64,000 bases of DNA from Pseudomonas rhizophila (GTDB taxonomy: Bacteria > Pseudomonadota > Gammaproteobacteria > Pseudomonadales > Pseudomonadaceae): positions 1,767,980 to 1,831,979 of the forward strand of contig NZ_CP024081.1 in NCBI RefSeq assembly GCF_003033885.1. Reading direction: 5' to 3'. Both the position numbers and the translations under genes were made by a program. This document shows, piece after piece, positions 1 through 64,000 of this stretch. How positions within the stretch are numbered: position 1 is the first letter of the stretch; every line of letters begins with the position of its first letter. A model generated the notes under the pieces. That model ran no database searches and was not told where the DNA came from. It was given only the letters and a program-made list of their open reading frames with translations.

Positions 1-53
1 TCGTCGGGCTCATAACCCGAAGGTCGTCGGTTCAAATCCGGCTCCCGCAACCA
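1..53 (+). tRNA. Initiator tRNA-fMet (CAU), 3' part only
   Basis: The window opens inside a tRNA. The anticodon arm shows loop CTCATAA closed by three consecutive G:C pairs (GGG/CCC), the hallmark of initiator tRNA. A normal T arm with GGTTCAAATCC follows, and the gene ends in an encoded CCA at 51-53. The acceptor 5' half and D arm lie before the window. In E. coli the initiator gene metY likewise sits directly upstream of rimP-nusA-infB, which supports the call. Confidence 0.93.
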
Positions 54-62
54 GTTTCAGGG

Positions 63-83
63 GCCCCTTCCAAGGGGCTTTTT
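63..83 (+). terminator. Rho-independent terminator after tRNA-fMet
   Basis: GCCCCTT (63-69) can pair with AAGGGGC (72-78), followed directly by five T residues (79-83). It lies 10 nt after the tRNA CCA end, as expected for the end of the tRNA transcript or an attenuator of readthrough into rimP. Confidence 0.75.
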
Positions 84-101
84 GTTAGCTGGACACTTTA
101 T

Positions 102-154
102 AACGCCGCTGTTCAACGGCGTTTCAGGGATGGGCTATTCGCCCATTTTTTTTT
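102..154 (+). terminator. Two further hairpins, the second with a long T tract, in the rimP leader
   Basis: AACGCCG (102-108) pairs with CGGCGTT (117-123). ATGGGC (130-135) pairs with GCCCAT (141-146) and runs into nine T residues. The second hairpin is a good intrinsic terminator but ends only about 28 nt before the rimP ribosome-binding site, leaving no room for a promoter downstream. Transcripts reaching rimP must therefore read through it, which fits leader attenuation of a nusA operon. Confidence 0.7.
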
Positions 155-193
155 ATTTGCACAGCATGCACAAACATGCACGAGGGGGTTCAG

Positions 194-652
194 GTGTCGA
201 GCAAGCTAGAACAGTTGCAGGCCTTGTTGGCCCCGGTGGTCGTGGCCCTTGGCTATGAATGCTGGGGTATTGAGTTTTCGGCTCAAGGTCGCCACTCACT
301 GTTGCGCGTTTATATCGATAAGGAAGGCGGCGTATTGGTGGATGACTGCGCCATCGTCAGCCGTCAGATCAGCGGTGTATTGGATGTCGAAGATCCAATC
401 ACTTCCGAATACACCCTTGAAGTTTCCTCGCCTGGCATGGAACGCCCTCTGTTCACCCTTGAACAGTTCGCTTCGTTTGCCGGTGAACAAGTGAAGATCA
501 AGCTGCGCTCGCCCTTCGAGGGTCGACGCAACTTTCAAGGCCTTCTGCGCGGTGTAGAAGAGCAGGATGTCGTGGTGCAGGTAGAAGACCATGAGTTCCT
601 GTTGCCGATCGATATGATCGACAAGGCCAACATTATTCCCAGTTTTGACTGA
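194..652 (+). CDS. rimP: Ribosome maturation factor RimP
   Basis: This 152-residue protein assists maturation of the 30S subunit in the cytoplasm. The sequence shows the RimP layout: an N-terminal alpha/beta domain with the conserved [12 protein letters not shown] stretch near residues 80-90, then a small SH3-like C-terminal domain ending in [11 protein letters not shown] chose GTG at 194 because GAGGGGG lies just upstream, giving MSSKLEQL as in other Pseudomonas. An ATG at 176 is in frame but has no Shine-Dalgarno. It is the first gene of the rimP-nusA-infB operon. Confidence 0.96.
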
Positions 653-711
653 TACGTGCCAGATACTGCGGATCCCGCGGATCCAATGGCTTGCGAAAGG
701 CGAGGCGTACG

Positions 712-2193
712 ATGAGCAAAGAAGTACTGCTGGTTGTTGAGTCGGTATCCAATGAAAAGGGCGTACCGGCTAACGTTATTTTTGAAGCGCTGGAGCTGGC
801 TCTGGCCACTGCTACCAAGAAGCGGTTTGAAGACGAAGTTGATTTGCGTGTGGAAATCAATCGCCACACCGGTGCCTATGAGACTTTCCGTCGCTGGACG
901 GTCGTCGAAGAAGCCGACCTAGACGATCCGGCTATCGAAACCTGGCCAAGCAAGGTTGCAGAAACGCATCCTGGCGCCAAGGTAGGTGATGTAGTCGAAG
1001 AGAAGATCGAATCCATCGAGTTCGGTCGTATTGCTGCGCAGACCGCCAAGCAGGTCATTGTGCAGAAAGTTCGCGAAGCCGAGCGTGCGCAAGTCGTCGA
1101 TGCTTATCGCGAGCGCCTGGGTGAAATCATCTCCGGCACCGTGAAGAAAGTCACCCGCGACAACGTGATTGTCGACTTGGGCAACAACGCTGAAGCGTTG
1201 CTGGCTCGTGAAGACATCATTTCTCGCGAAACTTTCCGGGTTGGCGTGCGACTGCGTGCGCTGCTCAAGGAAATCCGCACCGAGAACCGGGGCCCGCAGC
1301 TGATCCTGTCGCGTACCGCGCCGGAAATGCTGATCGAGTTGTTCCGCATCGAAGTGCCGGAAATTGCTGAAGGCCTGATCGAAGTAATGGCCGCCTCCCG
1401 TGATCCGGGTTCGCGTGCCAAGATCGCGGTCCGCTCCAAGGACAAGCGCATCGACCCGCAAGGTGCCTGCATTGGCATGCGTGGTTCGCGTGTCCAGGCC
1501 GTATCCGGCGAGTTGGGCGGCGAGCGTGTGGATATCGTCCTGTGGGACGACAACCCGGCTCAGTTCGTGATCAACGCCATGTCGCCTGCTGAAGTGGCGG
1601 CAATTATCGTCGACGAAGATGCCCATGCAATGGACATCGCCGTTGGCGCAGACAATCTCGCTCAGGCCATCGGTCGCGGTGGTCAGAACGTGCGTCTGGC
1701 TAGCCAATTGACTGGCTGGACACTGAACGTGATGACCGAATCGGACATCCAGGCTAAGCAGCAAGCTGAAACCGGCGATATCCTGCGCAACTTCATCGAA
1801 GAGCTTGAAGTCGATGAAGAACTGGCGCAGGTGCTGGTGGATGAAGGCTTTACCAGCCTGGAAGAGATTGCCTACGTACCGGTGGAGGAAATGCTCAACA
1901 TCGACGGCTTTGACGAGGACATCGTCAACGAGCTTCGCGCTCGGGCCAAGGATCGTTTGTTGACCAAAGCCATCGCTACTGAGGAAAAGCTGGCAGACGC
2001 CCATCCGGCCGAAGACCTGCTCTCGCTTGAGGGCATGGACAAGGATTTGGCGATGGAACTGGCGGTGCGCGGCGTAATTACCCGCGAAGACCTGGCCGAG
2101 CAGTCTATTGACGATCTGCTCGACATCGACGGCATTGACGATGATCGTGCCGGCAAGTTGATCATGGCCGCCCGAGCCCACTGGTTCGAGTAA
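712..2193 (+). CDS. nusA: Transcription termination/antitermination factor NusA
   Basis: NusA binds RNA polymerase and nascent RNA and modulates pausing, termination and antitermination. The 493-residue product has the full proteobacterial layout: an N-terminal RNAP-binding domain (about 1-130), an S1 domain (about 135-200, around [11 protein letters not shown]), two KH domains (about 230-345, with [12 protein letters not shown] and [12 protein letters not shown]), and two C-terminal acidic repeats (about 360-490, each with an LL..D/EG.D pattern). The start [10 protein letters not shown] at 712 matches family length; an in-frame ATG at 691 would add seven atypical residues. It lies between rimP and infB. 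Confidence 0.98.
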
Positions 2194-2220
2194 TTAGGCG
2201 CGGCCTGAGGAGAGAAGTGC

Positions 2221-4743
2221 ATGACGCAAGTCACGGTGAAACAACTGGCCGATGAGGTCAAAACACCGGTAGAGCGCCTGTTGCAGCAGATGCGTGAGGC
2301 AGGTCTGCCGCACACCGCCGCCGAGGAACATGTGACCGACAGTGAGAAGCAGTCCCTGCTGACTCACTTGAAGAGCAGTCACAAGGCGAAAGTGGAAGAA
2401 CCGCGCAAGATCACTCTGCAGCGTAAAACCACCAGCACCCTGCGTGTTGCCGGTAGCAAAAGCATCAGCGTTGAAGTACGCAAGAAGAAAGTCTTCGTAC
2501 AGCGCAGCCCGGAAGAAATCGAAGCCGAGCGCAAACGCGAACTGGAAGAACGTCGCGCAGTAGAAAATGCTGCACGTCAGAAGGCTGAAGAAGAAGCCAA
2601 GCGTCGCGCCGAAGAAGAAGCGCGTCGCCAGCCTGCTGCTGCGCAATCCGCTCCGGCCGAAGCCGTTGCGGCTCCAGCCCCGGCAGCCGAGCCTGTGCGT
2701 GAAAGCGCGCCGGTCCCGGCACCCGCTCCAGCACCTGCGGCCGATACCCGCAAGCGCGACGAACAGCGTCGTCCGGACAAACCACGTGCCGACGACAACC
2801 GTCGGGGCAGTGGCGATGGCGAGCGCAAAAACGCTCCTCATCGTGCTTCGGTCAAGGAAAAGGCGCCAGCGCCACGCGTTGCGCCACGTACCACCGACGA
2901 AGAAAGCGATGGCTTCCGTCGTGGCGGTCGCGGCAAGGCCAAGCTGAAGAAACGCAACGCCCACGGTTTCCAGAGCCCTACCGGCCCTGTCGTGCGTGAA
3001 GTGAAAATCGGCGAGACCATCACTGTGGGCGATCTGGCCCAGCAGATGTCGGTCAAGGCTGCTGAAATCATCAAGTTCATGTTCAAGCTGGGTACGCCGG
3101 CCACCATCAACCAGGTACTGGATCAGGAAACTGCCCAACTGGTTGCTGAAGAGCTGGGCCACAAAGTGACCCTGGTCAGCGACACTGCCCTGGAAGATTC
3201 CCTGGCCGAGTCCCTGAAGTTTGAAGGCGAGGCGGTTTCCCGTGCTCCGGTCGTGACCGTAATGGGCCACGTTGACCACGGTAAAACCTCCCTGCTCGAC
3301 TATATCCGTCGTGCGAAGGTTGCGGCAGGCGAGGCGGGTGGTATCACCCAGCACATCGGCGCCTACCACGTTGAAACCGACCGCGGCATGGTGACGTTCC
3401 TCGACACCCCGGGTCACGCTGCGTTTACCGCAATGCGTGCCCGTGGTGCCAAAGCGACCGACATCGTGATCCTGGTGGTCGCAGCGGACGACGGCGTGAT
3501 GCCACAAACCATCGAAGCCGTTCAGCATGCCAAGGCAGCTGGCGTCCCTCTGGTGGTTGCGGTGAACAAGATCGACAAGCCGGGCGCCGATCTCGATCGC
3601 ATCCGTAGCGAACTGTCGGTTCACGGCGTGACTTCCGAAGAGTGGGGTGGCGACACTCCATTCGTACCGGTCTCCGCGAAGATGGGTACCGGCGTTGACG
3701 AGCTGCTCGAAGCCGTTCTGTTGCAAGCCGAGGTTCTGGAACTGACCGCTACACCTTCGGCTCCTGGCCGTGGCGTGGTCGTCGAATCGCGTCTCGACAA
3801 GGGCCGTGGCCCGGTTGCGACCGTTCTGGTTCAAGACGGTACCCTGCGCCAGGGCGACATGGTGCTGGTCGGTTCGAACTATGGCCGCGTGCGCGCCATG
3901 CTCGACGAGAACGGCAAGCCCATCAAGGAAGCAGGTCCTGCTATCCCGGTCGAGATCCTCGGCCTGGACGGCACTCCGGACGCTGGCGACGAGATGAGCG
4001 TTGTGGCTGACGAGAAGAAAGCCCGTGAAGTGGCTCTGTTCCGTCAAGGCAAGTTCCGCGAAGTCAAACTGGCTCGTGCTCACGCCGGCAAGCTGGAAAA
4101 CATCTTCGAGAACATGGGCCAGGAAGAGAAGAAGACGCTCAACATCGTCCTCAAATCCGACGTCCGTGGATCGCTGGAAGCGTTGAACGGTGCCTTGAAT
4201 GGCCTGGGTAACGACGAAGTGCAAGTGCGCGTGGTCGGTGGCGGTGTCGGTGGTATCACCGAATCCGACGCCAACCTGGCACTGGCCTCCAACGCTGTAC
4301 TGTTTGGCTTCAACGTGCGTGCCGATGCCGGCGCTCGCAAGATCGTCGAGCAGGAAGGTCTGGATATGCGTTACTACAACGTGATCTACGACATCATCGA
4401 AGACGTCAAGAAAGCCCTGACCGGTATGTTGGGCAGCGATGTTCGCGAGAACATCCTGGGTACCGCTGAAGTGCGTGACGTGTTCCGTTCGCCGAAGTTT
4501 GGCGCGATCGCCGGTTGCATGGTGATCGAAGGTGTCGTTCACCGTAACCGTCCAATCCGTGTACTGCGTGAAGACATCGTTATCTTCGAAGGCGAGCTGG
4601 AATCCCTGCGCCGCTTCAAGGATGACGCTTCGGAAGTCCGCGCTGGCATGGAATGCGGTATTGGCGTCAAGAGCTACAACGACGTCAAGGTCGGCGACAA
4701 GATCGAAGTCTTCGAGAAGGTCCAGGTTGCTCGCAGCCTCTGA
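2221..4743 (+). CDS. infB: Translation initiation factor IF-2
   Basis: IF-2 is the GTPase that brings initiator tRNA to the 30S subunit and promotes subunit joining. The 840-residue protein has an N-terminal IF2_N domain (1-55), a charged and Ala/Pro-rich linker (about 95-240), a second IF2_N-like domain (about 255-310), then the G domain with GHVDHGKT at 349-356, DTPGHAAF, and NKID at 449-452. Domains II-IV and the C-terminal tRNA-binding barrel follow. It starts 27 nt after the nusA stop behind GAGGAGAG. A long open frame on the opposite strand is only a codon-bias shadow. Confidence 0.98.
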
Positions 4744-4814
4744 CTCGCGTACTTCAAGAGCCGCACCGGGCAGTCGCATGAACATGCGCTGCCTCTCAGG
4801 CGGACTCTAAACGC

Positions 4815-4848
4815 AACGCCCGGTCTGGCTTTTGTCAGGCCGGGCGTT
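4815..4848 (+). terminator. Stem-loop between infB and rbfA
   Basis: AACGCCCGG (4815-4823) is perfectly complementary to CCGGGCGTT (4840-4848), with further inner pairing. The T tract after it is weak (TTTGCCGCTTT). It could be a leaky terminator or a processing hairpin inside the operon, since rbfA follows in the same direction. Confidence 0.5.
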
Positions 4849-4902
4849 TGCCGCTTTCAGACCTCACGGGTTTGACCGTGGGGCAGTAACAGGTAACAAG
4901 AC

Positions 4903-5304
4903 ATGGCAAAAGAATATAGCCGTACCCAACGAATCGGCGATCAGATGCAGCGCGAGCTGGCCCAACTGATCCGTCGCGAAGTCAAAGACCCGCGCGTCGG
5001 CCTGGTCACCATTACCGCAGTGGAAGTCAGCCGTGACGTCGGTCATGCAAAGATTTTCATCACCGTGATGGGGCAGGACAGCGCCGAAGAAATCGCCCAA
5101 AGCATCAAGGTGCTCAACTCGGCTGCCGGTTTCCTGCGGATGCAGTTGGCCCGGGAGATGAAGCTGCGCAGCGTTCCACAGTTGCACTTCCACTACGACG
5201 AAAGCGTCGTGCGGGGCGCGCACCTGTCGGCCCTGATCGAGCGCGCCGTGGCTGAAGACAGTCAGCACCCGGTTGCGGCTGAACCCGAAGACACCAAGGA
5301 GTAA
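4903..5304 (+). CDS. rbfA: 30S ribosome-binding factor RbfA
   Basis: RbfA is a small KH-fold protein that binds immature 30S subunits and assists 16S rRNA 5' end maturation and cold adaptation. The 133 residues have the typical start ([18 protein letters not shown]), the [15 protein letters not shown] segment, and the C-terminal LHFHYDESV motif. Its TAA stop (5302-5304) abuts the truB start, so the two are almost certainly translationally coupled. Confidence 0.97.
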
Positions 5305-5307
5305 ATG

Positions 5308-6225
5308 GTGGCTCAGGTCAAACGTATCCGCCGTAACGTCAGCGGCATCATCCTGCTCGACAAACCGCTGGGGTTCACCTCCAACGCGGCGTTGCAGAAG
5401 GTTCGCTGGCTGCTCAATGCCGAGAAAGCCGGGCACACCGGCAGCCTTGATCCGCTGGCTACCGGCGTGTTGCCACTGTGTTTTGGCGAGGCGACCAAGT
5501 TCTCTCAGTATTTGCTCGATTCGGACAAGGGTTACGAAACCCTGGCGCAACTGGGCAAGACCACCACCACGGCGGACGCCGAAGGTGAGGTGTTGCTGGA
5601 GCGGCCGGTGACCGTTGGTCAGGCTGATATCGAGGCTGTGTTGCCGGGTTTTCGCGGACAAATCAGCCAGATACCGCCGATGTACTCTGCTCTCAAGCGT
5701 GATGGCCAGCCGTTATACAAACTGGCCCGTGCAGGCGAAGTAGTGGAGCGTGAACCGCGTTCTGTTACTATTGCGCGCTTGGAATTGCTGGCCTTTGACG
5801 GTAATACTGCGCGGCTGGCAGTCGATTGCAGCAAGGGCACCTATATCCGCACCCTAGTGGAGGATATCGGTGAAAAGCTCGGCTGTGGTGCGTACGTGGC
5901 CGAACTGCGACGGACCCAGGCCGGACCTTTCACGCTGGCCCAGACGGTCACGCTGGAAGAGCTCGAAGCGGTACATGCCGAAGGCGGCAACGAAGCGGTT
6001 GACCGTTTCCTGATGCCATCGGACAGCGGCCTGCTGGACTGGCCGCTGTTGCAGTTCTCCGAGCACAGCGCGTTCTACTGGCTCAACGGCCAACCGGTAC
6101 GTGCTCCGGATGCACCGAAGTTCGGCATGGTACGGGTACAGGATCACAATGGCCGCTTCATCGGTATCGGTGAAGTGAGCGAAGACGGGCGCATTGCGCC
6201 GCGTCGACTGATTCGGTCGGAATGA
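5308..6225 (+). CDS. truB: tRNA pseudouridine(55) synthase TruB
   Basis: TruB makes pseudouridine 55 in the T loop of tRNAs. The 305-residue protein carries the catalytic motif [12 protein letters not shown] (catalytic Asp in SLD) near residue 50, the YKGYE-like segment [14 protein letters not shown], and a C-terminal PUA-like domain. Both ATG at 5305 and GTG at 5308 are possible. The AGGAG at the end of rbfA (5296-5300) is only about 4 nt from ATG but 7 from GTG, so I prefer GTG (MAQVKRIRR). Confidence 0.95.
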
Positions 6226-6367
6226 CCGGAACCAGCCTGTGTAACAGCAGGTTGGCGAGTGTGGCTGTTAACAGGCACGGTCACTACTCATTTATAGATA
6301 CAGGGATTTGTCCCTGGCCTGTTGGTACGGTTTCCTTGGGAACGGTACCTTACAAGAGGAAAGCCAC

Positions 6368-6637
6368 ATGGCACTCAGCGTTGAAGAAAAAGCTCAGATC
6401 GTGACCGACTACCAGCAAGCTGTTGGTGATACTGGTTCGCCAGAAGTGCAAGTTGCACTGCTGACCGCCAACATCAACAAACTGCAGGGTCACTTCAAGG
6501 CCAACGGTAAAGATCACCACTCCCGTCGTGGTCTGATCCGCATGGTAAACCAGCGTCGTAAGCTGCTGGATTACCTCAAGGGTAAGGACGTAAGTCGTTA
6601 CAGCACCTTGATCGGTCGCCTGGGTCTGCGTCGCTAA
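6368..6637 (+). CDS. rpsO: 30S ribosomal protein S15
   Basis: S15 is a primary 16S rRNA-binding protein of the 30S platform. The 89-residue product starts [11 protein letters not shown] and contains the conserved [17 protein letters not shown] and [23 protein letters not shown] blocks, ending in [17 protein letters not shown] at 6368 is preceded by AAGAGGAAAG. The 142-bp gap after truB probably contains its own promoter. The pnp gene follows, an arrangement conserved in gammaproteobacteria. Confidence 0.98.
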
Positions 6638-6652
6638 TCAGCGATTGCGCTA

Positions 6653-6723
6653 TGAGGTTGGTTGTCTGCCTGTTGCCTGCGTTTTGCGCCGGCAGCCGGC
6701 AGGCTCCCAGCCTCAAGTTTTAT
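6653..6723 (+). terminator. Long hairpin between rpsO and pnp (attenuator or RNase III site)
   Basis: TGAGGTTGG (6653-6661) pairs with CCAGCCTCA (6707-6715) with one G-T wobble. Partly complementary GC-rich arms lie inside, and AGTTTTATC follows. The position matches the rpsO-pnp intercistronic element, which in E. coli contains a terminator for rpsO and an RNase III site controlling pnp. Confidence 0.55.
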
Positions 6724-6812
6724 CTGGACAGTCGTTGGGCCGATTCCCCGCACTGCCCAAGAATTTCGCAAGAAGACAAGTTCCCCAAGAGCCACAAAGA
6801 AGGTAGGACACC

Positions 6813-8918
6813 GTGAACCCGGTAATCAAAAAATTCCAGTTCGGTCAGTCGACCGTTACCCTCGAGACTGGCCGTATCGCCCGTCAGGCCTCCGGCGCAG
6901 TGCTGGTCACCGTTGACGACGACGTCAGCGTATTGGTGACCGTTGTCGGTGCCAAGCAAGCCGATCCAGGCAAGGGCTTCTTCCCTCTGTCTGTCCACTA
7001 CCAGGAAAAGACTTACGCTGCCGGTAAGATCCCTGGCGGTTTCTTCAAGCGCGAAGGCCGTCCTTCCGAGAAGGAAACCCTGACTTCCCGACTGATCGAC
7101 CGTCCGATCCGTCCGCTGTTCCCAGAAGGCTTCATGAACGAAGTGCAGGTTGTCTGCACCGTCGTTTCCACCAGCAAGAAGACTGATCCGGACATCGCTG
7201 CGATGATCGGTACTTCGGCCGCGCTGGCGATCTCCGGCATTCCTTTCGATGGTCCGATCGGCGCTGCCCGCGTTGCGTTCCACGAAAGCACCGGCTACCT
7301 GCTGAACCCGACCTACGAGCAACTGAAAGCTTCGAGCCTGGACATGGTCGTGGCCGGTACTTCCGAAGCCGTGCTGATGGTTGAATCCGAAGCCAAAGAG
7401 CTGACCGAAGACCAGATGCTGGGCGCTGTACTGTTCGCCCACGACGAGTTCCAGGTGGTGATCAACGCCGTCAAGGAACTGGCCGCCGAAGCCGCCAAGC
7501 CAACCTGGACCTGGGCTCCGCAAGCCGAAGCCACCGAGCTGCTGGGCGCGATCCGTGCCGAGTTCGGCGAAGCGATCTCCCAGGCTTACACCATCACCGT
7601 CAAGGCCGACCGTTATGCGCGCCTGGGCGAGCTGAAAGACCAGGTGGTTGCCAAGCTGTCCGGTGAAGAAGGCCAGCCGACTGCCGCTGAAGTCAAAGCC
7701 GCTTTCGGTGAAATCGAATACCGCACCGTTCGCGAAAACATCGTCAACGGCAAGCCACGTATCGACGGTCGCGACACTCGCACCGTACGTCCGCTGAACA
7801 TTGAAGTCGGCGTTCTGCCAAAGACCCACGGTTCGGCGCTGTTCACCCGTGGCGAAACCCAGGCCCTGGTCGTTGCAACACTGGGCACCGCCCGTGACGC
7901 GCAACTGCTGGACACCCTGGAAGGCGAGAAAAAAGACCCGTTCATGCTGCACTACAACTTCCCTCCGTTCTCGGTGGGCGAGTGTGGTCGCATGGGTGGC
8001 GCCGGTCGTCGCGAAATCGGTCACGGCCGTCTGGCCCGTCGTTCGGTCCAGGCCATGCTGCCAGCCGCTGACGTGTTCCCGTACACCATTCGCGTGGTAT
8101 CGGAAATCACCGAGTCCAACGGTTCGAGCTCCATGGCTTCGGTCTGCGGCGCTTCCCTGGCCCTGATGGACGCCGGTGTGCCGATGAAGGCTCCGGTTGC
8201 CGGTATCGCCATGGGTCTGGTGAAAGAAGGCGAGAAGTTCGCCGTCCTGACCGACATCCTGGGTGACGAAGACCACCTGGGCGACATGGACTTCAAAGTG
8301 GCCGGTACCGCCAAAGGCGTGACCGCACTGCAGATGGACATCAAGATCAAGGGCATCACCGAAGAGATCATGGAAATCGCCCTGGGCCAAGCCCTGGAAG
8401 CGCGCCTGAACATCCTGGGCCAGATGAACCAGATCATTGGTCAGTCGCGTACCGAGTTGTCGGAAAACGCTCCGACAATGATCGCGATGAAAATCGACAC
8501 CGACAAAATCCGTGATGTCATCGGTAAAGGCGGCGCGACCATCCGTGCGATCTGTGAAGAAACCAAGGCTTCGATCGACATCGAAGACGACGGCTCGATC
8601 AAGATCTTCGGCGAAACCAAGGAAGCGGCAGAAGCAGCACGTCAGCGCGTCCTGGGCATCACCGCAGAAGCCGAGATCGGCAAGATCTACGTGGGCAAGG
8701 TTGAGCGTATCGTCGACTTCGGCGCGTTCGTCAACATCCTGCCGGGCAAGGACGGTCTGGTTCACATCTCCATGCTGAGCGATGCTCGCGTCGAGAAAGT
8801 GACCGACATCCTCAAAGAAGGTCAGGAAGTGGAAGTGCTGGTACTGGACGTGGACAACCGCGGTCGTATCAAGCTGTCCATCAAGGACGTAGCGGCAGCC
8901 AAGGCGTCGGGCGTTTAA
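6813..8918 (+). CDS. pnp: Polyribonucleotide nucleotidyltransferase (PNPase)
   Basis: PNPase degrades RNA 3' to 5' by phosphorolysis and can add tails; it is part of the RNA degradosome. The 701-residue protein has two RNase PH-like domains (about 1-220 and 310-540) joined by a helical linker. A KH domain with [11 protein letters not shown] lies near residue 570, and an S1 domain (about 620-690, [21 protein letters not shown]) follows. The start is GTG at 6813 with AAGGTAGGA upstream. A strong terminator follows. Confidence 0.98.
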
Positions 8919-8943
8919 TCACCCCCTCGCTTAGCCGCTGAAC

Positions 8944-8976
8944 AAGCAAACGCCCCGACTGGTTCGGGGCGTTTTG
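8944..8976 (+). terminator. Rho-independent terminator of pnp
   Basis: AAACGCCCCGA (8948-8958) pairs with TTCGGGGCGTTTT (8963-8974 region), a GC-rich stem with a 4-nt loop and a short T run. It ends the rpsO-pnp transcript. Confidence 0.85.
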
Positions 8977-9043
8977 CTGTGTGCGGGAAATCACCGTGTC
9001 GCAGGTTGCCTGGCCATAAGCTCAGTGCTAGGTTTAGCCCACC

Positions 9044-9119
9044 GCCCGTGTAGCTCAGCCGGTAGAGCAGCGCACTCGTAACGCGAAGGTCGCAGGTTCG
9101 ATTCCTGTCTCGGGCACCA
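9044..9119 (+). tRNA. tRNA-Thr (CGU)
   Basis: This is a 76-nt tRNA with encoded CCA. The acceptor is GCCCGTG/CTCGGGC, the D arm GCTC/GAGC, the anticodon loop CTCGTAA (anticodon CGT) and the T arm GCAGG TTCGATT CCTGT. Non-canonical oppositions are visible at 6:67 (T-T), 27:43 (G-A) and 31:39 (A-C). The 27:43 G-A is also present in my memory of E. coli tRNA-Thr(CGU). The gene stands alone after the pnp terminator. Confidence 0.93.
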
Positions 9120-9320
9120 GGTTCTTCTCACTTGCGGTTGTTGCACAGGCTTGTGTCTCTGTTAGGATTCCCCTGTCCCAAAAAGCACACACATTTGTTT
9201 TCAGATGATCCCCGAATGGTTCTGAAGGCCAGATAAACCGGGCTTCACACGGTTTTTTGCGTCAGAGAGATCCTTGATGATCCAGATCCATCTTCCATTC
9301 CCCAGATCAACGAGAACGCC

Positions 9321-9626
9321 ATGACTGCTAAAGCATTGACCCAGGAAGCCAGACACGAAGAAGCACTGAAGAAGTACGTGCTGGATGCGCCCCAGTTGCT
9401 CGAAGAGATCAAGGACCTGAGCGCCGACGATCAAAAAGACCAGATCCAGTGGGCGTTCGAGGATGAGGCCGAAGCCCAGGGATTACAGCCTTGGGAGTTG
9501 ACGCTCAAGTACACCAGCACACCTGAAGAGTTCGAGGAACAGCGCCTTGCCTTGCACAAGGAAGCGGCCGAGGTACTGGGTGTGGAATGGGATGAATACT
9601 GCGAGATGAATAATCTGGTGGTCTGA
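9321..9626 (+). CDS. Small acidic DUF6388-like protein
   Basis: The 101-residue protein is highly acidic and predicted helical, with no signal peptide or membrane segment. The central stretch DQIQWAFEDEAEAQGLQPWE resembles the Pseudomonas family I remember as DUF6388; its function is unknown. ATG at 9321 follows AACGAGAACGCC, a modest ribosome-binding site. It is monocistronic, between tRNA-Thr and a terminator shared with convergent nadC. Confidence 0.8.
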   Translation: MTAKALTQEARHEEALKKYVLDAPQLLEEIKDLSADDQKDQIQWAFEDEAEAQGLQPWELTLKYTSTPEEFEEQRLALHKEAAEVLGVEWDEYCEMNNLVV

Positions 9627-9627
9627 T

Positions 9628-9660
9628 AAAAACGCCAGCCTTTTGAGGCTGGCGTTTTTT
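9628..9660. terminator. Bidirectional terminator between the DUF6388-like gene and nadC
   Basis: AAAAACGCCAGCC (9628-9640) pairs with GGCTGGCGTTTTTT (9647-9660) around a 6-nt loop. A run on one side and T run on the other let it work for both convergent genes. Confidence 0.9.
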
Positions 9661-9664
9661 GTTG

Positions 9665-10513
9665 TCAGAGACTGAGCCGCATCGACAGGTCCACCGCTTT
9701 CACATCCTTGGTCATTGCCCCGATCGAGATGTAGTCCACCCCGGTCTCGGCAATCGGGCGCAACGTGCTTTCGTTGATCCCGCCGCTGGCCTCCAGCTTC
9801 GCCTTGCCGCCGTTCAGGCGTACGGCTTCGCGCATGTCATCCAGGCTCAGTTCGTCGAGCATGATGATGTCGGCATTGGCCGCCAGCGCTTCTTTCAATT
9901 CTGTCAGGCTTTCCACTTCGATTTCCACCGGTTTGCCCGGTGCGATCTTGTGGGCGGCGGCAATGGCCTGGGCGATGCCGCCGCAGGCTGCGATGTGGTT
10001 TTCCTTGATCAGGAAGGCATCGTAGAGGCCGATGCGGTGGTTATGGCAACCGCCACAGGTGACGGCGTACTTCTGGGCCAAGCGCAGCCCTGGGAGGGTT
10101 TTGCGAGTGTCCAGCAGCTTGACCTGGGTGTCGGCCACAAAGTCGGCCAAGTAGCGGGCTCGGGTGGCCACGCCAGAAAGCATCTGCAGAAAGTTCAGCG
10201 CGCTGCGTTCGCCGGTCAGCAGCGAGCGGGCCGGGCCTTCGAGGTGGAACAGCGCCTGGTCGGGGCTTGCCCGGTCGCCATCGCGTACTTGCCAATGCAC
10301 GGCGACGCGCGGATCCAGTTGCCGGAACACGGCATCGACCCAGGCCGTGCCGCTGATGACTGCGGCTTCCCGGGTAATGATGGTGGCTTTGGCCAGGCGT
10401 TCGGCGGGGATCAGTTGCGCGGTGATGTCGCCGCTGCCGATGTCTTCGAGCAACGCGCGGCGCACGTTGGCCTCGATTTCGGCGGTCAGATCGGCGAGAC
10501 GTAGATTCGGCAT
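9665..10513 (-). CDS. nadC: Nicotinate-nucleotide pyrophosphorylase (carboxylating)
   Basis: NadC (quinolinate phosphoribosyltransferase) converts quinolinate and PRPP to nicotinate mononucleotide in de novo NAD synthesis. The 282-residue protein has the N-terminal [14 protein letters not shown] segment, the [12 protein letters not shown] substrate motif, [20 protein letters not shown], the EIEVE strand and the C-terminal LEASGGI and [11 protein letters not shown] motifs. ATG at 10513 gives the usual MPNLRLADL start; upstream in-frame codons are in the promoter region. The gene is convergent with its right neighbour across a shared terminator. Confidence 0.97.
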
Positions 10514-10801
10514 AACGGGCTCCACAAACAAAGTGGCCCGATTATAGGGCCAGTGGCTTGTCTCACAAACAATGTTCCTTATGGGGGACGGCGCCGGACG
10601 TCTGCGCCAGGCATCGAAACCTGCATTTGGTCGCATCCTCGCAACATTTCCCCGATTGTCCGGTCACTTATTGCGGAGTATTTCGACCTGGGTCACAGAG
10701 TCTGCTGGCATGACCGGGTTCTTTTACCAGATAATCCGCCTTTCGATTGACGTCATGGCTTTGACGTTTCGAGCGCAAGAGCACCCTTTCAGGAGACCAG
10801 G

Positions 10802-13012
10802 ATGCACAACGACGGGAATGTAGTGCCCTTGCACAAGGTTTCTACCGATCAGGCGAACCGTTCGCCGCTCGCCCGCCTGCCTGTGATTCTGCTTCAGGTG
10901 CGCGACAAGGCCGCCCAGCAGTTGCGCCTTGGTTTGCAGGGGCTGTTCGACAATGCCGACGACACGCTGTTTGAAATGGCCGATCGGGCGCGCAACGATG
11001 TCGATCAGAACCTGTTCTTCGAAGCCATGCGGGACTTGCGCCTCAAGCGCAAAAGCATTGAGCGCGAATTTATCGAGCAGTTTTTCGAAGCCTTTGTCAG
11101 CCTCGCCCAATACGATCCGACCCAAGCCACCTTGGCGCCGGCGCACGCCTCCGGCCCTCAGGTTCAGCGCACGCATGATGACCTGGAGCGCCATCTGGCG
11201 GTGGAGGCCATGGTCACCCGTGTGCTCAGTCGCGATAGCGTGGCTCTTGAGCAACTGACTGCACGGCTCAGCGTCTTGCTCACCAGGCCGCTGGCAAACC
11301 AGCAGAACCCTTTGAGCCCAGCGCTGCTGTGTGAAAACTTTCTACAGGCCGGTCGCAACCTGGGGGTGGAGATCAAGGTCAAGCTGATCTTGCTCAAATT
11401 GTTCGAGCGCTATGTGCTCAGCGAGTGCGATCAACTGTATACCGAGGCCAACCAGTTGCTGGCCGCTACGGGCATCCTGCCGGATCTCAAGATTTCACCC
11501 TCGCGACGAGCGTCGGATCGCGCCGATGAGGCCCCGCGTACCAAGACTGAAAGTGCCGGCCCCAAGGCCGCCGAAGTCGATGACAGCGTGCAGGAAGTAT
11601 TTGCTGCGTTGCAGAAACTATTGATGCAGGTGCGTGGCAGCGTGGCCCCGACTCTGGAGGCCAGCGCACCGGCTCAACCGATCTCGACCCGTGATTTGCT
11701 GCGCCTGCTCTCCCATTTGCAGCAGTACGTGCCGGCGCCTGCCATAGAGGATGAGTTCGACCTGCGCAGCCAACTCGAACAGCTGCTGACCCGGGTCAGC
11801 GTCAGAAGCGGCAAGTCGCGGGTGGTCGACGACGCCGATGAAGACGTGATCAACCTGATCTCGATGATGTTTGAATTCATCCTCGACGACGATAACCTGC
11901 CGGACTCCTTCAAGGCGTTGATCGGCCGTCTGCAGATTCCGATGCTCAAGGTTGCGGTGCAGGACAAGAGCTTTTTCAGTCGGGGCAATCATCCGGCCCG
12001 ACGGCTGCTCAATGAAATCGCCGCTGCTGCCACCGGCTGGGGCGATTGCGACGACCATCAGCGCGACAGCCTCTATCTGCGCATCGAACAGGTGGTGCAG
12101 CGGTTGTTGAATGACTTTGTCGATGACCCGGCGATCTTCTCTGAATTGCTGGCCGATTTCCTGGCCTTCACCAGCGATGAAAGACGTCGCAGCGAATTGC
12201 TCGAACAGCGTATTCGTGACGCCGAAGAAGGTCGGGCCAAGGCCGAACTGGCGCGCCTGCGCGTCGAAGGCGTGCTGAACCAGGTCATGCTGGGCAAAGT
12301 GTTGCCGCAAGCGGTGGTGGAGTTCGTGCAGCACGCCTGGAGCCAGGTGTTATTGCTGACCTGCTTCAAGCACGGCAAATATTCAGCCGAGTGGCAGGCC
12401 GACGTTTTGACGCTGGAAGAACTGATCTGGAGCGTCCAGCATCACGAAGAACCGGATGCCGGCCTGCGCTTGCTGACGATAGTGCCGCAGCTGCTCAAAG
12501 CCTTGCGTGAAGGCCTGAGCCGTTCGGCGTTCGACCCGTTTGCCACCAGCGAGTTTTTCAGCGAGCTGGAAACCCTCCACGTGCTGGCCCTCGAACGCAT
12601 GGGACAGGCAACGGAACAAACCCAGTCGTTCAATTCGCCGGTCATGGTCCAGGTCTCGGAGAAAATTGTCCTGCGCACCGCTCAAAAGGCCCCGGAAGAC
12701 AGTGCGGCGGTGCACTTGCCGGCCGATGATGTGGGCCTGCTTCAGGTCGATCAGTTGCGATTGGGAAGCTGGGTTGAGTTCCAGGAGGACGATGACAACA
12801 GCCTGCGTTGCAAACTGGCGGCGATCATCGAGGCCACCGGCAAATATGTCTTCGTCAACCGCACGGGCCTCAAAGTGCTGGAGCACAGCCGCACCAGCCT
12901 GGCCCTGGAATTTCGCCGAGGGACGGCGCGTCTGTTGGACGACACCTTGCTGTTCGACCGGGCGCTGGAATCGGTGCTGGGCAATCTGCGTCAGCTCAAT
13001 CGCGGCAAGTGA
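10802..13012 (+). CDS. DUF1631 family protein
   Basis: The 736-residue protein is predicted soluble and largely helical, with no signal peptide. It matches the DUF1631 family as I remember it from Pseudomonas, where a homologue lies between nadC and ampD (PA4523 in PAO1). Some members are mislabelled thymidine phosphorylase, but I see no such motif. The C-terminal approximately 120 residues (from LGSWVEFQEDDDNSLRCKLA) look like a beta-rich PilZ-type domain. ATG at 10802 follows CAGGAGACCAGG. No function can be assigned from the sequence. Confidence 0.88.
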   Translation: MHNDGNVVPLHKVSTDQANRSPLARLPVILLQVRDKAAQQLRLGLQGLFDNADDTLFEMADRARNDVDQNLFFEAMRDLRLKRKSIEREFIEQFFEAFVSLAQYDPTQATLAPAHASGPQVQRTHDDLERHLAVEAMVTRVLSRDSVALEQLTARLSVLLTRPLANQQNPLSPALLCENFLQAGRNLGVEIKVKLILLKLFERYVLSECDQLYTEANQLLAATGILPDLKISPSRRASDRADEAPRTKTESAGPKAAEVDDSVQEVFAALQKLLMQVRGSVAPTLEASAPAQPISTRDLLRLLSHLQQYVPAPAIEDEFDLRSQLEQLLTRVSVRSGKSRVVDDADEDVINLISMMFEFILDDDNLPDSFKALIGRLQIPMLKVAVQDKSFFSRGNHPARRLLNEIAAAATGWGDCDDHQRDSLYLRIEQVVQRLLNDFVDDPAIFSELLADFLAFTSDERRRSELLEQRIRDAEEGRAKAELARLRVEGVLNQVMLGKVLPQAVVEFVQHAWSQVLLLTCFKHGKYSAEWQADVLTLEELIWSVQHHEEPDAGLRLLTIVPQLLKALREGLSRSAFDPFATSEFFSELETLHVLALERMGQATEQTQSFNSPVMVQVSEKIVLRTAQKAPEDSAAVHLPADDVGLLQVDQLRLGSWVEFQEDDDNSLRCKLAAIIEATGKYVFVNRTGLKVLEHSRTSLALEFRRGTARLLDDTLLFDRALESVLGNLRQLNRGK

Positions 13013-13076
13013 TCGCACAGCCAGGGCCGATCGCGGCATACTGGCGGCATTCACTGACGTCATCGAAGGAACCTGT

Positions 13077-13637
13077 ATGCAGTTGGACCCCGCCAGTGGT
13101 TGGTGCGATGGCGTGCGGCATTGCCCATCACCCAACTTCAATGCGCGCCCCGAAGGCGAAATTTCACTGCTGGTGATCCACAACATCAGCCTGCCGCCGG
13201 CACAGTTTTCCACGGGCAAGGTGCAGGAGTTTTTCCAGAATCGTCTGGATGTCACGCAACACCCCTATTTTGCCGGTATCGCCGATCTGCGCGTGTCTGC
13301 GCATTTTCTGATCGAGCGTGACGGCGCGATTACCCAGTTTGTCTCCTGTCTGGATCGTGCCTGGCACGCGGGCGTTTCGTGTTTCGAAGGGCGGGAGACG
13401 TGTAACGATTTTTCCCTGGGCATCGAGCTGGAAGGCACCGACGATCTGCCCTTCACTGACGCGCAATATGCCGCATTGGTCTGCCTGACCCGGCAGTTGC
13501 AGGCGGCGTTCAAGGCGATCACGCTGCAGCGCATCTGCGGGCACAGCGACATCGCCCCGGGTCGCAAGACCGATCCGGGACCGGCATTCGACTGGGCGCG
13601 CTATCGCGCTGCCTTGATAGAAGGGGAAGGGCAATGA
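13077..13637 (+). CDS. ampD: 1,6-anhydro-N-acetylmuramyl-L-alanine amidase AmpD
   Basis: AmpD cleaves the peptide from 1,6-anhydro-MurNAc during cytoplasmic cell-wall recycling, and its loss derepresses AmpC beta-lactamase in many species. The 186-residue protein is an amidase_2 (PGRP-like) domain. Zn ligands visible are H35 (LVIHNIS), H156 and D166 (GHSDIAPGRKTDPG). There is no signal peptide, as expected for the cytosolic enzyme. ATG at 13077 follows GAAGGAACC. Its stop overlaps the ampE start by 4 nt (ATGA), indicating coupling. Confidence 0.96.
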   Translation: MQLDPASGWCDGVRHCPSPNFNARPEGEISLLVIHNISLPPAQFSTGKVQEFFQNRLDVTQHPYFAGIADLRVSAHFLIERDGAITQFVSCLDRAWHAGVSCFEGRETCNDFSLGIELEGTDDLPFTDAQYAALVCLTRQLQAAFKAITLQRICGHSDIAPGRKTDPGPAFDWARYRAALIEGEGQ

Positions 13638-14470
13638 GTTTTCTGGTGCTGCTGCTGGCGATCTGGATCGAGAAATTCTCGGCGTTGCGCCATCGGATCC
13701 AGCGTGACGGCGGTTGGCTGCGCGAACTGAACAAACTCGAGACGAACCCACGCTGGGTCAACCGGCCCTGGCTGGTGCTGGTTGTGCTGGTCCTGCTGCC
13801 CGTGGCGCTACTGGCCTTGTTACTGTGGGTATTGGAGCCGGTGGCCTATGGTCTGCTGGCACTACCGGTGCATCTGCTGGTGGTGATTTACAGCCTCGGT
13901 CGAGGGGATCTGCTCGCTGACCTGGGGCCGTTTCGTGACGCCTGGCGACGGGAAGACCTGCAAGCGGCCGACCATGTGGCCAAGCGCGACCTGAATATCG
14001 AGGCCGATAGCGGCGAGCAGTTGCTGGAGCGGGTCCAGGGGCACCTGCTGTGGCAGGCCTATCAGAGTTTTTTCGCGGTGATTTTCTGGTATTTCCTGCT
14101 GGGGCCGGTCGCGGCGCTGAGCTATCGCCTGCTGGCGCTGGCCGCCGAGCACAGTCAGAACCCCGGCGTGGCCGAGCGGGCGACGCAGTTGCGCCATGCC
14201 TTCGATTGGGTGCCGGTGCGGTTGCTGACCGCGAGCTTCGCCCTGGTGGGCAACTTCGTGGCAGTCAGCCGGGTCATGCTGCATGAGTTGCTGAACTGGA
14301 ACATCAGCGCAGCAGACCTGATCGGCAAGGTCGGGCTGGTGGCCGGCGAGATTCCCGACCCTGTCGCGGGCCCGGACGGCATCAACAGCCTGGATCGGCT
14401 GTGGGAGCTGTTGTTGCGTGCGGCGGTGCTCTGGTATGCCGGGTTTGCACTGTGGACAGTGCTGGCTTAG
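13634..14470 (+). CDS. ampE: AmpE inner-membrane protein
   Basis: AmpE is an inner-membrane protein of the CobD/CbiB-like superfamily, encoded with ampD and linked to beta-lactamase regulation; its biochemical role is not settled. The 278-residue protein has about four hydrophobic segments (around 46-68, 70-90, 145-165 and the C-terminal ALWTVLA region). It also has the conserved N-terminal LLLAIWIEKFSALR and the cytoplasmic HAFDWVPVRLLTASFALVGNF stretch. It overlaps ampD by 4 nt. Confidence 0.94.
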   Translation: MSFLVLLLAIWIEKFSALRHRIQRDGGWLRELNKLETNPRWVNRPWLVLVVLVLLPVALLALLLWVLEPVAYGLLALPVHLLVVIYSLGRGDLLADLGPFRDAWRREDLQAADHVAKRDLNIEADSGEQLLERVQGHLLWQAYQSFFAVIFWYFLLGPVAALSYRLLALAAEHSQNPGVAERATQLRHAFDWVPVRLLTASFALVGNFVAVSRVMLHELLNWNISAADLIGKVGLVAGEIPDPVAGPDGINSLDRLWELLLRAAVLWYAGFALWTVLA

Positions 14471-14484
14471 GCAAACGCACGCTC

Positions 14485-14598
14485 TGTGGCGAGGGGATTT
14501 ATCCCCGCTGGGATGCGCAGCAGCCCCATTGATTGCGGGCTTTAAGATAGCTAGGGGCCGCTTCGCGCCCCAGCGGGGATAAATCCCCTCGCCACAAG
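14485..14598. repeat. BIME-type palindrome, GGCGAGGGGATTTATCCCC family
   Basis: A 114-bp inverted repeat with outer arms TGTGGCGAGGGGATTTATCC and its complement, plus the inner GGGGCCGCTTCGCGCCCC stem. It lies between ampE and the chemoreceptor gene. Closely similar copies occur at 51038-51170 and 54938-55067. Confidence 0.9.
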
Positions 14599-14743
14599 AA
14601 CCGTGCCACGGCTCGTCGTTAACCTTAAGTTACAAATCTTCCCGCCGATTTAGGCTATACAGGGACAGCGCCCAAATAGTGGCTATCTGCTGTCTCTGTG
14701 CGCCTGCCCATAAAAACAAGAAATACAACCGGGAGACTTCCTT

Positions 14744-16774
14744 GTGAAGAGTTTGCTCTGGCCCGCCGTCGCGCTGATGAACCGCCTGAGCTTCGGCATG
14801 AAGTTCAGCCTGATCAGCGTGTTGTTCCTGCTGCCGATGCTGGTGACCAATTTCTTTTTGGTGCGCGATTCCTATCGCGAATTCCAGGGCACGCAAGTGG
14901 AGCTGCAAAGCCTCGATCTGCTGGGCAACAGCCTGACCCTGCGGCGCGACCTGGAAACCCTGAACAATCTGGTGCAGATCAATGCCAGCCTCGGTCAGTC
15001 CGGCAAGGCCGGGGACGTGGAAGCGAAGATCGGCACCCTTGAAAAGCAGGTGCTGGCGCGGTTGCAGAGCTTGAAAGCCATGGCCGTCGATCCTGAACAG
15101 GTCAGCGCCTTCGATGCCAAGCGCGACGAAATGATTGCCGCTTTCAAGGCCCAGCAGGCCGAGCGCTCCCTGCAAAGCAAAAGCGCACTGATTGGCAAGC
15201 TGCTCAACAGCGCGCAGATGTTCAGTCAAATCATCGCCAGCCAGGCTGGCCTGAGCCGCGACAACCAGGGCGACATCCGCCAACTGAGCGAATTGATCAT
15301 CAGCGTGACCCCCAACGTGACCCAAACCCTCGGTGAAGGCCGTGCGCTGGGCGCTGCGTCCCTGGGCCTGGGCTTTCTCAATTCGGCGTCGAGCACCCGG
15401 TTCGACGAGTTGCTGGGGCAAATCGAAAAGCTGCAGGGTGAATATGACCTCAAGCTTCAGGACGCCCTGGGTTCCAGCCAGGCGGCCGAGCAGGCGCTTG
15501 CCAGTCAGGCCGAAGGCAGCAAGGCAACCTTGAAGAAAGCCGGTGAGCTGATCGAAGATCAGGTGGTGATGGCTGACACGCTGGATGCTCCATGGCTGCC
15601 GTTTTACGAGCAGGTCAGCAGTCTGATGGAGCAAACCTACCGACTGAACGACGTAACCCTGGGTTTTCTGGATGTTCAGTTGCAGCATCGCCTGGAGCAG
15701 AACCGCAGCCACATGGTGCTGCAAGCCGTTGCGCTGGTCGCCGTATTTCTGCTGATCTTTTACCTGTACGCCGGCTTCTACGCCTCGACCCGTACCACAC
15801 TCAAACATCTCGGCGAGATGATGGACAAGGTCGCAGCGGGCGACATGACGGTCAACTTCGTGGCGCGCAGCAAGGATGAGTTGGGGGAGTTGGGTGAAGT
15901 GTTCAATGGCACGGTGGCGAAGATCCATGACCTGATCGAACAGGTCGGCCGGACCGTTGCCGAGGTCGAGCGCCAGGCCGGGCAGGTGGAGGCGGTGTCG
16001 GCCCAGAGCAACCAGGCCGTGTCCGGGCAGCGCAGCCAGATCGAACTGGTCGCCACGGCGATGAACCAGATGTCGGCCACCGCCCAGGAAGTGGCTCGTA
16101 GCGCCGCCGCGGCGGTCAGTAGCGCCCACAGCGTGAACGACGAAACCCTCAGCGGGCGCGGGCTGGTGGAGTCGCAACAGAGCAGCATCGTGCGCTTGGC
16201 CAGCGAGATCGATCAGTCGGTGCAGGTGATCAATCAACTGGCGACTGACAGCCAGGCCATCAGTCGTGTGCTGGACGTGATCAAGAGCATTGCCGAACAG
16301 ACCAACCTGCTGGCGCTCAACGCCGCGATCGAAGCCGCACGAGCCGGAGAGCAGGGGCGCGGTTTCGCGGTGGTGGCTGACGAAGTGCGGACCCTGGCCA
16401 AGCGCACCCAGCAATCGACCGAAGAAATCGAAGAAATGATCACCCGCTTGCACGGCGGCGTGGGCGCTGCCGTCAAAGCCATGGGCATCAGTCATGAGAT
16501 GGCCAGTGGCACGGTGGGGCAGTCGGAAAAGGTCCAGCAGGCGCTGGAAAATATCCTCGGCGCCGTCGGCATGATCGTCGACCAGAACCAGCAGATCGCT
16601 GCAGCGGTGGAGCAGCAGACGGCCGTGGCCCATGACATCGACCAGAACATCGTCGAGATCAATCGCGCCGGTGAACGCACCGCCGAAGGCGCGCACCAGA
16701 CCGAAGACGCCAGCCGTGAGTTGTCCGCCCAGGTGGTGCAGCTCAAGCAGTTGATCAATGCGTTTCGGGTGTAG
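14744..16774 (+). CDS. Methyl-accepting chemotaxis protein
   Basis: This 676-residue transmembrane chemoreceptor signals to CheA/CheW. TM1 lies at about 20-40 and a long periplasmic, mostly helical sensor region at about 42-322. TM2 is at about 325-345, a HAMP domain at about 347-400, and the cytoplasmic signalling domain extends to the C terminus. The hairpin tip (EQTNLLALNAAIEAARAGEQ, about 519-538) is intact. There is no C-terminal CheR/CheB-tethering pentapeptide. GTG at 14744 is preceded by GGGAGA. The position after ampE matches PA4520 of P. aeruginosa. The ligand cannot be read from sequence. Confidence 0.95.
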   Translation: MKSLLWPAVALMNRLSFGMKFSLISVLFLLPMLVTNFFLVRDSYREFQGTQVELQSLDLLGNSLTLRRDLETLNNLVQINASLGQSGKAGDVEAKIGTLEKQVLARLQSLKAMAVDPEQVSAFDAKRDEMIAAFKAQQAERSLQSKSALIGKLLNSAQMFSQIIASQAGLSRDNQGDIRQLSELIISVTPNVTQTLGEGRALGAASLGLGFLNSASSTRFDELLGQIEKLQGEYDLKLQDALGSSQAAEQALASQAEGSKATLKKAGELIEDQVVMADTLDAPWLPFYEQVSSLMEQTYRLNDVTLGFLDVQLQHRLEQNRSHMVLQAVALVAVFLLIFYLYAGFYASTRTTLKHLGEMMDKVAAGDMTVNFVARSKDELGELGEVFNGTVAKIHDLIEQVGRTVAEVERQAGQVEAVSAQSNQAVSGQRSQIELVATAMNQMSATAQEVARSAAAAVSSAHSVNDETLSGRGLVESQQSSIVRLASEIDQSVQVINQLATDSQAISRVLDVIKSIAEQTNLLALNAAIEAARAGEQGRGFAVVADEVRTLAKRTQQSTEEIEEMITRLHGGVGAAVKAMGISHEMASGTVGQSEKVQQALENILGAVGMIVDQNQQIAAAVEQQTAVAHDIDQNIVEINRAGERTAEGAHQTEDASRELSAQVVQLKQLINAFRV

Positions 16775-16803
16775 TTAAAGGATGGTGCTCACCACCGATC
16801 CAA

Positions 16804-16827
16804 TGTGGGAGCAAGCCCGCTCCCACA
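16804..16827. repeat. Short REP palindrome between convergent genes
   Basis: TGTGGGAGC (16804-16812) and GCTCCCACA (16819-16827) form a perfect 9-bp stem. It lies between the ends of the chemoreceptor and tatD-family genes, where it could serve as a 3' end hairpin. Confidence 0.75.
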
Positions 16828-16832
16828 GGGGG

Positions 16833-17609
16833 TCACCAATTGAACAATTGGCGGGCGTTGGCCGTGCTGGCCTCTGCCAGCTGCTCAGGGCTGATCGCCA
16901 TGATCCCAGCCAGTGCTTCACAAATGGCCGGTAAATGCGCCGGGCTGTTGCGTTGGCCGGGGAACATCGCCGGGGCCATGTCCGGCGAATCGGTTTCCAG
17001 CACCACCGCGTCCAGCGGCAGTTTTGCCAGTACCCGATGCATGCGCAGGGCCTGAGGCCAAGTGGCGGCGCCACCAAGGCCGAGCTTGAAGCCGAGCTTG
17101 ATGTACTCGCGAGCCTCCTCAAAACTGCCGGCGAAGGCGTGGATAATCCCCCCGCGCTTGAGGTCAATGCGCTTGAGGGTGGCGATCACGGCGGCGTGGC
17201 TGCGGCGCACGTGGATCAGCGCCGGCAATTGGAATTCCGCCGCCAGTTGCAGTTGCGCCTCGAACAATGCCTGCTGGCGCTCCCGATCCAGGGTTTGGAT
17301 GAAGTAGTCCAGACCGATTTCCCCCACCGCACACAACTGCCGATGCCCAGCCAGGCGGATCAGCCATTGGCGCAATTGCCCCAGATCATCGGGGCGATGC
17401 TGGTCGAGATACACTGGATGCAGGCCCAGCGCGGCGTGCAGGTCCGGGTCGCTTTGCACCAGATCCCACACCCGTTGCCAGTTATCCCGATACACCCCCA
17501 GCACCACCATCTGCCGCACGCCCAAGGCGCGGCTTTCGGCCAGCAGCGCCGGGCGATCCGCATCGAAGTCGGGGAAATCCAGATGGGTGTGGGTATCGAT
17601 CAGTTCCAT
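16833..17609 (-). CDS. TatD family metal-dependent hydrolase
   Basis: TatD-type enzymes are TIM-barrel metal-dependent nucleases/hydrolases. The 258-residue protein has the metal ligands of the family: HTH at 7-9 (DTHTHLDF), GEIGLDY, LIHVRRSH, HAFAGS and ETDSPDM. The sequence is nearer the YjjV branch than TatD proper, by impression only. The start at 17609 gives MELIDTHTHL; a gap of only 20 nt separates it from cra upstream on the same strand, so the two may be co-transcribed. Confidence 0.9.
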   Translation of the reverse strand: MELIDTHTHLDFPDFDADRPALLAESRALGVRQMVVLGVYRDNWQRVWDLVQSDPDLHAALGLHPVYLDQHRPDDLGQLRQWLIRLAGHRQLCAVGEIGLDYFIQTLDRERQQALFEAQLQLAAEFQLPALIHVRRSHAAVIATLKRIDLKRGGIIHAFAGSFEEAREYIKLGFKLGLGGAATWPQALRMHRVLAKLPLDAVVLETDSPDMAPAMFPGQRNSPAHLPAICEALAGIMAISPEQLAEASTANARQLFNW

Positions 17610-17629
17610 GCTTCAATCCTGAAGAATGC

Positions 17630-18625
17630 TCAGCCCTGATGAATGCGCTGCTTGAACGTGCGTGGGATGGCCTGCACACCGGGTTGGTAATCATCGTTTT
17701 CGATGGCGGCCAGGGCCAGCGCCAGGGCTTTGTCGGCGATCAGTTGGTGCTGCTGGGACATGGCGTTGACCGGCAGCGGCAGGAAGTCCAGCAGTTGCGT
17801 ATCACCAAAGGTGCCCAACCGTAGTGGGCGCGACTTGAGCGGGAAGTCGTGCAGGGCGTCGAACACCCCTTGCAGCAGCACATAGGAGGTGGTGATCAAC
17901 GCATCAGGCAGGTGCCCCAGTCGCGCGAGCAATTCGTCCATCAACTGGCGACCGCATTCACGGCTGAACGACTCGCCGTGCTCGATCAGCACCTGGCCTT
18001 CGAACCCGGCCAGGGCTTCGTTGAACCCGGCGGTGCGTTCCTGGCTGATGCTCAATTCGGGCCGGGCGCTGATCAGCGCGATCTGGCGGGGATTGGTTTC
18101 CAGCAGGCTACGGGTCAGTTGCAGGCTGGCCTGGCGGTCATCGCTGATCACCGAGCAGAAGTGCGCAGGCTCCATCACCCGGTCGATGGCGATGATCGGG
18201 ATACCCTTGGCCTGTAACTGGCGATAACTGTCGTCCCCGGCAGGCAGGCAACTGGCGACAATCAGCGCATCGCAACGTCGGGCGCGGAACAGTTGCAACA
18301 GTTGCCGTTCGCTCTCGGGCGCATCGTCGGAGCTGGCGATCAGCAATTGATAGCCCCGCGCTCGGGCACCCTGTTCCAGCAGTTTGGCGATGCGGGCGTA
18401 ACTGGGGTTTTCCAGGTCCGGCAGGATGAAACCCAGCGTGCGCGTATGCCGGCTGCGCAACCCGGCAGCCTGGGGGTTGGGCGTGAAGCCATGCTCCTCG
18501 ACCACGGCGCGTACACGTTCGACGGTGGCGCTGCTGATGCGTTGCTGTTCGGCCTTGCCATTGATGACATAGCTGGCGGTGGTCACGGACACACCGGCCA
18601 ACTGGGCGATATCACTGAGTTTCAA
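17630..18625 (-). CDS. cra: Catabolite repressor/activator Cra (FruR), LacI family
   Basis: Cra is a LacI-family repressor controlled by fructose 1-phosphate; in Pseudomonas its main target is the fru operon. The 331-residue protein has the N-terminal helix-turn-helix and hinge (KLSDIAQLAGVSVTTASYVI, residues 2-21) and a periplasmic-binding-protein-like effector domain (about 60-325, from TLGFILPDLENPSYARIAKLL). It is divergent from fruBKA; the shared 289-bp region contains a sequence matching the Cra operator. Confidence 0.95.
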   Translation of the reverse strand: MKLSDIAQLAGVSVTTASYVINGKAEQQRISSATVERVRAVVEEHGFTPNPQAAGLRSRHTRTLGFILPDLENPSYARIAKLLEQGARARGYQLLIASSDDAPESERQLLQLFRARRCDALIVASCLPAGDDSYRQLQAKGIPIIAIDRVMEPAHFCSVISDDRQASLQLTRSLLETNPRQIALISARPELSISQERTAGFNEALAGFEGQVLIEHGESFSRECGRQLMDELLARLGHLPDALITTSYVLLQGVFDALHDFPLKSRPLRLGTFGDTQLLDFLPLPVNAMSQQHQLIADKALALALAAIENDDYQPGVQAIPRTFKQRIHQG

Positions 18626-18697
18626 CCCGGTTTTCCTTGTTTTTTCGAGTTTGCCCCGACAATGAGGGGCATCCTACCCGATTCAGGACGACGGTTA

Positions 18698-18709
18698 CTG
18701 TCGCGACAG
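18698..18709. promoter_or_regulatory. Perfect 12-bp palindrome in the cra-fruB intergenic region
   Basis: CTGTCGCGACAG is a perfect palindrome 72 bp upstream of the cra start codon. It is shorter than the Pseudomonas LexA box (CTG-N10-CAG), so LexA is unlikely. It could be a second regulator site or part of the cra promoter region. Confidence 0.35.
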
Positions 18710-18769
18710 CGGCGACAAGTTGCACTTCAAGGATGAGAGATTATCGAGTAACGTGCCAATCTTTCTAGA

Positions 18770-18781
18770 TTAAACGTTTCA
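18770..18781 (+). promoter_or_regulatory. Cra operator upstream of fruB
   Basis: TTAAACGTTTCA lies 134 bp before fruB. It matches the Cra consensus TGAAACGTTTCA at 11 of 12 positions and is, as I recall, identical to the operator described at the P. putida fruB promoter. The position between cra and fruB supports repression of fruBKA relieved by fructose 1-phosphate. Confidence 0.8.
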
Positions 18782-18914
18782 GCAGGCGTATTTTCAAGGT
18801 TAGCAGGATTTTTTGGCCCGTCTGCCGCGATAGCGCCAAATGCCGTCCTGTAACGCTAAGCTGATTCATTCAAAACAATACCTGGCGCCAACCCGACGCC
18901 AAAAAGGAGAAAGC

Positions 18915-21779
18915 ATGCTCGAGCTCACTCTAGAGCAGATATCCATGGCCCAGACGGCTGTGGATAAAGACGCCGCGCTGCAATTGCTCGCTGACAAACT
19001 GGTGGCCGATGGCCTTGTAGCCGAGGGTTACCTGGCCGGCTTGCAGGCTCGCGAGGCCCAGGGCTCGACCTTTCTTGGCCAAGGTATTGCCATCCCCCAC
19101 GGCACCCCGCAAACCCGCGATCTTGTGTACTCCACCGGTGTGCGTCTGTTGCAGTTCCCCGACGGTGTGGACTGGGGTGACGGTCAGATCGTTTACCTGG
19201 CGATCGGTATCGCGGCCAAGTCCGACGAACACTTGCGTCTTTTGCAACTGCTGACCCGCGCCCTCGGCGAGACCGACCTGGGCCAGGCCCTGCGCCGCGC
19301 AGGTTCGGCCGAAGCGCTGTTGAAGCTGCTGCAAGGCGCGCCACAGGAACTGGCCTTGGATGCGCAGATGATCGGCCTCGGCGTGTCGGCCGACGATTTC
19401 GAAGAGCTGGTCTGGCGCGGTGCCCGTCTGCTGCGCCAGGCCGACTGTGTGAGCAACGGCTTTGCTGGAGTGTTGCAGCAGGTCGAGGCGCTGCCATTGG
19501 GCGATGGCCTGTGGTGGCTGCACAGCGAACAGACGGTCAAGCGTCCGGGCCTGGCCTTCGTCACGCCGGACAAGCCCATCCGTTACCTCGGTCAGCCCTT
19601 GAGCGGTCTGTTCTGTCTCGCCAGCCTCGGCGAGGCTCACCAGGCTTTGCTCGAAAGGCTCTGCGCGTTGTTGATCGAAGGCCGCGGCCATGAACTGGGT
19701 CGCGCCACCAGCAGCCGCAAGGTGCTGGAAGTGTTGGGCGGCGAACTGCCCGCCGATTGGCCCAGCGCCCGCATCGGTCTGGCCAATGCCCATGGTTTGC
19801 ACGCGCGTCCGGCGAAGATCCTCGCGCAACTGGCGAAAAGCTTCGAAGGCGAGATCCGCGTGCGCATCGTCGACGGCCAGGACAGCGCCGTGTCGGTCAA
19901 GAGCCTGAGCAAATTGCTGAGCCTGGGCGCTCGTCGCGGCCAGGTCCTGGAGTTCATCGCCGAACCGAGCATCGCCGCTGACGCCTTGCCGGCGCTGCTG
20001 GCCGCCATCGAAGAGGGCCTTGGCGAAGAAGTCGAGCCGCTGCCGCCACCGAGTGCGCCACAGCAAACCACCATGGCCGAGGTTGCTGCCGTCGTGCTGG
20101 CGCCCGAATCCGGCAGCTTGATCCAGGCCGTTGCCGCCGCTCCGGGCATTGCCATCGGCCCGGCCCACATCCAGGTGTTGCAGGCCTTCGAGTATCCATT
20201 GCGCGGCGAATCAGCGGCCATCGAGCGTGAGCGCCTGCAAAACGCCTTGAACCAAGTGCGCCGCGACATCGAAGGTCTGGTCGAACGCGCCAAGGCCAAG
20301 GCCATCCGCGAAATCTTTATCACCCATCAGGAGATGCTCGACGACCCGGCGCTGACCGATGAGGTCGACACTCGATTGAAGCTGGGCGAGAGCGCGCAAG
20401 CGGCGTGGATGGGCGTGATCGAAGCGGCTGCCAAAGAACAGGAAGCGCTGCAGGACGCACTGCTCGCCGAACGTGCCGCCGACCTGCGGGACGTCGGTCG
20501 GCGTGTGCTGGCGCAGTTGTGCGGCGTCGAAACCCCGAGCGAACCCGAGCAACCTTACATTCTGGTGATGGACGAGGTTGGCCCATCCGACGTCGCCCGT
20601 CTGGACCCCGCCCGCGTAGCGGGGATTCTCACCGCGCGCGGCGGCGCCACCGCCCACAGTGCCATTGTCGCCCGAGCCCTGGGGATCCCGGCGCTGGTGG
20701 GGGCCGGTGCGGCGGTGTTGCTGCTGGCGCCGGGCACTTCACTGTTGTTGGACGGCCAGCGCGGTCGCCTGCACGTGGACCCCGACGCGCCCACGCTGCA
20801 ACGGGCCACCGAAGAGCGCGACACCCGCGAGCAACGTCTCAAGGTCGCTGCCGAACAACGTCATCAACCGGCGCTGACCCGTGACGGTCATGCCGTGGAA
20901 GTGTTCGCCAACATCGGCGAGAGCGCCGGGGTCACCAGTGCGGTGGAGCAGGGCGCCGAAGGCATTGGCCTGTTGCGCACCGAACTGATTTTCATGGCTC
21001 ATACCCAGGCTCCCGATGAAGCGACTCAGGAAGCCGAATACCGCAAGGTGCTCGATGGCCTGGCCGGGCGACCGCTGGTGGTGCGTACCCTCGATGTGGG
21101 CGGCGACAAACCGCTGCCGTACTGGCCGATCGCGAAAGAGGAAAACCCGTTTCTCGGCGTGCGAGGCATTCGCCTGACCTTGCAACGTCCGCAGGTCATG
21201 GAAGCGCAATTGCGCGCCTTGTTGCGTTCTGCCGACAACCGTCCGTTGCGGATCATGTTCCCGATGGTGGGCAGCGTCGATGAGTGGCGTCAGGCCCGGG
21301 ACATGACCGAGCGCCTGCGCCTGGAGATCCCGGTGGCGGACCTGCAACTGGGGATCATGATCGAGGTGCCGTCCGCGGCATTGCTGGCGCCGGTGCTGGC
21401 CAAGGAAGTCGACTTCTTCAGTGTCGGCACCAACGACCTGACGCAATACACCCTGGCCATTGACCGCGGTCACCCAACCCTTTCGGCTCAGGCTGACGGC
21501 CTGCACCCGGCGGTGCTGCAACTGATCGACATCACCGTGCGTGCCGCCCATGCGCATGGCAAGTGGGTCGGCGTGTGCGGTGAGCTGGCGGCCGACCCTT
21601 TGGCGGTGCCGGTGCTGGTGGGCCTGGGCGTAGACGAGCTGAGTGTTTCGGCACGCAGCATTGCCGAGGTCAAGGCGCGGGTACGCGAAGTGAGCCTGGC
21701 GCAGGTAAAAATCCTCGCCCAAGAGGCCTTGGCCGTGGGCAGCGCCAATGACGTGCGCGCATTAGTGGAGGCGCTGTAA
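18915..21779 (+). CDS. fruB: Fructose PTS IIA-HPr-enzyme I fusion protein
   Basis: This polyphosphoryl transfer protein carries phosphate from PEP through EI and HPr to IIA-Fru. The 954-residue fusion has three domains: IIA (about 1-145, phospho-His H62 in AIPHGTP), HPr (about 284-370, phospho-His H296 in GLHARPA) and enzyme I (about 403-954, phospho-His H581 in GGATAHSAIVAR; PEP-binding C-terminal barrel with FSVGTNDLTQY). A less conserved segment (about 150-280) joins IIA and HPr. ATG at 18915 follows AAGGAGA. Its stop overlaps fruK by 1 nt. Confidence 0.97.
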   Translation: MLELTLEQISMAQTAVDKDAALQLLADKLVADGLVAEGYLAGLQAREAQGSTFLGQGIAIPHGTPQTRDLVYSTGVRLLQFPDGVDWGDGQIVYLAIGIAAKSDEHLRLLQLLTRALGETDLGQALRRAGSAEALLKLLQGAPQELALDAQMIGLGVSADDFEELVWRGARLLRQADCVSNGFAGVLQQVEALPLGDGLWWLHSEQTVKRPGLAFVTPDKPIRYLGQPLSGLFCLASLGEAHQALLERLCALLIEGRGHELGRATSSRKVLEVLGGELPADWPSARIGLANAHGLHARPAKILAQLAKSFEGEIRVRIVDGQDSAVSVKSLSKLLSLGARRGQVLEFIAEPSIAADALPALLAAIEEGLGEEVEPLPPPSAPQQTTMAEVAAVVLAPESGSLIQAVAAAPGIAIGPAHIQVLQAFEYPLRGESAAIERERLQNALNQVRRDIEGLVERAKAKAIREIFITHQEMLDDPALTDEVDTRLKLGESAQAAWMGVIEAAAKEQEALQDALLAERAADLRDVGRRVLAQLCGVETPSEPEQPYILVMDEVGPSDVARLDPARVAGILTARGGATAHSAIVARALGIPALVGAGAAVLLLAPGTSLLLDGQRGRLHVDPDAPTLQRATEERDTREQRLKVAAEQRHQPALTRDGHAVEVFANIGESAGVTSAVEQGAEGIGLLRTELIFMAHTQAPDEATQEAEYRKVLDGLAGRPLVVRTLDVGGDKPLPYWPIAKEENPFLGVRGIRLTLQRPQVMEAQLRALLRSADNRPLRIMFPMVGSVDEWRQARDMTERLRLEIPVADLQLGIMIEVPSAALLAPVLAKEVDFFSVGTNDLTQYTLAIDRGHPTLSAQADGLHPAVLQLIDITVRAAHAHGKWVGVCGELAADPLAVPVLVGLGVDELSVSARSIAEVKARVREVSLAQVKILAQEALAVGSANDVRALVEAL

Positions 21780-22720
21780 TGGCCAAGATCCTTACCCTGA
21801 CCCTCAACCCGGCGCTCGACCTCACGGTGGAACTGGCGCGCCTGGAACCCGGTCAGGTCAACCGCAGCGATGCCATGCACAGCCACGCCGCCGGCAAGGG
21901 CGTGAACGTGGCCCAGGTGCTGGCTGACCTCGGCCACACTGTGACCGTCAGTGGCTTTCTCGGTGAAGACAACGCCCAGGCATTCGAAACGCTGTTCGCC
22001 CAGCGCGGTTTTGTCGACGCCTTTATTCGCGTCCCAGGGGAGACCCGCAGCAACATCAAGCTGGCCGAGCAGGACGGACGCATCACCGACCTCAACGGTC
22101 CAGGCCCGGTGGTTGATGACGCCGCGCAGCAAGCGTTGCTTGAGCGACTGGAACACATCGCCCCGGGCCACGATGCCGTGGTAGTGGCGGGCAGCCTGCC
22201 CCGGGGCGTCAGCCCGCAATGGTTGCAGGCGCTGATCATTCGCTTGAAGGCACTGGGCTTGAACGTGGCCCTCGACACCAGCGGCGAAGCCTTGCGCGTC
22301 GCCCTCGCGGCGGGGCCGTGGCTGATCAAGCCAAACACCGAGGAACTGGCCGATGCGCTGGGTTGCGACGTGGTGAGCGAATTTGCCCAGGCGGAAGCGG
22401 CGCAACGATTGCACGCCCAAGGCATCGAGCATGTGGTGATTTCCCACGGCGCCGACGGCGTGAACTGGTTCAGTGTCGGTTCGGCGCTGCATGCCTCGCC
22501 GCCCAGCGTCACTGTCGCCAGCACCGTGGGGGCCGGCGATTCGCTGCTGGCCGGCATGCTGCATGGCCTGCTCAGCGCCGATACGCCGCAACAGACCCTG
22601 CGCACCGCCACGGCCATCGCCGCCATGGCCGTGACGCAGATCGGTTTTGGCATCCATGACACCGCGTTGCTGGCGTCGCTTGAACAGGGCGTGCGCGTGC
22701 GCCCCCTGACCGAACAATAA
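21779..22720 (+). CDS. fruK: 1-phosphofructokinase
   Basis: FruK phosphorylates fructose 1-phosphate, the product of the fructose PTS, to fructose 1,6-bisphosphate. The 313-residue PfkB-family protein has the N-terminal TLNPALD start, the HAAGKGVNVAQVLADLG substrate region and the C-terminal GAGDSLLAGML signature containing the catalytic Asp. The start codon overlaps the fruB stop (TAATG), so it is translationally coupled; fruA follows after 14 nt. Confidence 0.97.
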   Translation: MAKILTLTLNPALDLTVELARLEPGQVNRSDAMHSHAAGKGVNVAQVLADLGHTVTVSGFLGEDNAQAFETLFAQRGFVDAFIRVPGETRSNIKLAEQDGRITDLNGPGPVVDDAAQQALLERLEHIAPGHDAVVVAGSLPRGVSPQWLQALIIRLKALGLNVALDTSGEALRVALAAGPWLIKPNTEELADALGCDVVSEFAQAEAAQRLHAQGIEHVVISHGADGVNWFSVGSALHASPPSVTVASTVGAGDSLLAGMLHGLLSADTPQQTLRTATAIAAMAVTQIGFGIHDTALLASLEQGVRVRPLTEQ

Positions 22721-22734
22721 GAGGGTTCGCAAGA

Positions 22735-24477
22735 ATGAAATTAGCCATTGTGACGGCCTGCCCGAACGGCATGGTCACCAGTGTGTTGTGCGCCCGCCTG
22801 CTGGACGCGGCAGCCCAGCGCCAGGGTTGGAGCACCAGCGTGGAAGTCCATGACGCGGCCCATCCGGAGCGCCAATTATCGGCGGCGACCCTGGAAGCGG
22901 CCGAGTGGGTGTTGCTGGTAGCCAGCGGCCCGGTGGATATGTCGCGGTTCGTCGGCAAACGTCTGTTCCGCAGCACCCCGGCCCAGGCCCTGCAGGATGT
23001 CGATTCGGTGCTGCGTCGCGGCGCCGAAGAGGCCAAGGTTTTTGTCGAGTCGGATGTGCTGGAAGAGGCACCTGCGGTTTCGGCTGAGCGGGCTCCTCGT
23101 CTGGTCGCCATCACTGCTTGCCCAACCGGCGTGGCCCATACCTTCATGGCCGCCGAGGCGTTGCAGCAGGCAGCGAAGAAGCTCGGTTACGACTTGCAAG
23201 TGGAAACCCAGGGCTCGGTGGGCGCCCGCAATCCGTTGAGCCCCGAGGCCATCGCCGAGGCCGACGTGGTGTTGCTGGCCACCGACATCGAAGTCGCCAC
23301 CGAGCGTTTTGCCGGCAAGAAAATCTATCGCTGCGGCACCGGCATTGCCTTGAAGCAGGCCGAAGCCACCCTGAACAAGGCGCTTGCCGAAGGCCGCCAG
23401 GAAAGCGCGTCGGGCGGTGCCAGTGCTGCGGCAAAAACGGAGAAGACCGGTGTCTATAAGCACCTGCTGACCGGCGTGTCGTTCATGTTGCCGATGGTGG
23501 TGGCCGGTGGTCTGTTGATCGCCTTGTCGTTCGTGTTTGGCATTACCGCGTTCAAGGAGCCCGGCACGCTGGCGGCGGCGCTGATGCAGATCGGCGGTGA
23601 CACCGCGTTCAAACTGATGGTGCCGTTGCTGGCCGGCTACATCGCCTATTCCATCGCCGACCGTCCCGGCCTGGCGCCCGGCATGATCGGCGGGATGCTC
23701 GCAAGCACCTTGGGCGCGGGGTTCATCGGCGGGATCATCGCCGGTTTCCTGGCCGGTTACGCGGCCAAGGCGATCAACCGCTACGCGCGCCTGCCCCAGA
23801 GCCTGGAAGCGCTCAAGCCGATCCTGATCATCCCGCTGCTGGCGAGCCTGTTTACCGGTCTGGTGATGATCTACATCGTCGGCAAACCGGTGGCGGGCAT
23901 GCTGGATGGCCTGACCCATTTCCTCGACAGCATGGGCACCACCAACGCGATTCTGTTGGGTGTTTTGCTGGGGGCGATGATGTGTGTCGACCTTGGCGGG
24001 CCGATCAACAAGGCCGCCTATGCGTTTTCCGTGGGACTGCTGGCGTCGCAAAGTTATGCACCGATGGCGGCGGCCATGGCCGCTGGCATGGTGCCGCCGA
24101 TTGGCCTGGGCATCGCAACCTTTATCGCCCGTCGCAAGTTTGCCCAGACCGAACGCGAGGCCGGTAAAGCGGCGCTGGTGCTGGGGCTGTGCTTCATCTC
24201 CGAAGGGGCGATTCCGTTCGCCGCCAAGGACCCGTTGCGGGTGATCCCGGCCAGCATCGCCGGCGGCGCACTGACCGGTGCGCTGTCGATGTACTTCGGC
24301 TGCAAACTGATGGCGCCTCACGGTGGGCTGTTCGTGATGCTGATCCCCAATGCCATCAACCATGCGTTGTTGTATTTGCTGGCGATCGTGGCGGGGAGCC
24401 TGCTGACGGCGGTGTCCTATGCGCTGCTCAAGCGGCCGGAAGTGGTGGAGATGGCGTTGGAGCCGGCCAAGGCCTGA
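22735..24477 (+). CDS. fruA: Fructose PTS transporter, EIIB'BC components
   Basis: FruA imports fructose and phosphorylates it at C1. The 580-residue inner-membrane protein has an N-terminal IIB-like duplicate (1-100, with C9 in VTACPNG). An active IIB domain follows (about 120-215, phospho-Cys C129 in ITACPTGVAHTFMAAEAL), then a IIC domain (about 240-570) with eight to ten hydrophobic segments and the conserved GGPINKAA and EGAIPFAAKDPLRVIP stretches. It is the last gene of fruBKA. Confidence 0.97.
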   Translation: MKLAIVTACPNGMVTSVLCARLLDAAAQRQGWSTSVEVHDAAHPERQLSAATLEAAEWVLLVASGPVDMSRFVGKRLFRSTPAQALQDVDSVLRRGAEEAKVFVESDVLEEAPAVSAERAPRLVAITACPTGVAHTFMAAEALQQAAKKLGYDLQVETQGSVGARNPLSPEAIAEADVVLLATDIEVATERFAGKKIYRCGTGIALKQAEATLNKALAEGRQESASGGASAAAKTEKTGVYKHLLTGVSFMLPMVVAGGLLIALSFVFGITAFKEPGTLAAALMQIGGDTAFKLMVPLLAGYIAYSIADRPGLAPGMIGGMLASTLGAGFIGGIIAGFLAGYAAKAINRYARLPQSLEALKPILIIPLLASLFTGLVMIYIVGKPVAGMLDGLTHFLDSMGTTNAILLGVLLGAMMCVDLGGPINKAAYAFSVGLLASQSYAPMAAAMAAGMVPPIGLGIATFIARRKFAQTEREAGKAALVLGLCFISEGAIPFAAKDPLRVIPASIAGGALTGALSMYFGCKLMAPHGGLFVMLIPNAINHALLYLLAIVAGSLLTAVSYALLKRPEVVEMALEPAKA

Positions 24478-24506
24478 TCACTTTAGTTTGAACAATGAAA
24501 ATTCCC

Positions 24507-24595
24507 TGTGGGAGCGAGCCTGCTCGCGATAGCGGTGTATCAGTCGACAATGGGTTGCCTGATACTCTGCAATCGCGAGCAGGCTCGCTCCCACA
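24507..24595. repeat. REP pair (BIME) after fruA
   Basis: Two inverted copies of the REP core TGTGGGAGCGAGCCTGCTCG lie about 40 nt apart between fruA and the phosphatase gene. The same REP family recurs at 26243, 37050, 49230, 62000 and 63204. Confidence 0.9.
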
Positions 24596-24677
24596 GTGGT
24601 TTTGGGGTGTTCACAAGATCCCTGTCACGCCTGATTAACACTGCCATGCTTAAGTTTCCCCATTTGGGGGAAACACC

Positions 24678-26219
24678 ATGAGCGAATTTGACCTAGGCCG
24701 TCGCCGTGTGATGCAAGCCGTGGGGGCGGGGTTGTTGTTGCCGGGGCTGGCGCCGGCGGTGATTGCCTCAGTCAAGGATCGCCCGGTGCTCACCGATGGC
24801 GTGCAGTCTGGCGATTTGCAGGGCGACCGGGCGATGATCTGGAGCCGCTGCGACCGCCCGGCCCGGATGGTGGTGGAATGGGACACCCGCAGCCAGTTGC
24901 CCAACCCGCGGCGTTTTGTCTCGCCACTGGTTGACAGCCGCAGCGATTTTACCGCTCGGGTCGAGCTCACCGGGCTGCCGCCTGACCAGGCAATTTTCTA
25001 CCGCGTGCATTTTGAAGACGCCCAGACCGGTGTCGCCAGTGAGCCCTGGCTCGGTCACCTGCGCAGCGTGCCGCAGTTCAAGCGCAACATCCGGTTTGTC
25101 TGGAGCGGCGACACCGTCGGCCAGGGCTTCGGGATCAACCTGGATATTGGCGGCATGCGCATCTACGAAGCCATGCGTTTGCGCCTGCCGGATTTTTTTA
25201 TCCACAGCGGCGACACCATCTACGCGGACGGTCCGGTGCCGGCGCAGATCACCACCGAAGGCGGGCGCATCTGGCGCAACCTCACCACTGAAGCCAAGAG
25301 CAAGGTCGCCGAGACTCTGGACGAGTATCGTGGCAACTACCGCTACAACCTGATGGACGAGAACGTGCGCCGCTTCAACGCCGAAGTGCCGCAGATCTGG
25401 CAATGGGACGATCATGAGGTGGTCAACAACTGGTCGCCGGGCAAGCAACTGGATGAACGTTACCAGACCAAGGATATCCACAGTCTTGTTGGCCGTGCGC
25501 GGCAGGCCTGGCTGGAATACGCCCCCATGCGCTTGCAGAAGGCCGACGGCGGCGGGCGGATCTACCGCAAGCTCGCTTACGGGCCGATGCTGGATGTGTT
25601 CGTGCTGGACATGCGCAGCTACCGCGAAGCCAACGACGCCAACCTCGGCGGGGCCAAACCCTTTCTCGGTCGCGAGCAGTTGGACTGGCTCAAGGGCGAA
25701 TTGAAGCAGTCCCGTGCCCAGTGGAAAGTCATTGCTGCCGACATGCCCATCGGCCTGGGTGTGCCCGACGGCGAAGTCAGCCCCGGCGTGTCGCGTTGGG
25801 AAGCGGTCGCCAACGGTGATCCGGGGCCGGCCCAGGGCCGTGAGCTGGAGATCGCCGAGTTGCTCGGCTACCTGCGCAAGCATCAGGTGCGCAACTACGT
25901 CTGGCTCACCGCTGACGTGCACTATTGCGCCGCCCACCATTACCACCCGGAACAGGCCGCGTTCCAGGATTTCGAACCCTTCTGGGAGTTTGTCGCCGGG
26001 CCGTTGAACGCCGGCAGCTTCGGGCCCAATCCTCTGGACAAGACGTTCGGTCCCGAAGTGGTGTTCCAGAAAGCCCCCCCGGCGCAGAACACGTCGCCGT
26101 TTGCCGGATACCAGTTCTTTGGCGAGGTGAACATCGACGGCCAGAGCGGGGAGATGAGCGTGGTGTTGCGGGATCTGGAGGGCGTGGCAGTGTTCGAGAA
26201 GAAGTTGCAGCCGGTCTGA
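24678..26219 (+). CDS. PhoD-like alkaline phosphatase, Tat-exported
   Basis: This 513-residue protein is a PhoD-type phosphomono/diesterase, a Ca/Fe enzyme of the periplasm. A twin-arginine signal is visible near the N terminus (GRRRVMQAV followed by a hydrophobic run ending at APAVIA). The PhoD N-terminal domain (about 35-130) precedes the metallophosphatase domain. Metal-binding motifs are WSGDTVG, FIHSGDTIYADG, WDDHEVVNNW and LTADVHYCAAHHY. ATG at 24678 follows GGGGGAAAC. It is flanked on both sides by REP pairs and is probably monocistronic. I see no clear Pho box. Confidence 0.9.
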   Translation: MSEFDLGRRRVMQAVGAGLLLPGLAPAVIASVKDRPVLTDGVQSGDLQGDRAMIWSRCDRPARMVVEWDTRSQLPNPRRFVSPLVDSRSDFTARVELTGLPPDQAIFYRVHFEDAQTGVASEPWLGHLRSVPQFKRNIRFVWSGDTVGQGFGINLDIGGMRIYEAMRLRLPDFFIHSGDTIYADGPVPAQITTEGGRIWRNLTTEAKSKVAETLDEYRGNYRYNLMDENVRRFNAEVPQIWQWDDHEVVNNWSPGKQLDERYQTKDIHSLVGRARQAWLEYAPMRLQKADGGGRIYRKLAYGPMLDVFVLDMRSYREANDANLGGAKPFLGREQLDWLKGELKQSRAQWKVIAADMPIGLGVPDGEVSPGVSRWEAVANGDPGPAQGRELEIAELLGYLRKHQVRNYVWLTADVHYCAAHHYHPEQAAFQDFEPFWEFVAGPLNAGSFGPNPLDKTFGPEVVFQKAPPAQNTSPFAGYQFFGEVNIDGQSGEMSVVLRDLEGVAVFEKKLQPV

Positions 26220-26242
26220 GTTTCAAGTACGCCACCAATCAA

Positions 26243-26331
26243 TGTGGGAGCGAGCCTGCTCGCGATGCGCTGTGTCAGTCGACAAAAGTGCCGTCTGATA
26301 CTCCGCTATCGCGAGCAGGCTCGCTCCCACA
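26243..26331. repeat. REP pair (BIME) after the phosphatase gene
   Basis: Inverted copies of TGTGGGAGCGAGCCTGCTCG about 40 nt apart, between two convergent genes. Confidence 0.9.
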
Positions 26332-26358
26332 GAGGGCAGTGTTTTAGCGGGTGGCTTG

Positions 26359-28884
26359 TCAGTAGACATCCCGCCTGTACCGGCCCTGTTCGATCAAGCG
26401 CTCCACTGCCGCGGCGCCGAGCACGTCGTTGAGCACCTGATCCACGCCCGACGCCATGCCCTGCAAGCTGCCGCAGACATAGATCGCCGCACCGTCGGCC
26501 AGCCATTGCTTGAGCAGGGCCGAGGATTCGCGCAGGCGGTCCTGGACGTAGATTTTCTGTTCCTGATCCCGAGAAAACGCCAGGTCCAGGCGTTCCAGAT
26601 CGCCGGAGGTCACCCATTCCTGTAACTCATCACGGCAGTGGAAATCATGCTCGCGCTGGCGCTCGCCGAACAGCAGCCAGTTGCGCTGCATGCCCTCGGC
26701 CACCCGCGCCTTGAGCAGGCTGCGCAGGCCGGCCAGACCGGTGCCGTTGCCCAGCAATATCATGGGCACGCCCTGAGGCGGCAGATGGAAGCCGCTATTG
26801 CGGCGTACCCGCAGGCTGATGGCACTGCCCAGCGGCGCATGCTCGGTGAGCCAACCGGAACCGATACCCAGGTTGCCATCGGCGTGACGTTCCTGGCGCA
26901 CAATCAGCTCCAGCAGGCCATCGGCGGCAATCGAAGCGATGGAATATTCGCGCAGTGCCAGTGGCGCCAGGGCATCCACCAGGGCCTGGGCATGCATGCC
27001 CACCAGATGGGCGCGATTTTCCGGCAGTTGGCGGTTGGCCAGGGCCTGATCGAGGCGCTGGGGCAAGCCATCGACCTGCACGCGAGCAACGCCGGCGATG
27101 CCCAGGCCCTCCAGGAAATGGTCGATGGCCGACAGGTCATTGCGCGGCAGGATTTCCACCAGGTCACCGGCCAGCCAACTGCTCGGGCCGGGCGCGGTGA
27201 GGCCCAACAGATACACGCCAGAGCCGCTGCTCTCGGGGTTGAGCAAGGTGCGCTGGTGCAGTGTCCAGTTCTCGAAACTGGGCGCCTGCCAAGTGTCCAG
27301 CGGAGCCTGGCCGGTCAGTTCGGCCAATTGCTGTTGCCAGTGACGCAAGGCGTAAGGGTCGCCACTGTCGACTTCCACCGGAGCGAACAGAGTCTTGCCG
27401 CCGTGCTCCGACAGCCAGGTGTGCAGGCGTCGGGCGAAGCCGCAGAAGTTTTCGTATTGCCGATCGCCCAGGCCCAGCACCGAATACTGCAGGCGCTCCA
27501 GGCTCATGGCCCGACCCAACACGTTACGCTCGAAACCCCGGGCGCTGTCCGGTCCTTCGCCGTCGCCAAAGGTGCTGACGACGAACAAGGCGTGGCTGCA
27601 ATTGCTCAGCTCCTGCTCGCTGACACCGGCCAGCGGCTGGACCTTCACCGGCAAACCGGCCGCCTGGAGCTGGCCGGCGGTCTGCCAGGCCAGTTGCTCG
27701 GCGAAACCGCTCTGGCTGGCGAACCCGATCAGCCAGGCGGGCGCATCGCTGCGGTTGGCACCCAGCTCCTGGCGGGCATTCTTGATTTGGCGCTTCTTGC
27801 GGCGACGGTCCAGGTACAGCAACCAGCCGGTGATGAAGAACAGCGGCATGGTCAGCGCGGCGACCGTCACCAGGATCCGCCCGATCAGGCCGAAATAGCT
27901 GCCGATATGCAAGGCGTAGACGCTGGTCAGCAACTGCGCCTTGAGGCTCTTATCGCTGTAGCGGCTGTGACCACTGATGACACCGGTGGCCGGGTCGAGG
28001 ATGAGCTGGTTCAGCGCCCGGTCATGAGGCGAGTTTTTCAGCAGGTAGAACACCGTTGCCGGTTGCCCGGCCACCGGCGGCATGCGCACGTTGTAGGCGA
28101 TCAGGCCAGGGCCCGCGGCGCTGTAGATGCTGCTCCACATGGCCCGATAGTCGGCCACCGGCGGCGGGCCGCTCGGCGCTGGGCCGCGGTTGCGCACCCG
28201 TTCTTCTTCGGGGGAATCGGAGAGCAGGTGAGTCACGCCTTTGTTGTACCAATCGTAGGACCAGGTCAGGCCGGTCAGGGCCGCCAGCAGATAGAACGCC
28301 AGGCACCAGGTGCCCGCCACCGAGTGCAGGTCCCAGTTGAAGCTGCGGCCTTTTTTCGCCCAGTCGAGGGTTAGCCAGGCACGCCAGCTTTTCCATTGGC
28401 GTGGCCAGCGCAGGTACAGCCCGGACAGGCAGAAAAACACCAGGATCAGCGTGCAGGCACCGGTAATCTGTCGACCTACATCCTCCAAGGCCAGGACGCG
28501 ATGCAGCCTGAGTATCAGAGCGAAGAGATCCTGGCCCACCACATCGCCCATGAATTGTGCGTTGTACGGGTTGAAATAGCGCATGGGCCCGCGCTTTTCC
28601 CCAGGCGGGGCGGCGAAAATTGCCCGTGCGGCGTGGCCGCTCTCGGTCTCGACCCAAAGCATGGCGACGGTTTTACCGGAAGCGGCCTCGATCTGTTGCA
28701 CCAGCTCGGCAGGCGGCAGGACGCCTTCCGGTTGTTTCGGGACCATCAACACCTGGGGGTTCAACGCCCGCAGGATTTCGTCCTGAAACGACACCGCGGC
28801 ACCGGTAATGCCCATAAACGCCAGGACCAGCCCGGCGCTGATGCCGAAAAACCAGTGCAACTGGAACAGGGTTTTCTTAAACAC
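26359..28884 (-). CDS. PepSY-TM / flavodoxin-reductase fusion (probable ferric or siderophore reductase)
   Basis: The 841-residue inner-membrane protein has an N-terminal PepSY-associated TM region (about 1-375; hydrophobic helices near 8-30, 140-158, 190-212 and 340-362). A flavodoxin domain follows (about 395-540, with [18 protein letters not shown] and [15 protein letters not shown]), then an FAD/NAD(P)H reductase module (about 565-841, with [22 protein letters not shown] and [17 protein letters not shown]). Such fusions transfer electrons from NADPH across the membrane; several Pseudomonas members (for example PA4513) are iron-regulated and linked to siderophore iron reduction. A Fur-like site lies upstream. 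Confidence 0.85.
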
Positions 28885-28926
28885 GTCACTCGCCTTTCAG
28901 TCATTGCTGTTCATCATGGCGCGCAT

Positions 28927-28945
28927 GTTATCGAGAACCATTCAT
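28927..28945 (-). promoter_or_regulatory. Possible Fur box
   Basis: The 19-bp segment agrees with the E. coli Fur consensus GATAATGATAATCATTATC at about 11 of 19 positions, including the core GA.AA.CATT. It lies 43-61 bp upstream of the PepSY-reductase start codon, where iron repression would be expected. Confidence 0.4.
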
Positions 28946-29023
28946 AAACACACATAAAAGCCACATGATTCAGACAAGCCTGAAGTCAATAGCATTGCGC
29001 TGATGGGCGCGTTTTGCGCTATT

Positions 29024-29057
29024 GCAAAAAAGCCCGTGACACAGTCACGGGCTTTCG
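29024..29057 (-). terminator. Rho-independent terminator of speC
   Basis: AAAGCCCGTGAC and GTCACGGGCTTT (29029-29055) form a 12-bp stem with a 3-nt loop. On the minus strand it is followed by a run of T residues, directly after the speC stop. Confidence 0.9.
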
Positions 29058-29075
29058 GGTCCAGCGACCAGCGAA

Positions 29076-30239
29076 TTACACGTAGAACGACTTCAGCGGC
29101 GGGAAGCCATTGAATTCCACCGCGCTGTAGCTGGTGGTGTAGGCACCGGTCGACAGCCAGTACAGACGGTCACCGATGGCCAGGTTCAGCGGCAAACCGT
29201 ACTTGTAGTTTTCGTACATGATGTCGGCGCTGTCGCAAGTAGGGCCGGCGATGACCACTTCTTCCATCTCGCCTTTCTTCTCGGTCCAGATCGGGAACTT
29301 GATGGCTTCGTCCATGGTTTCGATCAGGCCGGAGAACTTGCCCACGTCCGTGTACACCCAGCGCTCGACGGCGGTACGGGATTTACGGGCCACCAGCACC
29401 ACTTCGCTGACCAGGATGCCGGCGTTGGCGATCAGCGAACGGCCCGGCTCCAGGATGATCTCCGGCAGTTCGTCGCCGAAGTCTTCCTTGAGGAAACGGA
29501 TGATTTCCTCTGCGTAGGTTTCCAGGCTGTTGGTGCGGGTGATGTAGTTGGCCGGGAAGCCACCGCCCATGTTGATCAGCTTCAACACGATGCCGTCTTC
29601 TTCTTTCAAGCGCTCGAAGATCACTTTGACCTTGGCGATGGCCGCGTCCCAGACGCTGATGTCACGCTGTTGCGAACCGACGTGGAAGGAAATGCCGTAC
29701 GGCACCAGGCCCAGGTCGCGGGCCAGGATCAGCAGGTCCATGGCCATGTCGGTCTGGCAGCCGAACTTGCGCGACAGCGGCCAGTCAGCGGTGGTCGAGC
29801 CTTCGGTAAGAATGCGCACGTAGACTTTCGAGCCTGGCGCGGCCTTGGCGATGTTGCGCAGGTCGGCTTCGGAGTCGGTGGCATACAGGCGCACGCCCTT
29901 CTCGTAGAAGTAGCGGATGTCCCGGGATTTCTTGATGGTGTTGCCGTAGCTGATCTGATCCGGGCCTACGCCACGGCTCATGACTTTATCCAGCTCATAG
30001 ATCGAAGCGATGTCGAAGTTCGAGCCTTTATCCTTGAGCAGGTCGATGATTTCCACTGCCGGGTTGGCCTTGACGGCGTAATAGACCTTGGCGAATTCGA
30101 AACCTGCGCGCAGGTCATCGTAGGCCTGGGAGATCATCGCGGTGTCGATCACCACGAACGGGGTTTCCTGCTTGTCGGCGAACGCCTTCATTTTCTGAAA
30201 GGTCTCGCGCGCGAAATAATCTTCGACCTGGATCGACAT
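29076..30239 (-). CDS. speC: Ornithine (ornithine/lysine) decarboxylase, fold type III
   Basis: This PLP enzyme makes putrescine from ornithine. The 387-residue protein is of the eukaryote-like alanine-racemase fold: PLP lysine K57 in YYAVKANP, a glycine-rich phosphate site in LINMGGGFP, EPGRSLIANAG, and the catalytic-Cys motif GPTCDSADIM. ATG at 30239 (MSIQVEDYFA) gives the length of P. aeruginosa SpeC (PA4519); an in-frame ATG at 30260 would overlap the Shine-Dalgarno GTAGGAG. Substrate preference between ornithine and lysine cannot be settled by eye. Confidence 0.93.
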   Translation of the reverse strand: MSIQVEDYFARETFQKMKAFADKQETPFVVIDTAMISQAYDDLRAGFEFAKVYYAVKANPAVEIIDLLKDKGSNFDIASIYELDKVMSRGVGPDQISYGNTIKKSRDIRYFYEKGVRLYATDSEADLRNIAKAAPGSKVYVRILTEGSTTADWPLSRKFGCQTDMAMDLLILARDLGLVPYGISFHVGSQQRDISVWDAAIAKVKVIFERLKEEDGIVLKLINMGGGFPANYITRTNSLETYAEEIIRFLKEDFGDELPEIILEPGRSLIANAGILVSEVVLVARKSRTAVERWVYTDVGKFSGLIETMDEAIKFPIWTEKKGEMEEVVIAGPTCDSADIMYENYKYGLPLNLAIGDRLYWLSTGAYTTSYSAVEFNGFPPLKSFYV

Positions 30240-30250
30240 ACTTGGGACTC

Positions 30251-30439
30251 CTACTGGCAAACATCAGGATCAATGGGTGTAAGGGCAAGCAGCCCTCGTG
30301 AACGTCCTCCGTATCCCCACTTTGGTTCGCCTACTTCCCAAGGCATGTCGCCGAAAGCAAAAAGGCCACGGGATGCTTGATTCCCTTGGCCTTGCTGTCT
30401 CGTCGTCAGTACTTGAGCCGGATGGATCGTTTCCAGCAT
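30251..30439 (-). CDS. Possible 62-codon upstream ORF in the speC leader
   Basis: An open frame starts at ATG 30439, about 9 nt from the predicted transcription start, and ends with TAG 11 nt before the speC ATG. The stop codon is part of the speC Shine-Dalgarno region. It is rich in Gly, Arg and Trp and spans the terminator-like hairpin at 30362-30393. It has no good Shine-Dalgarno of its own. Inference only: a leader peptide whose translation could affect the hairpin or speC initiation. It may equally be a chance frame. Confidence 0.3.
   Translation of the reverse strand: MLETIHPAQVLTTRQQGQGNQASRGLFAFGDMPWEVGEPKWGYGGRSRGLLALTPIDPDVCQ
30357..30393 (-). terminator. Terminator-like hairpin in the speC leader
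   Basis: AAGGCCA (30362-30368) pairs with TGGCCTT (30387-30393), and after one mismatch GGGA (30370-30373) pairs with TCCC (30382-30385). On the minus strand the stem runs into TTTTTGC. It lies about 120 nt upstream of speC and about 60 nt after the predicted start of transcription, so it would stop transcription before the gene unless read through. Confidence 0.6.
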
Positions 30440-30454
30440 GGACGTTCGGCGCGA

Positions 30455-30483
30455 ACTTTAGGGCGTGAGGGGCCTGAGATCAA
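30455..30483 (-). promoter_or_regulatory. Candidate sigma-70 promoter of speC
   Basis: Read on the minus strand, TTGATC (30478-30483) and TAAAGT (30455-30460) are separated by exactly 17 bp. Each matches its consensus at four of six positions. Transcription would start near 30448 and produce a leader of about 210 nt. Confidence 0.45.
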
Positions 30484-30868
30484 CAAAAAATGTCGCGTTT
30501 TTGCACTCATTCGTCGTGCGGCCCGCGACAGCTCCTGATGTAACCGACCTGTGTGACAGTCAGATGTTCCTCGGCAATGCGACACAGGCCTCCAGGCTGG
30601 CCATTTGCACATGGCAGCTTGGAAGGGTGTTTCATGGCAGATCATTTGTTGACTGATTGGCGGCCGGTTATGAGGAAATCGTTTAAACAGATCTAAAAAA
30701 CTGTAAGTGTCGACAGTGGGCGCGACGAAGCGATCATCGAATACTCAAGACTCCAGTTGTACTCGCCGCTGAATAAAACCGGTGTTGGGTTTATGCCGGG
30801 AACGCAGGTTATTAGGCGAGATTGCATAACTGATTGAGCTGAGCGATGAAAAGCTCTAGGAGAGAGTC
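30484..30868. other. Intergenic region upstream of the halovibrin-like genes
   Basis: Visibly more A/T-rich than the flanking core genes. No convincing gene is seen. A short inverted repeat GAGCT/AGCTC lies at about 30836-30858, just before the Shine-Dalgarno AGGAGAGAG of the next gene. Promoters for the block are expected here, but I cannot identify one with confidence. Confidence 0.5.
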
Positions 30869-32314
30869 ATGCGCAAGCGTCGGGTCATACGGATATTAAA
30901 CATTTCTTTGTTTCTCGGTTTTGTATCGGGCTCCAGCCTGTTGCAGGCAAGCCCTGGCACCGATACGGCCAAATTGATGGAGTACTGGTATCGATTGACC
31001 GCACGGGATTGTGGAAGTGGCAGGTTGGCGTCTGATTGCTCTGGGTTGATACTTCGAGGGATCGCCAGTAAACAAAGTTATTTGCCGTGGGATCCCAGCC
31101 CGTTATCGCATAGCCTGGAAGCGGGAGGCACCGGTATAGCGGCCGGAGGTACATCGGTTTCATATTTAAGAAAAGATGTGGAGTTCAATGGTCTTGGCAT
31201 GCTCAGGTTCAATGGTTTTGCCTTGGTGCCCAATGATTTTGTGAATGAAAAGACGCAATTCAAAATCAAAGTGTTGTGTGCCTTTCCTATTGATTCCTGG
31301 ACGAATTATCGAAACAACAGCGGCTGCGGCGATTATCAGGAGAATGGGAACTCCCTCGGCGTTGTCGAGGACTATTGCCAGAAGCTGGGCATCAGCAATG
31401 CCAAGGCGTGGATGGAGCACTATGACCGTCAAACCCGAGACCCTGAAGCCACGAAAGCGCACAAGTTTCAATGCGGCTTTGATACCACGAGAGACTACTT
31501 CGGTACCTATAACAAGGCTGATGCATTCAATACGTTTGTCGAAGCACGAAAAATTTTGGCCAATGATCCTGAGGAAAAGGACGATGCGATCCATACCCAG
31601 TCGGAGCTGCGAATTGAAACCTGGCCGGATAATAAATACTGGAAAAGGGACTGGGGCAGTCAGGAACGGGTGAAGTTTGATGCGCCTGTCGCCAGTGACA
31701 GCGACTCAGCAAAAGCCACGTACCTGGAGCTCCCTATCGCTGCTTTTATTTATGAGAGTGGTATTGATTACATTGACAGAACTACAAAGACTTTTACGTC
31801 TCGTGAGTTTGCTCGAGATGATCAGCGCCGATGGGTAGAGCAAGGCAATACGTGGAAGCCGATCATAAAAATACAATTTCCGAACTCGATCGCTGAGGAC
31901 GCGAAATTTGCTTACTACCCCGCCGATCAGCATGTTCAAGCCCCGGTGGATAGTCGTTCCTGCGATAACTACATAGAAAAGATCGAGTGGGATAACAATT
32001 ATGTAGAACCCGTATTGGGAAAAATTTCATCGCTTAAGGTCACGCCCACGGCCTGCGGAAGAAAAGCCGGCGTAGGGAAAACCAATGTCGTGCTGGCCGA
32101 GCTGGCGATCAAGGCTGCTGCCCTTGATCCGAATCGCAAGGACTGGAATTTCGATAACATGGGCAGCAGCATGCGCCGTCAGTTGGCCTGCCATCTTGAT
32201 TCCCCCGATATCGCCGAGAATAAACCTACGTGGAGCCTTGAGCCCGCTCGTCCCTATGTGGCCCACGATGTGATTATTAAATTGCCGGGTGATAACCGGT
32301 GTAATCCTCATTGA
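30869..32314 (+). CDS. Secreted halovibrin (HvnA)-like protein with DUF2599-like C-terminal domain
   Basis: The 481-residue protein starts behind AGGAGAGAG and has a basic N terminus and hydrophobic signal peptide (about 7-27). Residues about 35-355 share a family layout with the next two genes: DCSGLILR, VSYLRKDVEF, LCAFPID, GCG, YCQK, QCGFD, SELRIETWP, LPIAAFIY, PIIKIQFP and PADQ, with six matching cysteines. The C-terminal part (about 365-481) has four more Cys and a WSLEPARPYV...CNP pattern resembling DUF2599. I place the common part with the halovibrins, secreted NAD glycohydrolases first found in Vibrio fischeri, from memory only. Confidence 0.6.
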   Translation: MRKRRVIRILNISLFLGFVSGSSLLQASPGTDTAKLMEYWYRLTARDCGSGRLASDCSGLILRGIASKQSYLPWDPSPLSHSLEAGGTGIAAGGTSVSYLRKDVEFNGLGMLRFNGFALVPNDFVNEKTQFKIKVLCAFPIDSWTNYRNNSGCGDYQENGNSLGVVEDYCQKLGISNAKAWMEHYDRQTRDPEATKAHKFQCGFDTTRDYFGTYNKADAFNTFVEARKILANDPEEKDDAIHTQSELRIETWPDNKYWKRDWGSQERVKFDAPVASDSDSAKATYLELPIAAFIYESGIDYIDRTTKTFTSREFARDDQRRWVEQGNTWKPIIKIQFPNSIAEDAKFAYYPADQHVQAPVDSRSCDNYIEKIEWDNNYVEPVLGKISSLKVTPTACGRKAGVGKTNVVLAELAIKAAALDPNRKDWNFDNMGSSMRRQLACHLDSPDIAENKPTWSLEPARPYVAHDVIIKLPGDNRCNPH

Positions 32315-32364
32315 AAGGGTCAGATCAGCCTGCTGACCCGACCGGGATACTCAAGACGACGAAC

Positions 32365-33936
32365 ATGGCAACTCTCACGCTTAAAAAATCAACAAAGCTG
32401 CTGATTCTACTGGGCAGTCTTTGTGTTTCGCCGCTGTCCTTTAGCGAAGCGCTCGTGGCCACGAGCGTGCAATCAGGAGAAGCAACCGCAGCCGCCTTGA
32501 CCCGCAACTACTACGACACCGCGGTCAACTGTGGCGCTGCCACGGCACCGGCTTTTTTATGCACGGGTGTCGTGGCACGCACAACCAACGCAGGAAACTT
32601 CGATCCTTGGGACCATAGCGAATTTTCCAGGACCAGCGGCGCGGTTTCATTTTCCTACCTGAGGGCCGACGCCAAGTTCGGTGGTGCGCCATGGGGCAAC
32701 AACGAAGCGCGGCATGGCTATATTTTTTATCCCACCCTCCGGGCTCCGCAGGGAAAAATAAGGCCCTCGATCATCTGTTATTTTCCCTACGATGGCGCGA
32801 CGATCTATCGCAGCAAACCGGGCGCCCGCGGTTGCCGTGACAGCATTACTCAGTTCGTCTATCCCCTGAGTAAACCCTGTAATGAACAGAATATTTTCAC
32901 TGCCAGGGCCTGGCTGACCCATTTTCGAAGGGTCAGTTACGGAAATCCTGCCAGTTGCGCGTGGATGCTCAACGATGCGTTGAATGAGCAAGCCGTGGCT
33001 AACTTCAATGCGGGATTGCAAGTCAGAAAACTTGTTGAGCTTGAGGCAGGGGGTGCCGATTTCAATTTCAAGAATCACAACGAGCTTCGCATCGAAGCCT
33101 GGCCGGAAAAAAATCCGGCTGCGCTGCCCATCCAGGCGTTTTTCTGGATCACCGGCTCAAACGATCTGGAAGCCTCCCGAATCGACCAAAAAAAATATCA
33201 TGAGCGCACCAACGGTCTTTTTATCCCCATCGTTCGCGTCACATTGCCTCCCAGCCCACAAGGTCATTTCAGTTTCCAATATGTGAGTGCGGACCAAGCG
33301 ATCTCCCCGGTTATCCCGATGCCCGCTTTTGCTGCACCCACCATTCCCAAGGCTTACAGCACAGTCTCTGGCGACCGTCTGAACACTCAGGATATCTATA
33401 GGGATGAATACCTCATCGTGCAATTGCCCACCGAAGCAATTGCCGCCTCCGATATCTTGAGCGTTCGGTGGGGAGGCCGAGTGCCATACAGCAGTCCGCC
33501 GGTCGCATACGGCGAGCTTCCCGCGAACAAACAGGTGCTGATTCCCCGCACTGAGGTCGTCGATAGCATCGGGCTCACCGTACCGGTGAGCTACACCATC
33601 AAGAAAAGCGGTGCCGGTGAAACCCTGGAGTCTGGGGTGCGGTTTCTGACCATCGATCCCCAGGCGCTGGTGCTTCCGGCACCCAGTTATGCCTCGGGGA
33701 CAGTCACAGTCAACTCTCCAGCTCCGTCGGGCTCGACCCTGCGCGTACGTGTCATAGGGGAAACCTTCCTTGATACGGCCCATCAGCTGGTTACGGCCGG
33801 TAAGCCCAACTCTTTCGTTCTTGACCCGACCTGGGTCTCGAAACACAAGGGAAAAACGGTGCTGATCAATTATTCGGTGTTTACCAAACTCAGCCCGCAG
33901 TGGTTGTTTTCCCAAGTGCTCCGGGTCCAGCTATAA
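32365..33936 (+). CDS. Secreted halovibrin (HvnA)-like protein with Ig-like C-terminal domains
   Basis: A paralogue of its upstream neighbour, 523 residues from ATG 32365, with signal peptide MATLTLKKSTKLLILLGSLC ending near FSEA. The common domain (about 45-315) shows FLCTGVVAR, VSFSYLRADAKF, ICYFPYDGAT, NELRIEAWP, LPIQAFFW and PIVRVTLPP with six cysteines. The last 200 residues are beta-rich with two or so Ig-like modules of the kind seen in Pseudomonas surface proteins (ILSVRWGG...VPVSYTIK). An in-frame ATG at 32311 would overlap the upstream stop and precede the signal. It is 50 nt after gene one, probably one operon. Confidence 0.6.
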   Translation: MATLTLKKSTKLLILLGSLCVSPLSFSEALVATSVQSGEATAAALTRNYYDTAVNCGAATAPAFLCTGVVARTTNAGNFDPWDHSEFSRTSGAVSFSYLRADAKFGGAPWGNNEARHGYIFYPTLRAPQGKIRPSIICYFPYDGATIYRSKPGARGCRDSITQFVYPLSKPCNEQNIFTARAWLTHFRRVSYGNPASCAWMLNDALNEQAVANFNAGLQVRKLVELEAGGADFNFKNHNELRIEAWPEKNPAALPIQAFFWITGSNDLEASRIDQKKYHERTNGLFIPIVRVTLPPSPQGHFSFQYVSADQAISPVIPMPAFAAPTIPKAYSTVSGDRLNTQDIYRDEYLIVQLPTEAIAASDILSVRWGGRVPYSSPPVAYGELPANKQVLIPRTEVVDSIGLTVPVSYTIKKSGAGETLESGVRFLTIDPQALVLPAPSYASGTVTVNSPAPSGSTLRVRVIGETFLDTAHQLVTAGKPNSFVLDPTWVSKHKGKTVLINYSVFTKLSPQWLFSQVLRVQL

Positions 33937-34306
33937 ACGTCAGGCCAACGCTGTCTCGGCTGGCGAAACAATACTGGTCTTACCCCACGGGACTTGCCGG
34001 AGCTTAGGTACTCGGCATCGATTCATTCGCTCAGGTACTGCGAGCAGGCGCCGTTCTGACGGTGCAAGTCGCGGCGTCGTACAAAACCCTGGGCCTTGTT
34101 CTGATTGCTCTCGCTGATCACTTCTTCTCTGGTGGATTAAGGAGGAACACTCGGTTTTTTATTTCAAATAAGTATTGAGCACTGTGAAAGTTGACAGGTG
34201 TTCGAAGGGGAGCGCTCTTGTAGCGTAGATAAAACTGTTAACGGAAAAAGCCTGAAAAAGACATAGCTTACTTAGAGCCTTGTCTGTTCATGTATGGGAG
34301 TCTGAA
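33937..34306. other. Intergenic region between second and third halovibrin-like genes
   Basis: 370 bp without a convincing gene. It holds a minus-strand coding-like remnant of 32 codons (34023-34121), an AAGGAGG Shine-Dalgarno-like sequence at 34139-34145 with no start codon after it, and A/T-rich DNA just before the third gene. It looks like scar sequence from past insertion or deletion. Confidence 0.5.
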
Positions 34307-35215
34307 ATGAAAAGACAATTTTGCATTGTGCTGTTTTTATTGTTGACGGCTGGCTGTGCAACACATGAATTGGATAGGAGCACTATTGATGAGCCGTCAG
34401 GACAGGCTGTTGGCGTCCAAGGCGCAGGTACCGGTCCAGAAATAGCGGCCTATCTCACGGAAGCCTATAACAACGTCTTGACCATGTGTCGCAACAACCC
34501 CTCGGCGCCGTCGTTTTTATGCACAGGGGTGACGCTACGGGCAACCCAACACTCCACGCAGTTTCATTTTTGGAATCCCAACCCAGCATCGACGGGCGTC
34601 TCTTTTTCCTGGCTGCGTAAAGACGCGAAGTTCAGCAAATTAGTATTTGGCTACAATAACGGCTTTATTCTTTATCCCGATTTTTTTAAACCGACAGGAA
34701 AGATCGCATTGGCGGTGCTGTGCTTCTTTCCAGTCGACGGCGCCACTGACCATCGACCTGACGAAGGTTGTGGTCAATATCCCAATCGCCCCAACAGCCG
34801 ACCTTGCCAATCCCAAGGTATTACCACAGCCGCGCACTATATTGCCCATTTCAACGCTAACGCAGGTATGTACGGTGCATTGTGTGGCTTCGATGTTCGT
34901 GACGAGCTGGATGAACGAGGCGCCGTTGCGTTCACCGAGGGCGTGAAGGCCCAGGGGCAACTTCCAGCCTCCGCATTTGGTACGCAGAATGAATTTCGCG
35001 TGAGAAAGTGGGCTCAGAATATTGGTCAGACCCTTCCGATTGAGGCCGTTTTTTACATCAATGATACGGGTAAGGTTGGCGCTCAATATGATCAACGGGA
35101 CTTTAAAACGCAGACCGGCATTTGGATCCCCATGATCAAGATTACGCTTCCCCAAACGGCCGCAAATGACGCGAGATTTGAGTTTATTCCCGCTGATCAG
35201 GCTATCTCATCCTGA
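34307..35215 (+). CDS. Halovibrin (HvnA)-like lipoprotein
   Basis: The third paralogue is 302 residues and holds only the common domain. ATG 34307 follows GGGAG and gives a lipoprotein-type signal (hydrophobic run then LLTAGC, Cys17); +2 is Ala, so outer-membrane sorting is expected. The frame opens 27 nt upstream, but that start would spoil the signal. Visible family motifs: FLCTGVTLR (70-78), VSFSWLRKDAKF (98-109), GFILYP, CFFPVDGATDHR (139-150), CGFDVRDELDE, NEFRVRKW, YDQRDF and ADQAI. Cys61, 72, 139, 155, 167 and 193 probably form three disulfides. The NAD-glycohydrolase role is inferred from family resemblance. Confidence 0.6.
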   Translation: MKRQFCIVLFLLLTAGCATHELDRSTIDEPSGQAVGVQGAGTGPEIAAYLTEAYNNVLTMCRNNPSAPSFLCTGVTLRATQHSTQFHFWNPNPASTGVSFSWLRKDAKFSKLVFGYNNGFILYPDFFKPTGKIALAVLCFFPVDGATDHRPDEGCGQYPNRPNSRPCQSQGITTAAHYIAHFNANAGMYGALCGFDVRDELDERGAVAFTEGVKAQGQLPASAFGTQNEFRVRKWAQNIGQTLPIEAVFYINDTGKVGAQYDQRDFKTQTGIWIPMIKITLPQTAANDARFEFIPADQAISS

Positions 35216-35336
35216 ACCTCTGGGGCTGGGCAGCGGTGATGAAGATGTCTGATTCTTGCGTTGGACGTGTGCCGTCGAGGGGGGGCGAGTCGTTAGGCTG
35301 CTCTTGCGCAGGTGGTCCATAGAGGGGGTTCTGGGC

Positions 35337-35342
35337 TATAAT
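35337..35342 (+). promoter_or_regulatory. -10 element of the prfC promoter
   Basis: A perfect TATAAT preceded by GGC lies 38 bp before the prfC start. No good -35 is seen at the right spacing, so it is a candidate only. Confidence 0.5.
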
Positions 35343-35380
35343 CGCCGCCCTTTTTTGAATCACCTGCCAGGCGATTTCCC

Positions 35381-36964
<1,584 letters not shown>

Positions 36965-36983
36965 GCGCTGAGCTTTACACCCA

Positions 36984-37018
36984 GAACCCCGCACCGAAAG
37001 CTGCGGGGTTTTTTATTT
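36984..37018 (+). terminator. Rho-independent terminator of prfC
   Basis: AACCCCGCA (36985-36993) pairs with TGCGGGGTT (37002-37010), followed by TTTTATTT. Confidence 0.9.
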
Positions 37019-37082
37019 CCACTTAACGACTGGGCACCACCAACCCCCGGTGGGAGCGAGCCTGCTCGCGATGGCGCAGTGC

Positions 37083-37213
37083 CAGTCAATCTCAAAGCTG
37101 CTGACCCACCGCCATCGCGAGCAGGCTCGCTCCCACACTGGAACTTCAGCGGGCAAAAAAATTGTGTTCGGCCCAGATTCCTCCGTGGGAGCAAAGCTTG
37201 CTCGCGATAGCGG
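37083..37213 (+). repeat. Tandem repeat unit, copy 1
   Basis: This 131-bp stretch recurs 136 bp downstream with one difference (C to T at the CCTCCG/CCTCTG position). It contains a REP in each orientation and an internal AAAAAAATTGTG run. Confidence 0.9.
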
Positions 37214-37218
37214 AGTGT

Positions 37219-37349
37219 CAGTCAATCTCAAAGCTGCTGACCCACCGCCATCGCGAGCAGGCTCGCTCCCACACTGGAACTTCAGCGGGCAAAAAAATTG
37301 TGTTCGGCCCAGATTCCTCTGTGGGAGCAAAGCTTGCTCGCGATAGCGG
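37219..37349 (+). repeat. Tandem repeat unit, copy 2
   Basis: Second copy of the 136-bp periodic unit, starting CAGTCAATCTC as copy 1 does. The near identity indicates a recent duplication. Confidence 0.9.
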
Positions 37350-37606
37350 TGGGTCAGCTTGCGGGATGTTGAATGTGCCTTCGCCATCGCGGGCAAGCCT
37401 TGCTCCCACAAGGTTTCTGGGGTGGGTTGGTAAGTAGGCTCAGTTCATAACCGTTCGGGATAATCCTTATTCGAAACCATTCTGTGCCCGCATGGCATTT
37501 CTGTCCGTACATAGGCGTCTTATCTGAGGAACCGACCGTTCAGGATCAGCGTTTCTTGAACGCCGTCAGGCTTAGGGCTTTAACCAGAGAAAAAAAGGAA
37601 TCGGCT

Positions 37607-37852
37607 ATGAACGCATTTCTACGCGCGATGATTTTGCTGAAGGTTTTGCTGATGCTGTCGCTCGGTTCGTCAGCGGCTTGGGCCGAATGCGATGAGCATG
37701 AAAAACAAGCGGCGAACGGACACGTGGCGCAGGGCGAATGGATGCTTGCCGCCAATGAAGAACAGCAACCCGGCGATCAGGATGATGACGATTCGACGAT
37801 TGATGATGACCCGGATGCCGATGATGGTGGTGAGGGTGATAGCCAGACGTAG
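37607..37852 (+). CDS. Small secreted acidic peptide, unknown function
   Basis: The 81-residue product has a clear signal peptide: hydrophobic stretch about 6-22, with cleavage expected after SSAAWA near residue 26. The mature part is about 55 residues with a single Cys just after the cleavage site. Its C-terminal half is dominated by Asp/Glu and Gly (QDDDDSTIDDDPDADDGGEG). ATG 37607 follows AAAAAAGGAA. No membrane anchor or known domain is seen. A metal-binding or buffering role would be a guess. It stands alone between REP clusters. Confidence 0.65.
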   Translation: MNAFLRAMILLKVLLMLSLGSSAAWAECDEHEKQAANGHVAQGEWMLAANEEQQPGDQDDDDSTIDDDPDADDGGEGDSQT

Positions 37853-37936
37853 AGTTCAGACAAAGAAAACCCCTGCTGCCCGATCCTATATTTGACCGGG
37901 CAACAGGGGTTTTTCATGTTCGCAAGTGCATTACGC

Positions 37937-38029
37937 GTGGCGAGGGAGCTTGCTCCCGCTGGGGCGCGAAGCGGCCCGGTTTTTCAGGACTGCTGCGCAG
38001 TCCATCGGGAGCAAGCTCCCTCGCCACAA
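37937..38029. repeat. BIME-type palindrome, GGCGAGGGAGCTTGCTCCC family
   Basis: Outer arms GTGGCGAGGGAGCTTGCTCC and its complement, separated by about 45 nt containing a GCGCAG/CTGCGC-type inner part. It lies between the small peptide gene and the end of dppF. A relative is at 49296-49430. Confidence 0.85.
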
Positions 38030-38049
38030 GTGCTGTATTGCCTTTTGGT

Positions 38050-39030
38050 TTACGCCGCGCCGTCGAGGAATTGCTCGGCGTAGTGACACGCCACCTGCCG
38101 GTTATCCAGCAACCGCAAGGCCGGTTCTTCGGTCTGGCAGCGCTCGGTGGCGTATGGGCAGCGCTTGTGGAAGGCGCAGCCGGACGGTGGGTCGAGCGGG
38201 TTGGGCAGTTCGCCGACGATTTTGATCTTCGGCTTGTTCGGGTCCGGGTGGATGGTCGGGGTGGCCGAGAGCAGCGCCTGGGTGTACGGGTGCAGCGGAC
38301 GGCTGTAGATGGACTCGTTAGGGCCCATTTCCACCGGACGGCCGAGGTACATCACCATCACGTCGTCGGCCACGTGCTGCACCACCGCCAGGTTGTGGGA
38401 GATAAACACGTAAGCGGTGTTGAACTCCTGCTGCAGATCCATGAACAGGTTCAGCACCTGGGCCTGGATCGACACGTCCAGCGCCGACGTCGGTTCGTCC
38501 GCCACCAGCACCTTGGGTTGCAGCATCATGGCGCGGGCCAGGGCGATGCGCTGGCGTTGGCCGCCGGAGAACATGTGCGGGTAGCGCTGGTAATGCTCGG
38601 GGCGCAGGCCCACCTGCTTCATCATCGCCTGGACTTTCTCCCGCCGCTCGGTGGCCGACAGGTTGGTGTTGATGAGCAAGGGCTCGGCCAGTTGATCACC
38701 GACTTTCTGCCGTGGGTTGAGGGACGCGTACGGGCTCTGGAACACCATCTGCACGTCTTTGCGCAACTGCTTGCGCTCGGCCTTGTTCGCGCCGGCCACT
38801 TCCTGGCCGGCGATCTTCAGGGAGCCGGTGGACGGTTCCTCGATCAGCGTCAGGGCCCGGGCAAGGGTGGATTTGCCGCAACCGGATTCACCCACCACGG
38901 CGAGGGTCTTGCCGGCTTCCAGTTCGAACGACACGCCGTTGAGGGCGCGCACGGTCGCATGGCCCTTGAACATGCCACGGGACACTTCGTAATGACGGGT
39001 CAGGTCACGGGCGGTAAGTACGACGGCCAT
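38050..39030 (-). CDS. dppF: Dipeptide ABC transporter ATP-binding protein DppF
   Basis: This is one of two ATPases powering dipeptide import. The 326-residue protein has Walker A GESGCGKST, signature FSGGQRQRIALARA, Walker B VLVADEPTSALD, and the oligopeptide-transporter C-terminal domain with a Cys cluster (CAFHKRCPYATERC) typical of DppF/OppF and its iron-sulfur site. ATG 39030 overlaps the dppD stop by 1 nt (TGATG). It is the last gene of the dpp operon on the minus strand. Confidence 0.95.
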   Translation of the reverse strand: MAVVLTARDLTRHYEVSRGMFKGHATVRALNGVSFELEAGKTLAVVGESGCGKSTLARALTLIEEPSTGSLKIAGQEVAGANKAERKQLRKDVQMVFQSPYASLNPRQKVGDQLAEPLLINTNLSATERREKVQAMMKQVGLRPEHYQRYPHMFSGGQRQRIALARAMMLQPKVLVADEPTSALDVSIQAQVLNLFMDLQQEFNTAYVFISHNLAVVQHVADDVMVMYLGRPVEMGPNESIYSRPLHPYTQALLSATPTIHPDPNKPKIKIVGELPNPLDPPSGCAFHKRCPYATERCQTEEPALRLLDNRQVACHYAEQFLDGAA

Positions 39031-39998
39031 CACGCCACCTCCTGGTTCAACGGGTAGAAGCAGCGGGCGAGGCTGTTGGATTTCGGATCGAGGGCCGGGC
39101 GTTGTTGACGACAGTTGTCCTGCACATACGGGCAGCGCGGCGACAGCAGGCAGCCTTGCGGACGGTCGTAGCGACCGGGGACGATACCTGGCAGCGTCGC
39201 CAGGCGCTCGGCGCCCATGCTGTGTTCCGGAATCGCCGCCAGCAGCGCTTCGCTGTACGGGTGGGCCGGGATGTCGAACAGCTCGGGGACCTTGCCTACT
39301 TCCACGGCCTGGCCTGCGTACATCACGCACACGCGCTGGGCGGTTTCAGCCACCACGGCCAAGTCGTGGGTGATCAGCACCAAGCCCATGTTCTGCTCTT
39401 TCTGCAGGGCCAGCAGCAGGTCCATGATCTGCGCCTGAATGGTCACGTCGAGGGCGGTGGTCGGTTCGTCGGCGATCAACAGTTTCGGCTCGCCGGCAAT
39501 CGCCATGGCAATCGCCACACGCTGGCTCATGCCGCCGGACAGTTGGTGCGGGTAGGCGTTCATGCGGCTGGCGGCGCCCGGGATTTCGACTTTCTCCAGC
39601 AGTTCGATGGCGCGCTGGCGGGCGGCCTTGCCGGACATCTTCAGGTGCAGGCGCAGCACTTCTTCGATCTGGAAACCCACGGTGTAGCTGGGGTTGAGTG
39701 CAGTCATCGGGTCCTGGAACACCATCGCCAGGTCCTTGCCGACGATCTGCCGACGCTGGCGGTTGCTCAGCTTGAGCATGTTCTTGCCATCGAAGTTCAG
39801 CGCGTCGGCGGTGACGATGCCGGGGTGCTCGATCAGCCCCATCAGCGCCATCATGGTCACGGATTTACCCGAGCCTGATTCACCGACGATGGCCAGTACT
39901 TCACCCTTTTCCACGCTCAGGTCCAGGCCGTCGACCACCGGCACGGCGGTGGCGTCGCCGAAGCGTACGTTGAGATTCTTGATTTCTAGCAGTGACAT
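39030..39998 (-). CDS. dppD: Dipeptide ABC transporter ATP-binding protein DppD
   Basis: The partner ATPase of DppF, 322 residues from ATG 39998 ([11 protein letters not shown]) behind GAGGAGA. Walker A is GESGSGKS, signature [14 protein letters not shown], Walker [13 protein letters not shown], and the C-terminal oligopeptide domain carries [14 protein letters not shown]. It lies 10 nt after dppC and overlaps dppF by 1 nt. Confidence 0.95.
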
Positions 39999-40008
39999 GG
40001 GAATCTCC

Positions 40009-40920
40009 TCAGGCGGCATTCTTGAGTTTCGGGTCCAGCGCATCGCGCAAACCGTCGCCCATCAGGTTGATTGCCAGCACGCTGAGCAAAATGGTCAAGC
40101 CAGGCAGGCTCACCACCCACCAGGCGCGTTCGATGTAGTCTCGGGCCGAGGCCAGCATGGTGCCCCACTCCGGGGTTGGCGGCTGGACGCCCAGGCCGAG
40201 GAAGCCCAGGGCGGCGGCGTCGAGGATCGCCGAGGAAAAGCTCAAGGTTGCCTGCACGATCAGCGGCGCCATGCAGTTGGGCAGCACAGTGATGAACATC
40301 AGGCGCGGCAGGCCGGCACCGGCCAGGCGGGCGGCGGTCACGTAGTCACGGTTGAGTTCGCCCATCACCGCGGCGCGGGTCAGGCGCACGTAGGACGGCA
40401 GCGACACGATGGCGATGGCGATCACGGTGTTGATCAGGCCAGGGCCGAGGATGGCGACAATCGCCACGGCCAACAGCAGCGAGGGCAGGGCGAGCATGAT
40501 GTCCATCAAACGCATGATGGTCGGGCCGAGCAGGCGCGGGAAGAACCCGGCGAACAGTCCCAGCAGGATGCCCGGGATCAGCGACATCACCACCGACGAC
40601 AAGCCGATCAGCAGCGACAGACGCGAACCCTGGATCAGCCGCGACAGCAAATCGCGCCCCAGTTCGTCGGTGCCCAGCAAAAATTGCATCTGACCGCCTT
40701 CGAGCCAGACCGGCGGTGTCAGCAAAAAGTCGCGGTATTGTTCGCTCGGGTCATGGGGGGCGACCCACGGGGCGAAGATCGCGCAGAACACGATCAGGGT
40801 CATGAACATCAGCCCGGCCACGGCGCCCTTGTTGCGGGAAAACGCCTGCCAGAATTCTTTGTAGGGGGACGGGTACAGCAGGCTTTGATCGACTGCTACC
40901 GAGGTAGTTGGAGTACTCAT
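40009..40920 (-). CDS. dppC: Dipeptide ABC transporter permease DppC
   Basis: One half of the inner-membrane channel. The 303-residue protein has an N-terminal OppC-type segment with TM1 (about 37-58) and about five further TM helices. The EAA-type cytoplasmic loop that contacts the ATPases is visible as [29 protein letters not shown] 40920 (MSTPTTSV) is chosen over an in-frame ATG at 40962 that would overlap dppB. Confidence 0.94.
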
Positions 40921-40930
40921 GGTTTTGATC

Positions 40931-41941
40931 TCAGCGCTGGTGACGAATACGTGGGTTGGCAAAGCCGTAGAGGATGTCCACGACGAAGTTGACCAGAATC
41001 ACCAGGCAGGCGATTAACAGGATGCCGTTCTGCACCACGGGATAGTCCCGGGCGCCGATGGCTTCGATCAGCCACTTGCCGATACCTGGCCAGGAGAAGA
41101 TCGTTTCGGTCAGCACCGCACCGGCCAGCAATGTGCCGACTTGCAGGCCGACCACGGTCAGCACCGGGATCAGCGCGTTGCGCAGGCCATGCACGAATAC
41201 CACTCGCGAAGGCGACAGGCCCTTGGCGCGCGCGGTGCGGATATAGTCTTCGCGCAGCACTTCGAGCATCGAGGAACGGGTCATGCGGGCGATCACCGCC
41301 AGCGGAATAGTACCCAGCACGATGGCCGGCAGGATCAGGTGGTGCAGGGCGTCGAGGAACGCGCCCGGCTCATCGGCCAGCAGCGTGTCGATCAGCATGA
41401 AGCCGGTTTTCGGCTCGATGTCGTAGAGCAGGTCGATCCGTCCCGACACCGGCGTCCAGCCCAGGGACACCGAGAAGAACATGATCAGGATCAGGCCCCA
41501 CCAGAAGATCGGCATCGAATACCCCGCCAGGGAGATGCCCATCACCCCATGGTCGAACAGGGATCCTCGCTTGAGTGCCGCGATCACCCCGGCCAAAAGG
41601 CCCAGGATACCGGCGAACAACAGGGCGGCCATGGACAGCTCCAGGGTCGCGGGAAACAGGGAACTGAACTCGGTCCAGACGCTTTCGCGGGTGCGCAGCG
41701 ATTCGCCGAGATCGCCCTGGGCCAGTTTGCCGATGTAGTCCAGGTACTGGGCATACAGCGGTTTGTTCAGGCCAAGGCGTTCCATTGCCTGAGCGTGCAT
41801 TTCGGGATCGACCCGACGTTCGCCCATCATCACTTCCACGGGGTCGCCGGGGATCATGCGAATCAACGCGAAAGTCAGCAAGGTGATGCCGAAGAACGTG
41901 GGGATCAATAATCCCAGTCGGCGGGCAATAAAACTAAACAT
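40931..41941 (-). CDS. dppB: Dipeptide ABC transporter permease DppB
   Basis: The other channel half, 336 residues. It starts MFSFIARRLGLLIPTFFGITLLTFAL with TM1 and has the conserved MIPGDP segment of DppB/OppB, about six TM helices, and the EAA-type loop REDYIRTARAKGLSPSRVVFVHGLRN. It follows a binding-protein gene by about 75 nt on the same strand. Confidence 0.95.
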   Translation of the reverse strand: MFSFIARRLGLLIPTFFGITLLTFALIRMIPGDPVEVMMGERRVDPEMHAQAMERLGLNKPLYAQYLDYIGKLAQGDLGESLRTRESVWTEFSSLFPATLELSMAALLFAGILGLLAGVIAALKRGSLFDHGVMGISLAGYSMPIFWWGLILIMFFSVSLGWTPVSGRIDLLYDIEPKTGFMLIDTLLADEPGAFLDALHHLILPAIVLGTIPLAVIARMTRSSMLEVLREDYIRTARAKGLSPSRVVFVHGLRNALIPVLTVVGLQVGTLLAGAVLTETIFSWPGIGKWLIEAIGARDYPVVQNGILLIACLVILVNFVVDILYGFANPRIRHQR

Positions 41942-42015
41942 CTTAAGGTGTACCTCATCAGCCGGTTAGGCGTGCCCGACAGCTCCTGGATAAGAGTTGC
42001 CGGGCGTTTTCTTAT

Positions 42016-43611
42016 CTACCTCACCTGGGTGGTGGCGAAGTTATTGGTCGTAAGCGGGCTAATCACATAGCCCTCTACGTTCTTGCGCATTGCGGTAAAC
42101 ATTCGGGTGTGGGCCATGCTGATCCACGGCTGGTCCTGGTTGAAAAGCACCTGGGCCTGTTCATAGAGCTTGGTGCGCTCCTCGGGGTTCACTGTGGCGC
42201 GGGCCTGGTCGATCAGCGCCTGGAATTGCTCGTTGCACCAGCGCGCGTAGTTTTCGCCGTTCTTGGCCGCTTCGCAACTGAGCATAGGCGTCAGGAAGTT
42301 ATCCGGGTCGCCGTTATCGCCCGCCCATCCGGCGGAAACCATGTCGTGCTCGCCGTTCTTGGCGCGCTTGAGCATTTCGCCCCATTCCATCACGCGGATG
42401 TCGACCTTGATCCCGACTTTGGCCAGGTCGGCCTGCATCATCTGCGCGCCGAGCATCGGGTTGGGGTTGGTCGGGCCGCCGCCGTTACGGGTGAACAGAG
42501 TGAACACGGTGCCTTCAGGTACGCCGGCTTCCTTGAGCAGTTGACGGGCTTTGTCCAGGTCCCGGGGCGGATTTTTCAGATCATGATTGAAGCCCAGCAG
42601 CGTCGGTGGGTACGGGTTGACCGCCACGGTGGCATTGCCCTTGCCGAACAGGGCGTTGACGTAGGCTTCCTTATCGAAGGCCAGGTCGATGGCTTTGCGC
42701 ACCCGCACATCGCTCATGTATTTGTGGCTGGTATTCAGGGCGGTGTAGGAAACGGTCATCGCGTCCAGTTCCGTCACCTTCAGGTTCGGGTCTTTCTTGA
42801 TGCTGGGGATGTCATCGGGTTTTGGATACAGCGCGATCTGGCACTCGTTGGTCTTGAGCTTTTGCATGCGCACGTTGTTGTCGGTGGCGATGGCCAGGAT
42901 TAGCGCATCGGCCGGTGGCTTGCCACGGAAGTAGTCCGGGTTGGCCTTGAAACGAACCTGGGCATCCTTGTTGTAGCGCTGGAAAATGAACGGGCCGGTG
43001 CCGATCGGCTTGCTGTTGAGGTCGCCGGTCTTGTTTGCCTTGAGCAACTGGTCGGCGTATTCGGCCGGGTAGATCGAGGAGAAGGCCATGGCGATGTCCG
43101 CCAGAAATGGCGCCTCGCGGCGGGTCAGGCTGAACCTGACTGTGTGCTCGTCGACTTTCTCGACGCTCTTGAGCAGCTCTTTGAAGCCCATGCTTTCAAA
43201 GTAGGGGAAGCCTACGCTCGACAGCTTGTGCCAGGGATGATTCGGGTCCAGCTGGCGCTGAAAACTCCAGACCACGTCGTCGGCATTCATGTCGCGGGTC
43301 GGCTTGAAATAATCGGTGGTGTGAAACTTGACGCCTTTGCGCAGATGAAAAGTGTACGTCAGGCCGTCGTCACTGATGTCCCAGGATTCGGCCAGGGCCG
43401 GAATCACTTCGGTGGTGCCGGGCTTGAAGTCGGCCAGGCGATTGAAGATGGTTTCTGCCACGGCATCGGCAGTGACTGCAGTCGTGTACTGGACCATGTC
43501 GAAGCCTTCCGGGCTGGCTTCTGTGCAAACCACCAGGGGTTTGGCCGTGGCGCCTACGGCGACACTCAGCAACGCAGCGGCGATGGCTGCGCGTAGGGGA
43601 TTCATGTTCAT
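42016..43611 (-). CDS. Dipeptide-binding protein, DppA family (copy nearest the permease genes)
   Basis: A periplasmic substrate-binding protein (SBP_bac_5 family), 531 residues with a cleavable signal (MNMNPLRAAIAAALLSVAVG, cut near ATA). Mature motifs include LVVCTEASPEGFD, LAESWDISDDGLTYTFHLRKGVKFHTTDYF, GTGPF and WAGDNGDPDNFLTPML. The two Cys pairs common to DppA-type proteins seem present. It lies between the porin and dppB, as PA4502 does in P. aeruginosa. The exact peptide preference is unknown. Confidence 0.9.
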   Translation of the reverse strand: MNMNPLRAAIAAALLSVAVGATAKPLVVCTEASPEGFDMVQYTTAVTADAVAETIFNRLADFKPGTTEVIPALAESWDISDDGLTYTFHLRKGVKFHTTDYFKPTRDMNADDVVWSFQRQLDPNHPWHKLSSVGFPYFESMGFKELLKSVEKVDEHTVRFSLTRREAPFLADIAMAFSSIYPAEYADQLLKANKTGDLNSKPIGTGPFIFQRYNKDAQVRFKANPDYFRGKPPADALILAIATDNNVRMQKLKTNECQIALYPKPDDIPSIKKDPNLKVTELDAMTVSYTALNTSHKYMSDVRVRKAIDLAFDKEAYVNALFGKGNATVAVNPYPPTLLGFNHDLKNPPRDLDKARQLLKEAGVPEGTVFTLFTRNGGGPTNPNPMLGAQMMQADLAKVGIKVDIRVMEWGEMLKRAKNGEHDMVSAGWAGDNGDPDNFLTPMLSCEAAKNGENYARWCNEQFQALIDQARATVNPEERTKLYEQAQVLFNQDQPWISMAHTRMFTAMRKNVEGYVISPLTTNNFATTQVR

Positions 43612-43641
43612 CGGCTATCCTCTGCAATCGGTTCAATGGCA

Positions 43642-43679
43642 AAAACCGAACGACCGACCTTGTGAGTCGACCGTTCGGT
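43642..43679 (-). terminator. Hairpin with T tract between the OprD-family porin and the binding-protein gene
   Basis: Read on the minus strand, ACCGAACG pairs with CGTTCGGT, with inner GTCGAC pairing, followed by TTTTTGCC. It would end or attenuate the porin transcript before the dpp genes. Its inner part carries the 15-nt element shared with 48851-48865. Confidence 0.65.
43655..43669 (-). promoter_or_regulatory. Shared 15-nt palindromic element, copy 1
   Basis: CGACCTTGTGAGTCG lies about 45 nt upstream of the binding-protein start at 43611. A 14-of-15 match is found at 48851-48865, a similar distance upstream of another binding-protein gene. In RNA it folds as CGAC-N7-GUCG. Confidence 0.5.
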
Positions 43680-43686
43680 GGATGGT

Positions 43687-45108
43687 TTAGAGAATGTTGA
43701 ACGGGATGGTGGTGACCAGGCGGAATTCGTTGATGTTGCCATCAGCCTGGTTTTCGCTGGCGCGGTGCGTGGTGTATGTCGCACGAATCGCGGTGGCCTT
43801 GAGCGGGCCACTTTGCACGGCGTAGGAGGCGCCAACACCGTATTCGTAGTGAGTTTCGCCGTCCATCAGGCTCAGGTCGCCGCGCTGGGTACCTGGTGCG
43901 GTGTAGGCCGTGCCACGGTAATGCGTGCCGTCGATGCCCCAGCCGCGTGCCTGATAGATGTTGAGCTTCAGGCCCGGTACGCCGTACTCGGCCATGTTGA
44001 GGCCGTAGGCGATCTGGAACGATTTCTCGTTCGGGCTGTTGAAGTCCGACAGCAAGGAGTTGGCCAGGTAGATGCCATTGGTTTCGTGCAGGTAGTCGAA
44101 GTACTCGTCGCCGTTCACTTCCTGATAGGAGAACGTCAGGCTATGGGCCTGGTGAGCAAGGCCGAGCGACAGGGAGTAGGTATCGTTATCGATATTCCCC
44201 ATCAGCTTTTTGCCCTCATCAACGGTTTTGTAGTAGTTCAGGCTGGTGGTCAGACTCAGCACCTGGCTGTCACCCAACTCGTGGGTCGCGCCAAAGTAGT
44301 ACTGGTTCCAGAAGTCTTCAACATTGGCGCCATACAGGCTGGTTTTCAGGCTCTTGAACGGCTGGTAGTTCACGCCGGCGGTGAGGACTTTGTCGGTTTC
44401 CACGCCAGTGGCGGAGTACTCGCTGCGGAACTTCGACAAGCTCTGCTCGGTACGCGGCGAAACGCGATCGAAACCGGCCACGTCGAACGACAGGTTGTTG
44501 AATTCCTCGCTATGCAGACTCACACCTTCGAAACTCGAAGGCAGTGCGCGGTTGCCGATAACGTCGACGATAGGCGTACTGAAATTCTGACGACCGGCGG
44601 TGAGCGTTGTGTTCGATACGCGGAACTTGACGTTGGCCAGACCCAGCTTGCTCCACTGGTCGACGGCATCACCGTTGGAGTCGGCCAGGGTGCGGTTGGA
44701 ACCGCCGGCGATGTGCTTGCGGTCTTGATCCAGCACGATGGCGTTGTAGGCGGCTACTTCCGTGCTGACGCCGACTGTGCCTTGGGTAAAGCCCGAGGTG
44801 TAGTTAACGATGGTGCCCTGAACCCAGTTGATACGACGTGCGATGGGCGTAGCCGGCACGGAAGGATCATTTTTTACGCTGTTAGGCTTATAGCTGAATC
44901 GGTCATCACGACGTTTCAGTTCGTTGGCGTACCAGTTACGGGTCGTGCCGCCCAAGCTCTGTCCATCGATAAAACCTTTAGCCTCGCTTTGAGCGCTGCT
45001 GCCAGCCAGGGTGGTCGGGACGAATTCCTGACTTGCAGACTCAGCATAGGCTGTGGCCGTAACGCTGCTGATGGCCAAGGCCAGTAACGCGGTGTTGCTC
45101 AGTTTCAT
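43687..45108 (-). CDS. opdP: OprD-family outer-membrane porin, probably peptide-specific
   Basis: An 18-strand specific porin of the OprD/Occ family for small amino-acid-like substrates. The 473-residue protein has a signal peptide (MKLSNTALLALAISSVTATAYA), the family-typical start of the barrel, and ends in a hydrophobic C-terminal beta signal (RLVTTIPFNIL). Position within a dpp cluster matches PA4501 (OpdP/OpdD, glycine-glutamate porin), which is why I suggest the symbol; the assignment is by synteny, not measured similarity. Confidence 0.85.
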   Translation of the reverse strand: MKLSNTALLALAISSVTATAYAESASQEFVPTTLAGSSAQSEAKGFIDGQSLGGTTRNWYANELKRRDDRFSYKPNSVKNDPSVPATPIARRINWVQGTIVNYTSGFTQGTVGVSTEVAAYNAIVLDQDRKHIAGGSNRTLADSNGDAVDQWSKLGLANVKFRVSNTTLTAGRQNFSTPIVDVIGNRALPSSFEGVSLHSEEFNNLSFDVAGFDRVSPRTEQSLSKFRSEYSATGVETDKVLTAGVNYQPFKSLKTSLYGANVEDFWNQYYFGATHELGDSQVLSLTTSLNYYKTVDEGKKLMGNIDNDTYSLSLGLAHQAHSLTFSYQEVNGDEYFDYLHETNGIYLANSLLSDFNSPNEKSFQIAYGLNMAEYGVPGLKLNIYQARGWGIDGTHYRGTAYTAPGTQRGDLSLMDGETHYEYGVGASYAVQSGPLKATAIRATYTTHRASENQADGNINEFRLVTTIPFNIL

Positions 45109-45279
45109 CGGTAACGCTCCTTTTCTTTCTTTTTAATGCCGGTCTTTTTTAGTGATACGGCTATCGGTTTTTGCAACTCATCTTGGCTTCGCAAACGTTT
45201 GCACTACGCCTGAACGGTGAATTTCGGCAAGACGTCTGCGTGAGGGCACCAAATGGGGCCCTGCTGTATGGCTAATCAG

Positions 45280-46881
45280 TTATGGGTTCAGGCTGACGCC
45301 CGAGAACACGTTGCGACCGAAGGGGCTGACCTTGAACCCTTCGACTTTGGCGCTCAGCGGCTGGTTGACCGTCGAGTGAGCGACAGGGGTGATCGGCACT
45401 TGCTGCTTGAGCAATTGCTGGGCCTGTTTGTAGAGCACGGTGCGCTGGTCGCGATCGGTGACGACCTTGGCCTGCTTGATCAGCTTGTCGTAGTCCTGAT
45501 CGCACCACATGGAGTAGTTGTTGCCGCCAATGGCATCGCAGCTGTACAGCGTGCCCAGCCAGTTGTCCGGGTCCCCGTTGTCACCGGTCCAGCCGATCAG
45601 GCTGACATCGTGCTCGCCGTTCTTGGTGCGCTTGATGTATTCGCCCCATTCATAGCTGACGATCTTCACCTTCAGGCCGATTTTCGCCCAGTCGGCCTGA
45701 AGCATTTCGGCCATCAGCTTGGCGTTGGGGTTGTACGGGCGTTGTACCGGCATGGCCCAGAGGGTGATTTCGGTGCCTTCCTTGACCCCGGCAGCCTTGA
45801 GCAACTCCTTGGCTTTTTCCGGGTTGTAGGCGGTGTCCTTGATCGTATCGTCGTAAGACCACTGGGTCGGCGGCATGGCGTTGACCGCCAGTTGCCCTGC
45901 GCCCTGGTACACGGCGTTGAGGATGCTCTGCTTGTTCACCGCCATGTCCAGCGCCCGGCGCACTTCGACCTGGTCGAACGGTTTGTGACGGGTGTTATAG
46001 GCGATGTAGCCGAGGTTGAAACCGGGTTTCTCGATCAGTTGCAGTTTCGGGTCGTTCTTCAAGGCCGGCACATCGGCTGGACGTGGATGCAGGGTGACCT
46101 GGCATTCGTTGGCCTTGAGTTTTTGCACCCGTACCGAGGCATCGGTGTTGATGGAGAAGATCAGGTTGTTCAGCTTGACCCGCTCCGGCGCCCAGTACTG
46201 TTTGTTGGCGACATAGCGGATGTTGGAGTCTTTCTGGTAGCTCTTGAACTCGAACGGCCCGGTGCCGATCGGCTTCTGGTTGATGTCGCTGGGCTTGCCG
46301 GTCTTGAGCAACTGATCGGCGTATTCGGCCGACAGGATCGCGGCGAAACTCATGGCGATGTTCTGGATGAACGCGGCGTCCACGCTGTTGAGCGTCATGA
46401 CCACGGTCAGCGGCCCGGTGGCCTCGACCTTGGCGATGTTCTTGTTCAGGCTCATGCCGTTGAAGTATGGAAACTCGGTCGGGTAGGCCTTACGGAAGGG
46501 GTGCTGCGGGTCAAGCATGCGGTTGAAGGTGAACAGCACGTCGTCGGCGTTGAAATCCCGGGTCGGCGTGAAGTAATCGGTGGTATGAAACTTCACCCCT
46601 TCGCGCAGGTGAAAGGTGTATTTCAGGCCGTCTTCGGAAATGTCCCAGCTAGTCGCCAGGCCAGGTACGACGTTGGTCGCGCCCTTTTCAAACTCGGCCA
46701 GGCGGTTGTACAGCGGTTCGGCGGCATCGTTGTCAGTGGCGGTGGTGTATTGCGCGGTGTCGAAACCGGCGGGGCTGCCTTCGGAGCAGAACACCAGACT
46801 GCCGCCGGCGGCCTGGGCCATGGAAGTGGCGGCCAGCAGGCCGGTGCCCAGCAATGCGGATAAAACCAAGGTATGGCGCAT
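45280..46881 (-). CDS. Dipeptide-binding protein, DppA family (middle copy)
   Basis: A 533-residue SBP_bac_5 periplasmic binding protein with signal peptide ending AQA near residue 24. It shares long blocks with the copy at 47186, such as LVFCSEGSPAGFD, FHTTDYFTPTRDFNADDVLFTFNRM, LWAMPVQRPYNPNAKLMAEMLQ and GWTGDNGDPDNWL. It is clearly a closer relative of that copy than of the one at 42016. It is upstream of the porin on the same strand. Start ATG 46881 follows AGAGAGGGAGC. Confidence 0.9.
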   Translation of the reverse strand: MRHTLVLSALLGTGLLAATSMAQAAGGSLVFCSEGSPAGFDTAQYTTATDNDAAEPLYNRLAEFEKGATNVVPGLATSWDISEDGLKYTFHLREGVKFHTTDYFTPTRDFNADDVLFTFNRMLDPQHPFRKAYPTEFPYFNGMSLNKNIAKVEATGPLTVVMTLNSVDAAFIQNIAMSFAAILSAEYADQLLKTGKPSDINQKPIGTGPFEFKSYQKDSNIRYVANKQYWAPERVKLNNLIFSINTDASVRVQKLKANECQVTLHPRPADVPALKNDPKLQLIEKPGFNLGYIAYNTRHKPFDQVEVRRALDMAVNKQSILNAVYQGAGQLAVNAMPPTQWSYDDTIKDTAYNPEKAKELLKAAGVKEGTEITLWAMPVQRPYNPNAKLMAEMLQADWAKIGLKVKIVSYEWGEYIKRTKNGEHDVSLIGWTGDNGDPDNWLGTLYSCDAIGGNNYSMWCDQDYDKLIKQAKVVTDRDQRTVLYKQAQQLLKQQVPITPVAHSTVNQPLSAKVEGFKVSPFGRNVFSGVSLNP

Positions 46882-47148
46882 GACGCTCCCTCTCTCTATG
46901 GGGTGTTTAACAGTGACCGGCGCCCTTGCAGGGCCTGTCCGGGCACTGAGTTCAATCCATTGCGAACAGCGATGCCGCAGCGCCAGCAGATCGACCTGGC
47001 TCCCGACGGTATGGGCCGCGGGCCAGGCAGTAAATGCGTAACGCCTGAAAGACTTGTGGGAAAAGGCGATACGTCCTAAACCAGCTGCTGTGGTACGCAG
47101 TGCTTTTGGATGTAGGCGTTTTCCTGAGTCTTGGTCTCGGCAGATAAA
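46882..47148. other. Intergenic region between two binding-protein genes
   Basis: No gene seen. It holds the probable promoter of the 45280-46881 gene and the end of the transcript from 47186, whose terminator is listed separately. A GC-rich inverted repeat GCCCTTGCAGGGC lies at 46922-46934. Confidence 0.4.
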
Positions 47149-47179
47149 GCAACGGCGCCGTCAGAAACGCCGCCGTTGC
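47149..47179 (-). terminator. Terminator of the first binding-protein gene
   Basis: GCAACGGCG and CGCCGTTGC type arms (47149-47160 and 47168-47179) form a strong stem. On the minus strand TTTATCTG follows. It lies just after the stop of the 47186 gene. Confidence 0.75.
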
Positions 47180-47185
47180 CTACCT

Positions 47186-48811
47186 TTATTTGCTGACGCT
47201 GACGCCGTAGAAGGAGTTCAAGCCAAACGGGCTGATCTTGAAGTCCTGCACATTGGCGCGCATGGGTTGATACACCGTCGAGTGAGCGATAGGTGTCATT
47301 GGCACAGCGTCCTTGAGGACGTGTTGCGCCTGTTTGTACAGTTCGGTGCGCTTGGCCTGGTCGGTCGTGCGCTTGGCCTGCTTGACGAGGTCGTCGAACT
47401 TCTTGTCGCACCATTTGGAGAAGTTGTTACCGGCCAGCGAGTCGCAGCCGAACAGCACGTTGAGCCAGTTGTCCGGGTCACCGTTGTCACCGCTCCAGCC
47501 AATGATCATGGCCTGGTTCTCGCCGCCCTTGGAGCGCTTGATGTACTCGCCCCACTCATAGCTGACGATGTTGACGTTCAGGCCGATCTTCTTCCAGTCG
47601 GACTGCAGCATTTCAGCCATCAGCTTGGCGTTCGGGTTGTACGGACGCTGTACCGGCATCGCCCACAGGGTGATGTTGGTGCCTTCCTTGACGCCGGCTT
47701 CCTTGAGCAGCGTCTTGGCTTTCTCAGGGTCGTACTTGGCGTCCTTGATGGTGGTGTCGTAGGACCATTGGGTCGGCGGCATGGCGTTGACCGCCAGTTG
47801 ACCAGCGCCCTGGTAGACCGAATCGATGATCTGCGGCTTGTTGACCGCCATGTCCAGCGCCTGGCGAACTTTCAGGTCGGCCAGAATGTTCGGCTCGTTG
47901 CTGCCCTTGATCTTGTCCATCACGTTGTAAGCGATGTAGCCCAGGTTGAAACCCGCCTGGTCAGGCATCTTCAGTGCCTTGTCTTCTTTCAGCGCCTTGA
48001 GGTCGGCTGGGCGTGGGAAGAGGGTGACCTGGCACTCGTTCTTCTTCAGCTTCTGGATGCGTACCGATGGGTCGGTGGTGATGGCGAAGATCAGGTTGTC
48101 GATCTTCACGTCTTCAGGCTTCCAGTAATCCTTGTTCCCGGTGTAGCGGATGTTGGAGTCTTTCTGGTAGCTCTTGAACACGAACGGGCCGGTGCCGACC
48201 GGCTTCTGGTTGATGTCGGGGGCCTTGCCTTCCTTGAGCAGTTGGGCCGCGTACTCAGCGGACTGGATCGAGGCGAAGCTCATGGCCATGTTCTGAATGA
48301 ACGCGGCGTCAACATCCTTGAGGGTGAACTTGACGGTGTGGTCGTCGACTTTATCGATCTTGGTGATGTTGGTGTCCATCCCCATGTCGGTGAAGTACGG
48401 GAATTCGGTCGGGTAGGCCTTACGGAACGGGTCATCCTTGCTGATCATGCGATTGAAGGTGAACAGCACGTCGTCGGCGTTGAATTCACGAGTCGGCTTG
48501 AAATACGGGGTGGTGTGGAACTTGACGCCTTCACGCAAGTGGAAGGTGTAGGTGAGGCCGTCTTCGGAAATGTCCCATTTGGTCGCCAAGCCAGGAATCA
48601 CAGCGGTGCCGCCGCGTTCGAACTGGGTCAGGCGGTTGAACATGGTTTCTGCAGAGGCGTCGAAGTCGGTTCCGGTGGTGTACTGACCAGGGTCAAAACC
48701 GGCCGGACTCCCTTCGGAGCAGAACACCAGGTTAGTCGCCGCATGGGCGAAAGGTGCGCTGGCTAACAAGCCTGCGCCGACTAAAAACGGAATGACCGCG
48801 TGTTTAAGCAT
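47186..48811 (-). CDS. Dipeptide-binding protein, DppA family (first copy)
   Basis: A 541-residue periplasmic binding protein. ATG 48811 (MLKHAVIPFLVGAGLLASAP) with GAGGCCAAC upstream gives a good signal peptide; an in-frame ATG at 48835 would add eight residues before it. Mature features: TNLVFCSEGSPAGFD at the start, GTGPFVFKSYQKDSNIRY, and GWSGDNGDPDNWLNVLFGCDSL. It has its own terminator, so it can be expressed separately from the downstream porin and dpp genes. Confidence 0.91.
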   Translation of the reverse strand: MLKHAVIPFLVGAGLLASAPFAHAATNLVFCSEGSPAGFDPGQYTTGTDFDASAETMFNRLTQFERGGTAVIPGLATKWDISEDGLTYTFHLREGVKFHTTPYFKPTREFNADDVLFTFNRMISKDDPFRKAYPTEFPYFTDMGMDTNITKIDKVDDHTVKFTLKDVDAAFIQNMAMSFASIQSAEYAAQLLKEGKAPDINQKPVGTGPFVFKSYQKDSNIRYTGNKDYWKPEDVKIDNLIFAITTDPSVRIQKLKKNECQVTLFPRPADLKALKEDKALKMPDQAGFNLGYIAYNVMDKIKGSNEPNILADLKVRQALDMAVNKPQIIDSVYQGAGQLAVNAMPPTQWSYDTTIKDAKYDPEKAKTLLKEAGVKEGTNITLWAMPVQRPYNPNAKLMAEMLQSDWKKIGLNVNIVSYEWGEYIKRSKGGENQAMIIGWSGDNGDPDNWLNVLFGCDSLAGNNFSKWCDKKFDDLVKQAKRTTDQAKRTELYKQAQHVLKDAVPMTPIAHSTVYQPMRANVQDFKISPFGLNSFYGVSVSK

Positions 48812-48850
48812 GTTGGCCTCATGATTTGTTGTCATTTTTGGATTTGAGGG

Positions 48851-48865
48851 CGACCTCGTGAGTCG
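48851..48865 (-). promoter_or_regulatory. Shared 15-nt palindromic element, copy 2
   Basis: CGACCTCGTGAGTCG lies 40-54 bp upstream of the start at 48811 and extends to a 7-bp stem with one G-T pair. It has no T tract after it on the minus strand, so it is not a simple terminator. Confidence 0.5.
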
Positions 48866-49229
48866 TCCTGCGGATACTTATGCAGGCCCCATACCCAATG
48901 CAAGATCCAGAGCGGTTACAGGCCTGAAACAGTGGCACGAACGTACCTTAATGTCGCATCTGTGTAACTTCTGACGCATTTGATCGTTTGCGGGGCCGTT
49001 TTTGATACAAGTTGCGCCCGATTCCTGTGCGCCTCGAAGGTATTTGTGCACCGCATTGGGGCAGGTATCACCCCATGAAACCCGCGAGATAGAGGGGTGC
49101 AACCCAAGGGTCTTTATGTGTTTATCGACGCGGCCTTTGTGTGTATTGCGCGCTACTGGGTTAGCTCGGGTTGGTGACGTGGCGGCCTGCTAGCCGGCCT
49201 GTTTCTTGCGGTTGTACCCCGATCCAATG
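48866..49229. other. Intergenic region, no gene seen
   Basis: About 360 bp upstream of the peptide-uptake cluster. It must contain the promoter of the 48811 gene. I see no convincing coding sequence and no strong hairpin. Confidence 0.4.
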
Positions 49230-49257
49230 GTGGGAGCGAGCCTGCTCGCGAGGGCGG
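49230..49257. repeat. Single REP
   Basis: One copy of the GTGGGAGCGAGCCTGCTCGC core, here with GAGGGCGG instead of GATAGCGG after it. Confidence 0.8.
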
Positions 49258-49295
49258 TCCGGCAACCGACGCCTACGCTTCGTCGAACACCAGAC

Positions 49296-49430
49296 CCGTG
49301 GCGAGGGAGCTTGCTCCCGCTGGGCTGCGTAGCAGCCCAAAACCTGACACCTCGGTTTGTCAGATGAATGGCGTCGCTGTTTTTAGGGCCGCTTCGCGCC
49401 CCAGCGGGAGCAAGCTCCCTCGCCACGGGG
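49296..49430. repeat. BIME-type palindrome, GGCGAGGGAGCTTGCTCCC family
   Basis: 135-bp element with outer arms CCGTGGCGAGGGAGCTTGCT and complement, and inner GGGCTGC/GCAGCCC and GGGCCGCTTCGCGCCC parts. Related to 37937-38029. Confidence 0.88.
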
Positions 49431-49521
49431 TTTGCGGCGTCAGGAAGCGAAGCGGCACGAGTCATTCATTTGTGTCGGAAGGATCACCGGCCCCGAACCG
49501 AAACATCCCACAGTTTTTTAG

Positions 49522-49622
49522 GGTTGCCGCTCGGAAGTGGGCTCTCTAACCTTTTTCTTGTCGCTGCGATTCAGCGACCGGGAGTGGGAACCCGAAATTA
49601 ATAGGTCGTAAGCCTCACGACC
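49522..49622 (+). other. Hairpin-rich leader of the DUF6124 gene
   Basis: Four successive inverted repeats: GGTT/AACC (49522-49551, followed by TTTTTC), TCGCTG/CAGCGA (49561-49577), CGGG/CCCG (49579-49594) and GGTCGT/ACGACC (49604-49622). The Shine-Dalgarno of the next gene follows about 30 nt later. This suggests a structured 5' RNA; I do not recognise it as a known riboswitch. Confidence 0.45.
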
Positions 49623-49664
49623 ATAACGGCAAGTGATGGCTCCAATTTCATCAGGAGCATGCAC

Positions 49665-50048
49665 ATGAACGAAGGAAAGACTGAACCGAACTTCAACAGA
49701 ACAAATCCATTGGCGGATTTCGATTCCATCGAAGACCTACTCAAAGACCGAGCCGCCGCAGAGCGGGCACTCAATCATTACCTCAATCCAAAAAAACCAG
49801 AGCCAAGCACCGATCCGCGCATCGACAGCCTGTTTTCCGTCACAGCGGAAGCCGACGCCGACACGCTGCTGACCAGCACCTCCGAAACCCTGGCCTCGAT
49901 AAAAGCCATGGCCGAGGACCTGGCCTTTGAAGTGGAGGGCACGCGGCGTAGTGTGGCGTTGGGGATTCATCAGTTGGTGGAGTTGTGCCAGTTGCTGGTG
50001 GATAAGGCGTTGGATCAGCTTGAAGTGCCGGCCAGTCCGGCACCTTGA
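49665..50048 (+). CDS. DUF6124 family protein
   Basis: A 127-residue cytosolic protein. The conserved family part is the C-terminal half: LFSVTAEADADTLLTSTSET followed by a helical tail AGxxx...LGIHQLVELCQLLVDKALDQ, as in the Pseudomonas family I remember as DUF6124 (function unknown; Pseudomonas genomes often carry several copies). AGGAG at 49653-49657 favours ATG 49665 over ATG 49659, which is too close. It is preceded by a structured leader. Confidence 0.8.
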   Translation: MNEGKTEPNFNRTNPLADFDSIEDLLKDRAAAERALNHYLNPKKPEPSTDPRIDSLFSVTAEADADTLLTSTSETLASIKAMAEDLAFEVEGTRRSVALGIHQLVELCQLLVDKALDQLEVPASPAP

Positions 50049-50067
50049 TCCCCTCGCCACGGAAGTT

Positions 50068-50179
50068 GATCGTTCCCATGCTCCGCGTGGGAATGTAGCC
50101 CGGGACGCTCTGCGTCCCTTTCCAAAGCCGAACGCGGAGCGTCCGTGGAGACATTCCCACGCGGAGCGTGGGAACGATC
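50068..50179. repeat. Palindromic repeat, GATCGTTCCCACGCTCCGCG family
   Basis: 112-bp inverted repeat with arms GATCGTTCCCATGCTCCGCG and complement and inner GGGACGCTCTGCGTCCC. A half copy is at 57431-57481. It lies between convergent genes. Confidence 0.9.
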
Positions 50180-50196
50180 GGCAACGATCAGGCGGG

Positions 50197-50913
50197 TTAC
50201 TGCATCAACACCTCAACCACCCCATCCGCCGTCATGTTCACTTTGCTGGTGCCTGCTTCGACTTCCGGCGTGACGGATTCAGCATCCATGGACGCGGCTT
50301 TCATCATCATTTGCGGGCGCATGTAGGGCTGTGGGTAGCCGTTGCTGTTGAGGTTCAGGTTGACGATTTTGTAACCCTTGCCGCCCAGGGCTTCGGTGGC
50401 CAGTTGGGCGCGGGCTTTGAAGGCGTTGACGGCGTCCTTGAGCAGAGCGTCTTCGCTGGTCTGGCGGGTGGCGGTGGAGATGGTGAAGTCCATGCCGCCC
50501 ATTTTCAGGTCGGTGAGCAACTCGCCGGTGAGTTTGGACAGGGCCGCGAAGTCGGCGCTTTCCAGGCGCAGTTCAGCGCGTTCGCGCCAGCCGGTGATTT
50601 TCTGGCCTTTGTTGTCGTAGACCGGGTAGCTGTTGCGGCTGCCCTGGCGCAGGGTGATGTCCTTGACCTGCTTGGCCTGGCCAATGGCTTTGTTCAGCGT
50701 GGTGGTGACGGCCGCGGCGAGTTTGGCCGGGTCGGTGTTTTGTTCCTCGGTGTAGAGGGTGACGATCATCAGGTCGCGGGCGACTTCCTGGCTGGCTTCG
50801 GCGCGCAGGGAAATCTGGTTGTAGTGAAGCTCATCGGCGGCCAGGGCCGGCAGGCTGGCGACGGTGCCGAGGCTGAGGGCGAGCAGGGCGGCGTGACGAC
50901 TGAACGTGTGCAT
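50197..50913 (-). CDS. SIMPL (DUF541) domain protein, periplasmic
   Basis: The 238-residue protein has a signal peptide (MHTFSRHAALLALSLGTVAS, cut near ALA at about 26) and a single SIMPL/DUF541 domain typical of the BP26/YggE family (LRAEASQEVARDLMIVTLYTEEQN at the start of the domain). Members form periplasmic assemblies and have been linked to stress tolerance; the exact role is unclear. The position next to roxS corresponds, as I recall, to PA4495. Confidence 0.88.
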   Translation of the reverse strand: MHTFSRHAALLALSLGTVASLPALAADELHYNQISLRAEASQEVARDLMIVTLYTEEQNTDPAKLAAAVTTTLNKAIGQAKQVKDITLRQGSRNSYPVYDNKGQKITGWRERAELRLESADFAALSKLTGELLTDLKMGGMDFTISTATRQTSEDALLKDAVNAFKARAQLATEALGGKGYKIVNLNLNSNGYPQPYMRPQMMMKAASMDAESVTPEVEAGTSKVNMTADGVVEVLMQ

Positions 50914-51281
50914 GAAAGCTCCTTGGGATGAGGCGCAGGGGTGAGATCCGGACCTGCGTGAACGGTAAGACTCTAGCTTTTATGGGCGGGTTCGCACAGT
51001 TACAACTTCTATACAGATGCGAAGGTCAGGGGAGCTTTTGTGGCGAGGGGATTTATCCCCGCTGGACTGCGCAGCAGTCCCAGAGTTGTCATGATCTAGC
51101 TCAGCGTGGTGCCCGACCTTATTTTGGGGGCCGCTTCGCGCCCCAGCGGGGATAAATCCCCTCGCCACAATGGTTAGTGTGTCATTTCGGGGCTGTGGCG
51201 CTTTGCCGCATAGCTGCCTGTGCAAGCCGCGCCTTGGTTATACTCCGTGCGATCCGCCTGGAGCGCTCATCAGGAGAGCTC
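50914..51281. other. Divergent intergenic region between the SIMPL gene and roxS
   Basis: 368 bp mostly filled by a BIME element (51038-51170, listed separately). The rest should hold the promoters of both divergent genes; I cannot identify them with confidence. Confidence 0.4.
51038..51170. repeat. BIME-type palindrome, GGCGAGGGGATTTATCCCC family
   Basis: 133-bp element with outer arms TTGTGGCGAGGGGATTTATC and complement, and inner GGACTGCGCAGCAGTCC and GGGGGCCGCTTCGCGCCCC parts. Unusually, it sits between divergent genes rather than at gene ends. Confidence 0.9.
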
Positions 51282-52544
51282 ATGCTCGCCCCTTTGCAAA
51301 TGACTTCCGCCTCTCGCCAGAACCTCTGGCGTCTGACGTTTATCCGAATTCTGGTCCTGGCCGCCCAGGCCGGCTCCGTGGGGCTCGCCTATTGGTTCGA
51401 GCTGCTGCCGCTGCCCTGGCTGCAATTGGCGATCACCCTGGCCTGCTCTTCGATACTGTGCGCGCTGACCGCCATCCGTCTGCGCACCTCGTGGCCGGTG
51501 ACTGAGCTGGAATACGCCGTGCAACTGGCCTGCGATCTGTTTATCCACAGCGCGTTGCTGTATTTCTCCGGCGGCTCCACCAACCCTTTTGTGTCCTATT
51601 ACCTGGTGCCGCTGACCATCGCCGCGGTGACGTTGCCGTGGCGGTATTCGCTGATCCTGTCCGGCATCGCCCTGGCGCTGTACACCTTGTTGCTGGCGCG
51701 CTTCTATCCGCTGGAAACTTTCCCTATCGCTCGGGAAAACCTGCAGATCTACGGCATGTGGCTGAGTTTCGCCCTGGCGGCGGCGGTCATTACGTTTTTT
51801 GCTGCGCGCATGGCCGAAGAGTTGCGTCGTCAAGAAGAGCTGCGGGCCATTCGCCGTGAAGAGGGCCTGCGGGACGAGCAATTGCTGGCCGTGGCGACCC
51901 AGGCCGCGGGTGCCGCCCATGAGTTGGGCACGCCGTTGGCCACCATGAGCGTACTGCTCAAGGAGATGCGCCAGGATCATCACGACCCGGCGCTGCAGGA
52001 AGACCTCGGTGTGTTGCAGGATCAGGTCCAGCTCTGCAAGGAAACCCTGCAGTACCTGGTGCGTGCCGCGGAGGCCAATCGCCGGCTGGCCATCGACATG
52101 CAGGACGTCACCGACTGGCTCGACGAGGCCCTGAATCGCTGGCACCTGATGCGCCCGGAGGCCAGTTATCGCTTCCAGCGTCTGGGTCAAGGACCGGTGC
52201 CGCGCATGGCGCCGCCGCCGGACCTGACCCAGGCGTTGCTCAACTTGTTGAACAACGCCGCCGACGCCTGCCCCGAAGGCCTGGAAGTGGCGCTGGACTG
52301 GAATGCCTACGAGCTGACCATCAGCATCCGCGACCATGGCGCCGGTGTGCCGCTGGCGATTGCCGAGCAAATCGGCAAGCCGTTCTACACCACCAAGGGC
52401 AAAGGTTTCGGCCTGGGCCTGTTTTTGAGCAAGGCCAGCGTGACACGCGCCGGCGGCTCGGTGAAACTCTACCCCCATGAGGAGGGCGGCACGCTCACCG
52501 AGCTGCGCCTGCCCCATGCCGACCGAGGAGACGAACATGAGTGA
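51282..52544 (+). CDS. roxS: Redox sensor histidine kinase RoxS (RegB/PrrB family)
   Basis: The inner-membrane sensor kinase that with RoxR controls respiratory genes such as the cyanide-insensitive oxidase in Pseudomonas. The 420-residue protein has about six TM helices (25-190) containing the RegB quinone-binding motif GGSTNPF (97-103). The phosphorylated His is H213 (GAAHELGTPLATM), and a Cys in QLCKETL (C252) sits where the redox-active Cys of RegB is. ATP-binding motifs are NLLNNAADA and RDHGAGVP. ATG 51282 follows AGGAG. It overlaps roxR by 8 nt. Confidence 0.93.
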   Translation: MLAPLQMTSASRQNLWRLTFIRILVLAAQAGSVGLAYWFELLPLPWLQLAITLACSSILCALTAIRLRTSWPVTELEYAVQLACDLFIHSALLYFSGGSTNPFVSYYLVPLTIAAVTLPWRYSLILSGIALALYTLLLARFYPLETFPIARENLQIYGMWLSFALAAAVITFFAARMAEELRRQEELRAIRREEGLRDEQLLAVATQAAGAAHELGTPLATMSVLLKEMRQDHHDPALQEDLGVLQDQVQLCKETLQYLVRAAEANRRLAIDMQDVTDWLDEALNRWHLMRPEASYRFQRLGQGPVPRMAPPPDLTQALLNLLNNAADACPEGLEVALDWNAYELTISIRDHGAGVPLAIAEQIGKPFYTTKGKGFGLGLFLSKASVTRAGGSVKLYPHEEGGTLTELRLPHADRGDEHE

Positions 52545-53097
52545 CGAGATCCAAGTCGACGGCGAAGAACTGCCGCATCTGTTGCTGGTGGACGACGACG
52601 CCACCTTCACCCGCGTCATGGCCCGGGCCATGTCCCGTCGGGGCTTTCGCGTGAGCACCGCAGGTTCCGCCGAGGAGGGCTTGAGCATCGCCCAGGCCGA
52701 CCTGCCGGACTACGCCGCGCTGGATTTGAAAATGGACGGCGACTCCGGCCTGGTGCTGTTGCCCAAGCTGCTGGAGCTGGACCCGGAAATGCGCGTGGTG
52801 ATCCTCACCGGCTATTCGAGCATCGCCACCGCGGTCGAGGCGATCAAGCGCGGCGCCTGCAATTACCTGTGCAAACCGGCCGACGCCGATGACGTGCTGG
52901 CGGCGCTGTTGTCCGAACACGCCGATCTGGACACCCTGGTGCCGGAAAACCCCATGTCGGTGGACCGCCTGCAATGGGAGCACATCCAGCGGGTGCTGAC
53001 CGAGCACGAAGGCAACATTTCCGCCACTGCCCGCGCCCTGGGCATGCACCGGCGCACCTTGCAGCGCAAATTGCAGAAGCGCCCCGTGCGTCGCTGA
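52537..53097 (+). CDS. roxR: Response regulator RoxR (RegA/PrrA family)
   Basis: DNA-binding partner of RoxS. The 186-residue protein has a receiver domain (about 14-125, with VDDD, the phospho-acceptor Asp in LDLKMDGDSG, and KPAD) and a Fis-type helix-turn-helix at the C terminus (EGNISATARALGMHRRTLQR). ATG 52537 follows GAGGAGACG and gives the usual length. It is translationally coupled to roxS. Confidence 0.93.
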   Translation: MSDEIQVDGEELPHLLLVDDDATFTRVMARAMSRRGFRVSTAGSAEEGLSIAQADLPDYAALDLKMDGDSGLVLLPKLLELDPEMRVVILTGYSSIATAVEAIKRGACNYLCKPADADDVLAALLSEHADLDTLVPENPMSVDRLQWEHIQRVLTEHEGNISATARALGMHRRTLQRKLQKRPVRR

Positions 53098-53135
53098 ACC
53101 TGCGCTGAACAGATGTTGTCCACCCTCGCGGCAAA

Positions 53136-53173
53136 TCGGGCCGTTGTTCTATGATCGGCCCGAGTTTTTTTTC
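53136..53173 (+). terminator. Rho-independent terminator of roxSR
   Basis: TCGGGCCG (53136-53143) pairs with CGGCCCGA (53156-53163), followed by G and eight T residues. It ends only about 18 nt before the next start codon, so the next gene's transcript either starts inside this hairpin (TATGAT at 53149-53154 is a possible -10) or reads through it. Confidence 0.85.
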
Positions 53174-53190
53174 TTTACAGAGCCTTAACC

Positions 53191-54918
53191 ATGAATCAGA
53201 ACGCTGAATATTCCGCGGTCAATGATGCGGTGCGCGGGCAGTTTTTCCGCCGTGTCTGGCAAATGACCACGCCGTACTGGCGCAGTGAGGAGAAGGGCAA
53301 GGCCTGGACGCTGTTGATAGCCGTTATCGTGCTGTCGCTGTTCAGCGTGGCGATTTCGGTGTGGATCAACAGTTGGTACAAGGATTTCTATAACGCCTTG
53401 CAGGAGAAGGACAGCGTCGCGTTCTGGCGGTTGATCCTGTATTTCTGCGGCATCGCTGCAGTGGCGATCCTGGGCGCGGTGTATCGCTTGTACCTCACGC
53501 AGATGCTCACCATTCGCTGGCGGGCCTGGCTCACGGAGAAACACTTCGCCCGTTGGCTCAATGACAAGAATTACTACCGGCTGGAGCAGGGCGGTTACAC
53601 CGATAACCCGGACCAGCGGATTTCCGAAGACCTCAACAGTTTTACCAGCAACACCTTGGGCCTGGGCCTGGGGCTGCTGCGCACCGTGGTCAGCCTGGTG
53701 TCGTTCTCGATCATTTTGTGGGGCGTGTCGGGCAGCATCCAGGTGTTTGGCTACACCATCCCCGGCTACATGTTCTGGTGTGCGCTGGTGTATGCGGCGG
53801 TGGGCAGTTGGCTGACGCACCTGATCGGCCGTCGCTTGATCGGCCTGAACAACAACCAGCAACGCTTTGAAGCCGACCTGCGCTTTTCCATGGTGCGGGT
53901 GCGTGAGAACGCCGAGAGCATTGCTTTGTACAACGGCGAACCCAACGAGAACCGCCGCTTGAGTGGCCGCTTTGGTCTGGTCTGGCACAACTTCTGGGAC
54001 ATCATGCGGGTGTCCAAGCGCTTGACCTTCTTCACCTCCGGCTACGGCCAGATTGCGATCATCTTCCCGTTCATCGTCGCCGCGCCGCGCTACTTCGCCG
54101 GCAAAATCCAGCTGGGCGAGCTTATGCAGATCAACTCGGCGTTCGGCAATGTGCAGGAGAATTTCAGTTGGTTCATCAGCGCGTACACCGACCTCGCCGC
54201 GTGGCGCGCCACGTGTGACCGTCTGCTGAGCTTCCGCCAGGCCATGAGCGACAACGAAGACCGCGTGCCGGCCATCGATGTGCAGAACCAAGGCCATGCA
54301 TTGAAAGTGCAAAACCTGGGGTTGGACCTGGCCGATGGCCGCCATCTGCTCAGCCATACCGACATGACCGTCGAGCCGGGCGAACGGGTGATGCTCAGCG
54401 GGCGTTCGGGCAGCGGTAAATCCACCCTGTTCCGGGCAATGGGGCATTTGTGGCCGGATGGCCACGGCGCGATCCGGTTGCCCGCGGCGCGTTATCTGTT
54501 CCTGCCGCAAAAACCTTATCTGCCCATTGGCACGTTGCGCGAAGCGCTGAGTTATCCACAACCGGGCGACACGTACCCGCCAGAGCGTTATGCCCAAGTG
54601 CTGGAAACCTGTCGCCTGCCGCATCTGGTGGCGCGACTGGACGAAGCCAACCATTGGCAGCGCATGCTCTCGCCCGGCGAGCAGCAACGCCTGGCGTTCG
54701 CCCGCGCATTGCTCTACGCACCACAATGGTTGTATATGGACGAAGCCACGTCGGCGATGGACGAAGAAGATGAAGCGACGCTGTACCAGGCGCTGATTGA
54801 TCAGTTGCCGGGGCTGAGCATTGTCAGCGTTGGCCATCGCAGCAGTTTGAAACGGTTCCATCCGCGACATGTGCGTATCGAAAATGGCCAACTGGTGGAG
54901 CAAGCTGTAGTCGCCTGA
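53191..54918 (+). CDS. ABC transporter, fused permease and ATPase, SbmA/YddA type
   Basis: The 575-residue protein has an N-terminal SbmA/BacA-like TM domain with about six helices (about 40-330), containing the conserved NPDQRISEDLNSFT segment, and a C-terminal ATPase. Walker A is SGRSGSGKST, signature LSPGEQQRLAFARALL and Walker B WLYMDEATSAMDEED. It is a half transporter expected to work as a homodimer. Related proteins (YddA, BacA-like) move peptides or long-chain fatty-acid/vitamin-B12-like compounds; the substrate cannot be told here. It follows the roxSR terminator and precedes a BIME. Confidence 0.9.
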   Translation: MNQNAEYSAVNDAVRGQFFRRVWQMTTPYWRSEEKGKAWTLLIAVIVLSLFSVAISVWINSWYKDFYNALQEKDSVAFWRLILYFCGIAAVAILGAVYRLYLTQMLTIRWRAWLTEKHFARWLNDKNYYRLEQGGYTDNPDQRISEDLNSFTSNTLGLGLGLLRTVVSLVSFSIILWGVSGSIQVFGYTIPGYMFWCALVYAAVGSWLTHLIGRRLIGLNNNQQRFEADLRFSMVRVRENAESIALYNGEPNENRRLSGRFGLVWHNFWDIMRVSKRLTFFTSGYGQIAIIFPFIVAAPRYFAGKIQLGELMQINSAFGNVQENFSWFISAYTDLAAWRATCDRLLSFRQAMSDNEDRVPAIDVQNQGHALKVQNLGLDLADGRHLLSHTDMTVEPGERVMLSGRSGSGKSTLFRAMGHLWPDGHGAIRLPAARYLFLPQKPYLPIGTLREALSYPQPGDTYPPERYAQVLETCRLPHLVARLDEANHWQRMLSPGEQQRLAFARALLYAPQWLYMDEATSAMDEEDEATLYQALIDQLPGLSIVSVGHRSSLKRFHPRHVRIENGQLVEQAVVA

Positions 54919-54937
54919 TTGTCATTGCCGAACACCG

Positions 54938-55067
54938 TTGTGACGAGGGGATTTATCCCCGTTGGGTGCGAAGCGCCCCTTCAAAATCAAAGGTCAACGA
55001 TATTGATCTGCTGGTAGATCAAGAGGGCTGCTCCGCAGCCCAGCGGGGATAAATCCCCTCGCCACAA
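54938..55067. repeat. BIME-type palindrome, GGCGAGGGGATTTATCCCC family
   Basis: 130-bp element after the ABC transporter gene, with outer arms TTGTGACGAGGGGATTTATC and complement, one arm carrying a G-to-A change. The centre differs from the other two copies. Confidence 0.88.
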
Positions 55068-55174
55068 CGGTGCATGGCGGCAAACTTTGCCAAGACCGCC
55101 AGGGAGCACGGTGATCGTACAACCACGTTGCGCTATCATGATGCGCATTCAGCCGCTTGCCGAGACACAGACAC

Positions 55175-55921
55175 ATGGAAAGACCGATCGACGTACCACG
55201 CCTTCCCCGCAAGCGCCGCAGCCTGGCGCAGGAGCTGGTGACGGTGTTGACCGAGCAGATTCGCGACGGTCTTCTCAAGCGTGGCGATAAATTGCCCACC
55301 GAGTCGGCGATCATGGAAGCCCATGGCGTCAGCCGCACCGTGGTGCGCGAGGCGATTTCCCGTTTGCAGGCCGCCGGCCAGGTGGAAACCCGCCACGGCA
55401 TCGGCACCTTCGTGCTGGACACGCCCAGCCCGAGCGGCTTTCGCATCGACCCGGCGACGGTGGTCACCTTGCGTGACGTGCTGGCGATCCTGGAGTTGCG
55501 CATCAGCCTGGAAGTGGAATCGGCAGGCCTTGCAGCCCAGCGCCGCAGCGACGAGCAACTGGCTGCGATGCGCGCTGCCCTGGATGCGCTGAACGAAAGC
55601 GCGGCCCACGCCAGCGACGCGGTGGCCTCGGACTTCGCCTTCCACCTTGAAATCGCCCTGTCCACCGGCAACCGCTACTTCACTGACATCATGACCCACC
55701 TGGGCACCAGCATCATCCCGCGCACCCGGTTGAATTCGGCGCGCCTGGCTCACGACGACCACCAGCACTACATGGACCGCCTGAGCCGTGAGCACGAGGA
55801 AATCTACGAAGCCATCGCCCGCCAGGACTCCGACGCGGCCCGTGCGGCCATGCGCTTGCACCTGACCAACAGCCGCGAACGGCTGCGCCAAGCTCATGAA
55901 GAGGCGCAGGCGCAGGGTTAG
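55175..55921 (+). CDS. FadR-family transcriptional regulator of aldarate catabolism
   Basis: A 248-residue GntR/FadR regulator. The winged helix is at about 8-75 (SLAQELVTVLTEQI...LPTESAIMEAHGVSRTVVRE), followed by the helical FCD effector domain (about 90-225) with His/Asp residues of the usual metal site (DFAFHLEIA, EHEEIYEAI, MRLHLTNS). ATG 55175 is used; an upstream in-frame TTG at 55157 has no better ribosome-binding site. It lies upstream of kdgD and is the likely regulator of the glucarate/galactarate genes. Confidence 0.9.
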   Translation: MERPIDVPRLPRKRRSLAQELVTVLTEQIRDGLLKRGDKLPTESAIMEAHGVSRTVVREAISRLQAAGQVETRHGIGTFVLDTPSPSGFRIDPATVVTLRDVLAILELRISLEVESAGLAAQRRSDEQLAAMRAALDALNESAAHASDAVASDFAFHLEIALSTGNRYFTDIMTHLGTSIIPRTRLNSARLAHDDHQHYMDRLSREHEEIYEAIARQDSDAARAAMRLHLTNSRERLRQAHEEAQAQG

Positions 55922-55954
55922 AGGCGCTTCACTGCTCTTTTGGCTAGGGAGGAT

Positions 55955-56164
55955 TCAAGCCTCATCCGTTTCGTAATCAACGTATTCGACAGAACCATCA
56001 AAAAGGACCTTGAATTTTTTTTGGGTAACCACCCATTCAGTTCCCGGTATCGCTTCAAACTCAATACGGTCGCCGATACTGACATGGAAGTCGAAATCGG
56101 ACGGCAACTCTTGCACGTTGCGTCCCGTTACCTTAGGGAAATGAAATCGATGTTGGGTTTTCAT
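55955..56164 (-). CDS. Small hypothetical protein, opposite strand
   Basis: An open frame of 69 residues with a believable amino-acid composition: acidic, beta-rich, starting MKTQHRFHFPKVTGRNV and ending FDGSVEYVDYETDEA. No signal peptide, membrane segment or known domain is seen. The Shine-Dalgarno is weak (AGG close to ATG). It sits between the FadR-type regulator and kdgD on the other strand. It could be an orphan small gene or a chance frame. Confidence 0.5.
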   Translation of the reverse strand: MKTQHRFHFPKVTGRNVQELPSDFDFHVSIGDRIEFEAIPGTEWVVTQKKFKVLFDGSVEYVDYETDEA

Positions 56165-56388
56165 GGCCTATGGACCTGCTCGTGGAGGGAGGAGGCGATT
56201 TTCAATCTCCCTCACCCGCGTCCGAAACTGTAATAACTTACAGTCGCGATGAGCGGTCCGCTGCCCTCGCAGGGCAAGATTCCTCAGTTTGCCAGCAAAC
56301 CTCAAAGGCCCGATCTCAAAGGCTTTTCGCCAAACTCCGCGCACCTGACCCCCGACAAAAGACGAAATGCAGTTGACGTTCGCATTTT

Positions 56389-56412
56389 AAGTTGTACGAT
56401 GACTTACAACTT
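56389..56412. promoter_or_regulatory. Candidate operator upstream of kdgD
   Basis: AAGTTGTA (56389-56396) and its exact complement TACAACTT (56405-56412) are separated by 8 bp, centred about 70 bp before the kdgD start. FadR-type regulators bind such inverted repeats, and the regulator gene is the nearest one upstream. Confidence 0.6.
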
Positions 56413-56469
56413 CTCTTGAAGCTGAACCGTTTCCTACAACACAACATTTGCGTCCAGGGTGTTCGAATA

Positions 56470-57381
56470 ATGAATCCACAAGAACTGAAGTCCATCCTCT
56501 CGTCTGGCCTGCTGTCTTTCCCGGTCACCGATTTCACTGCTCAAGGCGATTTCAATCGCGACAGCTACGTCAAGCGCCTCGAGTGGCTGGCCCCGTATGG
56601 CGCCTCGGCACTTTTCGCGGCCGGTGGCACCGGTGAGTTTTTCTCCCTGGCCGCCAGCGAGTATTCGCAAGTCATCAAGACAGCTGTTGATACCTGCGCC
56701 ACCAGCGTGCCAATCCTCGCCGGTGTCGGCGGTGCTACCCGCCAGGCCATCGAGTACGCTCAGGAAGCCGAGCGTCTGGGCGCCAAGGGCCTGTTGCTGC
56801 TGCCGCACTACTTGACTGAAGCCAGCCAGGACGGCGTAGCCGCCCACGTTGAAGCCGTGTGCAAATCGGTGAAGATCGGCGTGGTGGTTTACAACCGCAA
56901 CGTCTGCCGCCTGAACGCCACGCACTTGGAGCAACTGGCCGAGCGCTGCCCGAACCTGATCGGCTATAAGGATGGCCTGGGCGATATCGAATTGATGGTG
57001 TCGATCCGCCGTCGTCTTGGCGATCGTTTCAGCTACCTGGGCGGCCTGCCGACCGCAGAAGTCTATGCCGCGGCCTACAAGGCCCTGGGCGTGCCGGTCT
57101 ACTCCTCGGCGGTGTTCAACTTCATTCCGAAAACCGCGATGGATTTCTACCACGCCATTTCCCGTGAAGATCACGCGACCGTCGGCAAGATCATCGACGA
57201 CTTCTTCCTGCCTTACCTGGACATTCGTAACCGCAAGGCCGGTTATGCCGTGAGCATCGTCAAGGCTGGCGCGAAGATCGTCGGCTACGACGCAGGCCCT
57301 GTGCGTACGCCGCTGACCGACCTGCTGCCGGAAGAATACGATGCCCTGGCCGCGCTGATCGACAAGCAAGGCAAGCAGTAA
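56470..57381 (+). CDS. kdgD: 5-dehydro-4-deoxyglucarate dehydratase
   Basis: KdgD removes water and CO2 from 5-keto-4-deoxyglucarate to give 2-oxoglutarate semialdehyde (2,5-dioxopentanoate). The 303-residue protein is a DHDPS-family TIM barrel with GGTGEFFSL near residue 55, the Schiff-base Lys K167 in IGYKDGLGD, and the YNRN segment with the catalytic Tyr. ATG 56470 starts MNPQELKSI. The operator-like repeat upstream and the aldarate genes downstream fit the pathway. A terminator follows. Confidence 0.94.
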
Positions 57382-57392
57382 CAGATCCGACG

Positions 57393-57419
57393 AAGCCGCT
57401 GAGCAATCAGCGGCTTTTT
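57393..57419 (+). terminator. Hairpin terminator between kdgD and the dehydrogenase gene
   Basis: AAGCCGCTGA (57393-57402) pairs with TCAGCGGCTT (57407-57416), followed by TTTG. It lies inside the presumed catabolic operon, so it may make kdgD more strongly expressed than the following genes. Confidence 0.8.
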
Positions 57420-57430
57420 GCGTAAGGCTT

Positions 57431-57481
57431 GATCGTTCCCACGCTCCGCGTGGGCACGCAGCCAGGGACGCTCTGCGTTCC
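57431..57481. repeat. Half copy of the GATCGTTCCCACGCTCCGCG repeat
   Basis: Matches one arm and the GGGACGCTCTGCGTTCC centre of 50068-50179, without the second arm. It ends 30 bp before the dehydrogenase start codon. Confidence 0.8.
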
Positions 57482-57510
57482 TAGACAGCTATTGTAGAAG
57501 GAGTAGCTCC

Positions 57511-58956
57511 GTGGCAGATTCAAAGCGTTTCGATAACTACATCAACGGTCAGTGGGTGGCCGGTGCCGACTATTGCACCAACATCAACCCGTCTGACTTG
57601 TCCGATGTCATTGGTGAATACGCCAAGGCTGATGCAGCTCAAGTCAATGCCGCCATCGAAGCCGCCCGCGCCGCGTTCCCGGCCTGGTCGACCTCGGGCA
57701 TCCAGGCCCGTCACGATGCGCTGGACAAAGTCGGCAGCGAGATCCTCGCCCGTCGCGAAGAACTCGGCCAACTGTTGGCCCGGGAGGAGGGCAAGACCCT
57801 GCCCGAAGCCATTGGCGAAGTGACCCGCGCCGGCAATATTTTCAAGTTTTTCGCTGGCGAGTGCCTGCGCCTGTCGGGCGATTACTTGCCGTCGGTGCGC
57901 CCGGGCGTCAACGTCGAAGTCACCCGTGAAGCGTTGGGTGTGGTCGGTTTGATCACGCCGTGGAACTTCCCGATCGCGATCCCTGCCTGGAAGATCGCCC
58001 CGGCGCTGGCCTACGGCAACTGTGTGGTGATCAAGCCCGCCGAATTGGTGCCAGGTTGTGCCTGGGCCCTGGCGGACATCATTTCCCGCGCCGGTTTCCC
58101 GGCCGGTGTGTTCAACCTGGTGATGGGCAGCGGCCGTGTGGTCGGTGAAGTCCTGGTCAACAGCCCGAAGGTCGACGGTATCAGCTTCACCGGTTCCGTG
58201 GGCGTGGGGCGGCAGATCGCGGTCAATTGCGTGGCGCGCCAGGCCAAGGTGCAACTGGAGATGGGCGGCAAGAACCCGCAGGTCATCCTCGACGACGCCG
58301 ATCTCAAACAGGCTGTCGAACTGGCGGTGCAGAGCGCGTTCTACTCCACCGGCCAGCGTTGCACGGCTTCGAGCCGCCTGATCGTGACCGCCGGCATCCA
58401 CGACAAGTTCGTCGCTGCCATGGCCGAGCGCATGCAGTCGATCAAGGTCGGTCATGCCTTGAAGGCCGGCACCGATATCGGGCCGGTGGTTTCCGAAGCC
58501 CAGCTCAACCAGGACTTGAAGTACATCGACATCGGCCAGAGCGAAGGTGCGCGGCTGGTCAGCGGTGGCGGCCTGGTGACGTGCGACACCGAAGGTTATT
58601 TCCTGGCACCGACACTGTTTGCCGACAGCGAAGCCTCGATGCGCATCAGCCGCGAAGAAATCTTTGGCCCGGTGGCCAACGTCGTGCGTGTGGCCGATTA
58701 TGAAGCGGCGCTGGCGATGGCCAACGACACCGAGTTCGGGCTGTCCGCCGGTATCGCCACCACCTCGCTCAAATATGCCAACCACTTCAAGCGTCATTCC
58801 CAGGCGGGCATGGTGATGGTCAATCTGCCGACCGCCGGCGTGGATTACCATGTACCGTTCGGCGGCCGCAAAGGTTCGTCCTATGGCTCGCGCGAGCAAG
58901 GTCGCTATGCGCAAGAGTTCTACACCGTGGTGAAAACTTCTTACATCGGATCGTAA
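57511..58956 (+). CDS. 2-oxoglutarate semialdehyde dehydrogenase
   Basis: An aldehyde dehydrogenase that oxidises 2-oxoglutarate semialdehyde to 2-oxoglutarate, the final step from glucarate/galactarate. The 481-residue protein has the ALDH hallmarks: TPWNFPIAIPAWK, the FTGSVGVGRQI cofactor turn, catalytic Glu in LEMGGKNP and catalytic C284 in GQRCTASSRL. GTG 57511 follows AAGGAGTAG. Context after kdgD gives the substrate; the sequence alone would only say ALDH. Confidence 0.93.
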   Translation: MADSKRFDNYINGQWVAGADYCTNINPSDLSDVIGEYAKADAAQVNAAIEAARAAFPAWSTSGIQARHDALDKVGSEILARREELGQLLAREEGKTLPEAIGEVTRAGNIFKFFAGECLRLSGDYLPSVRPGVNVEVTREALGVVGLITPWNFPIAIPAWKIAPALAYGNCVVIKPAELVPGCAWALADIISRAGFPAGVFNLVMGSGRVVGEVLVNSPKVDGISFTGSVGVGRQIAVNCVARQAKVQLEMGGKNPQVILDDADLKQAVELAVQSAFYSTGQRCTASSRLIVTAGIHDKFVAAMAERMQSIKVGHALKAGTDIGPVVSEAQLNQDLKYIDIGQSEGARLVSGGGLVTCDTEGYFLAPTLFADSEASMRISREEIFGPVANVVRVADYEAALAMANDTEFGLSAGIATTSLKYANHFKRHSQAGMVMVNLPTAGVDYHVPFGGRKGSSYGSREQGRYAQEFYTVVKTSYIGS

Positions 58957-59041
58957 TTGCGACACCGGCCGGAGCGGGACAACCCGCCCGGCCGTACAAC
59001 CAGATTTCCCGTATAAAAATAAATAGTGGAAGTAGATTTAA

Positions 59042-60406
59042 ATGCAAGAAACCAAGCCGACTCGCGTCCGCTATTTGATCCTGCTCATGCTGTTTCTGGT
59101 GACAACGATCAACTATGCCGACCGCGCAACCATCGCTATCGCCGGCTCCAGCCTGCAGAAAGACCTCGGCATCGATGCCGTTACCCTCGGTTATATCTTC
59201 TCCGCCTTCGGCTGGGCCTACGTGGCCGGGCAGATCCCGGGCGGCTGGCTGCTTGACCGGTTCGGGTCGAAAAAAATCTATGCCTTGAGCATTTTTACCT
59301 GGTCGCTGTTCACCGTGCTGCAAGGCTATGTCGGTGAATTCGGTGTCTCCACCGCCGTGGTGGCGCTGTTCATGCTGCGTTTTCTGGTGGGGCTGGCCGA
59401 GGCGCCTTCCTTCCCGGGTAACGCCCGCATCGTCGCGGCCTGGTTCCCCACCGCTGAACGCGGCACCGCTTCGGCGATTTTCAACTCCGCCCAGTATTTC
59501 GCCACGGTGTTGTTTGCGCCGCTGATGGGTTGGATCGTCTACCGCTTTGGCTGGCAGCACGTGTTCATCGTGATGGGCGTGGTCGGTATCGTGTTCTCGC
59601 TGGTCTGGCTGAAGGTTATCCACAGCCCGCGTCAGCACCCGATGATCAATGAGGCCGAGTTCAATCACATCGCCGCCAACGGCGCGATGGTCGACATGGA
59701 CCAGGACAAGGGCAGGGGTAAGAAGACCGACGGTCCGAAGTGGGATTACATCCGCCAACTGCTGACCAACCGCATGATGCTCGGCGTGTACCTGGGCCAA
59801 TACTGCATCAACGGCATCACCTACTTCTTCCTGACCTGGTTCCCGGTGTACCTGGTGCAGGAACGCGGCATGACCATCCTCAAGGCTGGTTTCATCGCCT
59901 CCTTGCCGGCGATCTGCGGCTTCATCGGTGGCGTGCTAGGCGGGGTGATTTCCGACTACCTGCTGCGCAAGGGCCACTCGCTGACCTTCGCTCGCAAGGC
60001 GCCGATCATCGCCGGCCTGCTGGTGTCCAGCAGCATCGTGGCGTGCAACTACGTGGACATCGAATGGATGGTGGTGGGCTTCATGGCCTTGGCCTTCTTC
60101 GGTAAAGGCGTAGGCGCACTGGGTTGGGCCGTGGTGTCCGACACTTCGCCAAAACAGATCGCCGGTCTGAGTGGCGGCCTGTTCAACACCTTCGGCAACC
60201 TGGCATCGATCACCACGCCGATCGTCATCGGCTACATCATCAGCTCCACCGGTTCGTTCAAATGGGCGCTGGTGTTCGTGGGCTGCAACGCGCTGATGGC
60301 GGTGTTCAGTTACCTGGTGATCGTCGGGCCGATCAAGCGTGTCGTGCTCAAAGAGCCCGCGGCCCGGGATGATCAACTTTCCAGCCTGTCTGAAGCGAAA
60401 TCCTGA
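59042..60406 (+). CDS. MFS transporter, GudP-type aldarate permease
   Basis: The 454-residue protein has twelve hydrophobic segments and belongs to the anion:cation symporter branch of MFS. The N terminus reads [29 protein letters not shown] and a DRFGSKK loop lies between TM2 and TM3, as in GudP/GarP. It probably imports galactarate and/or glucarate with protons. It sits between the dehydrogenase and garD on the same strand; garD starts 13 nt after it. Confidence 0.92.
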
Positions 60407-60419
60407 AGGAGCGATGTCG

Positions 60420-61973
60420 ATGCAACTGATTGAACATGCCGATTCGCCCCGTTACATCCGCCTGAATGAGCGGGACAACGTGGTCATTGTGGTGAACGAC
60501 CAGGGCGTGCCAGCCGGGACTGAGTTCCCGGATGGCCTGGTCACCGTGGACTTTGTACCGCAGAGCCACAAGGTCACCCTGGAAGATATTCCCGAGGGCG
60601 GCGAGGTGATTCGCTACGGCCAGGTCATTGGCTACGCATTGCAACCAATCCCCCGTGGCAGTTGGGTCAAGGAAGACCAACTGCGCATGCCCACCGCGCC
60701 GCCGCTGGACAGCCTGCCGCTGTCCACCGACGTGCCGGCGGCCGAAGCGCCGTTGCAAGGCTACACCTTCGAGGGCTATCGCAACGCCGACGGTACCGTG
60801 GGCACGCGCAACATCCTGGGCATCACCACCACGGTGCAGTGCGTGACCGGGGTGCTGGACCATGCGGTCAAGCGCATCAAGGACGAATTGCTGCCCAAGT
60901 ACCCGAACGTCGATGACGTGGTGGCGCTGACCCACAGCTACGGCTGCGGCGTGGCGATCACCGCCACCGACGCTTACATCCCGATCCGCACCGTGCGCAA
61001 TCTGGCACGCAACCCGAACCTGGGGGGCGAAGCGCTGGTAATCAGCCTGGGCTGCGAGAAATTGCAGGCCGGGCAGGTGATGCATGAGAACGACAGCTCG
61101 GTGGACCTCAGCGAGCCGTGGCTGTATCGCTTGCAGGATTCCAGTCACGGTTTCATCGAAATGATCGAGCAGATCATGGAACTGGCCGAAACCCGGCTGA
61201 AGAAACTCGACCAGCGCCGCCGCGAAACCGTGCCGGCCTCGGAGCTGATCCTGGGCATGCAGTGCGGCGGCAGCGATGCGTTTTCCGGCATCACTGCCAA
61301 CCCGGCCCTGGGCTATGCCTCGGACCTGCTGCTGCGGGCCGGGGCGACGGTGATGTTTTCCGAAGTCACCGAAGTGCGCGATGCGATCTACCTGCTGACC
61401 TCCCGGGCGCAAACCCGGGAAGTCGCCCAGGAGCTGGTACGCGAGATGGACTGGTACGACCGTTACCTGGCCAAGGGCGAGGCCGATCGCAGTGCCAACA
61501 CCACACCGGGCAACAAGAAGGGCGGGCTGTCGAACATCGTCGAAAAATCCCTGGGCTCGATCGTCAAGTCCGGCAGCAGTGCGATCAACGGCGTGTTGGG
61601 TCCGGGCGAGCGCTTTAAGCAAAAGGGCCTGATCTTCTGCGCCACGCCGGCCAGTGATTTTGTCTGCGGCACGTTGCAACTGGCGGCGGGGATGAACCTG
61701 CACGTATTCACCACCGGCCGTGGCACGCCGTACGGCTTGGCCATGGCGCCGGTGGTAAAGGTCTCGACCCGCACCGAACTGGCCCAGCGCTGGCCGGACC
61801 TGATCGACATCGACGCCGGCCGGATCGCCACCGGGCGCGCCTCCATCGAGGAACTGGGCTGGGAACTGTTCCATTACTACCTGGACGTGGCCAGCGGCAA
61901 GAAACAGACCTGGGCCGAGCGGCACAAGCTGTACAACGACATCACCTTGTTCAACCCGGCGCCGATTACTTGA
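60420..61973 (+). CDS. garD: Galactarate dehydratase
   Basis: GarD dehydrates galactarate to 5-keto-4-deoxyglucarate, the substrate of KdgD. The 517-residue protein has an N-terminal SAF-like domain (about 1-95) and a large UxaA-family domain (about 115-517) with [30 protein letters not shown]-like [10 protein letters not shown], and [27 protein letters not shown] at 60406-60411 is 8 nt from ATG 60420 and only 2 from ATG 60414, so I start at 60420 ([10 protein letters not shown]). It is the last gene of the cluster. Confidence 0.94.
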
Positions 61974-61999
61974 TGATTTCGTGATCGCTGGAGATCCAG

Positions 62000-62162
62000 T
62001 GTGGGAGCGAGCTTGCTCGCGATGACGGCGGTACATTCAGCATTTATGCAAGCTGACACACCGCTATCGCGAGCAAGCTCGCTCCCACAGGGGTTTGTGG
62101 TGAATATGGATTTTGTGTTCACCCAGGAACAAATGTGGGAGCGAGCCTGCTCGCGATAGCGG
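62000..62162. repeat. REP pair plus a third unpaired REP after garD
   Basis: TGTGGGAGCGAGCTTGCTCG (from 62000) and its complement (to 62089) form one BIME, then a single TGTGGGAGCGAGCCTGCTCG follows at 62134. The last copy ends about 70 bp before the AEC transporter start. Confidence 0.9.
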
Positions 62163-62232
62163 TCTACCAGACGCCAGTGTCGTTAGTGGCTATCATTAGC
62201 CACCTAACGACACCCTTCTCAAGGTCCCCGGC

Positions 62233-63174
62233 ATGCTGGCAATTTTCCTCGAAACCCTGAACATCACCGCACCGGTGTTTGCCATGTTGTTTCTGGGGAC
62301 GTTGCTCAAGCGCATCTATTGGATCAACGACAACTTCATCCACATGGCCTCGTCCCTGGTGTTCAACGTCACCATGCCGGCGCTGTTGTTCCTCGGCATC
62401 CTGCATGCCGATCTCCACGCGGCATTGCAGCCGGACCTGCTGATCTATTTCTCCATTGCCACCCTGGTGTGCTTTGCCGTGGCCTGGGGCTGGGCGATCT
62501 GGCGTTGCCCGCGTGAGGACCGTGGCATCTATACCCAGGGCGCCTTTCGCGGCAACAACGGCGTGATCGGCCTGGCACTGGCGGCGAGCATGTATGGCGA
62601 CTACGGGATTTCCCTGGGGTCGATACTCGCGGCGCTGGTGATCCTGTTCTACAACACCCTGTCGACCATCGTGCTGGCGGTCTACAGCCCAGTGATCAAG
62701 TCCGACCCCTGGAGCATCTGCAAAAGCGTGGTCAGCAACCCGCTGATCATCAGTGTGGTCGTAGCCGCGCCGTTGGCCTATTGGCAGATAGGCCTGCCGA
62801 ACTGGTTTGAAACCTCGGCCAAATACCTTGCCCAGATGACTTTGCCGCTGGCGTTGATCTGCATCGGCGGCACGCTGTCGCTGGCGGCGCTGCGCAAAAG
62901 CGGCAAGATGGCCCTGAGTTCGAGCCTGGTGAAAATGATCGGCCTGCCGTTGCTGGCGACCCTGGGGGCCTGGCTCTGGGGCTTTCGCGGGGCGGAGCTG
63001 GGAATTCTGTTCCTGTACTTTGGCAGCCCCACCGCCGCCGCCAGTTACGTCATGGCCCGCGCGGCCGATGGCAACCATGAACTGGCCGCGGCGATCATCG
63101 TCATCACCACGCTGATGGCGGCGATTACCACCAACCTGGGGATTTTTGTGTTGCAGTGGGGTGGGTGGATCTAG
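62233..63174 (+). CDS. AEC (auxin efflux carrier) family transporter
   Basis: The 313-residue inner-membrane protein has about ten hydrophobic segments in the AEC fold, with the family-typical start NITAPVFAMLFLGTLLKRIYWI, the NGVIGLALAASMYG stretch and the C-terminal FGSPTAAASYVMA motif. Bacterial members carry organic acids such as malonate or malate; the substrate is unknown here. ATG 62233 follows AAGGTCCCCGGC, a weak ribosome-binding site. It is flanked by REP elements on both sides. Confidence 0.88.
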   Translation: MLAIFLETLNITAPVFAMLFLGTLLKRIYWINDNFIHMASSLVFNVTMPALLFLGILHADLHAALQPDLLIYFSIATLVCFAVAWGWAIWRCPREDRGIYTQGAFRGNNGVIGLALAASMYGDYGISLGSILAALVILFYNTLSTIVLAVYSPVIKSDPWSICKSVVSNPLIISVVVAAPLAYWQIGLPNWFETSAKYLAQMTLPLALICIGGTLSLAALRKSGKMALSSSLVKMIGLPLLATLGAWLWGFRGAELGILFLYFGSPTAAASYVMARAADGNHELAAAIIVITTLMAAITTNLGIFVLQWGGWI

Positions 63175-63203
63175 GTTCTGGGTTGTGGTGTTCTTGAGGG
63201 CCC

Positions 63204-63300
63204 ATCGCGAGCAGGCTCGCTCCCACAGTAGATGGCGGTGTACACAAGTTTCCAGTCCGCCTGCGATCACGTGTGGGAGCGAGCTTGCTCGCGATAGCGA
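63204..63300. repeat. REP pair between convergent genes
   Basis: One REP in reverse orientation (63204-63227) and one forward (63272-63300), with 44 nt between. It lies between the AEC transporter and the carboxymuconolactone-decarboxylase-family gene. Confidence 0.88.
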
Positions 63301-63308
63301 TCTCCCAG

Positions 63309-63689
63309 TCACTCAGATTTCTGATAACTATCGATCACTTCCTGCGCCGCCCGAAACGCATCAATCGCCGCCGGCACCCCCGCATACACCGCGCAATGCA
63401 GCAACGCCTCGCGAATCTCTTCCACTGTACAGCCGTTGTTCAAGGCCCCGCGCACGTGGCCTTTCAATTCCTGCGGGCATTTGAGGGCGGTGAGGGCGGC
63501 GAGGGTGATCAGGCTGCGGGTTTTGAGCGGCAGGCCTTCGCGGCTCCAGACGCTGCCCCAGGCATGCTCGTTGACGAAATCCTGCAGCGGCTGGGTGAAT
63601 TCGGTGGCGTTGCCCAAGGCACGGTCGACGAACGCGTCGCCCATCACCTGGCGGCGCATGTCCAGGCCGGTCTTTGGAGTGTCGGTCAT
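63309..63689 (-). CDS. Carboxymuconolactone decarboxylase family protein
   Basis: A 126-residue helical protein of the CMD family, closest in layout to PcaC-type gamma-carboxymuconolactone decarboxylases. The core LKTRSLITLAALTALKCPQE and EEIREALLHCAVYAGVPAA are visible. No pca genes are nearby, so the substrate is open. It overlaps the upstream antiporter gene by 4 nt (ATGA), so the two are translationally coupled. Confidence 0.9.
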   Translation of the reverse strand: MTDTPKTGLDMRRQVMGDAFVDRALGNATEFTQPLQDFVNEHAWGSVWSREGLPLKTRSLITLAALTALKCPQELKGHVRGALNNGCTVEEIREALLHCAVYAGVPAAIDAFRAAQEVIDSYQKSE

Positions 63690-64000
63690 GGCAAATCCCT
63701 CTTGTGGTGTTGACGGCGCCAGGCGCGCAAGGAACTGAACAGCAAAAACGCGAGCAGGGCCGGCAGCACATAGAACAGCATCAGTCGTTCCAGTTGGCCG
63801 GCCAGAGGCATGCCGGTAGTGAACGACACCACATGCAGCCCATAGGCCAGGTACAAGCCCAAAAACAGCAGGCCTTCGGCGCGGGTGACGCGGTAGCCGG
63901 AATAGAACACCGGCAGGCACAACACCGCCACGCCGAGCATCACCGGCAGGTCGAAATCCAAAGCATTGGGGGAAACCGAGAGCGGCGAGGGCGCGGCGAG
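63686..64000 (-). CDS. Na+/Ca2+ antiporter family protein, C-terminal part
   Basis: Only the last 104 codons are in the window; the gene continues past position 64000 on the minus strand. The visible part starts LAAPSPLSVSPNALDFDLPVMLGVAVL and contains three hydrophobic segments (PVMLGVAVLCLPVFYSGYR, EGLLFLGLYLAYGLHVV and MLFYVLPALLAFLLFSSL) in the arrangement of the C-terminal end of YrbG-type CaCA exchangers. The start and active-site repeats cannot be seen. Confidence 0.82.
   Translation of the reverse strand, partial: LAAPSPLSVSPNALDFDLPVMLGVAVLCLPVFYSGYRVTRAEGLLFLGLYLAYGLHVVSFTTGMPLAGQLERLMLFYVLPALLAFLLFSSLRAWRRQHHKRDLP

Follow-up and report, generated by a model that had tools for sequence, protein, structure and literature searches.

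Three genes between odc and prfC

The window, a stretch of 64,000 nucleotides from the Pseudomonas rhizophila genome (a single contig of 5.95 Mb), carries three plus-strand genes, here called P1, P2 and P3, between odc and prfC. A preliminary description of this DNA had taken them for tandem paralogues that are all exported and differ in format, and the same-strand reading frames agree with this picture: P3 as a query in its own genome matches P2 (E 1.8e-41) and P1 (E 2.3e-15 plus 4.6e-5) far beyond chance, and P1 ends in a DUF2599 tail and P2 in a two-module tail, whereas P3 is predicted to be a lipoprotein with nothing after its core. The export signals, all judged by eye, are signal peptides in P1 and P2 and a lipobox-like TAGC in P3, at which position P3-type relatives read LSGC, VSGC, VAGC or IAGC. 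The set of three is, however, incomplete, the same genome holding two further paralogues elsewhere that match the P3 query at E 6.9e-54 and 9.4e-53. The features are as follows.

29076-30260, minus strand: odc, a decarboxylase-like gene (label by eye), one flank of P1-P3
30869-32314, plus strand: P1 ORF, 481 aa; predicted exported halovibrin-type enzyme with DUF2599 tail
30869-30949, plus strand: P1 signal peptide, likely cleavage after LLQA (by eye)
30956-31939, plus strand: P1 halovibrin core, aa 30-357
31985-32308, plus strand: P1 DUF2599 domain, aa 373-480 (PF10783)
32311-33936, plus strand: P2 ORF frame, likely ATG at 32365
32365-33936, plus strand: P2 gene, 523 aa; predicted exported halovibrin-type enzyme with two-module tail
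32365-32451, plus strand: P2 signal peptide, likely cleavage after SFSEA (by eye)
32473-33306, plus strand: P2 halovibrin core, aa 37-314
33307-33933, plus strand: P2 tail, two homologous modules of about 90 aa
33939-34102, no strand assigned: ABC-transporter ATPase gene remnants (blastn pieces), within the intergenic stretch 33937-34306
34280-35215, plus strand: P3 ORF frame, likely ATG at 34307
34307-35215, plus strand: P3 gene, 302 aa; predicted halovibrin-type lipoprotein, core alone
34307-34354, plus strand: P3 lipoprotein signal, TAG/C17 (by eye)
34433-35209, plus strand: P3 halovibrin core, predicted active site R78, S99/S101, D144, E229
35381-36964: prfC (label by eye), the other flank of P1-P3
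C1:1436974-1437858, elsewhere in the genome: halovibrin paralogue from the P3-query search
C1:4104560-4105456, elsewhere in the genome: halovibrin paralogue from the P3-query search

Most of the ordered motifs first described for the three proteins are visible when the five paralogues of the genome are aligned, and the six matching cysteines (C61, C72, C139, C155, C167 and C193 in P3 numbering, presumably paired in disulfide bonds) turn out to be present in every one of the 110 unique full cores. This set derives from 149 ORFs with a core match, 138 of them full single cores, and leaves out incomplete and multi-domain matches. Purifying selection acts on P1 and P2, whose dN/dS against the P. 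tehranensis orthologues is about 0.07-0.08 and about 0.17-0.19, respectively. Four ORFs of 555-576 aa, lying near tail-module matches, hold two halovibrin cores in tandem (G036:C1:1908305-1909897, G098:C1:1924393-1927711, G213:C1:2271861-2275104 and G058:C1:56304-59795). The gaps around P1-P3 offer no convincing immunity gene, as had been noted before; no ORF longer than 79 aa lies inside them, and they hold short mechanical ORFs only, very small genes being beyond the scope of this count. Export would explain why an immunity gene is not needed.

Halovibrin relatives and the history of the locus

The shared core has no match in the copies of Pfam, NCBIfam, PHROGs and PADLOC that were searched, and a set of 72 cores gave no more than isolated weak matches to Pfam. 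The family name given in the preliminary description nonetheless stands up through L141, a 408-aa protein of HvnA-DUF2599 build recovered from Pseudomonadaceae in the family search. In the passages of PMC3510237 cited here, P. aeruginosa PA1914 (HvnA) is a protein of 408 aa with a signal peptide, an HvnA domain and a C-terminal DUF2599, 44% identical to HvnA and HvnB of V. fischeri, with an RGD at 174 that L141 has at 175; judging from length and architecture, L141 is likely the PA1914 counterpart. P1 aligns with L141 over 467 positions (30.6% identity, E 2e-50), P2 over 305 (31%, E 3.6e-36) and P3 over 266 (39%, E 4.8e-59), while two Serratia plasmid proteins match P3 at 42% and 38%, one of them annotated 'halovibrin HvnA' by its depositors. 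These matches mark P1, P2 and P3, at the level of sequence, as halovibrin-type and link them to V. fischeri HvnA and HvnB through PA1914, though none of the 57 named loci in the matches listed is a V. fischeri sequence. P1, with its signal peptide, core and DUF2599 tail, is of the published HvnA-DUF2599 format, in contrast to P2 and P3, which are of other formats; its core is also longer than that of P3 (328 versus 259 residues). According to the same passages, a PA1914 mutant had no virulence defect in flies and secretion of PA1914 was not shown (PMC3510237).

The core occurs in 104 of the 298 Pseudomonas genomes of the genus draw, with up to 9 copies per genome, compared with six of 148 genomes in the family draw, though draws and profiles (A3, A2) differ between the two. 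In the class draw it was found in one of 369 genomes, the P. rhizophila genome itself, and outside Pseudomonas its distribution is therefore patchy. Named halovibrin loci among the matches listed come from Photorhabdus, Serratia, Erwinia, Franconibacter, Cedecea, Burkholderia and Paracidovorax, and the plasmid matches include Vibrio and Tistrella. Six Photorhabdus loci (L016, L018, L019, L021, L023 and L045) have two core-only halovibrin genes each, on opposite strands and about 0.95 kb apart. On a Serratia marcescens plasmid, a halovibrin gene (L155:4068-5798) has a lasR-annotated gene immediately upstream and an IS91-family transposase downstream.

Despite the adjacency of the three genes, a recent tandem triplication was rejected: the P1, P2 and P3 cores fall in three separate clades (with 4, 10 and 7 other members, respectively), each core being more closely related to genes from other species than to the two beside it. 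The tree is a quick one with long branches elsewhere, in which the three clades have full SH-aLRT support, the only support measure used. A phage or defence origin was likewise rejected, there being no PHROG or PADLOC match and a scan of viral contigs with P3 being empty. Nor is the order of the three genes conserved, as a survey of Pseudomonas genomes might have revealed; varying combinations occupy the locus, and the triplet is not a general feature. P. tehranensis has the P1 and P2 orthologues together between odc and prfC (96% and 93% identity), P. frederiksbergensis SI8 also has both, with P1 upstream as one open frame, and other genomes have P3-type genes at the same place without P1 or P2. 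The P2 orthologue of strain SI8 (L062:5872-7457) is split into two ORFs and looks broken. Halovibrin genes lie between odc and prfC in varying combinations in at least 12 of the 298 genomes, P. rhizophila included, and a check of this interval found them in 11 of 11 genomes with a listed one and in none of 29 without a listed one nearby.

One compared locus (L118) has an OpuC-like ABC operon in the odc-prfC interval (ABC_tran plus CBS, OpuAC and BPD_transp_1), whereas the interval in the window has no such OpuC-like ABC gene left. Between P2 and P3, however, the stretch 33939-34102 matches other genomes in blastn pieces of 69-89 bp at 74-90% identity (16 matches listed), and the matched DNA lies in ABC_tran plus CBS ORFs, as assigned by Pfam, in L118 and L107. 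By this comparison the stretch is a remnant of the ATPase gene still present in the odc-prfC interval of the compared genomes. Together with the varying combinations, these remnants mark the interval as a variable site where halovibrin genes accumulate.

Tails of the halovibrin core

The DUF2599-like tail proposed for P1 is recognised by PF10783 (E 9.5e-13, 48.9 bits versus a Pfam cut-off of 25; E 7.9e-14 for the tail alone). Among the 110 unique cores, whose tail classes were assigned by pattern, 62 end no more than 20 residues after the core, 28 have a DUF2599-like tail (confirmed by Pfam in all 28 at E 0.001 or better), 14 have a tail of the P2 type and six have other tails. A core of Pseudomonas sp. 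PSB18 (L024:5845-7368) has a tail matching Big_2 (E 6.8e-05) as well as, weakly and far below their cut-off, intimin models (E 2.7e-06), and a near-identical tail follows another core (L032:5845-7368). The P2 tail, called Ig-like in the preliminary description, has no sequence match in Pfam, NCBIfam or the PDB; it consists of two homologous modules of about 90 aa (profile-profile E 2.2e-12) and has a conserved FSxxLR motif at its end.

Related tails, with 23-39% identity to the P2 tail (E 4e-5 to 1e-35), are also found apart from the core, at the C-terminal end of an independent ORF, at least about 470 aa long, that directly precedes a halovibrin gene. Such an upstream ORF accompanies 16 of the 110 cores (14 core-only proteins and two that already have a tail), and one of these cores is the P. 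rhizophila paralogue at C1:4104560. In this genome the P2-type tail is present in three copies, two fused to cores and one encoded by a gene upstream of a core. Across the 298 Pseudomonas genomes, strong tail matches (E 1e-30 or better) occur in 34, all of which carry cores, while 70 have cores without a strong tail match and 194 have neither (Fisher p 4.6e-18, which is uncorrected for kinship of the genomes and so is not a true probability). Most of the strong matches (49 of 57, fused ones included) have a core no more than 3 kb away, 39 by a first count and 10 of the other 18 by a second one that used 23 of the listed cores, with the further rows checked by eye. The last eight have no core at that distance, and at a laxer threshold of E 1e-10 cores are present in 41 of 49 tail-bearing genomes and absent from eight. 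Because the tail profile (A4) was itself compiled from tails at halovibrin loci, it tends to recover such loci, and part of the tie between tail and core is selection.

Predicted fold and likely reaction

The preliminary description had placed the proteins among NAD-consuming enzymes and had proposed a comparison of the core with known NAD-consuming folds. Structure prediction supports NAD use, the core matching the R-S-E fold of ADP-ribosyltransferases, and the nearest fold is that of CteC, a type III effector of Chromobacterium violaceum that modifies Thr66 of ubiquitin and is a Thr/Ser-specific protein ADP-ribosyltransferase (PMC10810742). Halovibrin cores have no detectable sequence similarity to CteC and, unlike CteC, come with export signals and six conserved cysteines. 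A profile of 72 cores found no match among PDB chains up to E 5, and a single-sequence search with P3 for solved relatives gave matches only at E 0.49-0.53. The DNA ADP-ribosyltransferases of the DarT type are toxin-antitoxin enzymes and lack the export signals of P1-P3.

In the model, the R, S-x-S and E of the R-S-E class are conserved and located on the expected strands: R78, S99/S101 and E229 (model residues 61, 82/84 and 212) sit on predicted strands 58-62, 80-87 and 212-216. The correspondence with the CteC active site was drawn from spacing and strand position rather than from superposed coordinates, and the R-to-S spacing is 21-23 in halovibrin cores versus 32 in CteC. The stretch of the model in which a counterpart of the ubiquitin-binding helical insertion of CteC would lie contains helices. 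D144 is kept in 110 and E229 in 108 of the 110 cores, whereas position 227, two before E229, is Gln in 45, His in 36, Tyr in 12 and other residues in the remainder, being Gln in P1 and P3 though not conserved across the family. The cores therefore resemble CteC in having an Asp-Glu pair and no conserved Glu/Gln-X-Glu, a motif that CteC lacks according to the passages of PMC11281641 cited here.

P1-P3 are probably exported HvnA-type enzymes of the R-S-E fold that cleave nicotinamide off NAD+, with water the most likely acceptor. NAD+ would be bound with R78 holding its diphosphate and E229 together with D144 holding the nicotinamide ribose, by analogy with CteC, and once nicotinamide is cleaved off the main acceptor would be water, as in an NAD glycohydrolase, the reaction taking place either extracellularly or within a eukaryotic target. 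P1 would be released from the cell, the type II secretin encoded in the genome making this possible, P2 would have in its tail a module for targeting or for a partner, and P3 would be located on the outer membrane. The differing R-to-S spacing, the empty search of PDB chains with the core profile and the unaffected virulence of the PA1914 mutant in flies count against this reading.

Because the nearest fold is that of an enzyme that modifies proteins, the main rival to hydrolysis is transfer onto a protein, an option that the preliminary description did not weigh. It is possible, though doubtful, that P1-P3 are genuine mono-ADP-ribosyltransferases whose acceptor, a protein or another molecule, belongs to a host, predator or competitor, NAD hydrolysis being only a side reaction. 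CteC modifies a protein, so that its fold also fits protein ADP-ribosylation (PMC10810742), the Asp-Glu pair without a conserved Glu/Gln-X-Glu points the same way (PMC11281641, in the passages cited), and older literature related in parts of PMC3510237 originally took halovibrin for an ADP-ribosyltransferase and only later for an NAD+-glycohydrolase. The same parts, however, describe halovibrin as an NADase whose product is free ADP-ribose and V. fischeri HvnA and HvnB as NAD glycohydrolases, and a known acceptor is lacking. A further reading, and an unlikely one, is that the P2-type tail, fused or separate, and the exported NAD-using enzyme of CteC fold are dedicated A/B-like toxin partners directed against a eukaryotic target, forming a large unrecognised Pseudomonas family; twelve separate tail proteins read by eye have no obvious signal peptide, which counts against a simple secreted complex.

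Cleavage of extracellular NAD+ for the uptake of nicotinamide or ADP-ribose would agree with the export of P1-P3, with the want of a convincing immunity gene in the gaps and with the one PnuC-type transporter of the genome, but such a nutritional role is improbable. PnuC also occurs in five of the 14 control genomes and, in P. rhizophila, is separated from every hvn gene by about 150 kb or more, and so shows nothing specific, while the several tail types, the up to 9 copies per genome and the loci in host-associated Photorhabdus, Serratia and Erwinia among the matches listed look more like those of interaction factors. A few of the 110 relatives lack single key residues (R78 in one, S99 in five, S101 in four with Thr, R104 in two, D106 in one, E229 in two with Asp), which would suit a non-catalytic binding or decoy protein, but that one or more of P1-P3 is such a protein is very improbable, every predicted catalytic residue being kept in P1, P2 and P3 and the dN/dS of P1 and P2 indicating purifying selection.

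The halovibrin family is already known, with the three-format set as one of its variants; new relative to the record searched are the CteC-like assignment of the active site and the association of the P2 tail module with halovibrin genes. Although the searched copies of Pfam and NCBIfam have no model that matches the core, it is present in about a third of the Pseudomonas genomes compared. An ADP-ribosyltransferase fold close to that of CteC provides this core with an active site that can be tested and brings back the old question of whether halovibrins are NAD hydrolases or protein modifiers, and a tail module that travels with the halovibrin core offers a concrete lead to the target.
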